Assembly: GCA_009838525.1 (NCBI GenBank)
Contig: VXRJ01000018.1
Coordinates: forward strand, 124,001-188,000
Direction: 5' to 3'
Origin: Acidobacteriota bacterium
GTDB lineage: Bacteria > Acidobacteriota > Vicinamibacteria > Vicinamibacterales > UBA8438
Length of the DNA stretch: 64,000 nt
Shown here: positions 1-64,000 of the stretch, one piece after another
How the letters are laid out: each line of letters starts with the position of its first letter
Numbering within the stretch: the stretch's first letter is position 1
The notes under the pieces: generated by a model
The model's input: only the letters and a program-made list of their open reading frames with translations
Told to the model about the DNA's origin: nothing
The model's database searches: none
Program-made: the position numbers and the translations under genes

Positions 1-770
1 CGAATCCGCCCGGCGAGGGGCGGCCTGTCGCAACGCGTGCGCCAGTCGGGCGCCGGGCCGTCGGGCATCGCGCCGGCGAGCACCAGCGGCGGAACCTCCG
101 GCCGGAGCTGCACGAGCCGCGCGTAGGCGTCGATCAGGCCGGCGACGTTCTTGCGCGCCGCCAGGGTGCCCACGAAGAGCAGGTGCCCGTCCGCCGGGAT
201 CGAGGCGCGCGGGGCGAGGTCGGGTGCGCCATGGCGGCAGATTGCGATCCGTCCGGGCGGCACTTCCAGGCGCCGGGCCACCTCGCCCGCGGTCCATGCC
301 GACGGGACGACGATGCGGTCGGCCCGATGGGCATGCTGTCGCACGAGTCGCGGGTAGTCACGGCGCGCTTCGCGCTCGGTCCGTTCCGGGTGATCGAGAA
401 AGTCGAGGTCATGGATGGTGACCACGCACGCCGCGTCGCGCGACGGGATCAGGAGGGGTTCGGGGGAGTGCACCACGTCGAAAGCGCTGCCGGCGAGCAT
501 CTCGATCGGCGGCCACTCCATCCGGCGCCACGCACGGTTCAGCGTCCGGAACGGAATGCGCCGGTCAATCCATCCGACCCCGTCGGGAAGCGGATCGGCG
601 CTATCGGCGAGGCGGTCGCGCCAGGAGGCGCTGAAGACGGTCAATTCGACCCGTTCGCCGGCATCGTCCGATGTCGGGAGGCGGGAAAGTGCGCCGACCG
701 CCTGGTGCACGAATTCGCCCACCCCTGTCCGTCGACGGAGGGCCGGCCGATAGTCGATCAGGACGCGCAC
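1..770 (-). CDS. GT4-family glycosyltransferase (C-terminus cut off by window edge)
   Basis: I translated this frame directly; it is open from 770 down to the window edge (about 256 residues). It begins MRVLIDYRPALRRRTGVGEF, a typical N-terminus of GT-B fold glycosyltransferases of family GT4. Further on it has a TIHDLDFLDHP segment and the acceptor/donor hinge motif LLFVGTLAARKNVAGLIDAY, followed by PLVLAG. The C-terminal sugar-nucleotide-binding half lies beyond base 1. The GTG at 768-770 is chosen as start because the conserved VLIDYRP strand begins immediately. There is no good Shine-Dalgarno, but a -10-like TACCAT lies 10 nt upstream. It is divergent from ugd, so a role in cell-surface polysaccharide or glycolipid assembly is likely. 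The transferred sugar cannot be told from sequence. Confidence 0.85.
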   Translation of the reverse strand, partial: MRVLIDYRPALRRRTGVGEFVHQAVGALSRLPTSDDAGERVELTVFSASWRDRLADSADPLPDGVGWIDRRIPFRTLNRAWRRMEWPPIEMLAGSAFDVVHSPEPLLIPSRDAACVVTIHDLDFLDHPERTEREARRDYPRLVRQHAHRADRIVVPSAWTAGEVARRLEVPPGRIAICRHGAPDLAPRASIPADGHLLFVGTLAARKNVAGLIDAYARLVQLRPEVPPLVLAGAMPDGPAPDWRTRCDRPPLAGRI

Positions 771-780
771 GCTGGCCGCG

Positions 781-790
781 ATGGTACCAT
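781..790. promoter_or_regulatory. Palindromic extended -10 box between divergent GT4 and ugd genes
   Basis: The perfect palindrome ATGGTACCAT reads as an extended -10 (TG-G-TACCAT) on both strands. On the minus strand it ends 10 nt before the GTG start of the glycosyltransferase. On the plus strand it leaves a leader of roughly 45 nt before ugd, which has its own GGAGG at 829-833. No clear -35 was found for either direction. Confidence 0.4.
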
Positions 791-844
791 CTGGTCGCCT
801 GGGTACGGCGAGGCGGCCCGGCGTGCGCGGAGGATGGACGGTCG

Positions 845-2140
845 ATGAAACTGGCGGTGGTTGGAAGCGGGTATGTCGGTCTGGTGGTGGGGGCGTGTCT
901 GGCCGAAAACGGTAACGAAGTGGCCTGTGTCGATAACAACGCGGCGAAGATCGCCATGCTCGACCGGGGGGAAATCCCCATTTACGAACCCGGCCTCGAG
1001 GAGCTGGTCCGCCGCAACCGGGCGGAGAAGCGCCTCCACTTCACGACGATGCTTGCCGGCGCCGTCCGGGAGGCGCAACTGGTCTTCATTGCTGTCGGGA
1101 CGCCGCCGGGGGAGGATGGATCGGCCGATCTGACGCATGTTCTGGAGGTGGCTCGCGCCGTGGCAAGGGCGCTTCGCGGGTACACCGTCGTCGTCACGAA
1201 GAGCACCGTGCCGGTGGGCACCGCCCGGCGAGTGCGTGAAGCGATGGCGGCCGAGACCGACGAGCCGTTCAGCGTCGTCAGCAATCCGGAGTTTCTGAAG
1301 CAGGGGGCGGCGATCGACGATTTCATGCGGCCCGACCGAGTGGTGGTCGGCGCCGAGGACGATCGGGCGGCGACGTTGATGCGGCAGTTGTATGCGCCCT
1401 TCACCCGGACCGGCGCGCCGATCCTGGTGATGGACTGCGCAAGCGCCGAGTTGAGCAAGTACGCGGCGAACGCCATGCTGGCGACCCGCGTGTCGTTCAT
1501 GAACGAGATCGCCAATGTCTGCGAGCTGGTCGGAGCCGATGTGGACGAAGTGCGGGGCGTCGTCGCTACGGACCGCCGGATCGGCAGCTCGTTCCTCTTT
1601 CCCGGGATCGGCTACGGGGGCAGTTGTTTTCCCAAGGACGTGCGCGCGTTGGTCAACTCGGCGCGTGACGCCGGCTACGACTGCCGCATCATCGAGGCGG
1701 TCGAAGCGGTCAACGACACGCAGAAGCTGCGAATAGTCGCCAAGGTCCGCGAGCACTTCGGGTCGCTGGAGGGAAAGACCATCGCCGTCTGGGGGTTGGC
1801 GTTCAAGCCGCGCACCGACGACATGCGCGAGGCGCCGTCGATTCCGACAATCTCGGGTCTGCTCGATGCCGGCGCGCGCGTACAGGCGTACGACCCGGAG
1901 GCGGAGCAGACCGCCCGCGCGATCTTCGGTGACCGGATCGTGTATGCGCCGCACAGCTACGACGCGCTCCAGGCCGCCGATGCGCTCGCCATCGTGACCG
2001 AATGGAACGAGTTCCGCGAGCCCGACTTCGGCCGAATGCGATCGTTGATGCGCCAGCCGGTCATTTTCGACGGGCGGAACATCTACGCCGTGGAGCAGAT
2101 GCGCGCCGAGGGATTCACGTATCACTCGATCGGGAGGTGA
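845..2140 (+). CDS. ugd: UDP-glucose 6-dehydrogenase
   Basis: This 431-residue protein is of normal length for the UDP-glucose/GDP-mannose dehydrogenase family, which oxidises UDP-glucose twice with NAD+ to UDP-glucuronate. It starts MKLAVVGSGYVGLVVGACLA with the Rossmann GxGxxG. It carries the substrate-binding STVPVGTAR segment and the catalytic cysteine in GYGGSCFPKD (Cys261), and ends with the UDP-binding C-terminal domain (WGLAFKPRTDDMREAPS). The ATG at 845 is supported by GGAGG 11 nt upstream. The open frame continues further upstream, but without homology. It is followed after 4 nt by an MsbA-like exporter, consistent with precursor supply for surface glycans. Confidence 0.95.
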   Translation: MKLAVVGSGYVGLVVGACLAENGNEVACVDNNAAKIAMLDRGEIPIYEPGLEELVRRNRAEKRLHFTTMLAGAVREAQLVFIAVGTPPGEDGSADLTHVLEVARAVARALRGYTVVVTKSTVPVGTARRVREAMAAETDEPFSVVSNPEFLKQGAAIDDFMRPDRVVVGAEDDRAATLMRQLYAPFTRTGAPILVMDCASAELSKYAANAMLATRVSFMNEIANVCELVGADVDEVRGVVATDRRIGSSFLFPGIGYGGSCFPKDVRALVNSARDAGYDCRIIEAVEAVNDTQKLRIVAKVREHFGSLEGKTIAVWGLAFKPRTDDMREAPSIPTISGLLDAGARVQAYDPEAEQTARAIFGDRIVYAPHSYDALQAADALAIVTEWNEFREPDFGRMRSLMRQPVIFDGRNIYAVEQMRAEGFTYHSIGR

Positions 2141-2144
2141 CCGG

Positions 2145-3929
2145 TTGCATCCGATGCTCCGGCTCGCCCGTTATGCAAGACCGCACCGCGTGCGGTTCAT
2201 CGGCGCGGTGGCCGGGATGGCCGTCTACGCCGCGGCGCAGGGCGCACTGGTCTGGCTCCTGAAGCCGATCGTCGACGAGGTGCTGGTCGCCGATGCGCTG
2301 AGCGATGGAGTGCAGTTCGGAGTAATCGCGGCCGGCATCCTCGGCTTCACCCTGGCCAAGGGGATAGGCGGGTACTGCTCCGCCTACCTGATGACCGACG
2401 TCGGCCAGCGCGTCGTGCGCGACCTGCGTGACGGACTGTTCCGCCACATCCTCGATCAGTCGGCCAGCTTCTTCTCGCGCCATACAACTGGCGGCCTGAT
2501 GTCGCGGATGAGCAACGACATCATGCGGATCCAGCAGGTGCTCTCCGAGACGGCGGGAGACCTGCTGCGCGAGTCGATCACGGTGCTGGTGCTCGCGGGC
2601 GTGCTCGTCTGGATTGACGCGCGGCTGGCTCTTGTCTCCATCTGTTGCGCGCCGCTCGTCGTTTATCCCCTTGTGCGCCTCGGCCAACGGGTGAGACGGA
2701 CCACGCGTCGGACACAGGAGGCCTTGGAGCGGTTGTCGCACATCACCGCGGAGGCGTTTTCCGGGCATCGGATCGTCAAGGCTTTCTCCGCCGAGGGATT
2801 CGAAGGGGGACGCTTCATCCGCGCATCCCAGGCCACTTACCGGATCACGATGAAGGTGGCGAGCACGCTGTCGGCGCTGCCGGCCCTGATGGAGCTGATT
2901 GGCGCCGTCGGTGTTGTTTTCGTCCTCTGGTACGGCTCGACCCGGATCCGTAGCGGGGCGATGTCGACGGGTGACTTCGTGGCTTTCGTCAGCGCGCTGC
3001 TCCTGATGTACGGGCCGGTCAGGAAGCTCAGCCGGGTCAATGCCAACGTTCAGCAGGCGTACGCGGCGTCCGAGCGTGTATTCGAGGTGATGGACACCGA
3101 CAGCGAAGTGCGGGAACGGCCGGATGCCCGGCCCCTGGCGCCGGTCCGCTCCGGCATTGCGTTCCGCGATGTCGGCTTCGTCTACGACGACGCGGAGGGC
3201 GAGGAGGTTCTGCGCGGGATCTCCTTCGATGTCCCGGCCGGGCGCACGGCGGCGATCGTCGGCCTGAGCGGGGCGGGCAAGACGACGCTGGTCAACCTGG
3301 TTCCGCGTTTCTACGACGTGACGGCCGGCGCGATCCTGATTGACGGCGTCGACATTCGGGATGTCACCCTGTCGTCGCTGCGCGCGAGCATCGGCATCGT
3401 GACGCAGGAGACGATCCTCTTCGACGACACGATCGCCAACAACATCGCCTATGGTGCGCCGGGCGCCGGACGAGCCGCCATCGAGTCGGCGGCTCGCGCG
3501 GCTAACGCCCACGAGTTCATCGAGGAGTTGCCCCACGGCTACGACACGACGATCGGCGAGCGGGGTCAGCGCCTGTCGGGGGGGCAGCGCCAGCGGCTCG
3601 CTATCGCGCGGGCCCTGCTTCGCAACGCGCCGATCCTCATCCTGGACGAGGCGACTTCGTCGCTCGACGCCGAGTCGGAGCTTCTCGTGCAGGATGCACT
3701 GATTCACCTGCTGAAGGACCGCACGTCGTTCGTCATTGCGCACCGCCTGTCGACGATTCGCCGGGCGGACGCGATCATCGTCGTGGATGGCGGCCGCGTG
3801 GTGGAGACTGGCCGGCACGAGGATCTGCTTGCCGATCCGGAGAGCCACTACGCCAGGTTGTACGCCAAGCAGATCTTTGGCCGGTCCGCCAGCGGGGCGC
3901 GGGCGCCGGACGGGACGGTGGTCGCGTGA
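2145..3929 (+). CDS. MsbA-like ABC exporter (fused permease and ATPase)
   Basis: A 594-residue half-transporter of the type that flips lipid A, glycolipids or drugs as a homodimer in the inner membrane. Residues 1-310 form the six-helix ABC transmembrane domain, including the coupling segment SFFSRHTTGGLMSRMSND. Residues 340-580 form the ATPase: Walker A GLSGAGKTT, Q-loop VTQETILF, signature LSGGQRQRLAIARAL, Walker B ILILDEATSS and H-loop IAHRLSTI. The TTG at 2145 is preferred because GGGAGG sits 7-8 nt upstream, overlapping the ugd stop; an ATG at 2154 is the alternative. Placement beside ugd and a glycosyltransferase favours a lipid-linked glycan or lipid A substrate, but this is inference. 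Confidence 0.9.
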   Translation: MHPMLRLARYARPHRVRFIGAVAGMAVYAAAQGALVWLLKPIVDEVLVADALSDGVQFGVIAAGILGFTLAKGIGGYCSAYLMTDVGQRVVRDLRDGLFRHILDQSASFFSRHTTGGLMSRMSNDIMRIQQVLSETAGDLLRESITVLVLAGVLVWIDARLALVSICCAPLVVYPLVRLGQRVRRTTRRTQEALERLSHITAEAFSGHRIVKAFSAEGFEGGRFIRASQATYRITMKVASTLSALPALMELIGAVGVVFVLWYGSTRIRSGAMSTGDFVAFVSALLLMYGPVRKLSRVNANVQQAYAASERVFEVMDTDSEVRERPDARPLAPVRSGIAFRDVGFVYDDAEGEEVLRGISFDVPAGRTAAIVGLSGAGKTTLVNLVPRFYDVTAGAILIDGVDIRDVTLSSLRASIGIVTQETILFDDTIANNIAYGAPGAGRAAIESAARAANAHEFIEELPHGYDTTIGERGQRLSGGQRQRLAIARALLRNAPILILDEATSSLDAESELLVQDALIHLLKDRTSFVIAHRLSTIRRADAIIVVDGGRVVETGRHEDLLADPESHYARLYAKQIFGRSASGARAPDGTVVA

Positions 3930-4810
3930 TTCGCTCCATGACCGGTTTCGCGTCGCTCACGCGCGAGGCGGACGGTCTGAGAGTCCGCGTCACCGCGCGG
4001 AGCGTCAATCATCGCTATCTCGATGTCCAGGTCCGCGTGCCGTCGCCCTTGCTCGCACTGGAATCGGCAATCCGCGAGCAGGTCCGCGAGCGTGTCGCCC
4101 GAGGGCGGGTCGAGGTAACTGTCTCGACCGCACTGGCCGATGCGCCGCCGGTTGACGTGCGGGTGGACGAGAGGTTGATCGCCGCGCTTCTCTCGGCGGC
4201 CGGACGCCCCGACGTTGCGGGCGCGACCCGCGCCGGCTGGACGGCGGGCGAGTTGCTGGCGTTTCCGCGCGTTGTCACCGTTACGGAACTCCCGCCGGAG
4301 GGAGAAGCCGAGGCGGTGAACGGCGTCGTGCGTGACGCCGTCGACGAGGCGGTCGCGGAGCTCGACGCGATGCGCCAGACGGAAGGGGAGCATCTCGCGG
4401 CGGACCTCGATCGCCGCCTCGCCGCGCTCGCCGGGCTGATCGAACGGATGGCGGCGGCCGCCGCGGCAGGCGAGGCCGCGCTCCGGGAGCGGTTGACGGC
4501 ACGTGTTGCGGAACTGGCGCCCGATGTGGCGACGGATCCGTCCGCCGTCGCGCAGGAGGTGGTCCGCTTCGCGGCGCGCTCGGACATCGCGGAAGAACTC
4601 ACGCGGCTGGACGCTCACGTGGCGCACTGGGCGTCGCTGGCGCGGGGTCCCGAGCCGTGTGGACGCAAGCTCGATTTTCTGTTGCAGGAAATGAACCGCG
4701 AAGTGAACACGATCGGATCGAAGGCGGACGGCGGCGACACGCCAGTGCTGGTGGTTGATGCCAAGGCCGAGCTGGAGAAGTTGCGTGAGCAGGTCCAGAA
4801 CGTGGAGTGA
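3926..4810 (+). CDS. yicC: YicC family endoribonuclease-like protein
   Basis: A 294-residue member of the YicC family. It has the characteristic N-terminus MIRSMTGFA and the C-terminal DUF1732 motif GRKLDFLLQEMNREVNTIGS. Family members have been linked to RNA turnover in Escherichia coli and to stress survival. The GTG start overlaps the stop of the upstream exporter by 4 nt (GTGA). It is followed by gmk after 6 nt, a very widely conserved gene order. The middle of the protein (residues ~150-220) is Ala/Glu/Arg-rich and probably helical. No active-site claim is made here. Confidence 0.92.
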   Translation: MIRSMTGFASLTREADGLRVRVTARSVNHRYLDVQVRVPSPLLALESAIREQVRERVARGRVEVTVSTALADAPPVDVRVDERLIAALLSAAGRPDVAGATRAGWTAGELLAFPRVVTVTELPPEGEAEAVNGVVRDAVDEAVAELDAMRQTEGEHLAADLDRRLAALAGLIERMAAAAAAGEAALRERLTARVAELAPDVATDPSAVAQEVVRFAARSDIAEELTRLDAHVAHWASLARGPEPCGRKLDFLLQEMNREVNTIGSKADGGDTPVLVVDAKAELEKLREQVQNVE

Positions 4811-4816
4811 GCGGTA

Positions 4817-5458
4817 GTGTCGCGTCGTGGAAGGCTGTTCATCGTCTCGGCTCCTTCCGGCACCGGAAAGACGACGGTGGTGGATCGGCTGGTGGAGCTG
4901 GTGCCCGGTCTGGTGCGGTCACGTTCGTACACCGCCCGCCCGATGCGTCCGAGGGAGGTCGACCGTGTTGACTATAATTTTGTCGAGGCGTCGCACTTCC
5001 GGGAGATGATCGACGCTGGCGCGTTCCTCGAGTGGGCGGAGGTGTTCGGCCGCCTGTACGGCACCGGCGCGGCGGACACCGAACGGCACCGCGCGGCGGG
5101 ACGCGATGTCGTGCTGGTGATCGACGTGCAGGGAGCCCGGCAGGTGCGATCGCGGGTCGACGCGGTCGGCATCTTCATCCTGCCGCCGTCATTCAGCGAA
5201 CTGGAACGGCGTTTGCACGCGCGGACGGCTGGCGCGTCGCCGGAGGACTTGGCTCGACGCCTCGAGACGGCGCGCCGAGAGGTGGAAATGAGCGGCGACT
5301 ACGACTATGTCGTGGTGAACGACGACATCGACGACTGCGTCGAGCGACTCCGCCAGATAGTCCTGGCCGAGCGGTCGTCCGCGGCGGCGATGGCCGACAC
5401 GGTTCGCGTGGTCGCCGACACGTTCCACCGGCCGGGCCGACGTGTCGAGGACGACTGA
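4817..5458 (+). CDS. gmk: Guanylate kinase
   Basis: A 213-residue guanylate kinase that phosphorylates GMP to GDP with ATP. The P-loop SAPSGTGKTTV lies at about residues 10-20. The GMP-binding segment contains YTARPMRPREVDRVDY and VEASHFREM, followed by FLEWAEVFG. The later VLVIDVQGARQVR and the lid-like RLETARREVE are typical. The GTG at 4817 is the first start after yicC. The gene for RNA polymerase omega (rpoZ), often found between gmk and coaBC, is absent: coaBC starts 2 nt after the gmk stop. Confidence 0.96.
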   Translation: MSRRGRLFIVSAPSGTGKTTVVDRLVELVPGLVRSRSYTARPMRPREVDRVDYNFVEASHFREMIDAGAFLEWAEVFGRLYGTGAADTERHRAAGRDVVLVIDVQGARQVRSRVDAVGIFILPPSFSELERRLHARTAGASPEDLARRLETARREVEMSGDYDYVVVNDDIDDCVERLRQIVLAERSSAAAMADTVRVVADTFHRPGRRVEDD

Positions 5459-5460
5459 CC

Positions 5461-6684
5461 ATGGCGCTGGTCGCACTCGGTGTCAGCGGCGGCATCGGCG
5501 CCTACAAGGCGGTCGAGGTGGCGCGCGGTCTCCAGCAGAGGGGACACGATGTGGCGGCCGTGATGACCGCCAACGCGCAACGGTTCGTCGGCCCTCTCAC
5601 GTTTGAGGCGATCACGAAGCGCCGCGTCGCGACCGATCAGTTCGCACCCGGCGTAAACGCCGATATCGATCACATCGCGCTCGCCACCGACGCGGACCTG
5701 CTGCTGGTGGCGCCGGCCACCGCGAACGTGATTGGCAAGTTCGCCGGCGGAGTGGCCGACGATTTCCTCTCTTCCCTCTACCTCGCCACCACGGCCCCGG
5801 TGCTGCTCGCCCCGGCGATGAACACCAACATGCTGGGGCACGCGGCAGTGCAAGCGAACCTTCGGACGTTGGCCGATCGGGGCGTGCGCTTCGTCGATCC
5901 GGGGGAGGGGTATCTCGCCTGCGGCTGGGTCGGCAAGGGACGCCTGGCCGAGCCGGAACAGATCGTCGAGGCGGCCGACGTCGTGCTGCGCGGCCGCCGC
6001 GAGTGGGCGGGGCGCGCCCTGCTCGTGACGGCCGGACCGACCTGCGAGGACATCGATCCGGTCCGTTTCCTCGGCAACCGGTCGACCGGTCGGATGGGCC
6101 ATGCGGTGGCGGCCGAGGCGGCGGCGCGGGGCGCGCGGGTGCTGCTCGTGTCGGGCCCGACCGAACTGCCGCCGCCCGCCGGCGTGGAGCGATTCGCGGT
6201 CAGGAGCGCGGCGGAGATGCACGAGGCGGTGATGCGCCTGACCGCCGGCGAAGCCGTCGATGCCGTAGTGATGGCGGCGGCGGTCGCCGACTACACGCCG
6301 GCCGCCGGCGCAAGTGCGGCGAAGCTCAAGAAGCGCGACCGCGAGTTGGTGCTGGAACTCCGCCGGACACCGGACATCCTGGCTGACCTGGGCGCACGCC
6401 GCGGTGGCGGGCCCAAACCGATCCTGATTGGCTTCGCGGCGGAAACGCAGGATGTCATCGACCACGCCCAGGAGAAGCTGAACGCGAAGCAGGTCGATCT
6501 CATCGTGGCGAACGACGTCACGGCGCCAGGCGCGGGTTTCGGCACGGAGACCAACGCGGCCCACCTGGTGAGCGCGGATGGCGTCGAGCCAGTTTCGCTC
6601 CGGTCGAAGCACGATCTCGCCCGGATCGTCCTCGACCGGATCGATGCGCGTCTCGCGGCGCGGACGGCGGCCGTCCCGTCGTAG
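5461..6684 (+). CDS. coaBC: Bifunctional phosphopantothenoylcysteine decarboxylase / phosphopantothenate-cysteine ligase
   Basis: This 407-residue protein performs two consecutive steps of coenzyme A synthesis. The N-terminal CoaC flavoprotein domain (1-~180) shows GVSGGIGAYKAVE, MNTNM and the substrate-clamp cysteine segment YLACGWVGKGRLAE. The CoaB ligase domain (~185-407) shows TAGPTCEDIDPVRFLGN, the STGRMG loop and the lysine motif KLKKRD, followed by IGFAAET. The ATG at 5461 begins MALVALGVSGG, exactly at the start of the Rossmann fold; the longer open frame upstream overlaps gmk and is not coding. It is packed between gmk and a uracil-DNA glycosylase. Confidence 0.96.
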   Translation: MALVALGVSGGIGAYKAVEVARGLQQRGHDVAAVMTANAQRFVGPLTFEAITKRRVATDQFAPGVNADIDHIALATDADLLLVAPATANVIGKFAGGVADDFLSSLYLATTAPVLLAPAMNTNMLGHAAVQANLRTLADRGVRFVDPGEGYLACGWVGKGRLAEPEQIVEAADVVLRGRREWAGRALLVTAGPTCEDIDPVRFLGNRSTGRMGHAVAAEAAARGARVLLVSGPTELPPPAGVERFAVRSAAEMHEAVMRLTAGEAVDAVVMAAAVADYTPAAGASAAKLKKRDRELVLELRRTPDILADLGARRGGGPKPILIGFAAETQDVIDHAQEKLNAKQVDLIVANDVTAPGAGFGTETNAAHLVSADGVEPVSLRSKHDLARIVLDRIDARLAARTAAVPS

Positions 6685-6691
6685 TCCCATC

Positions 6692-7531
6692 GTGTCCGAC
6701 CGCGACCAGCGCAACCGGCGGGAACAGGTCGCCGCACACCTGGCGTACTATCGTGCGCTCGGCGTTGCCGGCGTCAGCCGGGATCCGGCGTGGCGCGACC
6801 GTCCCGCCGATGCGGCGGCGCGGGCGACGAGCGAGCCGGTTGAGGCCGGCAGCTCCGGCGCCACTTCGCCGCCATCCAAAGCGAGCGAGCCCGGGCCGGG
6901 CGAACTCGAGCCGATCGCCGCCCCGCAGGCGGCGTCGTTCCTCGACGAGCCGGTGGTCGTGCCGGAAGGTGCAACGGCGGCTGAGCGCCTCGCGGCGGTC
7001 CGCCACGAGCTGGGCGACTGCACCCGCTGCAAGCTCCACGGCGGCCGGAGGCACCTGGTGTTCGGGGTGGGGAACCCGGAAGCCGATCTGATGTTCGTGG
7101 GGGAGGCCCCGGGACGCGACGAGGACCTGCAGGGTGAGCCATTCGTCGGTCGGGCCGGGCAGCTCCTGACCCGGATCATCGAGGCGATTGGCCTGCGGCG
7201 CCAGGATGTCTACATCGCCAACGTGATCAAGTGCCGGCCGCCCGAGAACCGCAACCCCGAGCCGGACGAGATCGAGACCTGCCGGCCGTTCCTCTACGCC
7301 CAGATCGACGTGATCGCACCACGCGTGATCGTGGCGCTCGGGTCTTTTGCGGTGAAGACCCTGCTCGGCGACGATTCCATCGCCATTTCTAGAGCGCGTG
7401 GCCGGCTCTACGCGTGTCGGGGCGCGCAACTGGTCCCGACATTCCACCCCGCGTACCTTCTTCGGAGTCCCGACCGGAAGCGGGACGTCTGGGAAGACAT
7501 GCAGCGGGTCCAGTCGATCCTCCGCGGCTGA
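6692..7531 (+). CDS. Uracil-DNA glycosylase, family 4-like with [4Fe-4S] cluster
   Basis: This 279-residue protein matches type 4/5 uracil-DNA glycosylases, which excise uracil from DNA in base-excision repair. Motif A appears as [19 protein letters not shown] and motif B as TFHPAYLLR. The iron-sulfur cysteines are visible as CTRCKLH, then VIKCRPP, then ETCRP. An N-terminal extension of about 100 residues, with a helical start ([14 protein letters not shown]) and a low-complexity linker, is common in this family. The GTG at 6692 is chosen because the upstream frame overlaps coaBC. Its stop overlaps the priA start by one base (TGATG). Confidence 0.92.
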
Positions 7532-9864
7532 TGCCCCGTCTGGTGTCGGTCGCGGTGCCGGTGCCGTTCCTCCCTCCGCTTACGTACGGGGTGCCGGCAG
7601 GCATGCCGCCGCCGCCCGCCGGCGCGCGTGTCCGCGTTCCGCTCGGTCGGCGCACGGTCATCGGCTGCGTGGTGCCGGAGCCCGACGGCCGGGGCGAGAC
7701 CCCGTCCGGGACACCCCCGGACGGTGACGTGCGGGATCTGGTCGAGATCCTGGATGAAGCGCCCTACCTGCCGCTCGACGTCGTCCGGCTCGCGCTGTGG
7801 GTGGCCGACTACTATGTCTGCGGCGCCGGCGAGGCCATTGCCACCGCCCTGCCGCCGCTTGCGTCACGGTCGACGGATGGTCGCCGGGGCGCGGCCGGCT
7901 TCCGCACGCAACGGGTCGTACGCATCACTCCCGCGGGTCTCGCCGCGCTCGCTGCGCCGCCGGGCGATTCGCCGGCCCGGCCCGGGCGCCCGCCGGGCGC
8001 GGCTCCGCCCATCCGCCCGCGCCTCGGACCGCGCCAGCGCGATGGCCTCGATCGTCTCGCCGTAACAGGAACGGAGGGCCTGCCGGCCAGCGCCCTCGCC
8101 GCGGCCGGTGTGGACAACACGGTCGTCGCGCGTCTCCGGCAGCGCGGCCTGGTGACGGTCGATCTGCGCCGCGTAGACCGCGACCCTTTCGCGCCGGGAG
8201 CGGGCGCCCTGCCGCGGGAGCTGGCGTATCCGCCCCGCTCCGCCGCGGTGCGCCGTCTGACGGCCGGCCAGCGCGCGGCGCTCGACACGCTCGGGCCCCT
8301 CGCGGCGCGGAACGCGTTCGACGTGGCCCTCCTGCGCGGCGTCACCGGCAGCGGCAAGACCGAGGTGTACCTGCGCCTCGCGCGCGACGTCGTGACCGCC
8401 GGCCGCCGCGCGCTGGCGCTGGTTCCGGAAATCGCACTCACGCCGGCCGTGGCGGCGGCGTTCCGCGATGCGTTCGGCGAACGGGTCGCGATTCAACACA
8501 GCGGCCTCTCCGACGGCGAGCGCCACGATCAGTGGCACCGGATCCGGAACGGCGCCGTAGATGTCGTCGTCGGGACGCGCTCGGCGGTCTTTGCGCCGCT
8601 CGACCGCCTCGGTCTCGTCGTCGTCGACGAGGAGCACGACGCGTCCTACAAGCAGGATGGGAATCCCCGCTATCACGCCCGCAGCGTCGCGATCGTCCGG
8701 GCCCAGGCGGCTTGCGCCCTGGTGGTGCTCGGGTCGGCGACACCGTCACTGGAAAGCGCGCACCACGCGGCGCGGCGCAAGTACCACCTGGTCACGATGG
8801 ACGAGCGGGTGCATCGGCGCCCGCTGGCCGACGTGCGCGTCGTCGACATGCGGAGAGAGGTGGCGGACAGCGGCCCCGATACGGTGCTGAGCCGCCCGCT
8901 CCGCGAGGCGCTTGGGGGGACGCTTGACCGGGGCGAGCAGGCCCTGGTCCTGCTGAACCGGCGCGGCTTCGCAGCCGCCATGCTCTGCCGATCGTGCGGC
9001 CGGACGTTCGAGTGCCCCAACTGCAGCGTCTCGCTGACCCTTCACCGCGCCGCGGACCGCGTCCGGTGCCACTACTGCAACTACAGCGTCCGCCGCCCGG
9101 ACACCTGCGCCCACTGCGCCGGTCCGTACCTCGAGGCGGTCGGTTTCGGTACGGAACGGATCGAAGCCGAAGTGGCCGAACAGTTCCCGTCTGCCCGGGT
9201 GGCCCGCCTGGATCGCGACGCGGCCCGCCGGCGCGGCGCGCTGGCCTCGCTCCTCGCCGACTTCCGTGACGGAGCGATCCACGTACTGGTCGGTACGCAG
9301 ATGATCGCCAAGGGGCACGACTTTCCGAACGTGACGCTGGTGGGAGTGATTTCCGCCGATGTCGGCCTCGGTCTGGCCGACTTCCGGGCGGCGGAGCGCA
9401 CCTTCCAGTTGCTGACCCAGGTCGCCGGCCGCGCGGGGCGGGGCGACCGCCGCGGCGTGGCAATCGTGCAGTCGTTCCACCCGGAGCACTACGCCGTCGT
9501 GCACGCGTGCGGCCAGGCGTATCAGCCGTTCTTCGAGGAGGAAATGCGTTACCGCGACCACCTGCGCTATCCGCCGGTCGTGTCGATGGTGAACGCCGTT
9601 GTCCGCGGCCGCTCGCTCGGCGCGGCGATGGAGGACGCCGGCGCCCTGGCCACGCTGATCCGTCGAAGCGTCGGTTCCCGCGTACGCGTGCTCGGTCCCG
9701 CGGTCGCGCCTCTCGCTCGCCTCCGCGGCCAGCACCGCGCGCAGGTTTTCCTGAAGGGCAACGCGCGACCGGCGATGAGGCAGGCGGTTCGCGCCGCTCT
9801 CGATGCCCGCCCCGACCTGCGCCGCCGCGTCACGGTGGATGTCGATCCCGTGAACCTGCTGTAG
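7531..9864 (+). CDS. priA: Primosomal replication-restart helicase PriA
   Basis: A 777-residue superfamily 2 DNA helicase that restarts stalled replication forks. The DNA-binding 3'BD and winged-helix domains occupy about the first 260 residues (it begins [20 protein letters not shown]). Walker A is RGVTGSGKTEVYLRL and the DEAH-type box is VVVDEEHD. The zinc-binding insert has eight cysteines in four CxxC pairs, starting CRSCGRTFECPNC and including CHYC and CAHC. Helicase motifs GTQMIAKGHDFPNV and QVAGRAGRGDR follow. The ATG at 7531 overlaps the previous stop. It is followed by an 83-bp gap with an inverted-repeat element and a convergent protease gene. Confidence 0.96.
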   Translation: MPRLVSVAVPVPFLPPLTYGVPAGMPPPPAGARVRVPLGRRTVIGCVVPEPDGRGETPSGTPPDGDVRDLVEILDEAPYLPLDVVRLALWVADYYVCGAGEAIATALPPLASRSTDGRRGAAGFRTQRVVRITPAGLAALAAPPGDSPARPGRPPGAAPPIRPRLGPRQRDGLDRLAVTGTEGLPASALAAAGVDNTVVARLRQRGLVTVDLRRVDRDPFAPGAGALPRELAYPPRSAAVRRLTAGQRAALDTLGPLAARNAFDVALLRGVTGSGKTEVYLRLARDVVTAGRRALALVPEIALTPAVAAAFRDAFGERVAIQHSGLSDGERHDQWHRIRNGAVDVVVGTRSAVFAPLDRLGLVVVDEEHDASYKQDGNPRYHARSVAIVRAQAACALVVLGSATPSLESAHHAARRKYHLVTMDERVHRRPLADVRVVDMRREVADSGPDTVLSRPLREALGGTLDRGEQALVLLNRRGFAAAMLCRSCGRTFECPNCSVSLTLHRAADRVRCHYCNYSVRRPDTCAHCAGPYLEAVGFGTERIEAEVAEQFPSARVARLDRDAARRRGALASLLADFRDGAIHVLVGTQMIAKGHDFPNVTLVGVISADVGLGLADFRAAERTFQLLTQVAGRAGRGDRRGVAIVQSFHPEHYAVVHACGQAYQPFFEEEMRYRDHLRYPPVVSMVNAVVRGRSLGAAMEDAGALATLIRRSVGSRVRVLGPAVAPLARLRGQHRAQVFLKGNARPAMRQAVRAALDARPDLRRRVTVDVDPVNLL

Positions 9865-9873
9865 AAGCCAGCA

Positions 9874-9935
9874 GTGCGCCGGCGTCCACGCCGGCATCGA
9901 CTGTTGTTCTCTTGCCGGCCTGGAGGCCGGCGCAC
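9874..9935. repeat. REP-like nested inverted repeat downstream of priA
   Basis: An outer inverted repeat of 10 bp (GTGCGCCGGC at 9874-9883, its complement at 9926-9935) encloses two small hairpins. These are GCCGGCG-tcca-CGCCGGC (9878-9895) and GCCGGCC-tgga-GGCCGGC (9914-9931). It lies in the 83-bp gap between convergent genes and may act as a bidirectional terminator. The same GTGCGCCGGCG core recurs at 35944-35954, so it may be a dispersed REP-type element. Confidence 0.6.
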
Positions 9936-9947
9936 CGGGGCGCGCAG

Positions 9948-10814
9948 TCAGCCGCCGAATTCAAGTGGTGTCGGCGTGAAGCAGACGATGAAGATCGCCG
10001 CGGCGGCGAGTGCGACACGTTGGCGGACCGGATCGAGCGGAATGTGCTCGTCGAGGGTGCGTGGATGCCGCGGCCCGGCCAGAATCAGCATCAACACCAT
10101 CAGGATGGCCCAGACAATCCAGCTCGCGGAGACGAAAGTCAATGCAATGACGATGGCAACGGTGCCGAGGGTAATGGCGGTGGAACGCGGTCCGAGCGCC
10201 GCGTAGGCGATGTGCCCCCCGTCGAGCTGGCCGATGGGGAAGAGGTTGAGCGCGGTAGCGAGCAGGCCGAACCAGGCGGCGAAGCCCATCGGGTGGAGGT
10301 TGATGGAGTGCCCCTCCGGAATCGGTCCCCAGATCAGCCAGGCGGCGCCCTGGAACAGGAGGGGCTCGCCCAGTGTGAGAACTCCGGCGCCGTTCTCCGG
10401 CAGCGGCGTCACGCGTGAAAGCGCGATGCCGAGGAAGAGCGCCGGCACGGCTACGACGAAGCCCGCGATCGGCCCTGCCGCGCCGACGTCGAACAGGATG
10501 GGTTTGGTGGGAATGCGGCCGTGGATCCGGATGAAGGCGCCGATGGTGCCGGTCAGGAGCGGCGCAGGGAGGAAGTACGGCAGCGAGGCGTCGATTCGGT
10601 AGTAGCGGCACGCCAGGTAGTGACCCATTTCGTGCACGCCCAGGATCGCCAGGATGGTCAGGCTGTACCAGGCGCCGTCGAGAAACGAGACGGCCGGCGG
10701 ATCGCGCGTGAAGTCGGACATGAAGCCTGCGTAGTGGCCGCTCCCGACGTACATGGTGCTGGTAACGGTGGCGAGAAACAGCGCCGCATGAATCAAGCGC
10801 GGGCGGCGGCGCAC
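9948..10814 (-). CDS. Site-2 protease family intramembrane zinc metalloprotease (M50)
   Basis: A 288-residue multi-spanning membrane protein with the S2P catalytic signature: zinc ligands in GVHEMGHYLA and the third ligand in GQLDGGHIAY. It has at least six hydrophobic segments. Such proteases cleave transmembrane anti-sigma factors or signal-peptide remnants; the substrate here is unknown. The GTG at 10814 is the first conventional start. However, the frame is open for 18 further codons to a CTG at 10866-10868 that overlaps the HU stop as CTGA, so the true protein may be 306 residues with a Pro-rich N-terminus. It lies downstream of the HU gene on the minus strand. Confidence 0.88.
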   Translation of the reverse strand: MRRRPRLIHAALFLATVTSTMYVGSGHYAGFMSDFTRDPPAVSFLDGAWYSLTILAILGVHEMGHYLACRYYRIDASLPYFLPAPLLTGTIGAFIRIHGRIPTKPILFDVGAAGPIAGFVVAVPALFLGIALSRVTPLPENGAGVLTLGEPLLFQGAAWLIWGPIPEGHSINLHPMGFAAWFGLLATALNLFPIGQLDGGHIAYAALGPRSTAITLGTVAIVIALTFVSASWIVWAILMVLMLILAGPRHPRTLDEHIPLDPVRQRVALAAAAIFIVCFTPTPLEFGG

Positions 10815-10864
10815 GGGCGGCGGCGGCGGTGGCGCTTCCGGAAACGGGACGGCGATCGGCTCGG

Positions 10865-11137
10865 TCAGGTCCCTATGTCCTGGAGGTCCTTGCCCGGCTT
10901 GAATCGGATGGTTCGCCCGGGCGGGATTCGGACCTCCTGCCCCGTGCGCGGGTTGCGACCGATGCCCCGTTTCCGCGGACGCACCGAGAAAACGCCGAAC
11001 CCGCGAAGCTCGATCCGTTCACCGCGCTGCAGCGAGTGGCTGAGCGCGTTGAGCATCGTCTCCACCGCCCGCTCGGACTGCTGCTTGGTGATGGCGGCGG
11101 CCTGCGACACGCGGTTGACGAGGTCAGCCTTGATCAT
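10865..11137 (-). CDS. HU/IHF family nucleoid DNA-binding protein
   Basis: A 90-residue histone-like protein. It begins MIKADLVNRVSQAAAITKQQ, has the dimer-core helices, and carries the beta-arm region (RKRGIGRNPRTGQEVRIP) with the intercalating proline, ending FKPGKDLQDIGT. It binds and bends DNA as a dimer. It is transcribed divergently from der: the two start codons are only 5 bp apart, so each promoter must lie partly in the other gene's coding sequence or one annotated start is too far upstream. Whether it is HU or IHF-like cannot be settled by eye. Confidence 0.95.
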   Translation of the reverse strand: MIKADLVNRVSQAAAITKQQSERAVETMLNALSHSLQRGERIELRGFGVFSVRPRKRGIGRNPRTGQEVRIPPGRTIRFKPGKDLQDIGT

Positions 11138-11142
11138 GGCGT

Positions 11143-12585
11143 GTGGTCGGATCAGAATGGAGCACCATCATACAAGAGCGCCGTCCGCGTGTCGTTCTCG
11201 CCGGCCGTCCCAACGTTGGCAAGTCGACCCTCTTCAACCGCCTGACGGGCGAGCGTCGCGCCATCGTAACGCCCATCGCGGGGACGACGCGCGACGTAAT
11301 GCGCCAGCCCGTCGAATGGCTCGGCACGACGGTCGATCTGCTTGACACCGGCGGACTGTTCGGCGCCAGCGAGGATCCCCTGCACGGTGCGGTGGCCGCA
11401 CAGGGCCTTGGCGCGCTCGACACCGCCGCCGTGATCGTCGTCCTGGTCGATGCCCGCGATGGTCTCGTGCCGGCGGACGAGGAGGTGGTGGCGCGGGCCC
11501 GCCGCGCCGCCGCGCCGCTCGTTCTCGCGGTGAACAAGGTGGACGATCAGCGCGATGCCGGCGTGGTGGCGGCGTTCGCCCCACTGGCCGTGGAGCCGGC
11601 GCTTCCGATCGCGGCCGAGCATGGCCTCGGCGTCGGAGACCTGCTCGATGCGGTCGTGGAGCGGCTGCCGCCGTCATTCCGCCCCGCCCGTTCCAGGCGG
11701 GGTTCCGAACATGATCGGACGGTGGCGCCGGACGATTCGGATGCAACCGCTGGCCGCGATCCGACCGAGACCGGCGTGGCGATTGTCGGCCGTCCGAACG
11801 TAGGCAAGTCGTCGCTCGTCAACCGGCTCCTGCGCGAGGACCGGATGCTGGTGAGCGAGCTGGCCGGCACTACGCGCGATGCCGTCGATACGGTGCTCGC
11901 CTGGCACGGGCGGCGCATCCGCCTGGTCGACACGGCCGGCATCCGACGTCCCGGCCGGGTCGCGCAGTCCGGACGCGTGGAGGCGGTCAGCGTCCTGCAG
12001 GCGCGCCGGGCCCTCGCGCGCGCAGACGTTGCGGTCCTGCTGATCGACGCTTCCGCGCCGATCACGAAACAGGACGCCGCGATTGCGGGCGCGGCGGAAG
12101 AGGCGGGCTGCGGCGTCGTCCTCGTCGCCAACAAGTGGGATCTGGTGAAGGAGAAGGGCCCTGGCTACTACCGAACGTACGATGCGGATTTGCGCGATGC
12201 GCTCCGTTTCGCGCGTTTCGCGCCAATCCTGCATGTTTCCGCGCTGACCGGGGAGCGGACGGTGCGGGTTCTCGAGCGTGCGGCCGACGTGGCCGCGGCC
12301 CGTGCGACGCACGTGGGGACGGCGGAGCTGAACCGGGTGGTGCAACGCATCACGGCGCGTCACCGCCCGGCGAGTCCGGGCAAGCGAGAGGTGAGGATCC
12401 TGTACGCGACACAGGTGGCGGTGCGGCCCCCGACGTTCGTCTTCTTCACGAACGTGGCCACGCGCTTCCATTTCTCGTACGAGCGCTATCTGCGCAATCA
12501 TCTTCGCCAGGCGTTCGGCTTCGAGGGCTCACCCATCCGCGTCCGGGCGCGCGCCCGGCGCCAACGCGCGTCCGGGCGCCGCTGA
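11143..12585 (+). CDS. der: Ribosome-assembly GTPase Der (EngA)
   Basis: A 480-residue protein with two tandem GTPase domains, needed for maturation of the 50S subunit. GTPase 1 has GRPNVGKSTLFNRL, DTGG and NKVD. GTPase 2 (~215-390) has GRPNVGKSSLVNRL, DTAG and NKWD. A C-terminal KH-like domain follows, ending in a basic tail (RVRARARRQRASGRR). The GTG at 11143 is the only conventional in-frame start before the first G1 motif. It gives about 15 residues (MVGSEWSTIIQERR) before the first strand, longer than usual and without a Shine-Dalgarno, so the start is uncertain. Confidence 0.95.
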   Translation: MVGSEWSTIIQERRPRVVLAGRPNVGKSTLFNRLTGERRAIVTPIAGTTRDVMRQPVEWLGTTVDLLDTGGLFGASEDPLHGAVAAQGLGALDTAAVIVVLVDARDGLVPADEEVVARARRAAAPLVLAVNKVDDQRDAGVVAAFAPLAVEPALPIAAEHGLGVGDLLDAVVERLPPSFRPARSRRGSEHDRTVAPDDSDATAGRDPTETGVAIVGRPNVGKSSLVNRLLREDRMLVSELAGTTRDAVDTVLAWHGRRIRLVDTAGIRRPGRVAQSGRVEAVSVLQARRALARADVAVLLIDASAPITKQDAAIAGAAEEAGCGVVLVANKWDLVKEKGPGYYRTYDADLRDALRFARFAPILHVSALTGERTVRVLERAADVAAARATHVGTAELNRVVQRITARHRPASPGKREVRILYATQVAVRPPTFVFFTNVATRFHFSYERYLRNHLRQAFGFEGSPIRVRARARRQRASGRR

Positions 12586-12602
12586 AGACCCGGCGAGACA
12601 TG

Positions 12603-12608
12603 TAGAAT
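12603..12608 (+). promoter_or_regulatory. -10-like box close to the MerR regulator start
   Basis: TAGAAT lies 12 nt before the GTG start at 12621, with no Shine-Dalgarno between. If used, the transcript would have a leader of only about 5 nt. No convincing -35 is present. Confidence 0.4.
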
Positions 12609-12620
12609 TGTCGCGAGACC

Positions 12621-13133
12621 GTGGCAGCCGTCGAGATTCCGGATCGCCCGCTCTTCAAGGCGTCGGAAGTGTGTGCCCTGGCGAAGGTGCAACCCTTCGT
12701 CCTTAGGTCGTGGGAGAGGGAGTTTCCGAAGCTGGGGGAGTCGACGCCGAACGGCGGCCGTGTTTACCGGAAGGTCGACATCGAACTGGTGTTGTCGATC
12801 AAGCGCCTGCTTCTCGAAGAGGGGTTGACGCTTGGAGCGGCACGGCGCAAGCTTGGGGCAGAGGAAGCGCCCGAGGCGTCCGTCGAGCACTTGCCGCTGG
12901 AGGATCTGTTGGGGCAGAAGGCCCGCGAGCGGATCACCGCGGTGAAGGCGGACTTGCGGGCCATTCTGACGTCCCTCTCGTCCGATGTCGTGGAGGGGCG
13001 GAACGGTCCCGCGGGATCGACCGCGGCGGCGGCGTCGAAAGCGGCGGCGGCATTGTCCCCCGCCGCGCGCGGCGCGCCGGCGCGGCCGGGGAAGGGCGGT
13101 GCGCCGCGGAAGCGCCGGCGCGCGTCGCCGTAG
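12621..13133 (+). CDS. MerR-type HTH transcriptional regulator
   Basis: A 170-residue protein. Residues 8-80 match the MerR winged helix-turn-helix: LFKASEVCALAKVQPFVLRS, WEREFP and NGGRVYRKVDIELVLSIKRL, then EGLTLGAARRKL. Residues 80-130 form a helical segment, and the C-terminus is an Ala/Gly/Arg-rich basic tail ending RKRRRASP. There is no recognisable effector-binding domain, so it resembles the short MerR proteins common in Acidobacteria and Deltaproteobacteria rather than a metal sensor. It sits directly upstream of tRNA-Pro. Its target is unknown. Confidence 0.85.
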   Translation: MAAVEIPDRPLFKASEVCALAKVQPFVLRSWEREFPKLGESTPNGGRVYRKVDIELVLSIKRLLLEEGLTLGAARRKLGAEEAPEASVEHLPLEDLLGQKARERITAVKADLRAILTSLSSDVVEGRNGPAGSTAAAASKAAAALSPAARGAPARPGKGGAPRKRRRASP

Positions 13134-13143
13134 GTGAGTTCGT

Positions 13144-13220
13144 CGGGATGTGGCGCAGCCTGGTAGCGCACCTGACTGGGGGTCAGGGGGTCGCTGGTTC
13201 GAATCCAGTCATCCCGACCA
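13144..13220 (+). tRNA. tRNA-Pro (anticodon GGG)
   Basis: A 77-nt cloverleaf. The 7-bp acceptor stem is CGGGATG/CATCCCG, followed by A and an encoded CCA. The D-arm is GCGC-AGCCTGGTA-GCGC. The anticodon stem CCTGA/TCAGG encloses loop CTGGGGG, giving anticodon GGG (proline, codon CCC). The T-arm is CTGG-TTCGAAT-CCAG. It begins 10 nt after the MerR gene stop and may be read through from it. Confidence 0.97.
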
Positions 13221-13263
13221 TGTTTCGTATCGTTCGGGTGTTCCGTCTTCCGGGAGGATGAGG

Positions 13264-16200
13264 ATGAAAGTGGCACTCCGAAGTGGTGTCCTGACCGCCG
13301 TCCTTGCGTTGCTGGCGCTCGGTGCTCTGCCTGCGCCGGAGCTTGGCGCGCAGCAGGATGCCCGGCCCGAACGGGTGGTCGACTTCGAGCGCGAGGTGCG
13401 TCCGGTTCTCTCGGAGAACTGCTTCGCCTGCCACGGGCCGGACGAGGCGACCCGGCAGCGGGGGCTCCGCCTCGATACGCGCGAGGGCTGGTTCGAAGAC
13501 CGGGGCCGCCTGGGAGGGCCGGTCATCGTCGAGGGGGATGCCGAGGCGAGCAGCCTGTTCCAGCGTCTGACCCATCGGAACGCGCGTCTTCGGATGCCGC
13601 AGGGCGCCGATCCGCTTACCGACGACCAGGTGGAGACGATACGCCTCTGGATTGATCAGGGTGCGGAATGGCGGCCGCACTGGGCGTTCATTCCGCCCGA
13701 GCGACCCGAGCTTCCCCCGGTGGCGGATGCCGATTGGTCACGCAATCCGATCGACCGGTTCGTCCTCGCCCGGCTCGAGTCCGAGGACCTGAGACCCGCG
13801 TCCGAAACGGACCGCGCGACGCTGCTGCGGCGCGTGTCTCTCGACTTGACGGGCCTCCCGCCCAGTCCGGCCGATCTGGCGGCCTTTCTGAATGACGACG
13901 CGGCAGACGCGTACGAGCAGGCGGTTGATCGACTGCTCGCATCGCCGCGCTACGGCGAGCGGATGGCGAGCGAGTGGCTCGATGCGGCGCGTTACGCGGA
14001 CACCAACGGTTACCAGACCGACGGCGAGCGATCGATGTGGCGCTGGCGCGACTGGGTGATCGACGCTTACAACGCCAACATGCCGTTCGATCAGTTCACC
14101 ATCGAGCAGATCGCGGGAGACATGCTGCCGAGCGCGACGAGCGATCAACGCATTGCCACCGCGTTCAACCGGAACCACAGCCTGAACAGCGAGGGTGGGA
14201 TCGTTCCGGAGGAGTTCCTCGTGGCATACGCCGTCGACCGCGTCGAGACCACCTCGACGATCTGGCTCGGCCTGACCCTCGGGTGCGCACGCTGTCACGA
14301 TCACAAGTTCGATCCCGTCTCGCAGCGCGAGTTCTACGAGGTGATCGCGCACTTCAACAACATCCCGGAGCGGGGCAAGGGCTTCAAGTACGTCAACTCG
14401 CCGCCGCTGATCACCGCGCCGACGGCGGAACAGGAAGAAGAGATCGCTGCGCTCGACGCCAAGCTGGTGGAGGCGCGCGAAGCCCTGGCGGCACTCGATG
14501 CGGAGACGGCCGAGGCGCGGGCGGCGTGGGAGGCTTCCCTTGCCGAAGCGGGGCCGCTCGACTGGGTGCTCCGGGACGACCTGCTGGCCCACCATCCGTT
14601 CGACGGTGACATCGCCGCGGCGAGAAGCCCCGAAGACGTGTCCGCCGTCCTGGAGGAGGGGACGCCCCGCTTCGTCGACGGACCGCGGGATTCGGCGTTC
14701 GCCTTCGACGGCGAGCGCTACGTCAACGCTGGTGCGCATCCGGACGTGGGTTACGACGACCCATTCACCATCGCGGCCTGGATCCGCCCGGAGGCCGCTG
14801 ACGGCGTGATTGCCTCGCGCGCGTCGGCCGGCGATCAGGGTGAAGTTGGCTGGGGTCTCTATCTTGAGGCGGGCAAGCTGCGACTGAACATGTCGACGCG
14901 TGTCCTCGACGACGGTGTGGCGGCCGAGACGGTGGCTCCGGTTCGCCTCGGGGAGTGGCAGCATGTCGTCGCGAGCCACGATGGCTCGAAGACCCCGGAA
15001 GGCATGGCGGTTTACGTCGATGGCGTGCCGCAGGAGCTGGAGGGGCTTCTCGACCTGGTGGGGAACCGGATGCCGCAGCGCTATCCGCTCCGGATCGGCG
15101 CGAGCGGATCGGACAAGCCCCGGTTCGATGGCGCGATTGACGACGTGCGGATCTACGGCGCGGCGCTGACGCCGGAGCAAGCGGCGGTTGTTGCGACGCG
15201 CGAGGCGCTCGGCGAGATCGCCGCGATCCCGCCGGCCGACCGGTCCGCCAGCCAGACGGAGAAGCTCCGGCTCGCGTTCTTCGATCAGTACGCCCCGCCG
15301 GACGTGCGGGAGGCCTACGCCGCCGTCGCCATGCTGGAGCGGGAGCGCGAGGCGCTCTGGGCCAGCTTCCCGACCGTGATGGTGATGGAGGAGATGGCCG
15401 AGCGGCGTCCCACTTTCCGACTGGAGCGGGGCGCCTACGACAACCCGGCGGAGGAGGTCTTTCCGGGCGTTCCCGCGGTGCTGCCGCCGCTGCCCGCGGG
15501 TGAGGAAGCGAACCGCCTGACGTTCGCCCGCTGGCTGGTCGCTCCTGACCATCCGCTCACCGCCCGTGTCACCGTGAACCGTTTCTGGCAGCAGTACTTC
15601 GGAACCGGCCTCGTGAAGACGGCGGAGAACTTCGGCACGCAGGGCGAGTACCCGAGTCATCCCGAGCTGCTCGACTGGCTCGCCACGTCGTTCATCGATT
15701 CCGGGTGGGACATCAAGGCGATGCAGCGACTGATCGTCACGAGCGCCACCTACCGGCAGGCGTCGCATGTCACCCCGGAAGCGTGGGAGGCCGATCCCGA
15801 GAACCGCCGGCTGGCTCGCGGACCGCGGTTGCGGCTCCCGGCGCAGATGATTCGCGATCAGGCCCTCGCGGTTTCCGGCCTGCTGGCCGAGCGCCTCGGC
15901 GGGCCGTCGGTCAAGCCGTACCAACCGGAGGGCCTCTGGGACGAGGTCGTGGAGGGCGGCTACGGTTCCTACGAGCCCTCGGAGGGAGACGACCTGTACC
16001 GGCGCAGCCTCTACACGTTCTGGAAGCGAACGCTCGGCCCGCCGGCGATGATGACGTTCGATTCATCGACACGCGAGACCTGCATTGTCCGCACCGGGCG
16101 GACCAACACGCCGCTGCAGGCGCTCAACCTGATGAACGACGTGACTTACGTGGAGGCGGCGCGCCGCCTGGCCGAACGGATGATGACCGAAGGAGGCGTG

Positions 16201-16455
16201 TCGCCCGAAGAGAGGATCGGCTGGGCGCACTATCTGGTCACCGCGCACCGGCCGCGGCCGGAAGCCGAAGCAATCCTCGTGAATGGCTTCGGGCGGCATC
16301 TCGACCGCTACCAGGCGGATCGGGAAGCGGCGCTCGCGCTGGTGACCCAGGGCGAGTCGCCGCGCGACGAGACGCTCGACGTGGCGGAGCTTGCCTCCTA
16401 CACGATGGTGGCGAACCTGCTCCTGAACTTCGACGGCACCATTACGAAGGAATAG
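13264..16455 (+). CDS. Planctomycete-type cytochrome c / LamG / DUF1549-DUF1553 secreted protein
   Basis: A large predicted exported protein (1063 residues) with an N-terminal signal peptide (VLTAVLALLALGALPAPELGAQ). Domains in order are: a PSCyt1-type cytochrome c with haem motif CFACH (~residues 53-57); DUF1549/PSCyt2 (~155-385) containing CARCHDHKFDPVSQREFYEV; a LamG/concanavalin-like domain (~440-640, for example FAFDGERYVNAG and KLRLNMSTRVLDD); and DUF1553/PSD1 (~760-1020, NRFWQQYFGTGLVKTAENFG, FDSSTRETC, NTPLQALNLMND). The ATG at 13264 has GGGAGG 7 nt upstream. It pairs with the following DUF1501 gene, a linkage seen throughout Planctomycetes and Acidobacteria. The substrate is unknown; carbohydrate binding or oxidation is a guess. 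Confidence 0.9.
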   Translation: MKVALRSGVLTAVLALLALGALPAPELGAQQDARPERVVDFEREVRPVLSENCFACHGPDEATRQRGLRLDTREGWFEDRGRLGGPVIVEGDAEASSLFQRLTHRNARLRMPQGADPLTDDQVETIRLWIDQGAEWRPHWAFIPPERPELPPVADADWSRNPIDRFVLARLESEDLRPASETDRATLLRRVSLDLTGLPPSPADLAAFLNDDAADAYEQAVDRLLASPRYGERMASEWLDAARYADTNGYQTDGERSMWRWRDWVIDAYNANMPFDQFTIEQIAGDMLPSATSDQRIATAFNRNHSLNSEGGIVPEEFLVAYAVDRVETTSTIWLGLTLGCARCHDHKFDPVSQREFYEVIAHFNNIPERGKGFKYVNSPPLITAPTAEQEEEIAALDAKLVEAREALAALDAETAEARAAWEASLAEAGPLDWVLRDDLLAHHPFDGDIAAARSPEDVSAVLEEGTPRFVDGPRDSAFAFDGERYVNAGAHPDVGYDDPFTIAAWIRPEAADGVIASRASAGDQGEVGWGLYLEAGKLRLNMSTRVLDDGVAAETVAPVRLGEWQHVVASHDGSKTPEGMAVYVDGVPQELEGLLDLVGNRMPQRYPLRIGASGSDKPRFDGAIDDVRIYGAALTPEQAAVVATREALGEIAAIPPADRSASQTEKLRLAFFDQYAPPDVREAYAAVAMLEREREALWASFPTVMVMEEMAERRPTFRLERGAYDNPAEEVFPGVPAVLPPLPAGEEANRLTFARWLVAPDHPLTARVTVNRFWQQYFGTGLVKTAENFGTQGEYPSHPELLDWLATSFIDSGWDIKAMQRLIVTSATYRQASHVTPEAWEADPENRRLARGPRLRLPAQMIRDQALAVSGLLAERLGGPSVKPYQPEGLWDEVVEGGYGSYEPSEGDDLYRRSLYTFWKRTLGPPAMMTFDSSTRETCIVRTGRTNTPLQALNLMNDVTYVEAARRLAERMMTEGGVSPEERIGWAHYLVTAHRPRPEAEAILVNGFGRHLDRYQADREAALALVTQGESPRDETLDVAELASYTMVANLLLNFDGTITKE

Positions 16456-16461
16456 CCCACG

Positions 16462-17928
16462 ATGGACGAAGCACTGGAACGGTGGCTGTCTCGGCGGCGG
16501 TTTCTTGAACTGGCAAGCACCGGCATAGGTTCGGCCGCGCTCGCGACCCTCTTCGGCCAGGACCTGCTCGCGCAGGCGCCCGTCGCGCCGCCGGCCGGCG
16601 GCGCGGGGGGCGGCGCGCTGCCCGGGCTGCCGCACTACGCGCCCAGGGCGAAACGGGTGATCTACCTCTTCATGTCGGGGGCGCCGTCCCAGCACGAGCT
16701 GTTCGACTACAAGCCGGCGCTGGCGCGGATGGTGGGAGAGGATCTCCCACCGTCGGTCCGCGGCAACCAGCGGGTGACGACGATGACGGCCGGCCAGACC
16801 AGCTTTCCGCTGGTCCCGTCGAAGTATCCCTTCACGCAGCATGGGCAGTCCGGCACATGGGTCAGCTCGCTCATGCCACACACGGCGCGGATCGTCGACG
16901 ATCTCTGCTTCGTCCACTCGTTGCACACCGAGGCGATCAACCACGACCCCGGGATCACTTTCTTCCAGACCGGCGCGCAACTCGCCGGCCGGCCGAGCAT
17001 CGGCGCGTGGCTCTCCTATGGGCTGGGTTCGATGAACGCCGATCTGCCGACGTTCGTCGCCATGGTCTCGAAGGGCTCGGCCCAGACCGGCCAGCCGCTC
17101 TACGATCGACTATGGGGAAGCGGTTTCCTGCCGACCCGCTACCAGGGAGTGAAGTTCCTGTCGACCGGCGACCCGGTCCTCTACCTGTCGAACCCGCCGG
17201 GCGTCGACGATGCGACGCGCCGCCGCTTCCTGGACGATCTGGGTGAATTGAACACCCTGAAGGAGGCGGAGTTCGGCGACCCGGAGACGGCGACGCGGAT
17301 CGCGCAGTACGAGATGGCGTACCGGATGCAGAGCTCCGTTCCCGAGCTGACCGATCTGTCGGACGAGCCGGAGAGCACGTTCGATCTGTACGGGGAGGAC
17401 TCGCGCAAGCCGGGCACGTTTGCCCGCAACTGCCTGCTGGCCCGCCGGCTGGCGGAACGCGACGTCCGGTTCGTGCAGTGCTTCCACCGCGGGTGGGATC
17501 AGCACACGCGGCTGCCACAGGGCATCGAGCGGCAGGCCGGGGACGTCGATCAGGCGCAGGCGGCGCTCGTCACCGACCTGAAGAACCGCGGCATGCTGGA
17601 CGACACGCTGGTGGTCTGGGGAGGCGAGTTCGGCCGGAGCGCCTACTGCCAGGGCGTCTTCACCGAGGAGACCTACGGGCGCGACCATCATCCGCGCTGC
17701 TTCACGATGTGGCTGGCGGGCGGCGGCGTGCGGCCGGGCATCAGCTACGGCGAGACCGACGACTTCTCGTACAACATCGTCAGGGACCCGGTCCACATCC
17801 ACGACCTGCATGCGACGATGCTGCATCTCCTCGGCATCGATCACACGAAACTGACGTACGAGTACCAGGGACGCGACTTCCGACTGACCGACGTTCATGG
17901 CACCGTGGTCGACGACATCCTGGCGTAG
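16462..17928 (+). CDS. DUF1501 (sulfatase-like fold) Tat-exported protein
   Basis: A 488-residue partner of the DUF1553 protein, starting 6 nt after it. The N-terminus has a twin-arginine signal ([19 protein letters not shown]), so it is probably exported folded. Typical DUF1501 motifs include [41 protein letters not shown]-like [20 protein letters not shown] and [12 protein letters not shown], which resemble the alkaline-phosphatase/sulfatase superfamily metal sites. The C-terminus carries [14 protein letters not shown]. The pair most likely works together outside the cytoplasmic membrane. No experimental function is known to me. Confidence 0.9.
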
Positions 17929-17954
17929 ACCGGTGGCTGGGAGCCGGCGCCGGA

Positions 17955-17971
17955 CGCGCCCGCAAGGGCGC
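17955..17971 (+). repeat. 17-bp hairpin repeat, copy 1
   Basis: CGCGCCCGCAAGGGCGC forms a GCGCCC-gcaa-GGGCGC hairpin with a GNRA-type loop in the 54-bp gap before the acyl-CoA dehydrogenase. The exact reverse complement occurs at 31852-31868. Confidence 0.5.
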
Positions 17972-17982
17972 CCAGCGGCCTG

Positions 17983-19122
17983 ATGGACTTCCGACCGACG
18001 GAGGCGGAGCAAATCACCCGCCAGTCGATCCGGGAGTTCGCCGAGCGGGAGATAGCACCTCACGTCACGGAGTGGGACGAGGCGGAGGCGTTCGGTCCGG
18101 AGCTTCAGCCCAAGCTCGCGGCCCTCGGCCTGTTCGGCATGCAGTTTCCCGTGCGCTACGGCGGCGCCGAGCTCTCTGCCGTCGAGTACTGCATCATCAT
18201 CGAGGAGCTGGCCCGCGTCGACCCGGCGGTTGCACTGATGGTGGCCGCGCATAATGGCCTCGCGGCGTCTCACATCGCCAGGTTCGGATCCGACACGCAG
18301 CGCGAGCGCTGGCTCGGCCCGCTCGCGCGTGGCGAGATGCTCGGCGCCTGGGCGCTGACGGAGCCCGACGCGGGAAGCGACGCCGCGGCGCTCCGGGCTC
18401 GCGCCGTGCGCGATGGAGACGGGTGGTTGCTGAACGGCACGAAGTCGTTCACGACGCACGCGGGCATCGCGGGTTTGACGGTGGTGATGGCGGTGACCGA
18501 GCCGGCCAGAGGCCAGCGCGGGATCTCGGCCTTTGTGGTGGAAGCAGGCGCGCCGGGCCTCTCCGCGGGGCGGAAGGAGAAGAAGCTCGGGATGCGCGCG
18601 AGCACGACCGCCGAGACCCGGCTGGACGATTGCCGCGTCCCCGCGGAGTCGCTCCTCGGGCGGGAGGGATACGGGTTCGTCAATGCGATGCAGGTGCTCG
18701 ACGCCGGGAGGATCGGGATCTCCGCGCTCGCGGTCGGCCTTGCCCAGGGAGCGTTCGAGGCGGCGCGGCGCCATGCCAAGCAGCGCCGCCAGTTCGGGAA
18801 GCCGCTCACCGCGTTCCAGGCGATTCAGTGGAAGCTGGCCGATCTCGCTACGGCGATTGACGCTTCCCGGCTGCTCACCTATCGCGCGGCGTACGAACAG
18901 GATCAGGGGCATGCGACAACACGGGAGTCATCGATCGCGAAGCTGCATTCCAGCGAGACGGCGGTGCGCGCGGCGGAGGAGTGCGTCCAGATTCATGGCG
19001 GCTACGGCTTTGTTCGTGACTACCCGGCGGAGAAGTTCTTCCGCGACGTGAAGCTGCTCACGATCGGCGAGGGGACAAGCGAGATTCAACGGCTGGTCAT
19101 CGCCCGGCACTACCTCTCGTGA
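17983..19122 (+). CDS. Acyl-CoA dehydrogenase
   Basis: A 379-residue flavoenzyme of the short/medium/branched-chain acyl-CoA dehydrogenase family. It oxidises acyl-CoA to 2-enoyl-CoA and passes electrons to ETF. Signatures are GAWALTEPDAGSDAAAL, WLLNGTKSFTTHAG (FAD/substrate), RRQFGKPL and the C-terminal QIHGGYGFVRDYPAEKFFRD, followed by IGEGTSEIQRL with the catalytic-base glutamate. It heads a run with meaB and mce, suggesting branched-chain or odd-chain acid degradation. The stop overlaps meaB by 4 nt (GTGA). Confidence 0.94.
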   Translation: MDFRPTEAEQITRQSIREFAEREIAPHVTEWDEAEAFGPELQPKLAALGLFGMQFPVRYGGAELSAVEYCIIIEELARVDPAVALMVAAHNGLAASHIARFGSDTQRERWLGPLARGEMLGAWALTEPDAGSDAAALRARAVRDGDGWLLNGTKSFTTHAGIAGLTVVMAVTEPARGQRGISAFVVEAGAPGLSAGRKEKKLGMRASTTAETRLDDCRVPAESLLGREGYGFVNAMQVLDAGRIGISALAVGLAQGAFEAARRHAKQRRQFGKPLTAFQAIQWKLADLATAIDASRLLTYRAAYEQDQGHATTRESSIAKLHSSETAVRAAEECVQIHGGYGFVRDYPAEKFFRDVKLLTIGEGTSEIQRLVIARHYLS

Positions 19123-20111
19123 CCAACGCTGCCGGGTTCCCGCCGCGTCCCGCCGCTTCCGACGCCGCCCCGGCCGGACCGGCCGAACTGGCCGCCGCCG
19201 TCATCGCGGGAGACCGCCGGGCGGTGGCGCGAGCCATCTCCGTCGTCGAGCGGGAGGCGCCCGAGTCGGCGGCGCTGATCGGCGCCCTGTTCCCCCGGAC
19301 CGGACGCGCGCTGGTGGTGGGGCTGACCGGCGCGCCGGGTGTGGGCAAGAGCACCCTGGCGAATCGGTTGACGGCGCTCTGGCGGTCCGCGGGCCGGACG
19401 GTTGGCGTGCTCGCCATCGACCCGACCAGCCCGTTCAGCGGCGGCGCGATCCTGGGCGACCGAATCCGGATGCAGGACCATGTCAGCGACGATGGCGTCT
19501 TCGTCCGCAGCATGGCGACGCGGGGTCAGTTGGGCGGACTGGCCCGCGCCACGTACGATGCGCTGGTGGTGCTCGATGCCGCCGGTTGCGAGGTCGTGCT
19601 CATAGAGACCGTGGGCGTTGGGCAGGCGGAGGTCGACATTTCGCGGACGGCCGACGTTTCCGTGGTGGTGACCGTCCCGGGTGGCGGCGACGACGTGCAG
19701 GCGATCAAGGCCGGAATCATGGAGATCGCCGACGTCTTCGTGGTCAACAAGGCGGACCGCGAGGGCGCCGACCGCGTTGTCGCCGACATCAAGGGCATGC
19801 TGGCCCTGCGCGACGCGCGCCCGGATGCACCCCAGCCGGAGGTGGTCCGGACGTCGGCTGCCACCGGCGACGGGATCGAGGAGCTGGCGGCGGAGGTCGC
19901 GCGCTTCGTGGCCGACGGAGGCCGTGGCGGGGAGCGAGCGCGCAGCCGTGCGCGCGCCCGCCTGGAGGCGATTGTCGCGGAACGGGTTACCGCCGCCATC
20001 ACGGCCAGCGGCAGCATCGACGCGATCGTGGATGAGGTTGCCAGCCGCGCGCTCGATCCCTACGTCGCGGCGGAGCGGTTGATGCGGCACATGGCGAAGC
20101 AGTCGGGATGA
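19119..20111 (+). CDS. meaB: Methylmalonyl-CoA mutase-associated GTPase MeaB
   Basis: A 330-residue G3E-type P-loop GTPase of the MeaB/ArgK family. It gates delivery of adenosylcobalamin to, and protects, methylmalonyl-CoA mutase. The P-loop is LTGAPGVGKSTLANRL, with IDPTSPFSGGAILGDRIRM, the ETVGVGQAEVD switch and NKADREGADR. The GTG start overlaps the upstream stop. The mutase itself is not in the window, but the methylmalonyl-CoA epimerase gene follows after 28 nt. Confidence 0.94.
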   Translation: MTNAAGFPPRPAASDAAPAGPAELAAAVIAGDRRAVARAISVVEREAPESAALIGALFPRTGRALVVGLTGAPGVGKSTLANRLTALWRSAGRTVGVLAIDPTSPFSGGAILGDRIRMQDHVSDDGVFVRSMATRGQLGGLARATYDALVVLDAAGCEVVLIETVGVGQAEVDISRTADVSVVVTVPGGGDDVQAIKAGIMEIADVFVVNKADREGADRVVADIKGMLALRDARPDAPQPEVVRTSAATGDGIEELAAEVARFVADGGRGGERARSRARARLEAIVAERVTAAITASGSIDAIVDEVASRALDPYVAAERLMRHMAKQSG

Positions 20112-20139
20112 AGCGCGTCGGACAGGAGAGGAAGAGCGG

Positions 20140-20562
20140 ATGAACGTGGAACTGGATCACATCGGCATTGCCGTCGGCGACATCGATGCGGCGCTGGCCT
20201 TCTATCGAGCCGCGCTCGGTCTCGACGTGGACGGGACCGAGGAGGTGCCGGCCCAAGGGGTGCGCGCGCACTTTCTGAGGGTCGGCTCCGCATCCCTGGA
20301 GCTGCTCGAGGCGACGGCGGACGACTCGCCGATCGGGCGCTTCGTCGGCCGCCGCGGTCCGGGGCTCCATCACATCACGCTTCGGGTCGACGACATTGCG
20401 GCCTCGCTCGAACGCCTGCGCGCGCAGGGAGTGCGCCTGATCGACGAAGTCCCCCGCGACGGCGCGGAAGGCGCGCTGGTCGCTTTCGTTCATCCGTCGA
20501 GCGCGCACGGCGTGCTGGTCGAACTGAAGCAGGAGCGGCCGGCGGCGGGGGAGACGTCGTGA
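20140..20562 (+). CDS. mce: Methylmalonyl-CoA epimerase
   Basis: A 140-residue vicinal-oxygen-chelate (glyoxalase-fold) protein. It interconverts the two methylmalonyl-CoA stereoisomers so that the mutase can form succinyl-CoA. Metal-ligand regions are visible: LDHIGIAVGDID (His), LELLEAT (Glu), HHITLRVDDI (His) and VLVELKQ (Glu). The length is typical. The ATG at 20140 has a purine-rich GGAGAGGAAG tract just upstream. The stop overlaps mtnP by 4 nt. Confidence 0.94.
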   Translation: MNVELDHIGIAVGDIDAALAFYRAALGLDVDGTEEVPAQGVRAHFLRVGSASLELLEATADDSPIGRFVGRRGPGLHHITLRVDDIAASLERLRAQGVRLIDEVPRDGAEGALVAFVHPSSAHGVLVELKQERPAAGETS

Positions 20563-21428
20563 GCGCCGGTGATCCCATCCGGATCGGCGTCATTGGGGGA
20601 AGCGGCCTCTACGACATGGCCGATCTTGCCGGCCGCGAGCAACGCGTGATCGAAACGCCATTCGGCGATCCGTCCGCCCCGCTCGTCATCGGGACGCTCG
20701 CCGGCCATCGCATGGCCTTCCTCGCCCGGCACGGCGCCGGCCATCGCCTGATGCCGTCGGAACTCAATTTCCGGGCGAACATCTATGCGCTCAAGACGCT
20801 CGGCGTCGAGTGGATCGTGTCGGCCAGCGCCGTCGGCAGCCTGCAGGAGCGGTACTCGCCGAAGGACGTCGTCGTCCCGGATCAGTTCCTCGACCGGACA
20901 CGCGGCCGCATCAGCACGTTCTTCGGTAACGGCATCGTCGCGCACGTCTCGCTGGCGCACCCGGTCTGTCAGGACCTCGCCGCCGTCGTGGCGGACGCGG
21001 CGGAGGCGGCGGGCGCCAACGTGCATCGGGGTGGGACGTATGTCTGCATGGAAGGACCGCAGTTCTCGACGCTGGCCGAGTCGCAGTTGTACCGGTCGTG
21101 GAACATGGACATCATCGGGATGACCAACCTGCAGGAGGCGAAACTGGCGCGCGAGGCGGAGATCTGTTATTCGACCCTCGCCCTGGTCACCGACTACGAC
21201 TGCTGGCATCCCGAACACGATCAGGTGACGGTCGAAATGATCGTCGAGATACTGCACGCGAATGCCGCGATGGCCCAGCGTGCGATCGCCAATGTCGCGG
21301 CGCACCTGCCGGTCGCCAGGAGCTGCCCTTGCGCGACCGCCCTTCGCAACGCCATCATCACGCGCCCGGACGCGATCCCGGCGGGGACACGGGGCGCGCT
21401 CGAGCCGATCATCGGGAAGTACCTCTGA
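20559..21428 (+). CDS. mtnP: S-methyl-5'-thioadenosine phosphorylase
   Basis: A 289-residue PNP/MTAP-family phosphorylase. It cleaves methylthioadenosine to adenine and 5-methylthioribose-1-phosphate. Motifs are GVIGGSGLYDM, RHGAGHRLMPSELNFRANIY, SASAVGSLQERY, the base-binding CMEGPQFSTLAES and IGMTNLQEAKLAREAEICY, followed by TDYDCW. The GTG start overlaps mce; the stop overlaps the next kinase gene by one base (TGATG). Discrimination from plain purine phosphorylase rests on the MTAP-like motif set and length. Confidence 0.92.
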   Translation: MSAGDPIRIGVIGGSGLYDMADLAGREQRVIETPFGDPSAPLVIGTLAGHRMAFLARHGAGHRLMPSELNFRANIYALKTLGVEWIVSASAVGSLQERYSPKDVVVPDQFLDRTRGRISTFFGNGIVAHVSLAHPVCQDLAAVVADAAEAAGANVHRGGTYVCMEGPQFSTLAESQLYRSWNMDIIGMTNLQEAKLAREAEICYSTLALVTDYDCWHPEHDQVTVEMIVEILHANAAMAQRAIANVAAHLPVARSCPCATALRNAIITRPDAIPAGTRGALEPIIGKYL

Positions 21429-22342
21429 TGGGGCAGCCGGTTCTGACCGTCGGGTCCGTCGCGTTCGATTCGGTCATCACGCCGTTTGGCGAGGCATCGC
21501 GCATCCTGGGTGGTGCCGCCACGTACTTCAGCGTTGCCGCGTCTTATTTCACCGACGTCCGCCTGGTCGCGGTGGTGGGGGAGGACTTCGGCAGCGAGCA
21601 GATGCACGTGTTCGAAGGTCGGCCGATCGACCTCGCCGGGCTGCAACGGGTGCCCGGCGAGACGTTCCGCTGGAAGGGCGAGTACGGGCACGACCTGAAC
21701 AGCCGCGAGACGATCTACACGCATCTGAACGTTTTCAGCGAGTTCCGGCCGCACATCCCGGCGGCGTACCGGTCGAGTCCCATCGTTTTTCTTGCGAACA
21801 TCCACCCGGCCCTGCAGCTGGAGGTGCTCGATCAGATCGATGCGCCCGAGTTCGTCGCGATGGACACGATGAACTACTGGATCGAAGGGACTCCGGAAGA
21901 GCTTCGGGCGGTGCTCCGGAGGGTGCACGCCGTCGTCATCAATGACGAAGAGGCGCGCCAGTTGAGCGGCGAAGCGAACCTCGTCAAGGCGGCCCGTGCG
22001 ATCCGCTCGATGGGGCCCGGCCGCGTCGTGATCAAGCGGGGAGAGCATGGTGTGCTGATGACGCGTGACGACGGTTTCTTCGCCACGCCCGGGTTGCCGC
22101 TCGAGGAGGTGTCGGACCCCACCGGGGCGGGCGATACTTTCGCCGGGGGATTCGTCGGCCACCTGGCGGCGGCCCGCGACCGGTCGGATGCCGCGGTGAC
22201 CCGCGCGGTGATCTGCGGCAGCGCCATGGCGTCGCTCACCGTCGAGGATTTCGGCCTGCGGCGCCTGCTCGCGCTCGACCGCGACGACATCCGTTTCCGC
22301 CTCGACGCGTTCAAGCGGCTCACCCATTTCGATGCGCTCTGA
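21428..22342 (+). CDS. PfkB family carbohydrate/nucleoside kinase
   Basis: A 304-residue ribokinase-fold kinase. It starts MGQPVLTVGSVAFDSVITPF, has the GGAATYFSVAAS substrate region and the C-terminal PfkB signature DPTGAGDTFAGGF with the catalytic aspartate. Its start overlaps the mtnP stop, so the two are probably coupled. Similar kinases often sit beside mtnP and may phosphorylate adenosine or a related salvage product; the real substrate is not deducible. The longer open frame upstream lies inside mtnP. Confidence 0.88.
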   Translation: MGQPVLTVGSVAFDSVITPFGEASRILGGAATYFSVAASYFTDVRLVAVVGEDFGSEQMHVFEGRPIDLAGLQRVPGETFRWKGEYGHDLNSRETIYTHLNVFSEFRPHIPAAYRSSPIVFLANIHPALQLEVLDQIDAPEFVAMDTMNYWIEGTPEELRAVLRRVHAVVINDEEARQLSGEANLVKAARAIRSMGPGRVVIKRGEHGVLMTRDDGFFATPGLPLEEVSDPTGAGDTFAGGFVGHLAAARDRSDAAVTRAVICGSAMASLTVEDFGLRRLLALDRDDIRFRLDAFKRLTHFDAL

Positions 22343-22793
22343 GGGTTTCCACACGCTGCTGCTCGCGCTCGTGGTGGTCGGCGTCGTCGGCTGGACCACC
22401 GCGCTCGTTGCCGCGCCGTACGTCCTGGCGCACCCGGACCCGGCCACCGGCGTCGCGTTTGCCGCTACGGGGACGTACCTTGCCGCGAGCCTGGTCTGCC
22501 ACCAGTTGCCCGAGCGGTCCTTCCACCCCTGGGCGCGCAAGCTGCCGGTCTGCGCCCGTTGCGCCGGGTTGTACGGGGGCGCCCTCGGAGGTCTGCTTCT
22601 TGTTCCGTGGCCGGCCGGCGCGCGGCGGACGCGGGCGGTAATCGCGGCGGCGGCCATTCCGACCGTGGCCACGTTCCTGCTGGAGTCGGTCGGCGTGTGG
22701 GATCCGGGAAACGCGATCCGCTTCGCGGCGGCGCTTCCCCTCGGCGCCTCGGTGGCCTGGTTCGTCGCGAACGCCGCACGCGGAGTGGTTTAA
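22332..22793 (+). CDS. DUF2085 membrane protein
   Basis: A 153-residue membrane protein with three or four hydrophobic segments. It carries the DUF2085 cysteine motif: CHQLPERSFHP followed by KLPVCARCAGLYGG. The spaced Cys/His residues suggest a bound metal, but no function is known. The ATG at 22332 lies inside the last codons of the kinase gene (11-nt overlap). It is the first of four consecutive small membrane-protein genes. Confidence 0.85.
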   Translation: MRSEGFHTLLLALVVVGVVGWTTALVAAPYVLAHPDPATGVAFAATGTYLAASLVCHQLPERSFHPWARKLPVCARCAGLYGGALGGLLLVPWPAGARRTRAVIAAAAIPTVATFLLESVGVWDPGNAIRFAAALPLGASVAWFVANAARGVV

Positions 22794-22794
22794 T
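22789..22794 (+). promoter_or_regulatory. -10-like box 8 nt before the next start
   Basis: TTTAAT spans the DUF2085 stop codon and ends 8 nt before the ATG at 22803, which has no Shine-Dalgarno. It could drive a near-leaderless internal transcript. Confidence 0.3.
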
Positions 22795-22802
22795 CTTCGG
22801 CG

Positions 22803-23192
22803 ATGGCACAACGTTCCGGCACGACCGACACACCGGCCGCCGCGCTCGTATGCGTCGTTGCCTGGGCGATGCCGGGGGCGGGGCATCTGTGGCTCGGGCG
22901 GACCGTGAAGGGCGCGGTGTTCCTGGTGGCGCTGCCACTGATGTTCGCACTCGGTCTGGGCCTGGAAGGGGAGCTGTACCCCGTCGATCCGTCACGTCCT
23001 CTCGTGGCCCTGCAGGGACTGGCCGATCTGGGGATCGGCCTGCCGTACCTGGTAGCGGTCGCGGCGGGGCTGGGGGACGGGCGTGTCGCCGCCGCCACGT
23101 ATGAATACGGGAACACGTTTCTGGTGGTTGCCGGCCTGCTGAACGTGTTGGTGGTTCTCGATGCCTTCGACATCGCCCGGGGGAGGAAGTAG
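22803..23192 (+). CDS. Small membrane protein (DUF6677/TM2-like)
   Basis: A 129-residue protein with hydrophobic stretches at about 12-28 (CVVAWAMPGAGHLWLG), 36-52, 80-95 and 105-122. The first helix ends in a PGAGHLWLGR motif that resembles TM2-domain and DUF6677 proteins. The C-terminus is short and basic (IARGRK). No function can be assigned. It lies 9 nt after the DUF2085 gene and 3 nt before another small membrane gene. Confidence 0.75.
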   Translation: MAQRSGTTDTPAAALVCVVAWAMPGAGHLWLGRTVKGAVFLVALPLMFALGLGLEGELYPVDPSRPLVALQGLADLGIGLPYLVAVAAGLGDGRVAAATYEYGNTFLVVAGLLNVLVVLDAFDIARGRK

Positions 23193-23195
23193 CCC

Positions 23196-23369
23196 ATGGC
23201 GAGCCACTTCCTGTTGCTGATCGTCTTCGCGGCGTTCGTCTCCCTCGTTTTCGCGATGCTCATGCGGGATGAACCGCGCGAGCAGGCGCGCTACGGCGGC
23301 CTGCTTTTCGCCACCTTCGTTCTCGCGGCGATGGTGTTCGGCTGGTTGATGTACCCCTTTCCGCTGTGA
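23196..23369 (+). CDS. 57-residue two-helix membrane protein
   Basis: A short open frame starting MASHFLLLIVFAAFVSLVFA and ending YPFPL, with two hydrophobic helices (about 4-23 and 35-53) joined by a charged loop (MRDEPREQARYGG). It fills the space between the neighbours exactly: the ATG is 3 nt after the previous stop, with GGGAGG at 23181-23186. Its stop overlaps the VanZ GTG start by 4 nt. These features support a real gene; the function is unknown. Confidence 0.75.
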   Translation: MASHFLLLIVFAAFVSLVFAMLMRDEPREQARYGGLLFATFVLAAMVFGWLMYPFPL

Positions 23370-23788
23370 GCGCGCTCCACCGCCGACGCATCGGACGTGC
23401 GCTCTGGATCTGGGGACCGGCTCTTGTCCTGACAGCGGCGATCTTCGCCGTTTCGCACTCGTCGGCGCCGCCCTTCGCAGGCAGCGTGCCTGACTACTGG
23501 GCCCACATGGGGATCTACGCGCTGCTGAGCGCCGCGGTCCTGCATGGGCTGCAGCGGGGAGACTGGCGCAATGTCACTCTCGCCCGCGTCGTCGTGGCGG
23601 TGTTGCTGTCGGCGGGATATGGACTGACGGACGAGTACCACCAGGCGTTCGTGCCGGGACGGACGCCATCGGCGCGGGACGTTGCCGCAGACGTCGCCGG
23701 GGGAGTCGTGGGCGCGGGCGGTGCGTGGGTCTGGAGTATAGTGTTGGCCGGTCGGCGCGGCCGGCGCCACACCTCTCATGGATCCTGA
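23366..23788 (+). CDS. VanZ-like family membrane protein
   Basis: A 140-residue membrane protein with VanZ signatures: DYWAHMGIYALLSAAVLHG, then LTDEYHQAFVPGRTPSARDV and a C-terminal glycine-rich helix (AGGVVGAGGAWVW). VanZ itself gives low-level teicoplanin resistance in enterococci, but most family members are uncharacterised and occur in all phyla, so no resistance role is claimed. The GTG start overlaps the preceding stop; the end overlaps the crotonase start by 11 nt. Confidence 0.85.
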   Translation: MSALHRRRIGRALWIWGPALVLTAAIFAVSHSSAPPFAGSVPDYWAHMGIYALLSAAVLHGLQRGDWRNVTLARVVVAVLLSAGYGLTDEYHQAFVPGRTPSARDVAADVAGGVVGAGGAWVWSIVLAGRRGRRHTSHGS

Positions 23789-24578
23789 GAATTCGAGCGG
23801 CGCGGACAGTCTGGCAATTGAACATGACGGGGCAATCGCCACCGTCACCGTCACGCGGCCGAAGGTGTTGAACGCGCTGAACGTCGCGACCGTTGCGGCG
23901 TTGCACGCGGCGATGGACGAACTGGCGCGGGACGACGCCGTCCGCGTGATCATCCTGACGGGTTCGGGCGATCGGGCGTTCATCGCCGGCGCCGACATCG
24001 GGGAACTGGCGCCGCTTACTCCGGTCGCGGCCGAGGCGCTCGCCCGGCGCGGGCACGCGCTGTGCCACTTCATCGAACAGATGGGCAAGCCGGTGATCGC
24101 TGCGGTCAACGGCTTCGCCCTTGGCGGCGGATGCGAACTGGCGATGGCCTGCACCATCCGGATTGCCGCCGACACGGCCAAGCTCGGCCAGCCGGAGATC
24201 AAGCTCGGGCTGATACCGGGCTACGGCGGCACGCAGCGACTGCCACGCCTTGTCGGCCGGGGGCGGGCGCTGGAACTGATGCTGATCGGGGACCCGATCG
24301 ACGCCGTGGAGGCGTACCGGATTGGGCTGGTGAACCGCGTGGTACCGCTGGCGGATCTCCGGCGCGAGGCGCAGGCATTGGCGCAGACGATCGCGGAGCG
24401 GGCGCCGGTCGCGGCGGGCTACATTCTCGACGCGGTGGAGCAGGGTCTCGGCATGACGCTTGTCGACGGCTGCGCCCATGAGGCGTCGCTCTTTGGCCTC
24501 GGCGCGGCGACGGACGATTGGCGCGAGGGGACGGGCGCGTTCCTCGAGAAGCGTCGCGCGAAGTTCACGGGGTCATGA
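23778..24578 (+). CDS. Enoyl-CoA hydratase/isomerase (crotonase) family protein
   Basis: A 266-residue crotonase-fold enzyme. It shows the oxyanion-hole segments FIAGADIGEL and NGFALGGGCELAMAC with the following glutamates (GQPEIKLGLIPGYGGTQRLPRL), the residue pattern of true 2-enoyl-CoA hydratases. It probably acts in fatty-acid or branched-chain acid oxidation together with the acyl-CoA dehydrogenase 5 kb upstream. The stop overlaps ribH by 4 nt (ATGA). The start is MDPENSSGADSLAIEHDGAI. Confidence 0.92.
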   Translation: MDPENSSGADSLAIEHDGAIATVTVTRPKVLNALNVATVAALHAAMDELARDDAVRVIILTGSGDRAFIAGADIGELAPLTPVAAEALARRGHALCHFIEQMGKPVIAAVNGFALGGGCELAMACTIRIAADTAKLGQPEIKLGLIPGYGGTQRLPRLVGRGRALELMLIGDPIDAVEAYRIGLVNRVVPLADLRREAQALAQTIAERAPVAAGYILDAVEQGLGMTLVDGCAHEASLFGLGAATDDWREGTGAFLEKRRAKFTGS

Positions 24579-25051
24579 AGGACACGCCGGTCATCGAAGG
24601 AGCGGCCGATGCATCCGGATTGCGAATCGCGTTGGTCGTCTCCGCCTATCACGGCGCGATTACGGGTGCGCTCAGAGACGGCGCGCTCGATGCGCTGGGG
24701 GAGGCAGGGGCCGACACGGCCGCTGCCGTGACGGTGATCGACGCCCCCGGCGCCTTCGAGATTCCGTTCGCCGCCCGCTGCGCGGCGGCGAGCGGACGTT
24801 TCGATGCGGTGGTCTGCCTCGGTTGCATCGTGCGGGGCGAGACGCCCCACTTCGACGTGCTCGCGTCGGCGGTTTGCCATGCCATCGCCGCGGCGTCCCA
24901 ATCCACCAATGTGCCCATTACGTTCGGCGTGCTGACCACCAACACCATGGCGGAGGCGGAGGTGCGTTCGCGGGGTAACGACAACAAGGGGCGCGAGGCG
25001 GCGCTGGCGGCCGTGCAGTTGGCGAACGTGCAGCGCCAACTGCTGTGGTGA
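24575..25051 (+). CDS. ribH: 6,7-dimethyl-8-ribityllumazine synthase
   Basis: This 158-residue enzyme is the penultimate step of riboflavin synthesis, condensing the ribityl-uracil with dihydroxybutanone phosphate. Motifs are LVVSAYHGAITGAL, the conserved GAFEIPFAA, CLGCIVRGETPHFD with the active-site His, and FGVLTTNTMAEAEVRS, followed by DNKGREAA. It is coupled to nusB, a very common arrangement, and lies about 23 kb from ribD-ribE-ribBA in the same window. The ATG at 24575 overlaps the upstream stop. Confidence 0.95.
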   Translation: MKDTPVIEGAADASGLRIALVVSAYHGAITGALRDGALDALGEAGADTAAAVTVIDAPGAFEIPFAARCAAASGRFDAVVCLGCIVRGETPHFDVLASAVCHAIAAASQSTNVPITFGVLTTNTMAEAEVRSRGNDNKGREAALAAVQLANVQRQLLW

Positions 25052-25524
25052 CCGCGCGGGCGGACAGCCGTCGCGAACGCCACCGGATCCGCGAAACGGC
25101 GCTGCAGTTGCTCTATCAGTGGGAAGTGGCCGCGATCGCGATGGGCGAGGCGGACGACGCGGACGACGCGCTCGCGCTGTTCTGGTCCACCCATCCGGCC
25201 CCGAAGACCCGGCAGGCAGGCGCGCTGCGCCTGGCGCGAGGCACCGTGGGAGCGCTCCCGACGATCGATCCGTTGATTGAGAGTCACGCCGAGCACTGGC
25301 GGCCGGAACGGATGGCCGTGATCGATCGGCTGATCATGCGGCTGGCGATCTACGAGATGCTGGTGGAGCGGATGCCGCCGGCCGTCGCGATTGACGAGGC
25401 GCTGGAGCTGGCCAGGACGTTCAGCGGCGAGGAGGCCGTCCGATTCATCAACGGCGTGCTGGACGCGATCCGACGCGATGCGGTCGGCGCCGTGACGGTG
25501 GAGGACGCTGCAGACAGTGAGTGA
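25048..25524 (+). CDS. nusB: Transcription antitermination factor NusB
   Basis: A 158-residue helical RNA-binding protein. With NusE (S10) it forms the boxA-binding antitermination complex on rRNA transcripts. Family features are [17 protein letters not shown] near the start and the C-terminal [20 protein letters not shown] and [15 protein letters not shown] at 25048 (overlapping the ribH stop as GTGA) or the adjacent GTG at 25045 could be the start. An acidic insert (GEADDADDA) follows the first helix. It overlaps lysS by 8 nt. Confidence 0.94.
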
Positions 25525-27328
25525 CGAACAGCGCCGGCAGCGGCGGGCCGTGGGCGCGCGGATCAGCGATGAAGACGCGCTGACTCGGGTTCGCAGGCTG
25601 CTCTCGAGGGCTCGTAAGCACCCGGATTATCCCCTGGGCCGCAGATCCCTCAATGCCATTCTGAAGTCGACCAAACTGCGCCAGGACTTGGTGGATCGCA
25701 AGGAGCGCCGCGCGTATTTGGAGGAACTCCTTGCCGGCCAGCCCGATATCGAGAAGTTCGAGTACGGCGAGAAGATTCTTTACGCGTTGAAGGAGCGCGA
25801 CGACGAAGAGCTTGGCAATCAGCGCCAACAGAGGCTGGCGAATCACGGCGCGCTACGCGCACTGGGCATCGATCCCTACCCCGCCCGCTACGACTTGGCC
25901 GAGAGCGTCTCCGAGATCGTCGATAAACACGGCGAGAGTTCGAGAGAGGAGCTTGACGAAGCGCCTCGGGAGACGGTGACGGCCGGGCGGATCATCGCAA
26001 TTCGGAGCTTCGGCAAGGCCAACTTTCTGGTCTTGTCAGACGGTCGGCGTCAGTTGCAGGTCTACGTACGCACCGACTCGCTCAGCGTTCGCGACTTCAG
26101 TGGCTTCAAGCTGCTTGATATCGGCGACCTGGTCGGGGCTGCCGGCCGTCTTTTCCGAACTCGGACGAACGAGCTTACCGTGTGGGCGCGGAGCCTGGCG
26201 TTCCTCGCCAAGTGCTTCGAACCGTTGCCGGAGAAGTGGAACAAGCTCTCGGACGTAGAGACGCGGTACCGTCAGCGTTATCTCGACCTGATCGTGAATC
26301 GGCGCTCGCGGGAGGTCTTCGAGACGCGCAGCCGCATCCTTGCCGCCATCCGCCGGTTCCTCGACGACCGTGGATTCCTGGAGGTCGAGACGCCGATGAT
26401 GCAGCCGATCGCCGGCGGCGCCCTTGCTCGGCCGTTCGTCACCCACCACAACGCGCTCGATCTGCCGTTGTACCTGCGGGTGGCCCCGGAGCTCTACCTC
26501 AAGCGGCTCGTCGTCGGCGGGATGGAGCGCGTGTACGAGATCAACCGCAACTTCCGGAACGAGGGCATCTCGACGCGGCACAACCCCGAGTTCACGATGC
26601 TGGAGTTCTACGAGGCGTACAGCCACTACGAGGCACTGATGGAGCTGACCGAGTCGCTGATCGAGGCGGTCGCCGACGACGTGCTCGGCCGGCGGGAGTG
26701 CGTCTTCGACGGCGAGACGATAAGCCTCTCCGCCCCCTTTGCTCGCTCCACGCTGCGCTCGGCGGCGGCCGGCGCCGCGTCCGAGCGCCTTGGACACGAG
26801 ATCCCGGAGTCCACCCTGCGCGATCGGACAGCGTGCGCGGCGCTTGCCGCGGACCTCGGCGTGGAGGTGCCCGCCGCCGCCGGCGCGGGCTGGACCGCCA
26901 CGGCGATCTTCGAGCACCTGTGCGAGCCGTCGCTGGTGCAGCCGACATTCATCTACGACTTCCCGACCGAGGTGTCGCCGCTCTCGAAGCAGCGCCCTGA
27001 CGATTCCGACACCGTGGAGCGTTTCGAGCTGTTCGCCGGCGGCATGGAGCTGGCGAACGCGTTCTCCGAGCTGAACGACCCGGCGGAACAGCGCCGCCGG
27101 TTCGAGGCGCAGCAGGCGGCGCGCCGCGCGGACGGCGGTCGCGACGAGGAGGCGCACGCCATGGATGAGGACTACGTCCGCGCGCTGGAATACGGATTGC
27201 CTCCCACGGGCGGGGAGGGAGTCGGCATCGACCGGCTCGTGATGCTGCTCACCGACAGCCCCTCGATCCGCGACGTCATCCTTTTCCCGCTGATGCGTCC
27301 TCGGAGCGCTCCTGCGCGTGACGAATAG
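25517..27328 (+). CDS. lysS: Lysyl-tRNA synthetase (class II) with N-terminal extension
   Basis: A 603-residue class II LysRS, about 100 residues longer than the usual ~500. The normal protein starts near residue 100 ([20 protein letters not shown]). It has the OB-fold anticodon domain (~150-250), motif 2 ([33 protein letters not shown]) and motif 3 ([15 protein letters not shown]). Residues 1-100 are highly charged and helical ([32 protein letters not shown]) and match no domain I recognise. Codons in roughly the first 700 bases look less GC-rich at third positions than the catalytic half. The GTG at 25517 overlaps nusB by 8 nt; the extension remains open, so a shorter start inside it cannot be excluded. 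Confidence 0.93.
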
Positions 27329-27363
27329 GGGGACAATAGGCGGGAGGACTCCAAGTCGGCCCG

Positions 27364-28599
27364 ATGGCGCTTCCCTTTGAGCTCTACGTCGCCACCCGCT
27401 ACCTGCTGGCGCGGCGCAAGCAGGCATCGATGGCCAGCACGTCGCTCATCTCGGTAGCCGGAGTCACGGTCGGCGTCGCCTCGCTGATCATTGCGCTGGC
27501 CCTCATGACCGGCCTGGAGCGAGAGATGCGCGACCGGATCGTCGGCTCCCAGGCGCACGTCTACGTCTGGAAGGTCCTCGGCGGCGGCTTCGACGACTAC
27601 CGGGCCGAAGCCGCGACGCTCGAAGCGGTGCCCGGCGTTGTTGCCGCCGCGCCCGCAATCCAGGGCAAGGCGCTCGCCCGGACGCGCGTCGGCGAGGTGT
27701 TCGTCAACATCAAGGGGATTGACCCGGAGCTCGAGGCGCGGGTCACCGAGGTGGCCTCCGCGGTGACGCAGGGGAGCCTCGACGACCTCTTGTCGGCGCC
27801 CGAAGACGCCTTCGGCGGAATCGTCATCGGCAAGGGCGTGGCGGAGCGCCTCGGGGCGTTCGTTGGCGACGAGATCGTGCTCGTCACCCAGAGCGGCACT
27901 CTCTCCCCGATGGGCGTGCTGCCACGGCCACGTCGTCTCGAGGTGGTCGGGATCTTCGATCTGGGGCTGTTCGAGTACGACACGACGTTCGGCTTCGTCA
28001 GCCTGGACACCGCCGCCCGGCTGTTTGGGCGCGAGACGGTCGAGATGATGGAGTTGCGCGTCGACGACATCTATGGGTCGCGCGAGGTGGCGGACCGGAT
28101 TGCCGCAGACCCAGGCGCCGGCTACCTGACGGATGACTGGTCGCAACTGAACGCCGCGCTCTTCTCGGCGCTCTGGATCGAGAAGATGGCCATTTCCATC
28201 GCGATTTCCCTGATTGTCGTCGTCTCCGCACTCCACATCGTCGCGTCACTCATCATGCTGGTGATGGAGAAGAGTCGCGACATCGCGATCCTGAAGACGA
28301 TGGGAGCGGGGCGGGGCGCTATCCGGCGCATCTTCGTTTTGCAGGGAGGCATCATCGGCCTCGCCGGCACCGCGGCGGGCGCCGCGCTCGGCTGGGGGGT
28401 GGCGACCGTGATGGACCGCTACCGGCTGCTTGAATTGCCGGGCGGCGTGTACCAGATCTCCTACGTGCCGTTCGTGATCCAGCCGCTCGACTTCGCGTTG
28501 GTGATCCTCGCCGCGAACCTCATCTGCTTCGGTGCGACGATCTACCCATCCCGCCACGCGGCGGGCGTCGACCCCGCCGAGTCCCTCCGCTACGAGTAG
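27364..28599 (+). CDS. LolC/LolE-type ABC transporter permease (lipoprotein release)
   Basis: A 411-residue four-helix FtsX-type permease. It begins FELYVATRYLLARRKQASMA with the first helix at about 25-50. A periplasmic MacB-core-like domain spans ~50-265, with three C-terminal helices after it (IVVVSALHIVASLIMLVMEK and following). The cytoplasmic coupling segment is SRDIAILKTMGAGRGAIRRI. With the ATPase encoded 6 nt downstream it should extract outer-membrane lipoproteins for LolA. Only one permease is present, so a homodimeric LolF-like arrangement is possible. Confidence 0.9.
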   Translation: MALPFELYVATRYLLARRKQASMASTSLISVAGVTVGVASLIIALALMTGLEREMRDRIVGSQAHVYVWKVLGGGFDDYRAEAATLEAVPGVVAAAPAIQGKALARTRVGEVFVNIKGIDPELEARVTEVASAVTQGSLDDLLSAPEDAFGGIVIGKGVAERLGAFVGDEIVLVTQSGTLSPMGVLPRPRRLEVVGIFDLGLFEYDTTFGFVSLDTAARLFGRETVEMMELRVDDIYGSREVADRIAADPGAGYLTDDWSQLNAALFSALWIEKMAISIAISLIVVVSALHIVASLIMLVMEKSRDIAILKTMGAGRGAIRRIFVLQGGIIGLAGTAAGAALGWGVATVMDRYRLLELPGGVYQISYVPFVIQPLDFALVILAANLICFGATIYPSRHAAGVDPAESLRYE

Positions 28600-28605
28600 C
28601 GCGCG

Positions 28606-29280
<675 letters not shown>

Positions 29281-29338
29281 CCGCATCCCGCGGCGGCCTT
29301 GCGCTGCCGTCCCGTTGCCAAAACGTTACGGGGGCCTT

Positions 29339-29367
29339 GTTGCAACTACCGTATAATCGATTGCAAC
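29339..29367 (+). promoter_or_regulatory. clpC promoter: -10 TATAAT flanked by two TTGCAAC boxes
   Basis: A perfect TATAAT lies at 29352-29357, 23 nt before the clpC ATG. It is flanked by TTGCAAC at 29340-29346 (within the palindrome GTTGCAAC) and again at 29361-29367, exactly 21 bp apart, or two helical turns. The arrangement suggests a repressor site. The sequence does not match the CtsR or CIRCE consensus. The -35 region (around 29329-29334) is poor. Confidence 0.55.
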
Positions 29368-29380
29368 CGGCGGGGGCGCG

Positions 29381-31822
<2,442 letters not shown>

Positions 31823-31851
31823 TGCTCCCCGGCGTCCGGTACTATGCTGGC

Positions 31852-31868
31852 GCGCCCTTGCGGGCGCG
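31852..31868 (-). repeat. 17-bp hairpin repeat, copy 2 (inverted)
   Basis: GCGCCCTTGCGGGCGCG is the exact reverse complement of the element at 17955-17971. It overlaps the start of a second, longer stem-loop in the clpC-bamA gap. Confidence 0.5.
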
Positions 31869-31900
31869 TTGGAAGTTTCGCTGGCGCGAAACTTCCAACG
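31867..31900 (+). terminator. Strong 14-bp stem-loop between clpC and bamA
   Basis: CGTTGGAAGTTTCG (31867-31880) pairs perfectly with CGAAACTTCCAACG (31887-31900) around a 6-nt loop. No T-run follows, so it may be a factor-assisted terminator, an mRNA processing site or part of a repeat element. It is 40 nt before the bamA start. Confidence 0.5.
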
Positions 31901-31939
31901 GAGCAAGCGCCTAGCCGGAAAGGTCCGGGATCCCGTAAA

Positions 31940-34705
31940 ATGGTGCGGGTGACACGAGAATCTGAAACCGTGGCGCCGCTCGCGCGGAGGCGCGCCGGGA
32001 TGGTTGCGCTGCCCGCCGTATGCGCCCTCCTGGCGTTGATTGCGGCGCCGGCCGGCGTCGCCGCTCAAGCGCAGCAGCAGGCGCCCACCGCGCCGTCCAT
32101 CTTTGGCGGCCAGACGCCCACCCCGGCGCCCGCCCCACCGTCCGGCCCGTTGCCGCCTGAGGATTCGCCGGTCCTGCTGCGGAACATCGCGCTCCAGTTC
32201 CCCACGCAGGGCGGCGTAGCGGGCGTCGACTTCGAAACCTACCTGTACTACATGCAGGTCACCGATCTGGTGAGTCGGCCGTCGGAGGGTGCATGGATGC
32301 CCTACGACCAGGAGACGGTCGACACCATTCTGGGGGACTTCGACCGCCTGTGGGGCACCGGTTTCGTCAACGACCTCTGGATCGAGGTGATCGATACGCC
32401 CTATGAGAACGGCGTTCTGGGGAAAACCGTCATCTTCAACGTCGAAGAGCGGGAGCGGGTGAAGGTCGTCACCTACGAAGGCTCCGACGAGATGAAGACC
32501 GAGGACATCCTCCTCAACCTCGAGGAGAATGACATCGACGTGCGGATCGATTCGTTCATTGATCCGGAGACGATCAATCGGGTCAAGTGGGTGATCCGCG
32601 GCCTTTTTGCCGCGAAGGGCTACATGTTCGCCGAGGTGGACCACCAGGTGGAGGCGATCCCGGGCGGGCCGAAGCTGGTGCGGCTCACGTTCCACATGGA
32701 CGAGGGGCCGAAGATCCAGATCGAGGAAATCGATTTCGTCGGCAACGACGCCAAGACCGACCGCACGCTGCGGCGCCAGATGAAAAACACCAAGGCGCGG
32801 TGGTGGCTCTCGTGGATGACGGGCCGGGGCACGTACAAGCCCGAGGAGTACGAGGAGGACGCCGAGCGCCTCATGGCGTACTACCGTAACGAGGGATACA
32901 TCGCGGCCCAGGTGGGGCAGCCCGAGCTCGACTACCTCGACCTGTCGGAGGACGGCGAAACGCGCGGGTTGCGGATGCGCATCCCGGTCGACGAGGGGGA
33001 GCGCTACCGGATCGGCGACCTGAACTTCGAGGGCAACGAGATCCTGCTCGAAGAGGGTTTGCGGCGGATTTTCGACGACATCGAGTCGGGAGACTACTAC
33101 AGCGAGAAAGAGGTGCGGGAAGGGTTTGACGACGCGCGCGAGCTATACGGGTCGCTCGGCTATTACGAGATGACCCTCGCGCCGGAACTCTATCCGCGGA
33201 CCGAGCCGGCCGAGGACGTGAACGGCAACGGCAATGGAAACGGCAACGGCAACGGCAATGGAAACGGCAACGGCAACGGAAGTGGCGACGACTACGAGGC
33301 CGAAGAGCAGTTGGTCCGAATGGACGGGGATCCGATCGTCGACGTGACGATCCGTGTGCAGGAAGGTGAGCAGTACTTCGTCAACCGGATCGAGTTCACC
33401 GGCAACGAGACGACCCACGACGAGGTCATCCGACGCGAGCTGCAGATCGCCGAGAACGCCGTCTTCGACACGGAGGCGCTGAGGCACAGCGTGCGCCGGC
33501 TCAACCAGCTCGGCTTCTTCGAACCGCTGGAAGAAGAGGGCGTCGCCGTCGAGAAGGTGGAGACCGAGGAAAGCAACGAGGTGAACGTCACCTTCGAGTT
33601 GACCGAGTCGAACCTGAACCAGTTGACGTTCGGCGCCGGGTACTCGCAGTTCGATGGCATTTTCGGCCAGGTGTCGTTCCAGACGACGAATTTCATGGGT
33701 CGCGGGGAGACGCTCGGCGTCTCCGTGCAACACGGACAGTGGGCGCAGAATTCGCAGATCTCGTTTACTCGGCCGTACAACTTCGGCCGCCCGATCTCGT
33801 TCGGCAGCCAGGTCTTCCGGCGCAAGATCGACTGGATCGGCAGTTTCGCGGAGAACGCGATCGGCGGTAGCGTCACGATGGGCGTGCCGCTGTCGCTGTA
33901 CACCCGGGCGTTCATGATCTACAGCCTGGAGCGGACCTCGGCGACGCTCGGCCCAGGGCTCGAGAGAACGCTGGAGGGCACGGGGGCCAACCTGTTTGCC
34001 TTCAACCCGTTCTTCGCCGACGCGCTGAACCTCTCGACCGGCGGTTACCGGCTGGTGAGCAAGATCACCCCGCAGGTCCGCTTCAACACGATCGACCACC
34101 CGATTTTCCCGAGCCAGGGCCGCAGCTTCTCGCTCGCTTTGGAAATGGCGGGTGCTGGCGGCAATACGAGGTTCCTCAAGCCGATCCTCGAGGGGACGTG
34201 GTACAAGCCGCACACGGCCCGGACGATCATGGGGTTCCGCGTACAGTACCGCCATCTGCAGGCGGGCGCGCCGGAGACCATCCCGGTATTCGAGCGTCTG
34301 TGGCTCGGTGGCGAGTACTCCGTCCGCGGATTCGACATCCGCCGGATCGGGCCACTGGTCAGCGACATCAATGCGGAGGTGCCGCGCGATTCCTACTCGG
34401 GCCGTATCGTGATGGGCGGCAACAAGAGCTTCCTGTTGAACGCCGAGTACCAGTTCGTGCTGGGGGGACCGGTGCGACTGGTTACGTTCTTCGACGCGGG
34501 GCAGGTGCAGGACTTCGGCTATAACTTCCGCATGGAGGACTTCAAGTCTTCGACCGGTCTCGAGTTGCGGTTCTTCATGCCGATGCTCAACGTGCCGTTC
34601 CGGCTCATCTACTACTACAACCCGCAGGTCGACGAGGTATACAACGATCGGTTCGCGCCGCAGGAAAGGCACGGATTCCGTTTCGCAATGGGGACGACGT
34701 TCTAG
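31940..34705 (+). CDS. bamA: Outer-membrane assembly protein BamA (Omp85)
   Basis: A 921-residue Omp85 protein that inserts beta-barrels into the outer membrane. The signal peptide lies at about 20-42 (MVALPAVCALLALIAAPAGV). A Pro-rich spacer and five POTRA domains (~70-560) follow, for example INRVKWVIRGLFAAKGYMFA, EEIDFVGNDAKTDRTLRRQM and FVNRIEFTGNETTHDEVIRR. The C-terminal barrel (~575-921) contains YSVRGFDIRRIGP, the conserved VRGF/Y motif, and ends FRFAMGTTF with a terminal Phe. A ten-unit Asn-Gly repeat interrupts POTRA4 (residues 428-447). The ATG at 31940 is chosen to place the signal peptide sensibly; a GTG at 31949 is the alternative. ompH follows, as in many diderms. Confidence 0.94.
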   Translation: MVRVTRESETVAPLARRRAGMVALPAVCALLALIAAPAGVAAQAQQQAPTAPSIFGGQTPTPAPAPPSGPLPPEDSPVLLRNIALQFPTQGGVAGVDFETYLYYMQVTDLVSRPSEGAWMPYDQETVDTILGDFDRLWGTGFVNDLWIEVIDTPYENGVLGKTVIFNVEERERVKVVTYEGSDEMKTEDILLNLEENDIDVRIDSFIDPETINRVKWVIRGLFAAKGYMFAEVDHQVEAIPGGPKLVRLTFHMDEGPKIQIEEIDFVGNDAKTDRTLRRQMKNTKARWWLSWMTGRGTYKPEEYEEDAERLMAYYRNEGYIAAQVGQPELDYLDLSEDGETRGLRMRIPVDEGERYRIGDLNFEGNEILLEEGLRRIFDDIESGDYYSEKEVREGFDDARELYGSLGYYEMTLAPELYPRTEPAEDVNGNGNGNGNGNGNGNGNGNGSGDDYEAEEQLVRMDGDPIVDVTIRVQEGEQYFVNRIEFTGNETTHDEVIRRELQIAENAVFDTEALRHSVRRLNQLGFFEPLEEEGVAVEKVETEESNEVNVTFELTESNLNQLTFGAGYSQFDGIFGQVSFQTTNFMGRGETLGVSVQHGQWAQNSQISFTRPYNFGRPISFGSQVFRRKIDWIGSFAENAIGGSVTMGVPLSLYTRAFMIYSLERTSATLGPGLERTLEGTGANLFAFNPFFADALNLSTGGYRLVSKITPQVRFNTIDHPIFPSQGRSFSLALEMAGAGGNTRFLKPILEGTWYKPHTARTIMGFRVQYRHLQAGAPETIPVFERLWLGGEYSVRGFDIRRIGPLVSDINAEVPRDSYSGRIVMGGNKSFLLNAEYQFVLGGPVRLVTFFDAGQVQDFGYNFRMEDFKSSTGLELRFFMPMLNVPFRLIYYYNPQVDEVYNDRFAPQERHGFRFAMGTTF
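33221..33280 (+). repeat. Hexanucleotide tandem repeat coding for (Asn-Gly)10 inside bamA
   Basis: Ten in-frame AAYGGN units (mostly AACGGC, with AATGGA and AACGGA variants) encode Asn-Gly ten times. The tract is in a predicted loop of POTRA4. Such hexamer tracts can change length by slippage without shifting frame. Confidence 0.9.
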
Positions 34706-34792
34706 GTCCGGGGCAGCGAGCGGCCGTCTTGGGACGGGAGCAGCTCAGCGTGCGGCGTACCAATACTGCGCGCGTGATGAGGGTGAATATCG

Positions 34793-35428
34793 ATGAGATT
34801 CGCGATTGCAACACTGACGGCTTGCCTGCTGGTGGGGATGGCCGTAGTCCCCGTCGCGGCGCAGGATCCACCGGTCGCCGCTCCCGCGTCGCTACCGTTC
34901 CCGGCCGGCGCCAAGTACGGCTACGTTGACCTCCAGCGGATCCTCGCTGAGTCGGTTGACGGTCAGGCCGCGAACGCGCGGGTGCAGGAGTTGACGGATC
35001 AGAAGCTGGCCGAAATCGAGTCGCGCAACGCCGCGCTCCAGACGCAAATCGATGCGAAGAACCAGCAGTTGCAGGCGTCGCAGGAAAAGCTGGCCCAGGG
35101 TGAGACGGTAATGAGTCCGGAAGCCCGAATCAGCCTGCAGCGCGAGATCTCGCGTCTGCAACTCGAGATTCAGCGCGATACGCAGGACGCCCAGGCCGAG
35201 ATGCAGCGAGTGACGCAGGATGCCGAGGCCGAGTTGGCCGAGCTGCAGCAGCAGCTCCAGGTAGAGTTCGATGCGAAGCTGACGCCCGCCCTGGAGTCAG
35301 TCGCGACGGAGATGGGGATAGACTTCCTTTTCAACGTCGGTCAGGGTGGACTCGTCTGGGCGAACCGTTCCCTGGATCTGACCCAGGCCGTCGTCGACAA
35401 CCTGAACTCCGCGTCGGCGGCTCCGTAG
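34793..35428 (+). CDS. OmpH/Skp family periplasmic chaperone
   Basis: A 211-residue OmpH-family protein. The signal peptide is MRFAIATLTACLLVGMAVVP, with cleavage likely after VAAQ. It begins with the family motif KYGYVDLQRILAES, followed by a long coiled coil (~residues 60-155, rich in Gln/Glu/Ala) and the C-terminal DFLFNVGQGGLVWANRSLDL. It should escort unfolded outer-membrane proteins to the BamA encoded just upstream. GAGGGTGA upstream of the ATG is a good Shine-Dalgarno. The coiled coil looks long and Gln-rich compared with E. coli Skp. Confidence 0.9.
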   Translation: MRFAIATLTACLLVGMAVVPVAAQDPPVAAPASLPFPAGAKYGYVDLQRILAESVDGQAANARVQELTDQKLAEIESRNAALQTQIDAKNQQLQASQEKLAQGETVMSPEARISLQREISRLQLEIQRDTQDAQAEMQRVTQDAEAELAELQQQLQVEFDAKLTPALESVATEMGIDFLFNVGQGGLVWANRSLDLTQAVVDNLNSASAAP

Positions 35429-35470
35429 TTGGTCCAGCGCGTCGCCGCCTCGCACCGCAACGGCATCATC

Positions 35471-35938
35471 ATGGCAGAGCAGCAGGAACAACCCTGTTTT
35501 ACGGTTGGCGTCTTTCAGGATCCGTATTGGGCCGAGCGTGGCCTGGCGGCACTGGAGGAACATGGTTTCGCGGCCGGTTCGCTTTCATTGGTGGCCCAGT
35601 CGTCGCCCGATGTCGAGACGCTGGTGCAGAGGACTTTCGGCATCGGCACCGAGCACGCTGCGCTCGAGATTCCTGGTCTCGGCGCAACGGTCGCCCACGG
35701 CCCGCTCGTCGAGGCGTTGCAGGGGACCGATGGCGCACTGGCCGCAAACGGCGTCGCAGCGACGATGCGCCGGGCCGGTTTCCAGGCTCACGACGGCTTC
35801 ATCTTCGAGACGCTAACCTCGCGCGGCGGCATACTGATCGCGATCGAGGGCGAACCCCGCGCCGCCGACGCGCTGGCGCTGCTGCATGCCTATGGCGGTG
35901 GTAACGCGGCGATCGGCGCCTGGCGCGGCCGAGTCTGA
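35471..35938 (+). CDS. Small unknown protein, YflT/general-stress-like fold
   Basis: A 155-residue soluble protein. Its opening (CFTVGVFQDPYWAERGLAAL, EEHGFAAGSLSLV) resembles the beta-alpha-beta start of the heat-induced stress protein YflT and DUF1269-type proteins. A Gly/Ala-rich middle (LEIPGLGATVAHGPL) and a second similar half (AGFQAHDGFIFETLTSRGGI) follow. The ATG at 35471 is favoured; a TTG at 35429, immediately after the ompH stop, is also open. I cannot assign a function. It lies between ompH and tonB. Confidence 0.7.
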   Translation: MAEQQEQPCFTVGVFQDPYWAERGLAALEEHGFAAGSLSLVAQSSPDVETLVQRTFGIGTEHAALEIPGLGATVAHGPLVEALQGTDGALAANGVAATMRRAGFQAHDGFIFETLTSRGGILIAIEGEPRAADALALLHAYGGGNAAIGAWRGRV

Positions 35939-35945
35939 CCAGGTG

Positions 35946-35969
35946 CGCCGGCGCGCAGTCGCGCCGGCG
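35946..35969. repeat. GC-rich inverted repeat related to the one after priA
   Basis: CGCCGGCGCG (35946-35955) pairs perfectly with 35960-35969 around a CAGT loop. The flanking GTGCGCCGGCG matches the start of the 9874-9935 element. It sits in the gap before tonB and may terminate the upstream transcript. Confidence 0.5.
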
Positions 35970-35999
35970 TGCACAGGTATGCTGGCATCCACGCCATGG

Positions 36000-36028
36000 T
36001 TGCCCCATCCCCGACAGTCCGGCAGAAT
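36000..36028 (+). promoter_or_regulatory. Candidate tonB promoter
   Basis: TTGCCC (36000-36005) and CAGAAT (36023-36028) are separated by 17 bp, and tonB starts 29 nt further on. Each box differs from consensus at one or two positions. Confidence 0.4.
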
Positions 36029-36057
36029 TGAGATAGAGGAGCGCAGGAGGCGCTGAC

Positions 36058-37134
36058 GTGGCCCAGGGCCTTGGTCTCGGTCCAATTCGATTTCCGCCGC
36101 AGCACGAGCCGTATACGCCGCCCGAGCGGCGGCGTCACGGGACGTCGCCCGACAGCAGGGTAGGTCTGCTACGCCTGAAGCCCGCGCGCCCCCCCGCTGC
36201 CGCGACGGGCGCCAAGGCGGGGCGGGTGGGCTCCGCTGGCCCCGACGCCGCGCTGACCATCCTCCCGGATGACGTCGCTCCTGTCCAGGTGTCGTTTCTC
36301 CTCCGGGCAGACGGCCAGCGGATGGGCCGCTCGGCCGTCGCTTCGGTAGCCAGCCACGTCGCAGGCGTTGCCCTCTTCATGCTGCTTCTCAGCCTCGCCC
36401 CGGAACGCGTCTATGAGGCCATCGAGGCGGACAACTACGACGGCCTTATCTGGCTACCGGCAGAGGGACCCGGCGGTGGTGGCGGCGGCGGTGGCAACGA
36501 GTCACTCGAGTTGCCGCCGCAGGCGCTGCTGGAGGGGCCGGACGAGGCGGCGCTGAGTGTTCCCGTCGAAGAGGTGCCGGAGGTGGTCGATCCCGAGCCG
36601 GAACCGGAGCCCGAGCCGGAACCGGAACCGCTGGTGGCGCAGGAGCTATCGATTCCCGCGTTGCCGATCGCGGCGGCGCCCGAGACTCGGCCCGGCCTGC
36701 TGGAAGGCCTGCGGGTCGAGAACTCGACGTCGCAGGGAGCCGGGACGGGCGGCGGCGCTGGCTCCGGCGACGGCGGCGGCGCGGGACCGGGGCAGGGGGA
36801 CGGTCTCGGTCCGGGTGAGGGAGGCGGTACCGGCGGTGGCGTCTTTCGTCCGGGCGCGGGTGTGACCACACCCCAACTCCTCCACGATGAACAGCCCAAG
36901 TACACCGCCGAGGCGATGCGCGCCCGTATTCAGGGATCGGTATGGCTGGAGGCGGTCGTGCTGCCGGACGGCACGGTAGGCGACGTCAAGGTCACGAAGT
37001 CGCTCGATCGGGTCTTCGGCCTCGACGAGCAGGCGATTCTGGCCGCGCGGCAGTGGCGCTTTGCTCCCGGCACCCGCTTCGGCGAGCCCGTCGCCGTGCT
37101 GGTTGTCCTCGAACTCTTCTTCAACCTCCGCTGA
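36058..37134 (+). CDS. TonB family energy transducer
   Basis: A 358-residue TonB-like protein. A ~80-residue cytoplasmic N-terminal region precedes a single membrane helix (SVASHVAGVALFMLLLSLAP, ~residues 100-118). A periplasmic linker with Pro-Glu repeats (EPEPEPEPEPEPEP) and long Gly-rich stretches follows. The C-terminal TonB domain (~275-358) has QPKYTAEAMRARIQGSVWLE, LPDGTVGDVKVTKSLD and ARQWRFAPGT. It would couple proton-motive force from ExbBD to outer-membrane receptors. The GTG at 36058 has CAGGAGG 7 nt upstream. No exbB or exbD lies in the window. The long N-terminus resembles TonB proteins fused to regulatory tails. Confidence 0.88.
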   Translation: MAQGLGLGPIRFPPQHEPYTPPERRRHGTSPDSRVGLLRLKPARPPAAATGAKAGRVGSAGPDAALTILPDDVAPVQVSFLLRADGQRMGRSAVASVASHVAGVALFMLLLSLAPERVYEAIEADNYDGLIWLPAEGPGGGGGGGGNESLELPPQALLEGPDEAALSVPVEEVPEVVDPEPEPEPEPEPEPLVAQELSIPALPIAAAPETRPGLLEGLRVENSTSQGAGTGGGAGSGDGGGAGPGQGDGLGPGEGGGTGGGVFRPGAGVTTPQLLHDEQPKYTAEAMRARIQGSVWLEAVVLPDGTVGDVKVTKSLDRVFGLDEQAILAARQWRFAPGTRFGEPVAVLVVLELFFNLR

Positions 37135-37141
37135 CGTACAC

Positions 37142-37179
37142 GGAAAACGCCCGGAAGGCGGGGCCTCCCGGGCGTTTCC
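37142..37179. terminator. Bidirectional terminator between convergent tonB and groEL
   Basis: GGAAAACGCCCGG (37142-37154) pairs with CCGGGCGTTTCC (37168-37179), leaving one bulged A, around a 13-nt loop. An A-run on one arm and a T-run on the other suit termination of both converging transcripts. Confidence 0.6.
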
Positions 37180-37271
37180 GGCGAACGATTCGGACTGCGG
37201 TGCGCCGCTGTGCGGGCGTCCGCCCCCCCGGCGAGGGCTCGCGCGCCCGGCAGGGCGCGCGGAGCGGGCTG

Positions 37272-38945
<1,674 letters not shown>

Positions 38946-39239
38946 CTACTCGATCACGCCGAGGATCTCGTCCTCGCGCATGATCAGATACTCCTCGCCC
39001 TCGAGCTTGATCTCCTGGCCCGAGTACTTGCCGAACAGCACCGTGTCGCCTTCCTTGACGTCGAGCGGCGTCACCGTGCCGTCCTCCTTAACCTTTCCGT
39101 TGCCCGCGGCGATCACCTTGCCCTGCTGTGGCTTCTCCTTCGCCGTGTCGGGGATGATGATCCCGCCGACCAACTGGTCGCCTTCCTCGAGTCGCTCGAC
39201 GATGACGCGGTCATGAAGCGGACGTACCTTGACTGCCAT
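38946..39239 (-). CDS. groES: Co-chaperonin GroES
   Basis: A 97-residue GroES. It starts [20 protein letters not shown] and has the mobile loop ([20 protein letters not shown]) and the C-terminal [13 protein letters not shown]. The ATG at 39237-39239 is preferred over an upstream start eight codons earlier because homologues begin at the KVRPLHDR strand and AAGGAGCAGG precedes it. It is first in the groES-groEL operon, behind a CIRCE-like element. Confidence 0.98.
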
Positions 39240-39322
39240 GAAATCCTGCTCCTTTCGGTTCAACTGGCGGAATCAAACAAGACCGCCACGCGGCTGGACC
39301 CGCGTGCCTGCTCACTCTGGCG

Positions 39323-39349
39323 TTAGCACTCTCCAACCAAGACTGCCAG
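39323..39349 (-). promoter_or_regulatory. CIRCE-like operator (HrcA site) upstream of groES
   Basis: One half is a perfect TTAGCACTC (39323-39331). After a 9-nt spacer the other half is GACTGCCAG, matching GAGTGCTAA at 6 of 9 positions. The layout is the classical HrcA inverted repeat with one decayed arm. It overlaps the -10 box, as expected for repression. No hrcA gene is in the window. Confidence 0.75.
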
Positions 39350-39377
39350 TATAGCGGACAGGCGCGGAGTCGCGCAA
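39348..39377 (-). promoter_or_regulatory. groES promoter
   Basis: On the minus strand, TTGCGC (39377-39372) and TATACT (39353-39348) are 18 bp apart, about 110 nt before groES. The -10 overlaps the degenerate CIRCE arm. Confidence 0.6.
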
Positions 39378-39420
39378 GTGCCCCCGGAGCAGGCGCCGTC
39401 TTGCCCGCCGACCGCGCGGG

Positions 39421-39633
39421 CTATCCGATCCGTTTCAAACGGTAGCCAGCTATCTTCCGGGCGAGCGTGTTCCGGTGGATCCCCAGCAGGGTGGCCGCGC
39501 GCCCGACGTTTCCCTTCGACTTCTTCAGGGCGCGGCGGATGAAGTGCTTTTCGAGCTCGTTCTTCGCGTCCTCGTACAGGATTCCCTTGCTCAGCATCTC
39601 GTCGACGAGGTCGCCCAGCTCCTTATGCACCAC
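39421..39633 (-). CDS. Small Fis-type helix-turn-helix protein
   Basis: A 70-residue protein that is almost entirely the Fis/NtrC C-terminal DNA-binding domain. A short helical lead (HKELGDLVDEMLSKGILYED) is followed by LEKHFIRRALKKSKGN and the HTH VGRAATLLGIHRNTLARKI. It has no receiver or AAA+ domain. The tandem GTG GTG at 39633/39630 lies 5-8 nt after AAAGGA, which fixes the start; the longer open frame upstream runs inside purC and is not coding. It begins 14 nt after the purC stop and is probably cotranscribed with it. Its regulon is unknown. Confidence 0.8.
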   Translation of the reverse strand: MVHKELGDLVDEMLSKGILYEDAKNELEKHFIRRALKKSKGNVGRAATLLGIHRNTLARKIAGYRLKRIG

Positions 39634-39647
39634 CGCCGTCCTTTCTG

Positions 39648-40604
39648 TCAGGCGCCGCTGTCGCCTCCGGACGCATGCGCAAGTCCCTGCCCCGTCAACC
39701 GCCGGTGTGCCTCGACGTACTTCGCCCGCGTATTCGCGACCACGTCGTCCGGCAGTTCGGGAGCCGGGGGCTGCCGGTCCCACTCGATCCGGTCGAGGTA
39801 GTCACGGACGTATTGCTTGTCGAAACTGGGCTGCCCGCCTCCCGGAGCGTAGTCCGACGCGGGCCAGAACCGGGACGAATCGGGCGTAAGCGCCTCGTCG
39901 ATGAGGACGATCGCCTCGCCCCCGTCAGGGTCGTCCACCAACCCGAACTCGAACTTCGTATCGGCGACGATGATTCCGCACGATTCGGCGTGTTCCGCGC
40001 CATGCCGGTAGAGCGCCAGGGTCAGGTCGCGCAGTCGCGCCACCAGCTCGGCGCCGACTATCTCACCCGCCTCCGCCTCGGTGATGTTGATGTCGTGGCC
40101 CGTTTCCGCCTTGGTCGCCGGCGTGAAGATCGCTTCCGGGAGCCGATCCGACTCGCGCAGCCCGGCGGGTAGCTCGACGCCGCACACCCGGCCGTTCCGC
40201 TGGTATTCCTTCCAGCCGGAACCGGAGAGATAGCCCCGCGCCACGCACTCGATCGGCAGCGGCCGGGTACGCCGGACCAGCATCGACCGGCCCGCGAGCA
40301 GGTCCGCGAATGGCTGAAGCACAGCCGGAAAGGCGGCGGTGTTCATTGCCACCAGGTGGTTTGGCACGAGATCGGAGGTCCGCGCGAACCAGAAAGCAGA
40401 AAGTTGCGTCAGGACCCTTCCCTTGTCCGGGATCACCGACCCGAGGACCACGTCGTAGGCGGAGATTCGGTCGGTAGCGACCATCAACAGGTGGTCATCG
40501 CCTACCTCGAACATGTCGCGCACCTTGCCGCGACGGTGGGGGCTGACGCCGGGAAGTTCGGTTTCGTAGAGGGACTCGACGGACGGGGCGGGTGTGGACG
40601 ACAA
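39648..40604 (-). CDS. purC: SAICAR synthase (PurC)
   Basis: A 318-residue enzyme of de novo purine synthesis that joins CAIR and aspartate using ATP. Signatures are HRRGKVRDMFEVGDDHLLMV, ATDRISAYDVVLGSVIPDKG, the conserved ARGYLSGSGWKEYQ and ADTKFEFGLVD, then VLIDEALTPDSSRFW. The length matches the longer (eukaryote-like/clade II) PurC form. The TTG at 40602-40604 is supported by GGGAG nine nt upstream and by lack of other starts before the first strand. It is divergent from the flippase-like gene. Confidence 0.94.
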   Translation of the reverse strand: MSSTPAPSVESLYETELPGVSPHRRGKVRDMFEVGDDHLLMVATDRISAYDVVLGSVIPDKGRVLTQLSAFWFARTSDLVPNHLVAMNTAAFPAVLQPFADLLAGRSMLVRRTRPLPIECVARGYLSGSGWKEYQRNGRVCGVELPAGLRESDRLPEAIFTPATKAETGHDINITEAEAGEIVGAELVARLRDLTLALYRHGAEHAESCGIIVADTKFEFGLVDDPDGGEAIVLIDEALTPDSSRFWPASDYAPGGGQPSFDKQYVRDYLDRIEWDRQPPAPELPDDVVANTRAKYVEAHRRLTGQGLAHASGGDSGA

Positions 40605-40705
40605 CTTTCGGATCTCCCAGCCAGGGGCATCTGGCGAACGAAACGGCTATGTTATCCGACCGCGGGCCTGACGGCCAAAGAAAAAAAGTGTACGGTCCCC
40701 CCGCA

Positions 40706-41761
40706 ATGCGATTCCGCGTCCAGAGCCTTCTCGTGGTCGCCGTCGGCGTCGGCCTGATGGCGTATGTGTTGCGCGGCGCCCAGCTCGATCGCGTGGTCGA
40801 AGCGGTGGGCGGAGCGCGCCGCGACCTGCTGTTCCTCGCGCTTGTCGTGACGCTCCTGACGTACGTCGCCCGCGCCATCCGCTGGCGGTACCTGCTCGCG
40901 CCGGTACAACAGGTTCATTTCGGCCCGGCGCTGCGCGCCACGGTGATGGGCTTCGCGGCGACATCCGTGCTCCCGGGCCGAGTCGGTGAGATCGTGCGGC
41001 CGTGGGCGCTGGCGCGCGAGGAGCGCATGAGCGTCAGTGCCGCGCTCGCCACCGTTGTCGTGGAGCGGCTGCTGGACCTGGTGGTGATCCTGGCGATGTT
41101 CGGGATCGCGCTCGGTTTGCTCGACCCGGGTTTCGCCACCGACGAAGCGGCGCCCCTCGCGGCGGCCCGTGCCGGCGCTCTGGCGAGCGCCGCGGCAGCC
41201 GCCGTCATTCTCTGGCTGGTCTTCGCGGCCGCGGGCCATCCGGAGCGGGTCAACCGGCTCGTGGAGCGTGCGACGGAGCGACTGCCGCAGCGGTGGCGCG
41301 AGCTCGCGCGCCGGCTGTCACGCCGGTTCGTCGTCGGCCTTGGCGTGATGCGCCGGCCGCACCTGCTCCTGATCTCCACCCTCTGGTCGGTCGCGGTGTG
41401 GGCCTTGATCGCCGGCAGCATCTGGCTTGTCACGATTGCGTTCGACATCGCGATGCCGTTGACTGGAGCGGCGGTCGTCCTGCTGCTCGTTGCGGTGGGA
41501 GTGGCGGTGCCGACACCAGCCGGGATCGGGGGCTATCATGCGGCGTACCAGTTCGGGGCCACGGTCCTGTACGGGGCTCCGGCGGAAGCGGCGGCGGGTG
41601 CGGGCCTGATTGCGCACGCGTTCGCCTTTCTGCCCGTCACCATAGGTGGCATTGCCCTGATGGCGCGTGCCGGGTTGCGGATGCGGGGCATCGGCCGGAT
41701 ACTGCACGACGCGGAGCAGGAGGTCGTTCCGCCAGCGGAAGGGGAGTCGGAATCACGATGA
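40706..41761 (+). CDS. Lysylphosphatidylglycerol synthase-like flippase domain protein (UPF0104)
   Basis: A 351-residue membrane protein with about eight helices of the UPF0104/AglD family. It begins [20 protein letters not shown] and has the family signature [20 protein letters not shown] and [16 protein letters not shown]. The C-terminus has [20 protein letters not shown]. Relatives include the flippase half of MprF and glycolipid-related proteins; the lipid here is unknown. The ATG at 40706 has no Shine-Dalgarno; a TACGGT box ends 9 nt upstream. An A-rich tract (40678-40687) lies in the leader region. The stop overlaps nrdR by 4 nt. Confidence 0.85.
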
Positions 41762-42216
41762 GATGTCCGTTCTGCGGCCACGCCGACAGCAAGGTCGTCG
41801 ATTCCCGCGAGACGAAGGAGGGCGATGCCATCCGCCGCCGCCGCGAGTGCGCCGGATGCGGCCGCCGTTTCACGAGCTACGAGCGGATAGACCCGATCCA
41901 GTACATGGTTATCAAGAAGGACGGCCGGCGAGAGCCGTTCGACCGCGGCCGGGTGATTGCCGGCATGCTGAAGGCGTGCGAAAAGCGCCCCGTGTCGCCT
42001 TCCCAGCTTGAAGCGGTGGCGGATCAACTCGAAGGCATGCTGCACGACCGCAACGAAAAGGAGGTGCCGACCGAGGATGTCGGCGCCTTCGTGATGGAAC
42101 GGCTTCGATCGCTGGATCAAGTCGCCTACGTTCGGTTCGCCTCCGTCTATCGCGAATTCCGTGACGTCGACGAGTTCATGACGGAACTCAAGTCGCTGCT
42201 CGAATCGCGGGAGTGA
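41758..42216 (+). CDS. nrdR: Transcriptional repressor NrdR
   Basis: A 152-residue regulator that represses ribonucleotide reductase genes according to ATP/dATP levels. The N-terminal zinc ribbon has four cysteines (CPFCGH and CAGCGRRF) and [19 protein letters not shown]. The ATP-cone domain (~49-140) includes [20 protein letters not shown]. The C-terminal half ends [17 protein letters not shown]. The ATG at 41758 overlaps the upstream stop. It is convergent with ftcD: the 3' ends overlap by 29 nt. Confidence 0.96.
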
Positions 42217-43114
42217 CCGGGCGGGCCGTGGCTGCGAGCCGCGCTTCGATCGTCTGATCCGGTCGCACGTGGCGACCCGATTCAGCAGCCGCCATCGGCG
42301 CCAGCCCCACCAGTTCCGTGCCCGCGACCGCGATTCCGCGTGCCGCCGCCTCTTCCGTTACCCGCACCACCGCGGTGGAGATGGATGTCCGCCGGTGATC
42401 GGTCAGGTTCATCGAGACCTGCACCGGTGCGCCCTCCCGTTCCGCCAGTCGCAACCCGAGCGCCTGGACGGCCGGCAGTCCACCGTCTCGTTCCCGCACC
42501 GCACGGGCAATGGCCCGCGCTGCGTCGATATCGGCGGACGCCAGATTCACGTTGAAGGCAATGAGGGGCCCACGGGCGCCAAACGCGGCCGCGCCGGCGG
42601 TGGGATGCGGCCGGGCGGGGCCATGATCGGGAGCCCATTCCGGCGCGCGCAGCTTCGCGGCCAGACCCTCGAAGCCTCCGCGGCGGATCTGGTTGAGCTG
42701 CTGCCGCTCGGAGCTCCCCGCCGCTTCCGCGTAGAGATAGGTCGGGAGGTCGAACCGGGCGGCGACTTCGGCGGCGGTATCGCGAGCCAGGCCGATGCAG
42801 GCCGCCATCGGCATGTCGCCCAGCGGAACGAACGGAACGACATCGACGGCGCCGATGCGAGGGTGCGCGCCGGCGTGACCGCGCAGGTCGATTCGTGTGA
42901 TCGCGGCATCGAACAGGCGGAAGATCGCCTCGCGCAGAGACATCGCCGTACCCGCCAGTGTGAGGACGGAACGATGATGCGACCTATCCGAGGAACAATC
43001 GAGCAGCGCGATGCCCGGGACGCCTGCCGCGGCGGCCACGATCGCGCGGACGGTGTCGGGGCGCCGCCCCTCGCTGATGTTCGGAATCGCTTCGATGAAT
43101 GGCGCAGGGGACAC
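42188..43114 (-). CDS. ftcD: Glutamate formimidoyltransferase
   Basis: A 308-residue FtcD N-terminal/intermediate-type enzyme that moves the formimino group from formiminoglutamate to tetrahydrofolate in histidine breakdown. Motifs are [27 protein letters not shown] with active-site histidine region, [20 protein letters not shown] and [12 protein letters not shown]. The cyclodeaminase domain is absent, as in many bacteria. The start is taken at the GTG 43112-43114 ([12 protein letters not shown]); the open frame upstream overlaps the divergent RDD gene. No other hut genes are nearby. Confidence 0.9.
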
Positions 43115-43120
43115 TCCGTC

Positions 43121-43126
43121 TATAAT
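43121..43126 (+). promoter_or_regulatory. TATAAT -10 box between divergent ftcD and RDD gene
   Basis: A perfect TATAAT on the plus strand lies 31 nt before the RDD gene ATG at 43158. On the minus strand the same spot reads CATTAT, ending 7 nt before the ftcD GTG. No clear -35 is seen on either side. Confidence 0.5.
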
Positions 43127-43157
43127 GGCAGCGTTTCGTTCCTCCCCGCTCTCTGCA

Positions 43158-43742
43158 ATGACGTGTCCTGCCTGCGGGGATCCCACCGACGGCGTGAGAG
43201 GTGTGTGTCCCGTTTGTGGTGCGCCGCGACCGGAGGCGCAGGACGGGGGGGAAACCTCGGAACCGGCGATACCCCCGCGGCGGGCTCGTCGCGGTGCGGT
43301 CCGGTCGTCGCTGCCGCTGTTTCCTTCCCGGTCGGCACGTCGCCAGGCGTCGTCGGACCGGCTTCGCCGGCTGGCCCGGACGAAACGGTCCTCGGAGCCG
43401 ACGCCCGATCCGATCGTCGCGGAACTTGACTTCGAGACGGAGGGGGCAGGCCCCGACGCCAGCGGGGGGAGCCGGGCTACCATCGGGCTGATCCGCCGGC
43501 TCGTCGCCGCGGTCATCGACGCCGGCATTCTGCTGGCGATGGACGCGGCCGTGGTGGCGCTGACGCTCCGTGCGGCGGGGTTGCCGATTGACGATCTCGC
43601 GGCCCTGCCGCTTCTGCCGCTCGCCGGGTTCCTGATCCTCCTCGACGCGGGGTACCTCGCGGCGTTCCTGGTACTTGCCGGCCAGACGGTGGGCGAGTTG
43701 GCTGCCGGCGTGCCGGTTCGGGTCGCGGGCGAAGCGCAGTGA
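43158..43742 (+). CDS. RDD family membrane protein with N-terminal zinc ribbon
   Basis: A 194-residue protein. The N-terminus is a four-cysteine zinc ribbon (MTCPACGDP and GVCPVCGAPRPE). A ~70-residue basic disordered linker (RRARRGAVRSS, RLRRLARTKRSS) follows. The C-terminal RDD domain has two or three helices (GLIRRLVAAVIDAGILLAMD and LLPLAGFLILLDAGYLAAFL) and the GQTVGELAAGVPV signature. RDD proteins are poorly characterised; some are linked to ion transport. The ATG at 43158 puts the cysteines at the very start; an in-frame ATG at 43125 overlaps the -10 box and is unlikely. It overlaps pgpA by 4 nt. Confidence 0.82.
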   Translation: MTCPACGDPTDGVRGVCPVCGAPRPEAQDGGETSEPAIPPRRARRGAVRSSLPLFPSRSARRQASSDRLRRLARTKRSSEPTPDPIVAELDFETEGAGPDASGGSRATIGLIRRLVAAVIDAGILLAMDAAVVALTLRAAGLPIDDLAALPLLPLAGFLILLDAGYLAAFLVLAGQTVGELAAGVPVRVAGEAQ

Positions 43743-44218
43743 CCTCATCCCTCCGCCGCATGGCGCTACTCGTCTCCTCTGCGGGCCCGGCCGGCCACGT
43801 GCCGGTGGCTCCCGGCACCGCCGGATCGGTCGTCGGCGTCGCCCTGTGGCTGCTGGTGCGCGCCGCGGAGACTCCGGCCCTCGAGGGGTTTGTCGTGGTG
43901 GCGGTGCTTGCTGTCGGGGTCTGGTCGGCGACGGTTACCGAGGAGCACTGCGGGAGGTCAGATCCGGGTGTGGTCGTGATCGACGAAGTGGCCGGGATGT
44001 TGATTGCCTGTTTCTGGCTGCCGCTGGGAACGGTTGGGGTTATCGCGGCGTTCTTCGCGTTCCGGCTGTTCGATATCGTGAAGCCGTACCCCGCCGGCGC
44101 GGCCGAGCGGTTGCCGGGCGGTTGGGGAATCATGGCGGACGACGTGGTGGCCGGCCTCTATGCCTACGCCATGGTCAGACTGTTGATCTGGCTGGCGCCG
44201 GACGTGATGCTCGGATGA
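43739..44218 (+). CDS. pgpA: Phosphatidylglycerophosphatase A
   Basis: A 159-residue membrane phosphatase converting phosphatidylglycerophosphate to phosphatidylglycerol. The signature residues are VPVAPGTAGSVVG, DPGVVVIDEVAGMLIA, FRLFDIVKPYPA and GGWGIMADDVVAGLYA. Three hydrophobic segments are visible. The GTG start overlaps the RDD gene stop, and the stop overlaps cinA (ATGATG junction). The pgpA-cinA order is common in bacteria. Confidence 0.93.
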   Translation: MTSSLRRMALLVSSAGPAGHVPVAPGTAGSVVGVALWLLVRAAETPALEGFVVVAVLAVGVWSATVTEEHCGRSDPGVVVIDEVAGMLIACFWLPLGTVGVIAAFFAFRLFDIVKPYPAGAAERLPGGWGIMADDVVAGLYAYAMVRLLIWLAPDVMLG

Positions 44219-45489
44219 TGACCACGGCCGCGGTTGTCGCTGTCGGGTCGGAACTGCTGACGCCGCACAAGACCGACACCAACTCGCTGTTCATCGCCGA
44301 CGGTCTCGCCACGATTGGGGTCCGTCTGCTGCAGAAGATGGTGGTCGGCGACGAGCCGGAGGGGCTGACCGAGGCGCTGCGATACGCGACGCGGCTCGCC
44401 GACCTGGTGGTCGTGACGGGTGGCCTCGGGCCGACCGCCGACGACCTGACGCGCGAGACCGTCGCTGCCCACTTCGGTCTGCCGCTCGAGGAATCGGCCG
44501 AGGTTGTCGAAGCGATGCGGGCCAGGTTCGCGGCCCGCGGTCTCGAGATGCCGGCAATCAACCGCCGTCAGGCGCAGGTGCCGCGGGGCGCCACGGTGCT
44601 TCCGAATGCCCGCGGCACCGCGCCGGGACTCTGGATCGCCGAGGCGACGGGGCGGGTACTCCTGTTGCCTGGACCGCCGCGGGAGTTGCGGCCGATGTTC
44701 GAACAGTTCGTCGCTCACCATCTCGCGCCCGAGGCGGGCGGCAGGCGTCTCTACCGCCGGATGATCCGGACGGCCGGACGGACCGAATCCCATCTCGACA
44801 CGATCGCGGGTCCCATCTATGGGCCCTGGCAGGGCCGGCCGGAGCCGATAGAAACCACGATCCTCGCCACGCTCGGCCAGATCGACATTCACCTCTCGCT
44901 CGTGGCGGAGGATCCGGCGACCGGCGAGCGGACCCTCGACGACGCGGTGGCGCAACTGACCGCGGCGCTCGGCAGGGCCGTGGTCAGCACGGACGGCCGG
45001 TCGCTACCGGCGGTCGTGGGTGGGCTGCTCGCGGAGCGGGGCGCCCGGCTCGCCGTTGCGGAGTCGTGCACCGGCGGGCTGATTGCGTCACGCCTGACCG
45101 ACGTGCCAGGGAGCTCGGCCTACGTCCAGGCCGGGTGGGTGTTGTACAGCAACGAGGCCAAGGTCGCTCTGGGCGTCGATGCCTCGCTGATCCTGGAGCA
45201 TGGCGCGGTGAGCGAACCGGTGGCCGAGGCGATGGCGGTCGCCGCGCGCCGCGCCGCCGATGTTGACTATGGGCTGGCCGTCACCGGGATTGCCGGGCCG
45301 GGCGGAGCGACGCGAGGCAAGCCGATTGGCACGGTTTGCCTGGCGCTCGCGGGCCCCGCCGCGCCGCCGCGCGTCCGCCGCGTGCAGGTTCCCGGCGAGC
45401 GGGAGCGTGTGAAGTTCCAGGCGTCGCAGGCGGCCCTCGATCTCCTCCGCCGCAGCCTGCTTCGGGATGCGCCGCACGACGCGGCGTGA
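44215..45489 (+). CDS. cinA: CinA family protein (NMN amidohydrolase/ADP-ribose pyrophosphatase)
   Basis: A 424-residue CinA. The N-terminal molybdopterin-binding-like domain (1-~170) has VGSELLTPHKTDTNSLFIAD and TGGLGPTADDLTRETVA. The C-terminal CinA/PncC domain (~265-415) has LAVAESCTGGLIASRLTDVP, the catalytic Ser region, and YGLAVTGIAGPGGATRGKPI. Family members recycle NMN and act on ADP-ribose. The ATG at 44215 overlaps the pgpA stop; the next ATG (44218) is equally possible. Confidence 0.94.
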   Translation: MMTTAAVVAVGSELLTPHKTDTNSLFIADGLATIGVRLLQKMVVGDEPEGLTEALRYATRLADLVVVTGGLGPTADDLTRETVAAHFGLPLEESAEVVEAMRARFAARGLEMPAINRRQAQVPRGATVLPNARGTAPGLWIAEATGRVLLLPGPPRELRPMFEQFVAHHLAPEAGGRRLYRRMIRTAGRTESHLDTIAGPIYGPWQGRPEPIETTILATLGQIDIHLSLVAEDPATGERTLDDAVAQLTAALGRAVVSTDGRSLPAVVGGLLAERGARLAVAESCTGGLIASRLTDVPGSSAYVQAGWVLYSNEAKVALGVDASLILEHGAVSEPVAEAMAVAARRAADVDYGLAVTGIAGPGGATRGKPIGTVCLALAGPAAPPRVRRVQVPGERERVKFQASQAALDLLRRSLLRDAPHDAA

Positions 45490-45501
45490 AGTTGAATCGG
45501 T

Positions 45502-45507
45502 CATACT
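45502..45507 (+). promoter_or_regulatory. -10-like box close to the gpsA start
   Basis: CATACT ends 9 nt before the gpsA ATG with no Shine-Dalgarno in between. If used, the leader would be about 2-3 nt. Confidence 0.35.
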
Positions 45508-45516
45508 CCGCACGGT

Positions 45517-46542
45517 ATGCGCGAGATTCGTAGCGGGCCGGTTGCGGTCCTTGGCTCCGGTGGTTGGGGAACCGCACTGGCGGTCCACCTTGCCCGCGCT
45601 GGCCGCGAGGTCCGCCTCTGGGGGCGCGATCCGGCTCTGATCGAGCGGATGTGTGCGAGTAGCGCAAACCCCGTGTACCTCCCCGACGTCGAACTGCCTG
45701 TAGGGGTCGCGCCGACCGGCGAGATCGGCGCCGCGGTTGCGGGCGCCACCTACGTCGTCGTTGCCGCGCCGTCGCACGGCGTGCGCGCCGTGGTCCGTAG
45801 GGCCGCGCCGGCGATCGATCCCGACGCGGTCCTGATCAGCGCCGCGAAGGGAATCGAGGACGGCACGCTCCTCCGGATGTCGCAGGTGATTGCGGCGGAG
45901 GTGTGCAGCGACGGAGATGGGCCGGCGGTGACCGTCCTGTCCGGTCCCAGTTTTGCTGCCGAGGTGGCGCGCGGTGCGCCTACCGCGGTGGCGGTAGCGG
46001 GCCGTTCGCCCGACGCCGTAGGGGCGGTCCAGCACGACTTTCGTTCCGACTCTTTCCGCCTCTATGCGAGCGACGATGTCATTGGCGTCGAGATCGGCGG
46101 CGCGATGAAAAACGTGATCGCCATCGCGGCGGGGGCGGTGGAGTCGCTCGGTCTTGGCCACAATGCCCGCTCGGCGCTCATCACGCGAGGCCTCGCCGAG
46201 ATCTCGCGGCTGGCGTGTGCGCTGGGCGGCCGGCGGGAGACGCTTGCCGGGTTGAGCGGGCTGGGCGACCTGGTGCTCACCTGCACCGGGGGCCTGAGCA
46301 GGAATCGCCGCGTGGGCATGGAGTTGGGGAAGGGCCGGACCCTCGAGGCCCTGATGGCTGGGATGCAGATGGTGGCCGAGGGCATCCGGACGACGGGTGT
46401 CGCCCTGGAACTGGGGCGTCGCGAAGCGGTGGAAATGCCCATCACGGCGGAGATGGCGGAGGTGCTGGGGGGACGCCGCACGCCCCGCGAGGCGGTGGAG
46501 GAACTGATGCTGCGACGACAACGGACGGAGCTGGACGCGTGA
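45517..46542 (+). CDS. gpsA: NAD(P)H-dependent glycerol-3-phosphate dehydrogenase
   Basis: A 341-residue enzyme that reduces dihydroxyacetone phosphate to sn-glycerol-3-phosphate for phospholipid synthesis. It has the Rossmann start VAVLGSGGWGTALAVHLARA, SAAKGIEDGTLLRMSQ, SGPSFAAEVARGAPTA and the catalytic-lysine segment GGAMKNVIAIAAG, with LAGLSGLGDLVLTCTG near the C-terminus. The stop overlaps ftsY by one base (TGATG). It lies near pgpA, fitting a phospholipid theme. Confidence 0.95.
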   Translation: MREIRSGPVAVLGSGGWGTALAVHLARAGREVRLWGRDPALIERMCASSANPVYLPDVELPVGVAPTGEIGAAVAGATYVVVAAPSHGVRAVVRRAAPAIDPDAVLISAAKGIEDGTLLRMSQVIAAEVCSDGDGPAVTVLSGPSFAAEVARGAPTAVAVAGRSPDAVGAVQHDFRSDSFRLYASDDVIGVEIGGAMKNVIAIAAGAVESLGLGHNARSALITRGLAEISRLACALGGRRETLAGLSGLGDLVLTCTGGLSRNRRVGMELGKGRTLEALMAGMQMVAEGIRTTGVALELGRREAVEMPITAEMAEVLGGRRTPREAVEELMLRRQRTELDA

Positions 46543-47534
46543 TGTCCAGTCCTCTGGGCCGTCTGCGAGCCGGCCTGCGGCGGACGGCAACGGCCTGGGC
46601 GTCGCGCTTCGGAGCGCTGGCGAGAGAAGAGCCCCTGGCAGCCGGTGCGCCGCCGGCTGGCGACCCGCCCGATGGGGCGATTCTGGAGGCGCTGGAGGAA
46701 CTGCTGATCGAGGCGGACGTGGGCGTTCGGGCGGCCGATCGCATCGTCTCGCGGATTCGCCAGGGCGAGGATGGCGGCGGCCCCGGCGTGGAGGTGCGGG
46801 AGCGTGTGAAGCGCGAGATCCGCCGGATCCTGGCCGGGACGGATGCCGGCGTGAACGGCGGTGACCCGCGGCGCGCGCCGGATCGTGAACGCGACGCCGC
46901 GCGCGCGACGCGAACCCCGTGGGTCGTGCTGGTGGTCGGCGTAAACGGCACGGGAAAGACCACGACGGTAGGAAAGCTGGCCCACCGCTTCCGCGCGGAG
47001 GGGGCGTCGCCCCTCATCTGCGCCGCCGACACCTTCCGCGCCGCGGCGGTGGAGCAGGTGGCGGCCTGGGCGGAGCGAGCGTCGGTCGACATCGTCCGGG
47101 CCGGAGCCAACGCCGATCCGGCGGCGGTGGTGTTCGATGCCATTCAGGCGGGATGTGCGCGTGGCCGCGACGTCGTGCTCGTCGACACCGCGGGACGGCT
47201 TCATACGCGAGCCGACCTGATGGGTGAGCTTGCCAAGATCCGGCGGGTGGCCGGACGGGCGCTCGCCGGCGCGCCGCACGAGGTGTTGCTGGTGCTGGAC
47301 GCCACCGTGGGTCAGAACGGCGTCGCGCAGGCGCGTACTTTCCTCGAGTCGGCGGACATCACAGGAATCGTCCTGACGAAGCTGGATGGCACCGCCAAGG
47401 GCGGCGTCGCGGTGGCGATCGGAGCCGACCTGGGTCTTCCGATCCGCTACGTCGGTGTCGGCGAAGGGATCGACGACCTCGTTCCCTTCTCCGCGGACGA
47501 GTACGTGGACGCTCTCTTCGAACGGGCCTGGTGA
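46542..47534 (+). CDS. ftsY: Signal recognition particle receptor FtsY
   Basis: A 330-residue SRP GTPase. The usual long acidic A-domain is missing: only ~45 residues precede the N domain (LEALEELLIEADVGVRAADR). The G domain has P-loop [58 protein letters not shown] and LTKLDGTAKGGVAVAI. An Arg/Gly-rich linker (GVNGGDPRRAPDRERDAARA) separates N and G. It pairs functionally with Ffh, encoded 3.2 kb downstream. Confidence 0.95.
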   Translation: MSSPLGRLRAGLRRTATAWASRFGALAREEPLAAGAPPAGDPPDGAILEALEELLIEADVGVRAADRIVSRIRQGEDGGGPGVEVRERVKREIRRILAGTDAGVNGGDPRRAPDRERDAARATRTPWVVLVVGVNGTGKTTTVGKLAHRFRAEGASPLICAADTFRAAAVEQVAAWAERASVDIVRAGANADPAAVVFDAIQAGCARGRDVVLVDTAGRLHTRADLMGELAKIRRVAGRALAGAPHEVLLVLDATVGQNGVAQARTFLESADITGIVLTKLDGTAKGGVAVAIGADLGLPIRYVGVGEGIDDLVPFSADEYVDALFERAW

Positions 47535-47538
47535 GGGG

Positions 47539-48636
47539 ATGACGGATTCGACGGCAGACGAGATCTGGATGCTCCAGGCGCTGGATCTCGCCGAGCGGGG
47601 GCGCGGCCTGACCAGCCCGAACCCGATGGTCGGTGCGATTGTAGTCGGCGGCGACGGCGCCGTTGCCGGCGCCGGGTTTCACGAGCGCGCCGGCGACGAT
47701 CACGCGGAGGTGCGTGCCCTTGCCGCAGCCGGTGAGGCGGCGCGGGGGGCAACGCTCTACTGCACGCTGGAACCCTGCAGCCATCGCGGCCGCACGCCGC
47801 CCTGCGTCGACCGGATCGTCAAGGCGGGCGTGGCGCGGGTTGTCGTCGCGTTGCGCGACCCCAATCCACGCGTCGATGGGCGCGGTCTCGCGCACCTCCG
47901 TCGCGCTGGAATCCGGGTCGACGTCGGCGTTTGCTCGAAGGAAGCGGCAAGGCAGAATGGTGCGTTCCTCACCTGGATGTCGCAGGGACGGCCGTTTGTC
48001 ACCATGAAGGTGGCGATCAGCCGCGACGGTTGCATAGCCGCCCGCGAAGGACAGCGGACCTCCCTGACGTCCGACGATACGCGGAAGGTGGTGCATGCGC
48101 TTCGCGCGGAGGTGGACGCGATCGGCGTCGGATCGACCACCGTGCTGGTGGACGATCCCCTGCTTACGGCCCGGATCGCGCCGCGCAACCGGCCGTTGAC
48201 GCGCGTCGTGTTCGACCGGCGGCTGCGGACGCCGCCGTCCGCCAGTCTTCTCGGGACGCTCGGGGCGGGCCCGGTCGTCGTGTTGACGGCCGAGCAGGCG
48301 CTGGAGCAGCATCCGGATCGGGCCCAGCGTCTGGCTGACGCCGGAGCGGAAGTCGAGGTGGTGCCGGCCGGGCGGACGATGCGAGATGGACTCGTTCGGC
48401 TGGCACGGCGGGAGATCACGAGCCTGGTGCTGGAAGGGGGGCGCCGTCTGCATGAATCGGCATGGAGGGGCGGAATCGTCGACCACGTGCAGATCTTTGT
48501 TGCGCCGAAGACGCTGGGTCGGCGCGCGGTGCCGTGGCTGGATCGGCGCGAGTTGTTCGGCGCGCTCGAACAGCGCCGAATGCGCGCCTGCGGCCCGGAC
48601 CTGTTGATCGAGGGCCATGTTCACCGGACTGATTGA
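47539..48636 (+). CDS. ribD: Bifunctional riboflavin deaminase/reductase
   Basis: A 365-residue RibD. The N-terminal cytidine-deaminase-like domain (1-~145) has the zinc motif HAEVRAL and PCSHRGRTPPCVD. The C-terminal reductase (~150-365) has VTMKVAISRDGCIA, TSDDTRKVVHALRAEVDAIG, TVLVDDPLLTAR and LVLEGGRRLHESAW. It carries out two early steps from the GTP-derived pyrimidine. The ATG at 47539 follows a GAGGGG tract in a 4-nt gap after ftsY, so no room exists for an FMN riboswitch directly upstream. It overlaps ribE by 20 nt. Confidence 0.95.
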   Translation: MTDSTADEIWMLQALDLAERGRGLTSPNPMVGAIVVGGDGAVAGAGFHERAGDDHAEVRALAAAGEAARGATLYCTLEPCSHRGRTPPCVDRIVKAGVARVVVALRDPNPRVDGRGLAHLRRAGIRVDVGVCSKEAARQNGAFLTWMSQGRPFVTMKVAISRDGCIAAREGQRTSLTSDDTRKVVHALRAEVDAIGVGSTTVLVDDPLLTARIAPRNRPLTRVVFDRRLRTPPSASLLGTLGAGPVVVLTAEQALEQHPDRAQRLADAGAEVEVVPAGRTMRDGLVRLARREITSLVLEGGRRLHESAWRGGIVDHVQIFVAPKTLGRRAVPWLDRRELFGALEQRRMRACGPDLLIEGHVHRTD

Positions 48637-49282
48637 AGCCGTCGGCAGAATCGTCGATCTGCGCGAGATCACCGAGGGGCGCCGCGTCCGCATCGCCGCT
48701 GGTGGAACCACGACGGCCGACCCGGCCGGGCCCGCGTCGGCGCCGGCGCCTGCCATCGCATCGCTGGCCCCCGGTGACAGCATCGCGGTCAACGGGGTCT
48801 GCCTCACCGCGGTGACCGTCGGCCCCGGCGGCTTCGAAGCGGACGTCTCGCCGGAGACCCTGCGGGTCACTACATTGGGGGGGCTACGGACGGGGGCCGC
48901 GGTCAATCTCGAACGGCCGCTCCAGGCCGATGGCCGTCTCGGCGGCCACTTCGTTCAGGGCCACGTCGACGGCGTCGGGCGCATCGAGGCGATTGCCGAC
49001 GAGGCTGACTTCCGGCGAATCACCGTCTCGTTCCCCTCGGCGATTGCCGCTTCCATCGTTCCGAAGGGATCCATCGCGGTCGACGGCATCAGTCTGACCG
49101 TCGCCAGTCTCGACGCCGGGTCGTTCGACGTGCAGATCATCCCCTATACGTGGGAGCAAACGAACCTGCGGGCATCGTCCGCCGGAGACCCGGTCAATCT
49201 GGAGTGCGATATCATCGGGAAGTACGTCGCCCGCGCCGTCGAGGCGTACCGGCACGGGACCGGAGGCGGTGACAGCTCCTGA
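48617..49282 (+). CDS. ribE: Riboflavin synthase alpha subunit
   Basis: A 221-residue enzyme with two lumazine-binding repeats that dismutates two lumazines to riboflavin. It starts [15 protein letters not shown] with the conserved N-terminus, has [20 protein letters not shown] and the second repeat [14 protein letters not shown] and [14 protein letters not shown] low-complexity Ala/Pro insertion ([17 protein letters not shown]) lengthens the first barrel loop compared with homologues. It overlaps the ribD end and is followed by ribBA after 15 nt. Confidence 0.94.
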
Positions 49283-49297
49283 GCCGACGTATTCACG

Positions 49298-50575
49298 ATG
49301 CAAGAGGAGAACGGGAAGACCGCGAAGCGGCCTGCCGGCAACCGGCGGCGGCCGGCGCCGGCGCGCCGGCGGGGGCCGTTCGCGACAATTGAAGCGGCGG
49401 TAGCCGCGTTCCGCGACGGCCGGATCGTCATTGTCGTCGACGATGAGGATCGCGAGAACGAAGGCGATCTGACGATTGCCGCGGACAAGGTGACGCCCGA
49501 CGCGATCAACTTCATGGCGCGTTACGGCCGTGGGCTGATCTGCCTGTCGATGACCGGGGCTCGGCTTGACGAGCTGGAGATCCCGATGATCGTCAACGAA
49601 AACACTTCCCGCTTCGAGACGGCGTTCGCCGTGCCAATCGACGCCAAGGGGGTGACCACGACCGGGATTTCGGCGGCCGACCGCGCGGCCACGATTCGCG
49701 TCGCCATCGATCCCGAGACGAAGCCTTCCGATCTGGCGAAGCCGGGGCACGTCTCGCCCCTTCGCGCTCGCGACGGGGGTGTGCTGGTCCGGGCGGGGCA
49801 GACCGAGGCCGCGGTCGACCTCGCGCGCCTCGCGGGTCTTTACCCGGCCGGGGTCATCTGCGAAATCATGAACGAGGACGGGACGATGGCGCGCGTCCCG
49901 CAGTTGAGCCGTTTCGCCCGCCGCCATGACCTGCTCATGATCACGGTCGCCGACCTGATCAAGTACCGGCTGCGCCACGATCGGCTGGTCAAGCGGATCG
50001 CCTCGGCGCGGCTCCCAACCGACCACGGGCCGTTCAACGTCACGGCCTACGACAGCATCATCGATGGCCGGACGCACATCGCGCTGGTCCGGGGCGAGAT
50101 CGGCGATGGCGAGGAGGTGCTGGTCCGCGTCCATTCACAGTGCCTGACGGGCGATGTCTTCGCGTCGTCGCGCTGCGACTGCGGGAACCAGCTGGATCTT
50201 GCGATGCGGCGGATAGCCGACGAGGGACGAGGCGTGCTGCTCTATCTCAACCAGGAAGGGCGGGGGATCGGTCTGGCGAACAAGATCCGCGCCTACGAGC
50301 TGCAGGACCAGGGACTGGACACGGTCGAGGCCAACGAGCACCTGGGCTTCAAGGCGGACCAGAGAGACTACGGCATCGGCGCCCAGATCCTGGGTGACCT
50401 GGGGGTCCGTACGATGCGCTTGCTGACCAACAACCCGCGCAAGTTCGTTGGTCTCGAGGGCTACGGCCTTGCCGTCACCGAGTCGGTTCCCATCGAGGTG
50501 CCACCGACGGAATTCACCGAGCGGTACCTGCGCACGAAAAAGGAAAAGCTGGGGCACAGCCTGCGGTCGGTCTAA
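49298..50575 (+). CDS. ribBA: Bifunctional DHBP synthase / GTP cyclohydrolase II
   Basis: A 425-residue fusion of the two entry enzymes of riboflavin synthesis. A basic N-terminal tail ([20 protein letters not shown]) precedes the DHBP synthase domain, with [20 protein letters not shown] and [18 protein letters not shown]. The GTP cyclohydrolase II domain has the zinc cysteines in [19 protein letters not shown] and [16 protein letters not shown], ending near [17 protein letters not shown]. Both active sites look intact. The window thus encodes all of ribBA, D, E and H, split in two loci. Confidence 0.95.
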
Positions 50576-50675
50576 CAGCTCCTGCGAGTGGCCCTCGTAT
50601 CGCGCGCGGGCGGTTCCGCTCCGTTGTCGGTCCGGCACCGCGCCACGTCTGCGGTGCTCACGCCCTGCCGGGCCG

Positions 50676-50704
50676 TTGACCGAGTGGTGCAAGGCCTCTA
50701 CACT
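50676..50704 (+). promoter_or_regulatory. ffh promoter
   Basis: TTGACC (50676-50681) and TACACT (50699-50704) are separated by exactly 17 bp, the best sigma-70-like promoter in the window. Transcription should begin near 50711, giving a ~58-nt leader to ffh. The rest of the 193-bp gap (50576-50768) shows no ORF or SRP RNA. Confidence 0.7.
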
Positions 50705-50737
50705 TAGTGGTTTTGTGTGGCCGTCCGTCGGCCCGCC

Positions 50738-50768
50738 AGGGGAGACCGGACGCTGGTCCGGCGATCTG
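50738..50768 (+). promoter_or_regulatory. Shine-Dalgarno separated from the ffh start by a hairpin
   Basis: AGGGGAG (50738-50744) is too far from the ATG at 50769 for normal use. Between them CCGGAC-gctg-GTCCGG (50746-50761) forms a perfect 6-bp stem with a 4-nt loop. Folding would leave about 8 unpaired nucleotides between Shine-Dalgarno and start, a normal spacing. Confidence 0.5.
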
Positions 50769-52103
50769 ATGTTCAACGCGCTGGGATCACGCTTCGAAGC
50801 AGTGTTCGGATCGCTGCGCCGTGAGGTGCGGCTGACGCCGGAGGCGGTGGAGCGCGCCCTGCGCGAAATCCGCCTTGCGCTGCTCGAGGCGGACGTCAAC
50901 TTCAAGGTGGTCCGCGCGTTCACCGATCGGGTGCGCGACCGGGCGATAGACCGCGCCGTGCTGGACAGCCTGACCCCGGCGCAGCAGGTCGTCGCGATCG
51001 TTCGCGACGAGCTTCTCGCGTTGTTCGGCGAGCCGCGTGCCGGTCTGACGGCTTCGAGCCGCCGGCCACAGGTCGTACTGCTGGTCGGTCTGCAGGGCTC
51101 CGGCAAGACGACCACGACCGCCAAGCTGGGACGCTGGCTGACGAAGGAGAAGCGTCATCCGCTGCTCGTGTCGACCGACGTTCGCCGTCCCGCGGCGATC
51201 GAACAGCTCGCGGTGCTGGCCGGACAGGCGGACCTGCGTGTTCATGCGGCGGAGGGCAGCAACGATCCCGTGGCGCGCGCGACCGGAGCGGTGAACGAAG
51301 CCAGGCGGCTCGGCTTCGACACGGTTCTGGTCGACACGGCCGGGCGCCTCCACATCGACGACACGTTGATGGACGAGCTCACCGCGATTCGCGATGCAGT
51401 GAGCCCTTCCGACATCCTGTTTGTCGCGGATGCCATGACCGGCCAGGACGCGGTGAAGAGCGCCGGCGAGTTTCATCACCGGATGGGCCTCAGCGGCATC
51501 GTTCTCAGCAAGATGGATGGCGACGCGCGGGGTGGGGCGGCGCTCTCGGTGGTGTCGGTCGTCAGCGTCCCCGTGGCGTTCGCCGCGACCGGCGAGACGC
51601 TCGACGATCTCGAACCCTTCCGTCCCGATCGCATGGTTTCGCGCCTCCTGGGAATGGGGGATGTTCTCAGCCTGGTGGAGAAGGCGGAACAGGCAATTGC
51701 GCAAGACGACGCGGCGGCAATGGCGGAGCGGGTCCGTCGCAACGAGTTCACGCTCGAGGATCTGCGCGAGCAGATCGGCATGGTGAGTCGGATGGGCCCG
51801 CTCGATCAGCTGCTCGGGATGATCCCGGGACTGGGCAACGTCGCGGCGGGGGTCGAGGTGGGCGATGGTGCGCTGACGCGTACCACGGCGATTATCAATT
51901 CGATGACTCCGGGCGAGCGGCGCAAACCGTCGGTGATGAATGGCAGCCGGCGGCTCCGGATCGCCCGGGGCAGCGGAACCAGCGTGCAGGAAGTGAACCA
52001 GCTCTTGCGGCAGTTCACGAAGATGCGGAAGATGATGAAGGCGGCGACGGCAGTGGGGCGGGGCAGGAAACGCCGCCCTCAACGGCCGGCGCTCCCGTGG
52101 TGA
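50769..52103 (+). CDS. ffh: Signal recognition particle protein Ffh
   Basis: A 444-residue SRP54 protein that binds signal sequences on nascent chains with the SRP RNA. The N domain starts [20 protein letters not shown]. The G domain has [48 protein letters not shown] and [15 protein letters not shown]. The M domain (~310-444) has [32 protein letters not shown] and the RNA-binding [16 protein letters not shown]. It heads the ffh-rpsP-khpA-rimM-trmD-rplS-rnhB run. The SRP RNA gene itself was not found. Confidence 0.96.
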
Positions 52104-52137
52104 CACGGGCGTCGGCCCGTCCTGGGGAGACACAGAG

Positions 52138-52383
52138 ATGCTGATGATTCGATTGCGGCGGCAGGGCGCGAAGGGCCGGCCGTTCTACCGGGTGGTGGTG
52201 ATCGACAAGCGGTCGGCCCGCGACGGCCGTGCGCTGGAGGTGGTAGGGCACTACGATCCCACGGCCGAGCCGGAGGTGCTTCGGGCCAACTTCGAGCGGA
52301 TCGAACACTGGGTCAGCAAGGGCGCCCAGTTGAGCGATTCGGTCCGGACGCTGCTGGCGCGGCATCCAGAGACCGCGTCATGA
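52138..52383 (+). CDS. rpsP: 30S ribosomal protein S16
   Basis: An 81-residue S16. It has [20 protein letters not shown] and [20 protein letters not shown]. Its size is normal. The start may be the ATG at 52138 or the in-frame ATG two codons later (52144). It overlaps khpA by 4 nt (ATGA), as is usual for this gene pair. Confidence 0.97.
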
Positions 52384-52622
52384 GCCGGGCACGCGCCGTC
52401 GTCGATGTTATCGCCCGACAGTTGGTCGATCATCCGGACGATGTGACCATCGATCTGTACGAGGAAGGCGACGAGGATGTGCTGGAGCTGACGGCGCATC
52501 CGAACGACCTGGGAAAGCTGATAGGCCGCCGCGGCCGGACTGCTTCCGCGATCCGGTCGATTGCCGGCCTGGCCGCGAGGATGGACGGTCGGCGGTCGAG
52601 CGTGGAGTTTTTGGACGACTGA
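52380..52622 (+). CDS. khpA: KH-domain RNA-binding protein KhpA
   Basis: An 80-residue single KH-domain protein with the RNA-binding GxxG loop in [15 protein letters not shown], preceded by [12 protein letters not shown]. KhpA proteins partner with KhpB/EloR to bind many RNAs and affect cell elongation in Gram-positives. It is encoded between rpsP and rimM, its conserved location. The ATG at 52380 overlaps the rpsP stop. Confidence 0.94.
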
Positions 52623-52638
52623 CGCGAGCGCACACGGG

Positions 52639-53172
52639 ATGGAGATCGCTGCCTGGGACGAGATGGCGCTTGTGGGTGTGGTCGCGCGAACGCATGGCCG
52701 TCATGGAGAGGTCGTGGTGAATCCCGTCACGGACTTTCCGGAAGAACGCTTCGCGCCGGGCGGGACGGTGTTCCTTGAGGGGATGCCCACGCCACGGCGG
52801 TTGCGGATACGCGACCGCTGGTTCCACGGCGACCGTCCCGTGCTGGCGTTCGAGGGGATTGGGACGTTGAGCGACGCGGAAGCGTTGCGAGGCGCCCAGT
52901 TGCGTATTCCCGAGGAAGCGTTGCGGCCGTTGCCGGAGGGCGCGTGGTACGAGCACGACCTCGTAGGTTGCACGGTGCGGACGGTCGGTGGAGACGAGCT
53001 GGGCGCGGTTGCCGCTCTGGAGGGTCCGAACGGCGCTCAACGTCTGATTGTCGCGGTCGACGGCGCGGAGATCGACGTGCCTCTGACGGAGGCGATCTGC
53101 GTCGGGGTCGATCCGGTGGCGGGAGTGATTGTGATCGATCCCCCCGAGGGTCTGCTCGAGGTGAACCGATGA
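52639..53172 (+). CDS. rimM: Ribosome maturation factor RimM
   Basis: A 177-residue 30S assembly factor that binds S19 and the 16S head region. The N-terminal domain begins MALVGVVARTHGRHGEVVVN. The C-terminal PRC-barrel starts near EGAWYEHDLVGCTVRTVGGD and ends with IDVPLTEAICVGVDPVAGVI. The ATG at 52639 is adopted; an internal ATG nine residues later is possible. It overlaps trmD by 4 nt. Confidence 0.94.
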   Translation: MEIAAWDEMALVGVVARTHGRHGEVVVNPVTDFPEERFAPGGTVFLEGMPTPRRLRIRDRWFHGDRPVLAFEGIGTLSDAEALRGAQLRIPEEALRPLPEGAWYEHDLVGCTVRTVGGDELGAVAALEGPNGAQRLIVAVDGAEIDVPLTEAICVGVDPVAGVIVIDPPEGLLEVNR

Positions 53173-53975
53173 CCTTCGACGTCGTGACCATCTTTCCCGA
53201 ACTGGTGGAACGAATGGTGTCGATCGGCGTCGTCGGACGCGGGCGGGAGACCGGTCTGCTGGATGTCGCCGTGCACGATCTCCGCGGGTTCACCGACGAC
53301 CGCCACCGCACGGTGGACGATGCGCCGTACGGTGGTGGTCCCGGAATGGTGTTGAAGCTGGCGCCGTTCATACGGGCGCTGGCGGCAATACGCGAGACGC
53401 GGGGCAATCCCGATGCGGTGATCCTGCTCTCCCCGCAGGGAGCCACCATGACTCATGAGACCGTCATGCGCCTCAGCCGGCTCGATCACGTGGCGTTGCT
53501 GTGCGGACGCTACGAAGGCGTGGATGAACGGGTCCGGACGTACGTCGCAACCGAGGAGCTGTCGATTGGCGACTATGTTCTGAGTGGCGGCGAGCTGCCG
53601 GCGGGCGTCGTGGTGGAGGCGGTGGCGCGGCAGGTGCCGGGCGTAGTAGGGAACACCGAGTCGGTCGGGAGCGACTCGTTCGCCCGCCGGATCCTGGATC
53701 ACCCTCACTACACGCGGCCCGCCAGCCTGACGGAGCTGGAAGCGGCCGGCGGGGTCCGCCTCGAAGGCGTGGCCGCCGGAGACGGCGCGGAATCGAACGG
53801 GGCGGCTGCCGGGGACGTGCCGGCCGTACTGGTGTCCGGAAACCACGCGGCGGTGCGCCGCTGGCGGAAGCGGGAGGCGGTCCGGCGAACCTTGGAGCGG
53901 CGGCCCGACCTGCTGGCGGATGCCGTTCTGGACGAAGAAGAGAAGGAGTTCCTCCGCGAGCTCCGGTCGCCCTGA
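53169..53975 (+). CDS. trmD: tRNA (guanine-37-N1)-methyltransferase
   Basis: A 268-residue SPOUT methyltransferase making m1G37, which prevents +1 frameshifting at proline and other codons. It has [34 protein letters not shown] and the trefoil-knot AdoMet site [16 protein letters not shown] and [14 protein letters not shown]. Then it has [10 protein letters not shown] and HPHYTRPA. A small Gly/Ala/Glu insertion ([18 protein letters not shown]) precedes [16 protein letters not shown], longer than in most homologues. It follows rimM in the canonical order. Confidence 0.95.
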
Positions 53976-54018
53976 ACGGGTGGCCGCGGGCGGGTGGCAG
54001 GCAAACGGGAGCAGAAAG

Positions 54019-54363
54019 ATGAAAGCGATCGACGCCGTGGAGCAGCCGTACCTGACCGAGCGTCCCGACATTCAGTCGGGCGATACGGTTCGTGTTCATG
54101 TGAAGGTGCGAGAGGGCGAGAAGGAACGGATTCAGGTCTTCGAGGGGCTGGTCATCGCGCAGCACCATCACGGGGTGAGCTCGACCGTCACAGTCCGAAA
54201 GGTCTCGTTCGGCCAGGGCGTCGAGCGTATCTTCCCGCTGCACTCGCCGACCATCGACAAGATCGAGATCGTCCGTTCCGCCAGGGTGCGCCGCGCGAAG
54301 CTGTACTACCTGCGGAAACTGCGGGGCAAGGCGGCGCGCCTCCGCGAGCGGCGCCGCCGCTGA
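54019..54363 (+). CDS. rplS: 50S ribosomal protein L19
   Basis: A 114-residue L19. It has the conserved core [40 protein letters not shown] and [20 protein letters not shown], then the basic C-terminus [20 protein letters not shown]. The ATG at 54019 follows GGGAGCAGAAAG. It lies 43 nt after trmD in the standard order. Confidence 0.97.
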
Positions 54364-54367
54364 ACGC

Positions 54368-55018
54368 GTGCCGGCAGTGCGCACGCGCGCGCCAAGGCGC
54401 GCGGCGAGTCGGGCGGTCGAGAATTCCGTGCGACGGCGCGGCTACGCCCGTGTGGCCGGCGCCGACGAGGCGGGGCGCGGATCGCTTGCCGGGCCGGTTG
54501 TCGCTGCGGCGGTCATCCTCGATCCGGATCGCCGGCTTCCCGGGTTGCGTGATTCGAAGCTGCTGACCCCGGCCCAGCGCGAGCGCCTCTACGCGCTAAT
54601 CGTCACGCGAGCCACCTGGGCGGTAGCAGTGGCTCCGGTCGCCGATGTCGACCGCCTGAACGTCCATCGGGCGTCGCTCGACGCGATCCGCCGTGCCGTC
54701 GAAGCGCTGTCGCCGCCCGGCAACTACGCCATCGTGGACGGTTTCCGCGTTCCGGGTCTGGACTTGCCGCACGAAGCGATTCTGCGGGGCGACCGGCGCT
54801 GCGCCGCCATCGCCGCCGCCTCCATCGTCGCGAAAGTGACGCGCGACCGCGAGATGGTGCGCCTTCATACGCTGGACGGTCGGTACGGTTTCGATCAGCA
54901 CAAGGGATATGGCACGCGCCTCCATCTCGATGCCATCGCGCGCCACGGCTACTCCGACGCCCACCGGCGCACTTTTACGACGGCTGCTGGGCGCGCGACT
55001 TCCGCCGTCGTTTGCTAG
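54368..55018 (+). CDS. rnhB: Ribonuclease HII
   Basis: A 216-residue RNase HII that removes ribonucleotides from DNA. Catalytic residues sit in AGADEAGRGSLAGPVVAAAV (Asp-Glu), RDSKLL, then VDGFRVPG and the ASIVAKVTRDREMV region, with YGFDQHKGYGTRLHLDAI near the end. The GTG at 54368 gives a basic ~25-residue N-terminal tail; a shorter start is conceivable. It is 4 nt after rplS. Confidence 0.94.
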   Translation: MPAVRTRAPRRAASRAVENSVRRRGYARVAGADEAGRGSLAGPVVAAAVILDPDRRLPGLRDSKLLTPAQRERLYALIVTRATWAVAVAPVADVDRLNVHRASLDAIRRAVEALSPPGNYAIVDGFRVPGLDLPHEAILRGDRRCAAIAAASIVAKVTRDREMVRLHTLDGRYGFDQHKGYGTRLHLDAIARHGYSDAHRRTFTTAAGRATSAVVC

Positions 55019-55021
55019 GAT
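55013..55021 (+). promoter_or_regulatory. Extended -10 promoter close to thiE
   Basis: TGCTAGGAT (TGn plus TAGGAT) overlaps the rnhB stop and ends 12 nt before the thiE ATG. No Shine-Dalgarno lies between, implying a leader of about 5-6 nt. Confidence 0.45.
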
Positions 55022-55033
55022 CGCCGCCCCCTG

Positions 55034-55660
55034 ATGATCTGCCTCGTGACTGACCGTCGCGTCTTTGCCGGAGACGCGCCTGACGATGAGGCAGCGGTCG
55101 ACCGGTTACTGGCGGTCATCGAGGCTTGCGCGGGAGCAGGCGTCGACCTAGTGCAGATCCGTGAGACTGGCCTGACCGACCGCCGCCTTCTGGCGCTGGT
55201 CGAGGAGGCGCTCGCGCGGACGCGAGGCACGGGAGCGCGGGTCGTCGTCAACGACCGCGCCGACATCGCTCTCGCCGCCGGCGCGGCTGGCGTCCACCTG
55301 AAGGATGACGCACGCGACGCTGCACGCATCCGCGGCATGGGACCACTCGACTGGCTCGTCGGCCGCTCCGTCCACGACGTCGCTACGGCGCGCGCGGCGG
55401 CCTCGAGCGGCGTCGACTATCTGGTAGCGGGCACCGTGCACGCGTCGGAGTCGAAGCCGGGGCGCGAGCCGCTTGGCCTCGAGGGCCTGCGCGCGATAGT
55501 CGTCGCGGCGGCGCCCTGCCCCGTACTCGCGATCGGCGGCGTGAGCGCCGGGAACGTCCGGGCGGTGGCGAAGACCGGCGCCGCTGGCGTCGCGGGTATC
55601 CGACTCTTCCGGACCGACCGGTTGGGCGACACGATAGCCACGCTGCGCGGCGCGTTCTGA
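55034..55660 (+). CDS. thiE: Thiamine phosphate synthase (ThiE/TenI superfamily)
   Basis: A 208-residue TIM-barrel protein of the family that joins the pyrimidine and thiazole halves of thiamine. It shows GVDLVQIRETGLTDRRLLAL, VNDRADIALAAGAAGVHLKD, GRSVHDVATARAAA, YLVAGTVHASESKPG and VLAIGGVSAGNVRAV. The VHLKDD segment departs from the usual ThiE VHLGQ/PED pattern, so a TenI-like role (thiazole tautomerase) is possible. No other thi genes are in the window. It is convergent with the GHMP kinase, with a 10-nt gap. Confidence 0.82.
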   Translation: MICLVTDRRVFAGDAPDDEAAVDRLLAVIEACAGAGVDLVQIRETGLTDRRLLALVEEALARTRGTGARVVVNDRADIALAAGAAGVHLKDDARDAARIRGMGPLDWLVGRSVHDVATARAAASSGVDYLVAGTVHASESKPGREPLGLEGLRAIVVAAAPCPVLAIGGVSAGNVRAVAKTGAAGVAGIRLFRTDRLGDTIATLRGAF

Positions 55661-55670
55661 GGCATGGGAC

Positions 55671-56669
55671 CTACCGTGCCGTCAGCCGCAGCCCCTCGGT
55701 GTCGATGCCGCAGTCGAGAAGGCTCGCGCCCGCATCGTCCAGCGCACGCCTGACCGATGCGGTGGCGTCCGGCTCCGCCAGAAAGACAACACAGCCGCCG
55801 CCGCCGGCGCCGCACACCTTGCCGGCGTCGGCGCCGGCGTCGAATGCACGGCGGAAGAGCGTTTCGATCCACTCGGTGGTAACGCCCGGCGCGAGTTGCT
55901 TGCGCAACTCCCATTCGTGTCCGACGGAGCGGGCCAGCTCCGTCCAGTCCGCGCCTTCCATCGCTTCCCGGACGCGGGCGGCGGTGTCGCGAATCTCGTC
56001 GAACAGCCCCGCCAGGCTGGTGTCGCCATCAATTCGGCGCTTCGTCACCTCCCAGTTGTTGATGCCGGAGTCGCGCGATTGTCCGGTGTAGACGACTACC
56101 ATCCGTTCCTCGAGAGCCCGCGGCGGGACGCGGAGCGGCACCCGATGGACACCCGCCGGGCCGAACTCGATCGCGGAGACGCCGCCGTATAGAGCCGGCC
56201 GGTAGTCCTGTCCCCCGGTGGGCACGCCGATGACCTGCACCTCGATATCGCGCGCGAGGTCGAGCAGCGCCTCCGGTTCGATTCGTCGATCCCGCCATCG
56301 CGCCATGGCCGCACAGAGTGCGATGTTCATCGCCGAGGATCCGGCCAGACCGGCGCCGACCGGCGAGTCGGAACGGGTCTCGACGGCCACTCCGCTCGCC
56401 TTGAAAAAGCGGAGGACTCGCGCCGGCAGGCGGAGGGCGGGGTGGGTGTCGTCGAGGTCGGCGACGTCCGCCACCTCGGCGGTGGCGCCAGTGTCCCTGG
56501 CGGCAAGCCGCAGGCGGCCTCCGGCACAGGGGCTGACGGTGCAGGAGGCGCGCAGGGTTATTGCGGCGTTTACCGTCTGCACGCCGTCGTGCAGCAGGTA
56601 GAGTGGCCAGATATCGAGCGTTCCGCCCGCCAGGTCAATCCGGGTCGGGGCGGAAGCCTGAAGGCGCAC
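55671..56669 (-). CDS. GHMP-family sugar kinase
   Basis: A 332-residue kinase of the GHMP superfamily, close to heptose-7-phosphate/galactokinase-like enzymes. The N-terminal sugar-binding motif is APTRIDLAGGTLDIWPLYLL, the ATP loop is SPVGAGLAGSSAMNIALCAA and the C-terminal glycine-rich motif is GKVCGAGGGGCVVFLAEPD. The start is taken at GTG 56667-56669 (VRLQASAPTRID), because the minus-strand TATAAT ends 6 nt before it; a GTG at 56693 is open but lies upstream of that box. It is divergent from the nagZ muropeptide-recycling operon, so a recycled amino-sugar is one possible substrate, but this is unproven. Confidence 0.82.
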   Translation of the reverse strand: MRLQASAPTRIDLAGGTLDIWPLYLLHDGVQTVNAAITLRASCTVSPCAGGRLRLAARDTGATAEVADVADLDDTHPALRLPARVLRFFKASGVAVETRSDSPVGAGLAGSSAMNIALCAAMARWRDRRIEPEALLDLARDIEVQVIGVPTGGQDYRPALYGGVSAIEFGPAGVHRVPLRVPPRALEERMVVVYTGQSRDSGINNWEVTKRRIDGDTSLAGLFDEIRDTAARVREAMEGADWTELARSVGHEWELRKQLAPGVTTEWIETLFRRAFDAGADAGKVCGAGGGGCVVFLAEPDATASVRRALDDAGASLLDCGIDTEGLRLTAR

Positions 56670-56675
56670 GCCGGG

Positions 56676-56683
56676 ATTATAAT
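56676..56683. promoter_or_regulatory. Overlapping divergent -10 boxes (ATTATAAT)
   Basis: ATTATAAT contains TATAAT on the plus strand (56678-56683), toward nagZ, and TATAAT on the minus strand (56681-56676), ending 6 nt before the GHMP kinase GTG. RNA polymerase could initiate in only one direction at a time. Confidence 0.6.
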
Positions 56684-56729
56684 GAGGGACCACGCCGGCC
56701 CCGGCTCCACCGGGAGCCGCCCATCCCGG

Positions 56730-57830
56730 ATGTCCAGAGCCGTGCGGCGCCAGATCGGGCAGTTGATCGTCGCCGGCTTCGACGGTCGGACCATTCCTGT
56801 GGAGCTGGCCGCCCTCGCTCGCGAGTTCGACCTGGGAGGCGTCATTTTCTTCGCGCGGAACATCGACGCGCCGCTGCAGGTGGCGGAGCTCGCGTACGCA
56901 GCAAAGCAGTTGGCGCGGGAGATGCCGCCCTGGGTGAGCGTCGATCAGGAGGGGGGACGGGTGCAGCGGCTGCGCGCGCCGTGCACCGAATGGCCGCCCG
57001 CCGCGACGCTCGGCCGATGCGGCGACCCGGAGCTGGCGGAGGATTTTGCCCGCGCCCTGGCTCGAGAACTGCGGGCGCTCGGGATTACGCTCGACTATAC
57101 GCCGGTGCTCGATGTCGCCACGAACCCGTCGAATCCGGTGATTGGCGACCGGGCGATGTCGTCCGACGCTGCACGGGCCGGTAAGCTCGGGGCAATCGTG
57201 CTGAGGACGTTACAGGAGGAAGGAATCGCCGCCTGCGGCAAGCACTTTCCGGGGCATGGCGACACTTCGGTCGATTCGCACGAGGATCTGCCGGTAGTGG
57301 AGCAGGAGCGGCCAAGACTCGACGAGGTGGAGCTGCCGCCGTTTCGCGCGGCGATCGACGCGGAGGTTGCGATGCTCATGACGGCGCACGTGCGGTACCC
57401 CGCGATCGACGAGGAACAGCCCGCCACGTTGTCGAAGGCCATAGTGACTGATCTGCTGCGAGCGGAGCTCGGCTTTGAAGGACTCGTCGCTACCGACGAC
57501 ATGGAGATGGGTGCGATTGCCAGGCACCGCGACGTCGCGGAGGCGAGCGTGGAGGCGCTGCGGGCCGGTTGCGACTTGTTGCTGCTGTGCGGCGCCGACG
57601 TCGCGACCCAGGTTGCGGTCATCGAGCGGTTGATCCATGCGGTGGAGAATGAAGAGTTGTCCGTGCGCCAGGTGGAACGGGCGCTCGGACGTCAGCGCCG
57701 TGCGAAGGAGCGCTTCCTGGCGGCGGACGCGGACTGGCGGCCGCCGGCGGCGCGCCAGTTGAACGCGTTGTTGGGTTGCGACGCGCACCAGGCGGTTGCG
57801 GAGCGGATGCGGGAGTTTGCCGACGAGTGA
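56730..57830 (+). CDS. nagZ: Beta-N-acetylhexosaminidase NagZ
   Basis: A 366-residue GH3 glycosidase that cuts GlcNAc from anhydro-muropeptides in the cytoplasm during cell-wall recycling. Family signatures are VSVDQEGGRVQRLR, DYTPVLDVATNPSNPVIGDR, the His-Asp catalytic loop KHFPGHGDTSVDSHEDLP and the nucleophile segment LVATDDMEMGAIA. The ATG at 56730 is used because the earlier in-frame ATG (56682) sits inside the TATAAT box. It is first in a seven-gene peptidoglycan run. Confidence 0.93.
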   Translation: MSRAVRRQIGQLIVAGFDGRTIPVELAALAREFDLGGVIFFARNIDAPLQVAELAYAAKQLAREMPPWVSVDQEGGRVQRLRAPCTEWPPAATLGRCGDPELAEDFARALARELRALGITLDYTPVLDVATNPSNPVIGDRAMSSDAARAGKLGAIVLRTLQEEGIAACGKHFPGHGDTSVDSHEDLPVVEQERPRLDEVELPPFRAAIDAEVAMLMTAHVRYPAIDEEQPATLSKAIVTDLLRAELGFEGLVATDDMEMGAIARHRDVAEASVEALRAGCDLLLLCGADVATQVAVIERLIHAVENEELSVRQVERALGRQRRAKERFLAADADWRPPAARQLNALLGCDAHQAVAERMREFADE

Positions 57831-57850
57831 GTCGCGTGGAAGGTACGGGC

Positions 57851-58777
57851 ATGACGAAGCCGCGCGCCCTCCGCCCGGGCGATCGGATCGGGATAATCGC
57901 GCCGGCCAGCCCGTTCGATCGGCAGACATTCGACCGGGGTGTCGCCGAACTGCGGACTCTGGGATTCGAGCCGGTCTTTGAAGAGTCGATCTTCGAGCGG
58001 CGCGCCTATGTGGCCGGATCGGCCGAGACGCGCGGCCGCCGGTTCCAGGCGGCATGGCGGGATCCGTCGACCGCCGGGGTGATGGCGGTGCGGGGCGGTT
58101 TCGGCAGCGCCCATCTGTTGCCGCTGCTCGATCCGGCGGAGCTGGGCCGAAGCCCCAAGGCCCTGATCGGCTGCAGCGACCTGACCGCGCTCCACACTTT
58201 CCTGACACAGCAGTGTGGCCTCGTTACCCTCCACGGTCCGATGGTGGTAACGCTGGCGCGCGGCGAGGCGGGTTATGACCGCGAGTCGTTGCTGGCGCAC
58301 CTCACGGGCCGGCGTCCGCCGCACTCCGTCGTGGCCGGGGAACTCGCGGCAACCCGCGCCGGCCGGGCGCGCGGGCCGCTGCTCGGGGGCACGCTGTCGC
58401 TGCTTGCCGCGTCCCTGGGAACGCGATATGCGTTCGATCCGCCGGACGGTCATATCCTGCTGCTCGACGACATCGGCGAACGGCCGTACCGGCTAGACCG
58501 GCTGCTGACCCAGCTCCGCCAGGCGGGGATCCTGGCCCGCGCCGGCGGCGTGGTCTGCGCCTGCTTCCCGGACTGCGACGAACCGGACGGGTCGCTCACG
58601 GCGCACGACGCGCTCGACGAACTGCTGGCGGACATCCGCGGTCCGGTCGTACGGGGCCTTCCGACCGGCCACACGGCCGGGGCGCCGATGCTGACGGTCC
58701 CGCTCGGTGTCGAGGTGACGGTGGAGGCGGAAGGTGCAACCGGACGCCTGACGGTGGAGGAAGAGGCGGTCGCATGA
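57851..58777 (+). CDS. S66 family peptidase (LD-carboxypeptidase/MccF-like)
   Basis: A 308-residue serine peptidase of family S66. It has the N-terminal RPGDRIGIIAPASPFD, the nucleophile serine in LIGCSDLTALHTF, the glutamate in LLLDDIGERPYRLDRLL and the histidine in GLPTGHTAGAPMLTVPLG, so the Ser-Glu-His triad is complete. Between nagZ and mpl its expected job is removal of the terminal D-Ala from murein tetrapeptides. GGAAGGT precedes the ATG at 57851. It overlaps mpl by 4 nt. Confidence 0.9.
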   Translation: MTKPRALRPGDRIGIIAPASPFDRQTFDRGVAELRTLGFEPVFEESIFERRAYVAGSAETRGRRFQAAWRDPSTAGVMAVRGGFGSAHLLPLLDPAELGRSPKALIGCSDLTALHTFLTQQCGLVTLHGPMVVTLARGEAGYDRESLLAHLTGRRPPHSVVAGELAATRAGRARGPLLGGTLSLLAASLGTRYAFDPPDGHILLLDDIGERPYRLDRLLTQLRQAGILARAGGVVCACFPDCDEPDGSLTAHDALDELLADIRGPVVRGLPTGHTAGAPMLTVPLGVEVTVEAEGATGRLTVEEEAVA

Positions 58778-60195
58778 GTCGCGTCCACCTGATTGGCGTC
58801 TGCGGGACGGCGATGGCGACGCTGGCCGCCATGCTGAAACAGCAGGGATGGATCGTGACGGGATCGGATGTGCAGGCGTATCCCCCGATGGGTCAGTTCC
58901 TTGCGTCGCAGGGCATCGCCCCGCTGATTGGCTACGACGCGGCGCACGTCCCGGCAGATGTCGATCTGGCCGTGATCGGCAACGCGGTATCGCGTGGCAA
59001 TCCCGAAGTGGAAGCGGTCCTCGATCGGCGGATTCGGTACGCCTCACTGGCCGAGACCATCCGCGAGCACTTCCTCTGGGGGCGCCGCACGGTGGTCATC
59101 GCGGGAACGCACGGAAAGACGACCACCACGTCGATGACCGCGTGGGCGCTCGTCGAAGCCGGAGCCGACCCCGGCTTCCTGGTGGGCGGCGTGCCACGCA
59201 ACTTCGACGCCGGCTACCGTCTGGGGGCCGGAGACCTGTTTGTAATCGAGGGGGACGAGTACGACAGCGCGTATTTCGACAAGACCGCCAAGTTCCTGAA
59301 GTACCTGCCGTTCGTGGCGGTGGTGGGCAGCCTCGAGTTCGACCATGCAGACATTTACGATGACATTGATGCCCTGACCCTCGCCTTCCGTCGGTTCGTG
59401 GGCCTGGTTCCCCACCGGGGGCGGCTGTTGCTGGGCGCGGACGATCCCGGTGCCCGCGCGCTGGCGGACGCCGCCCATTGCCCGGTCGAGACATTCGGTT
59501 TCGCGGACGACGCGGACTGGCGGGCGGCCGACGTCGACTACGGCCCGGACAGGACCGCGTTCGACGTGCGCCGTGCCGGTGCGACGATCGCGCGCGTCGA
59601 CTTGCCGCTGCTCGGCGCCTTCAACGTTCGCAACGCCCTGGCTGCGATCGCGGCCGGCGCGGCGGCCGGGGTGGCGCCGGACAGACTGGCGGCTGCCCTC
59701 CGGACGTTTCGTGGCGTCCGCCGCCGGCTGGAGCTGAGCGGCGTCGGGCGGGGCGTGTCGCTCTACGACGACTTTGCGCACCATCCAACAGCAGTCCGCG
59801 AAACGGTCGCGGCGCTGCGTGCCGCCTCGCCCACGGGACGGATCTGGGTACTGTTCGAGCCGCGTTCCGCCACCTCGTGCCGCCGCTTCTTCCAGTCGGA
59901 CTACGCGGCGGGGCTGGCCGGGGCCGACGAGGTCGTGGTCGCCCCGGTTTACCGCACCGCCATTCCGGCGGAACAACGTCTCGACGGAGCCCGCCTCGCG
60001 GCGGACCTGACGGCGTCGGGCACTCGTGCGCGCTACGTGGATTCGACGGACGCGATCGCGGCGGTGGTTGAGGCCGAGACGCGCGCGGGGGATGTTGTGG
60101 TCCTGATGTCGAATGGTGATTTTGGCGGTCTGCGCGGGCAGTTGCGGGAACGTCTTGGCATCGTTGGCAGCGTGGCGGGGGAGACGTCCGCGTGA
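58774..60195 (+). CDS. mpl: UDP-MurNAc:murein tripeptide ligase Mpl
   Basis: A 473-residue Mur-ligase family enzyme that attaches recycled L-Ala-gamma-D-Glu-meso-DAP directly to UDP-MurNAc. It starts MSRVHLIGVCGTAMATLAAM, with the ATP-binding AGTHGKTTTTSMTAWAL. The Mpl-typical EGDEYDSAYFDKTAKFLKYL and VGSLEFDHADIYDD distinguish it from MurC. The C-terminal domain has SLYDDFAHHPTAVRETVAAL and LFEPRSATSCRRFFQ. It sits between the S66 peptidase and pxpB with 4-nt overlaps on both sides. Confidence 0.94.
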   Translation: MSRVHLIGVCGTAMATLAAMLKQQGWIVTGSDVQAYPPMGQFLASQGIAPLIGYDAAHVPADVDLAVIGNAVSRGNPEVEAVLDRRIRYASLAETIREHFLWGRRTVVIAGTHGKTTTTSMTAWALVEAGADPGFLVGGVPRNFDAGYRLGAGDLFVIEGDEYDSAYFDKTAKFLKYLPFVAVVGSLEFDHADIYDDIDALTLAFRRFVGLVPHRGRLLLGADDPGARALADAAHCPVETFGFADDADWRAADVDYGPDRTAFDVRRAGATIARVDLPLLGAFNVRNALAAIAAGAAAGVAPDRLAAALRTFRGVRRRLELSGVGRGVSLYDDFAHHPTAVRETVAALRAASPTGRIWVLFEPRSATSCRRFFQSDYAAGLAGADEVVVAPVYRTAIPAEQRLDGARLAADLTASGTRARYVDSTDAIAAVVEAETRAGDVVVLMSNGDFGGLRGQLRERLGIVGSVAGETSA

Positions 60196-60959
60196 CACTC
60201 GCTGGGGGAGCCGACTGGACCCTGACGCCCGATGGCGATGCGGCGCTTCTGGTCCGCTTCGAGCAGCGGATCGATCCGGCCATCAGTGCGCGTGCGATCG
60301 CATTGGCGTCGGCACTGCGGCAGCGAGGGTTGGAAGGCGTGCGCGATGTCGTGGAGGCGTACGCGGCGGTCACCGTGCATGTCGATCCGACCCGCGCCGA
60401 TATAGCGGCGGTGACAGAGGCGGTGGCGCGTCTTGCCGGGAAGGCGTCGGCGGATGACCCCTCTGGCGGCGCCTCCCGCGAACATCGCCTGCCGGTCTGC
60501 TACGGCGGGACGCACGGCCCCGATCTGGCCGAGGTTGCGCGGTTCGGGGGTTGTGCGGAGGACGAGGTGGTCGCGCGGCATCACGGCGCCGCGTACCGTG
60601 TCTATATGCTTGGCTTCCAGCCCGGCTTCGCCTATCTGGGCTCGGTCGATTCGAGCATCGCCGCGCCGCGCCGCGCCGCGCCCCGGGTCCGGGTGCCGGC
60701 GCGTTCCGTCGGCATCGCCGGCCAGCAAACCGGCGTCTATCCGGCTGCATCGCCGGGCGGCTGGCAACTCATCGGCCGGACGCCCATACGACTCTTCGAT
60801 CTCGACCGGGAGGATCCCTTTCTGCTGCACGCCGGCGACACCGTCCGTTTCGACCCGATCGATGGGGCAACCTACGACCGTCTACTGGAACGGGACCAGG
60901 GGGCCGCCGCGCTGCGCGCGGAGCAGGCGGCCGACGCCGCGCGCGAGATGGTTCGATGA
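60192..60959 (+). CDS. pxpB: 5-oxoprolinase subunit PxpB (KipI family)
   Basis: A 255-residue PxpB/KipI protein. With PxpA and PxpC it hydrolyses 5-oxoproline (pyroglutamate) to glutamate at the cost of ATP. Signatures are GDAALLVRFEQRIDPAI, LPVCYGGTHGPDLAEVARFG, YMLGFQPGFAYLGSVD and SVGIAGQQTGVYPAASPGGW. The GTG start overlaps mpl by 4 nt, which is an unusual neighbour for this gene. Homologues also occur as kinase-inhibitor-like KipI, so the activity is inferred from pairing with PxpC. Confidence 0.92.
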   Translation: MTLAGGADWTLTPDGDAALLVRFEQRIDPAISARAIALASALRQRGLEGVRDVVEAYAAVTVHVDPTRADIAAVTEAVARLAGKASADDPSGGASREHRLPVCYGGTHGPDLAEVARFGGCAEDEVVARHHGAAYRVYMLGFQPGFAYLGSVDSSIAAPRRAAPRVRVPARSVGIAGQQTGVYPAASPGGWQLIGRTPIRLFDLDREDPFLLHAGDTVRFDPIDGATYDRLLERDQGAAALRAEQAADAAREMVR

Positions 60960-61924
60960 TCGCGAGCGTGACCGCCAAGGGCGGCATCGTCGTCGAGGAA
61001 CCGGGGATGCTCACGACCGTGCAGGATCTCGGCCGGTGGGGCTGGCAGCACGACGGAGTCAGCGTTTCGGGCGCGATGGATCCCCGGTCTCACCGCCGGG
61101 CCAATCGCCTGGTGGGCAACGGCGACGAGGCAGCCACCCTGGAGGTGACGCTCACCGGACCGATGCTTCGCTTCGAGCAAGCCTGCCGTATCGCGGTCAG
61201 CGGCGCCGAATTCGAGCTGTTTCTCGACGACTACCGGGTTTCGTGCGACACCGTGCTTCGGGCCGAACCTGGGCAGGTTCTCCGCTTCGGCCGCAGGACG
61301 GACGGCGCGCGCGCCTACTTGGCCGTCGCCGCCGGCGTCGATGTCCCGACGGTCCTTGGCAGCCGCTCGACCCATCTCGGTAGCGGGATGGGCGGCCTCG
61401 AAGGGCGGGCGCTCCGCCGGGGCGACCGTCTTCGGATCGGGCCGGCCGCGGACCCGACGCCGGAGGCAGGGATGCTTGCCGCTCACGCTCCGCGACCAAC
61501 GGTCGGCGGAGGTTCGCAGGTGCGCATATTGCCCGGTCCCCATTGCGATCTCTTTCGGAGCGCCGATCCACTGGCCATGCTTGCCGCGGCCCGATACCGG
61601 ATTCGGCCCGAGTCGGATCGGATGGGGTATCGTCTTGAGGGTGCGGCGATCGCCGGTTGCGACATCGGCGGCCTGTCGCATGGGTTTCTGTCGCACGCGG
61701 TGCCAGCCGGGTCGGTGCAGGCGCCTCCGGACGGCGGCGTCATAGTAGCCATGGCTGATCGCCACACGGCCGGAGGCTATCCTCGCATCGCTATGGTCAT
61801 CACCGCCGATCTTCCTAGATTGGGCCAACTGGCCCCTGGCGACTGGATCGAGTTCGTCCCGTGCGAGATGCAGGAGGCGCGCGCCCGGCTGGCGTCGGCG
61901 GAACAGGAGTGGAGTTGCGGATGA
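60956..61924 (+). CDS. pxpC: 5-oxoprolinase subunit PxpC (KipA/biotin-dependent carboxyltransferase-like)
   Basis: A 322-residue cyclophilin-like-domain protein of the PxpC/AHS2 family. It begins near EPGMLTTVQDLGRWGWQHDG and continues with SGAMDPRSHRRANRLVGN, AATLEVTLTGPMLRF, VAAGVDVPTVLGSRSTHLGS and SHGFLSHAVPAGSVQAPPDG. The final part has TAGGYPRIAMVITADLPRLG. The PxpA subunit gene (LamB/YcsF) is not visible in the window. It overlaps pxpB and murB by 4 nt each. Confidence 0.92.
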   Translation: MIASVTAKGGIVVEEPGMLTTVQDLGRWGWQHDGVSVSGAMDPRSHRRANRLVGNGDEAATLEVTLTGPMLRFEQACRIAVSGAEFELFLDDYRVSCDTVLRAEPGQVLRFGRRTDGARAYLAVAAGVDVPTVLGSRSTHLGSGMGGLEGRALRRGDRLRIGPAADPTPEAGMLAAHAPRPTVGGGSQVRILPGPHCDLFRSADPLAMLAAARYRIRPESDRMGYRLEGAAIAGCDIGGLSHGFLSHAVPAGSVQAPPDGGVIVAMADRHTAGGYPRIAMVITADLPRLGQLAPGDWIEFVPCEMQEARARLASAEQEWSCG

Positions 61925-62937
61925 CGGCGTCGCCGCCGACCGGTCTGGCGACATCGCCGCGCGCCGCAGAGGTGCAGGCGGCGCTGGCTGCCATCGTCGG
62001 TCACGACTGCGTTCATCGCGACATGCCTCTGGCCCGTCACACCACCTTCAGGATCGGCGGGAAGGCCGACTGGTTAGTGGATGCCTGGAGGGAAGAGGAC
62101 CTGGTTGACGTGCTGGCGGTGGTACGGCGGTTCGCGCTGCCGCTCACGATGCTGGGCGGCGGCTCGAACGTGCTGGTGGCGGACGACGGGGTACGCGGCG
62201 TCGTGGTCCGCACTCGTCACGCCGCGGTTTCCGAAGTGACACCCGGGGTAATTCGCGCCTCGGCCGGAGTCTCTGTCAACCGGCTGGTTCGCTGGACGAT
62301 TCACCGTGGTCTGTCCGGCCTGGAAGCGTGGGCCGGCACTCCCGGAACGGTCGGTGGCGCCATTCACGGGAACGCGCACTTCCGGGGTCAGCCGATTGGT
62401 GGCCTTGTAACGGACGTTGGGCTCATTCCCCGGAGCGGCGTCGATCAGCCTGGTGATGTTGCCAGGACGCCGGGCGCCGCGATGGAGTTCAGCTACGACC
62501 GGAGCCGCGTGCAAAGGACCGGCGAGCTGGTCGCGTGGGCCGAGTTCGCCGTGTCGCCGGCCCCGCCGGATCGCCTGCGTGCGATAGCGCGCGAGTCGCT
62601 TCGCTTCCGGAAGCGTACGCAGCCGCTGGCCCAGCCGAGCGCAGGTTGCATCTTCCAGAACCCCGACGTGGTGGCCGAAGGGCTCGAGGCGGGCCAGACG
62701 CCGTATGCCGGGGCCCTTATCGACGGGGCAGGTCTGAAGGGTTGCGCGGTCGGCGGCGCGCGCGTATCGGAAACTCATGCAAACTTCATCGTCACCGAGC
62801 CGGGTGCGATGGCCGTCGATGTTCGCGGGCTGATCCACCGGGTGCAGCGCGCGGTGCGGGAGCGCTACGGCGTTACCCTGCGGCCGGAAGTGGTCTTTCT
62901 GGGCGAGTTCGAAGCGGACTGGAGGGAAACGGCGTGA
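61921..62937 (+). CDS. murB: UDP-N-acetylenolpyruvoylglucosamine reductase
   Basis: A 338-residue FAD enzyme that reduces enolpyruvyl-UDP-GlcNAc to UDP-MurNAc. It has the FAD-binding HTTFRIGGKADWLVDA, LGGGSNVLVADDGVRGVVV and GLSGLEAWAGTPGTVGGAIH. The C-terminal QPSAGCIFQNPD with the serine/cysteine region and GARVSETHANFIV follow. The layout (no extra Tyr-loop domain seen) resembles type II MurB. The ATG at 61921 overlaps pxpC and the stop overlaps murA. Confidence 0.94.
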   Translation: MTASPPTGLATSPRAAEVQAALAAIVGHDCVHRDMPLARHTTFRIGGKADWLVDAWREEDLVDVLAVVRRFALPLTMLGGGSNVLVADDGVRGVVVRTRHAAVSEVTPGVIRASAGVSVNRLVRWTIHRGLSGLEAWAGTPGTVGGAIHGNAHFRGQPIGGLVTDVGLIPRSGVDQPGDVARTPGAAMEFSYDRSRVQRTGELVAWAEFAVSPAPPDRLRAIARESLRFRKRTQPLAQPSAGCIFQNPDVVAEGLEAGQTPYAGALIDGAGLKGCAVGGARVSETHANFIVTEPGAMAVDVRGLIHRVQRAVRERYGVTLRPEVVFLGEFEADWRETA

Positions 62938-64000
62938 ACGGGCACGCAGCGGTGGATCTGCTGGAGCAGACCGTTTCGACGCTTGTTGTCGAGGGTGGAC
63001 AACGGCTCTCGGGATCGATCGAAGTCGAGGGGAACAAGAACGCCGCGCTCCCGCTGCTTGCGGCCTGCCTGCTGACCGACCAGCCGTGCGTCCTGGCGAA
63101 CATGCCGCGCATCAAGGATGTCGCGGTGATGGGCGAACTGCTCCGCGGGCTGGGCGCCGACGTACAGGGAGGTGGCACGACCGAGGTACGGGTCGGTTGC
63201 CGATCAGTCATCAGCGACCAGCCCGATCCTCAATTGGTGGGTCGCCTGCGCGGATCGGTCCTGCTGGTCGGTCCGCTCCTTGCGCGAAGGGGACGCGCGC
63301 GCCTGGCGCCCCCCGGCGGGGATTTCCCGGGCCGCCGTACCCTGGCCGTTCACCTGCAGGCACTGCGCGCAATGGGCGTGCGGGACGTGGAAGGAGAGGG
63401 GCATACGTTCGAGGCGCCGCATGGCCTCCGTCCCGCATCCGTTTACCTGGAGGAAGCTTCTGTTACCGGTACGGAGACGGCAATCCTCGCTGCTGCGGCG
63501 GCGCGCGGTGAATCGGAGATCCGTCACGCCGCCTGCGAGCCGCACGTAGTGGAGCTTTGCGCCTTTCTCGAGGCGATGGGCGCGCAGATCGTGGGGGCCG
63601 GCACGCCGACTATTCGGATCACCGGTCCCGCCGCTCTCGGCGGCGCCTCGCACCGTTTGCGTGGCGACTACATCGAGGCGGGAAGCTGGGCGGTCATTGC
63701 GGCGATCACCCGCGGCGAGATTGAAGTGCGTGGCGCGGAAGCAACGGACCTCGAACCGATAACGTCGGTTCTGCAACGGATGGGAGTCGATTGCGCCGTC
63801 ACGCCGCTCGTGGATGCGAGCGGCGCGGGCGACATCCTGCGGGTCCATCCCTCTCGGCCGCGGGCCATCCGTCAGGTAACCACCGCTCCCTGGCCCGGGT
63901 TCCCGAGCGACATGGTGAGCCTGGTGAGCGTTCTGGCGACGCAGGCGGTTGGCCGGACGCTGATTCACGACTGGATGTACGAGTTGCGGCTTTTCGCTCT
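62934..64000 (+). CDS. murA: UDP-GlcNAc 1-carboxyvinyltransferase MurA (3' end beyond window), Asp at catalytic Cys position
   Basis: The first ~355 residues of MurA, which transfers enolpyruvate from PEP to UDP-GlcNAc as the first committed step of peptidoglycan synthesis. It has the EPSP-synthase-like fold start LSGSIEVEGNKNAALPLLAA, LLTDQPCVLANMPRIKDV, and VTGTETAILAAAAARGE. In the flexible catalytic loop, where most bacteria have PGGCAIGARP, this protein reads PGGDFPGRRTLAVHL, so residue 130 is Asp instead of Cys. Homologues with Asp there are naturally fosfomycin-insensitive. The GTG start overlaps murB by 4 nt. The C-terminus is outside the window. Confidence 0.92.
   Translation, partial: MNGHAAVDLLEQTVSTLVVEGGQRLSGSIEVEGNKNAALPLLAACLLTDQPCVLANMPRIKDVAVMGELLRGLGADVQGGGTTEVRVGCRSVISDQPDPQLVGRLRGSVLLVGPLLARRGRARLAPPGGDFPGRRTLAVHLQALRAMGVRDVEGEGHTFEAPHGLRPASVYLEEASVTGTETAILAAAAARGESEIRHAACEPHVVELCAFLEAMGAQIVGAGTPTIRITGPAALGGASHRLRGDYIEAGSWAVIAAITRGEIEVRGAEATDLEPITSVLQRMGVDCAVTPLVDASGAGDILRVHPSRPRAIRQVTTAPWPGFPSDMVSLVSVLATQAVGRTLIHDWMYELRLFA

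Follow-up and report, generated by a model that had tools for sequence, protein, structure and literature searches.

Genes for 5-oxoprolinase subunits B and C within a murein recycling operon of the Vicinamibacterales

Why should two subunits of a 5-oxoprolinase be encoded in the midst of genes for the recycling of murein and the synthesis of its precursors? The question is raised by one end of the window, the whole stretch of 64,000 nucleotides that was analysed here, which comes from a member of the Vicinamibacterales (Acidobacteriota). An earlier note on this DNA had read there the gene order nagZ–S66 carboxypeptidase–mpl–pxpB–pxpC–murB–murA, and had suggested that the PxpB and PxpC proteins (PxpBC) either process a murein-derived product or act with a partner other than PxpA. 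Below we ask how widespread the arrangement is, how it may have arisen, and which role of PxpBC it favours.

Layout of the operon

All seven genes were found on the plus strand in the order described, with support from Pfam and NCBIfam profiles (Table 1). Reading of the sequence bore out the 4-nt overlap, ATGA or GTGA, that had been claimed for every junction from the S66 gene onward: 58774-58777 (S66/mpl), 60192-60195 (mpl/pxpB), 60956-60959 (pxpB/pxpC), 61921-61924 (pxpC/murB) and 62934-62937 (murB/murA). The S66 gene can be started either at an ATG at 57851 or at a GTG at 57827 that overlaps the end of nagZ. With the latter start a 4-nt overlap (GTGA, 57827-57830) is possible at the nagZ/S66 junction as well. 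The same holds for 20 of 29 related operons, and coupling may therefore reach the whole operon. Since the genes beyond murA lie on the opposite strand, the operon ends at murA.

Table 1. Genes of the operon, with their positions in the window and the profiles on which their names are based.
Gene and product	Position	Strand	Profile support
nagZ, beta-N-acetylhexosaminidase (GH3)	56730..57830	+	PF00933, 9.9e-84; NF003740, 238.7 bits (cut-off 207)
peptidase S66 (LD-carboxypeptidase, LdcA-like)	57827..58777	+	PF02016 and PF17676, over cut-off
mpl, UDP-MurNAc:tripeptide ligase	58774..60195	+	TIGR01081, 406.0 bits (cut-off 388.7)
pxpB, 5-oxoprolinase subunit B (GTG start)	60192..60959	+	TIGR00370, 202.5 bits (cut-off 145.55); PF02682
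pxpC, 5-oxoprolinase subunit C	60956..61924	+	TIGR00724, 279.8 bits (cut-off 230.2); PF02626, over cut-off
murB	61921..62937	+	TIGR00179, 200.4 bits (cut-off 144.5)
murA	62934..64000 (~250 bp more beyond the window)	+	NF006873, over cut-off

The S66 peptidase is named by its Pfam cut-offs only, its score with NF008424 (123 bits) being below the cut-off of 378. Mpl is distinct from MurC, for which a separate match, scoring lower than mpl, was found on contig C11; no murB match was seen in the region around murC. MurA and MurB make UDP-MurNAc, which is used by Mpl. Divergent from nagZ, at 55671..56693 on the minus strand, is a gene for a GHMP-superfamily sugar kinase (PF00288 and PF08544; weakly HddA-like, below cut-off). 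It stands beside the operon in nearly all genomes of the order that we examined, with or without pxpBC, and could be an amino-sugar kinase of the recycling pathway.

Conservation and origin of the insert

The arrangement is old and order-wide, and not the product of chance. It was followed in 247 genomes of the phylum and in a fuller sample of 129 genomes of the order, mostly metagenome assemblies. The PxpB family (PF02682) was carried by 61 of the 247 phylum genomes, and 17 of the 19 carriers belonging to the same order had the series from nagZ to murA, one of these 17 ending at a contig edge before murB. In the order sample, pxpB was present in 103 of 129 genomes and mpl lay directly upstream of it in 88 of these 103, across nine family codes; the adjacency, which the earlier note had seen in this DNA only, is thus conserved and not restricted to one genome. 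The remaining carriers comprised 10 genomes with a pxpA–pxpB cluster, in none of which the cluster occurred together with the mpl–pxpB adjacency, and 5 unresolved cases, mostly with contig ends or a missing mpl. In two single-contig genomes (G119 and G347) pxpA lies megabases away from pxpBC, so the separation of these genes is not an assembly effect. Outside the order, pxpBC in the phylum sample mostly adjoins pxpA and not murein genes. Among the best 80 of at least 591 PxpB relatives in named genomes, six were accompanied by mur genes, all in Acidobacteriota, and most of the others, from many phyla, had pxpA nearby; no mpl–pxpBC arrangement was found in the other phyla sampled.

Some variation was observed within the order. 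Genes pxpB and pxpC read as a single fused ORF at three loci (L074, L090 and L108, in genomes G027, G175 and G191 respectively), which belong to a supported sub-clade of the order and have a distant MurB (28-31% identity). In a further genome (G267:C90:55421-55976) two reading frames share the PxpB match that follows mpl, possibly because of a frameshift or a sequencing error.

Members of the order without pxpBC keep the same operon, which identifies pxpBC as an insert. Specifically, murB follows right after mpl in six genomes (G052, G127, G143, G151, G167 and G013); G013 has its pxp genes elsewhere in the genome, and the other five have none. On a tree of the mur operon proteins, pxpBC has to be gained or lost in the operon four times. 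G151, which is without pxpA too, falls within a family mostly carrying the insert and looks like a case of loss. When the mur-linked sequences were held as one clade in a tree of PxpB and PxpC, the likelihood was above that of the free search (p-AU 0.67). These trees are compatible with one insertion followed by losses, with modest branch supports and the direction of change unsettled. A possible remnant of pxpBC in the mpl–murB gap of genome G229 was discarded, the gap being occupied by opposite-strand ORFs that by eye resemble rhodanese and LolA proteins. In G084 and G198 the operons contain extra ORFs, which were likewise set aside as unrelated by eye.

PxpBC and its relation to PxpA

Whole-genome profile searches revealed one copy each of pxpB and pxpC, both in this operon, and a single pxpA on contig C16, unlinked to pxpBC (PF03746, 310 bits; NF003814, 325.8 bits, cut-off 226). 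A pxpA with a complete pxpBC set of its own had been named in advance as evidence against a special role of the operon-borne genes; the whole-genome search for PxpB and PxpC showed no second set near pxpA. PxpC is assigned at subfamily level only, because it scored 238.8 bits with the strict equivalog NF045499, below the cut-off of 500; the closest solved chain is YbgK (5dud_A).

Does PxpBC, then, work with the distant PxpA? The earlier note had considered a different partner, and PxpBC might indeed act with a non-PxpA protein, or as a KipI-like regulator, in wall metabolism. Such a role would agree with the resemblance of PxpB to chain 2zp2, 'Kinase A inhibitor', and with the fact that all mur-linked genomes in which pxpA was detected have it apart from pxpBC. 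The distribution of the genes makes it very improbable. Of the 61 PF02682-positive genomes of the phylum sample, 58 had pxpA, and the other 3 contained long urea-carboxylase-like ORFs; none of the 78 PF02682-negative genomes tested had pxpA. Within the order, 96 of the 129 genomes had both pxpA and pxpB, 20 had neither, 7 had pxpB only and 6 had pxpA only (Fisher p ~1e-12, without correction for shared descent). The seven genomes with pxpB only have it next to mpl, which would again suit another partner, but these pxpA-negative assemblies are mostly incomplete (five ≤ 88% complete, one 91%). Of the six with pxpA only, four were also without a match to mpl, and in one mpl lies at the edge of a contig. 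That pxpA and pxpBC come and go together although unlinked points to one functional unit.

The conserved residues of the three subunits also argue against another partner. None of the near-invariant residues of pxpA-linked homologues was lost group-wide in mur-linked PxpB or PxpC, and clade-specific residue switches were found in neither PxpA, PxpB nor PxpC of the mur-linked group. Variation at two near-invariant PxpA positions was seen in 4 of 17 sequences, that of the present genome not being among them; this genome has one conserved glycine replaced by R in PxpB and another replaced by A in PxpC.

The surroundings of pxpA in this genome were inspected as well. The start of pxpA (L001, from 2226, minus strand) is overlapped by 4 nt by a gene for a DctP-type TRAP receptor (2223-3518, minus strand), which adjoins no identified TRAP membrane subunit and is absent from the pxpA locus of 16 other genomes of the order. 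As the Bordetella DctP6/7 receptors bind 5-oxoproline (PMC13274462), this neighbour fits ordinary 5-oxoproline metabolism, a hint from a single genome. Upstream of the DctP gene lies an ORF with the appearance of a PIN-domain (VapC-like) protein (L001, 3224-3682, minus strand). By eye, the neighbourhood of pxpA in many genomes of the order (L178, L180, L182, L184-L187 and L189) includes an AMP-ligase gene and argF/argJ/argD-like genes, in varying orientation.

Metabolic step or shared expression

The more far-reaching proposal of the earlier note was that a cyclised or gamma-linked D-Glu product of murein peptides is processed by PxpBC as part of recycling. In such a route L-Ala would be removed from L-Ala-gamma-D-Glu-mDap, the remaining gamma-D-Glu-mDap would cyclise with release of mDap, and the resulting 5-oxo-D- or L-proline would be converted to glutamate via PxpABC, so that the operon position would mark a metabolic step in an undescribed branch of peptidoglycan recycling. 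If true, this would add an extra step to that pathway. The order-wide conserved insertion amid recycling genes, with its translational coupling, is in line with the proposal, and for a free N-terminal gamma-glutamyl residue cyclisation is chemically plausible. We nevertheless consider the route unlikely, synteny alone being in its favour. Murein recycling needs no pxp genes, because pxp-less members of the order keep nagZ–S66–mpl–murB–murA, and Mpl re-uses the intact murein tripeptide in the established pathway, for which no cyclisation is needed. A D-Glu cyclase of a known family is lacking here as a source of 5-oxo-D-proline: neither PF07286 nor PF14336 had a match in this genome, while a B. 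subtilis control gave PF07286, and PF14336 is rare in the order (5 of 129 genomes, 3 of these 5 over cut-off). The lack of clade-specific residue changes and the location of pxpBC away from murein genes outside the order also speak against it. No literature linking murein recycling with 5-oxoproline, or describing an mpl–pxpBC linkage, was found in a search outside which most subscription papers lay. Collectively, the absent cyclases, the use of intact tripeptide by Mpl and the persistence of the recycling genes without pxp make the murein route improbable.

The insert could conversely be a neutral passenger, put into a housekeeping operon by one rearrangement and held there without benefit because coupling hinders its escape. 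A single origin fits this explanation, as do the persistence of the operon without pxpBC and the 10 genomes of the order that have pxpBC at the classical pxpA cluster instead. Persistence in 88 genomes suggests, however, that steady co-expression brings some benefit, and we doubt that neutrality is the answer. That genomes of nine family codes have kept the insert, and mostly its 4-nt overlaps too, exceeds what is expected of a mere passenger and suggests that there is room for a metabolic link. Synteny alone cannot tell a metabolic link from shared expression.

Judged from the sequences, the locus probably encodes part of an ordinary PxpABC 5-oxoprolinase whose genes are split between two loci, PxpBC being produced together with the wall-recycling enzymes. 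In the known enzyme, PxpBC is assumed to phosphorylate 5-oxoproline, and PxpA to open the ring and release glutamate (PMC13274462). PxpB and PxpC would accordingly be the ATP-using half here too, and would assemble with the PxpA encoded elsewhere, which would open the ring to give L-glutamate. We hypothesize that in an ancestor within the order pxpBC parted from pxpA and came to lie between the mpl and murB genes of the nagZ–S66–mpl–murB–murA operon; translational coupling would then have fixed it there, so that PxpBC may now be produced in parallel with the enzymes of wall recycling and precursor synthesis. Glutamine, glutamate and gamma-glutamyl phosphate inevitably give rise to 5-oxoproline (PMC13274462), and the likely job of the enzyme would be the general removal and re-use of 5-oxoproline from these sources, with no obligatory murein step. 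The failure of PxpC to reach the NF045499 cut-off counts against the reading as an ordinary enzyme, as do the seven mpl-adjacent genomes without pxpA. With two of three subunits in a wall-recycling operon and the third unlinked, the locus offers a natural case for separating metabolism from expression as grounds for operon membership, and it allows a testable prediction on whether cell-wall turnover and the handling of 5-oxoproline are linked.

What is new here is the architecture of the operon, and probably not the enzyme itself. Murein recycling of the enterobacterial type shares NagZ, an LD-carboxypeptidase (S66) and Mpl with this locus, where MurA and MurB are also encoded and all these genes are joined in a single operon that carries pxpBC as an insert; we know of no pxp genes in the known murein-recycling pathway. 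The ycsF/ycsI/kipI/kipA cluster of Bacillus subtilis likewise has homologues of PxpA, PxpB and PxpC, whereas the present genome is without a homologue of the YcsI type (D-Glu cyclase family) and has pxpA unlinked to pxpB and pxpC. PxpABC is the prokaryotic 5-oxoprolinase reportedly described by Niehaus et al. 2017. With this system, including the pxpTABC genes of Corynebacterium (PMC13274462), the present genome has in common the same three families in one copy each, the conserved residues and the co-occurrence of A with B and C. In contrast to the pxpA–pxpBC clusters that are the rule outside the order, pxpBC here lies apart from pxpA, inside a mur operon.
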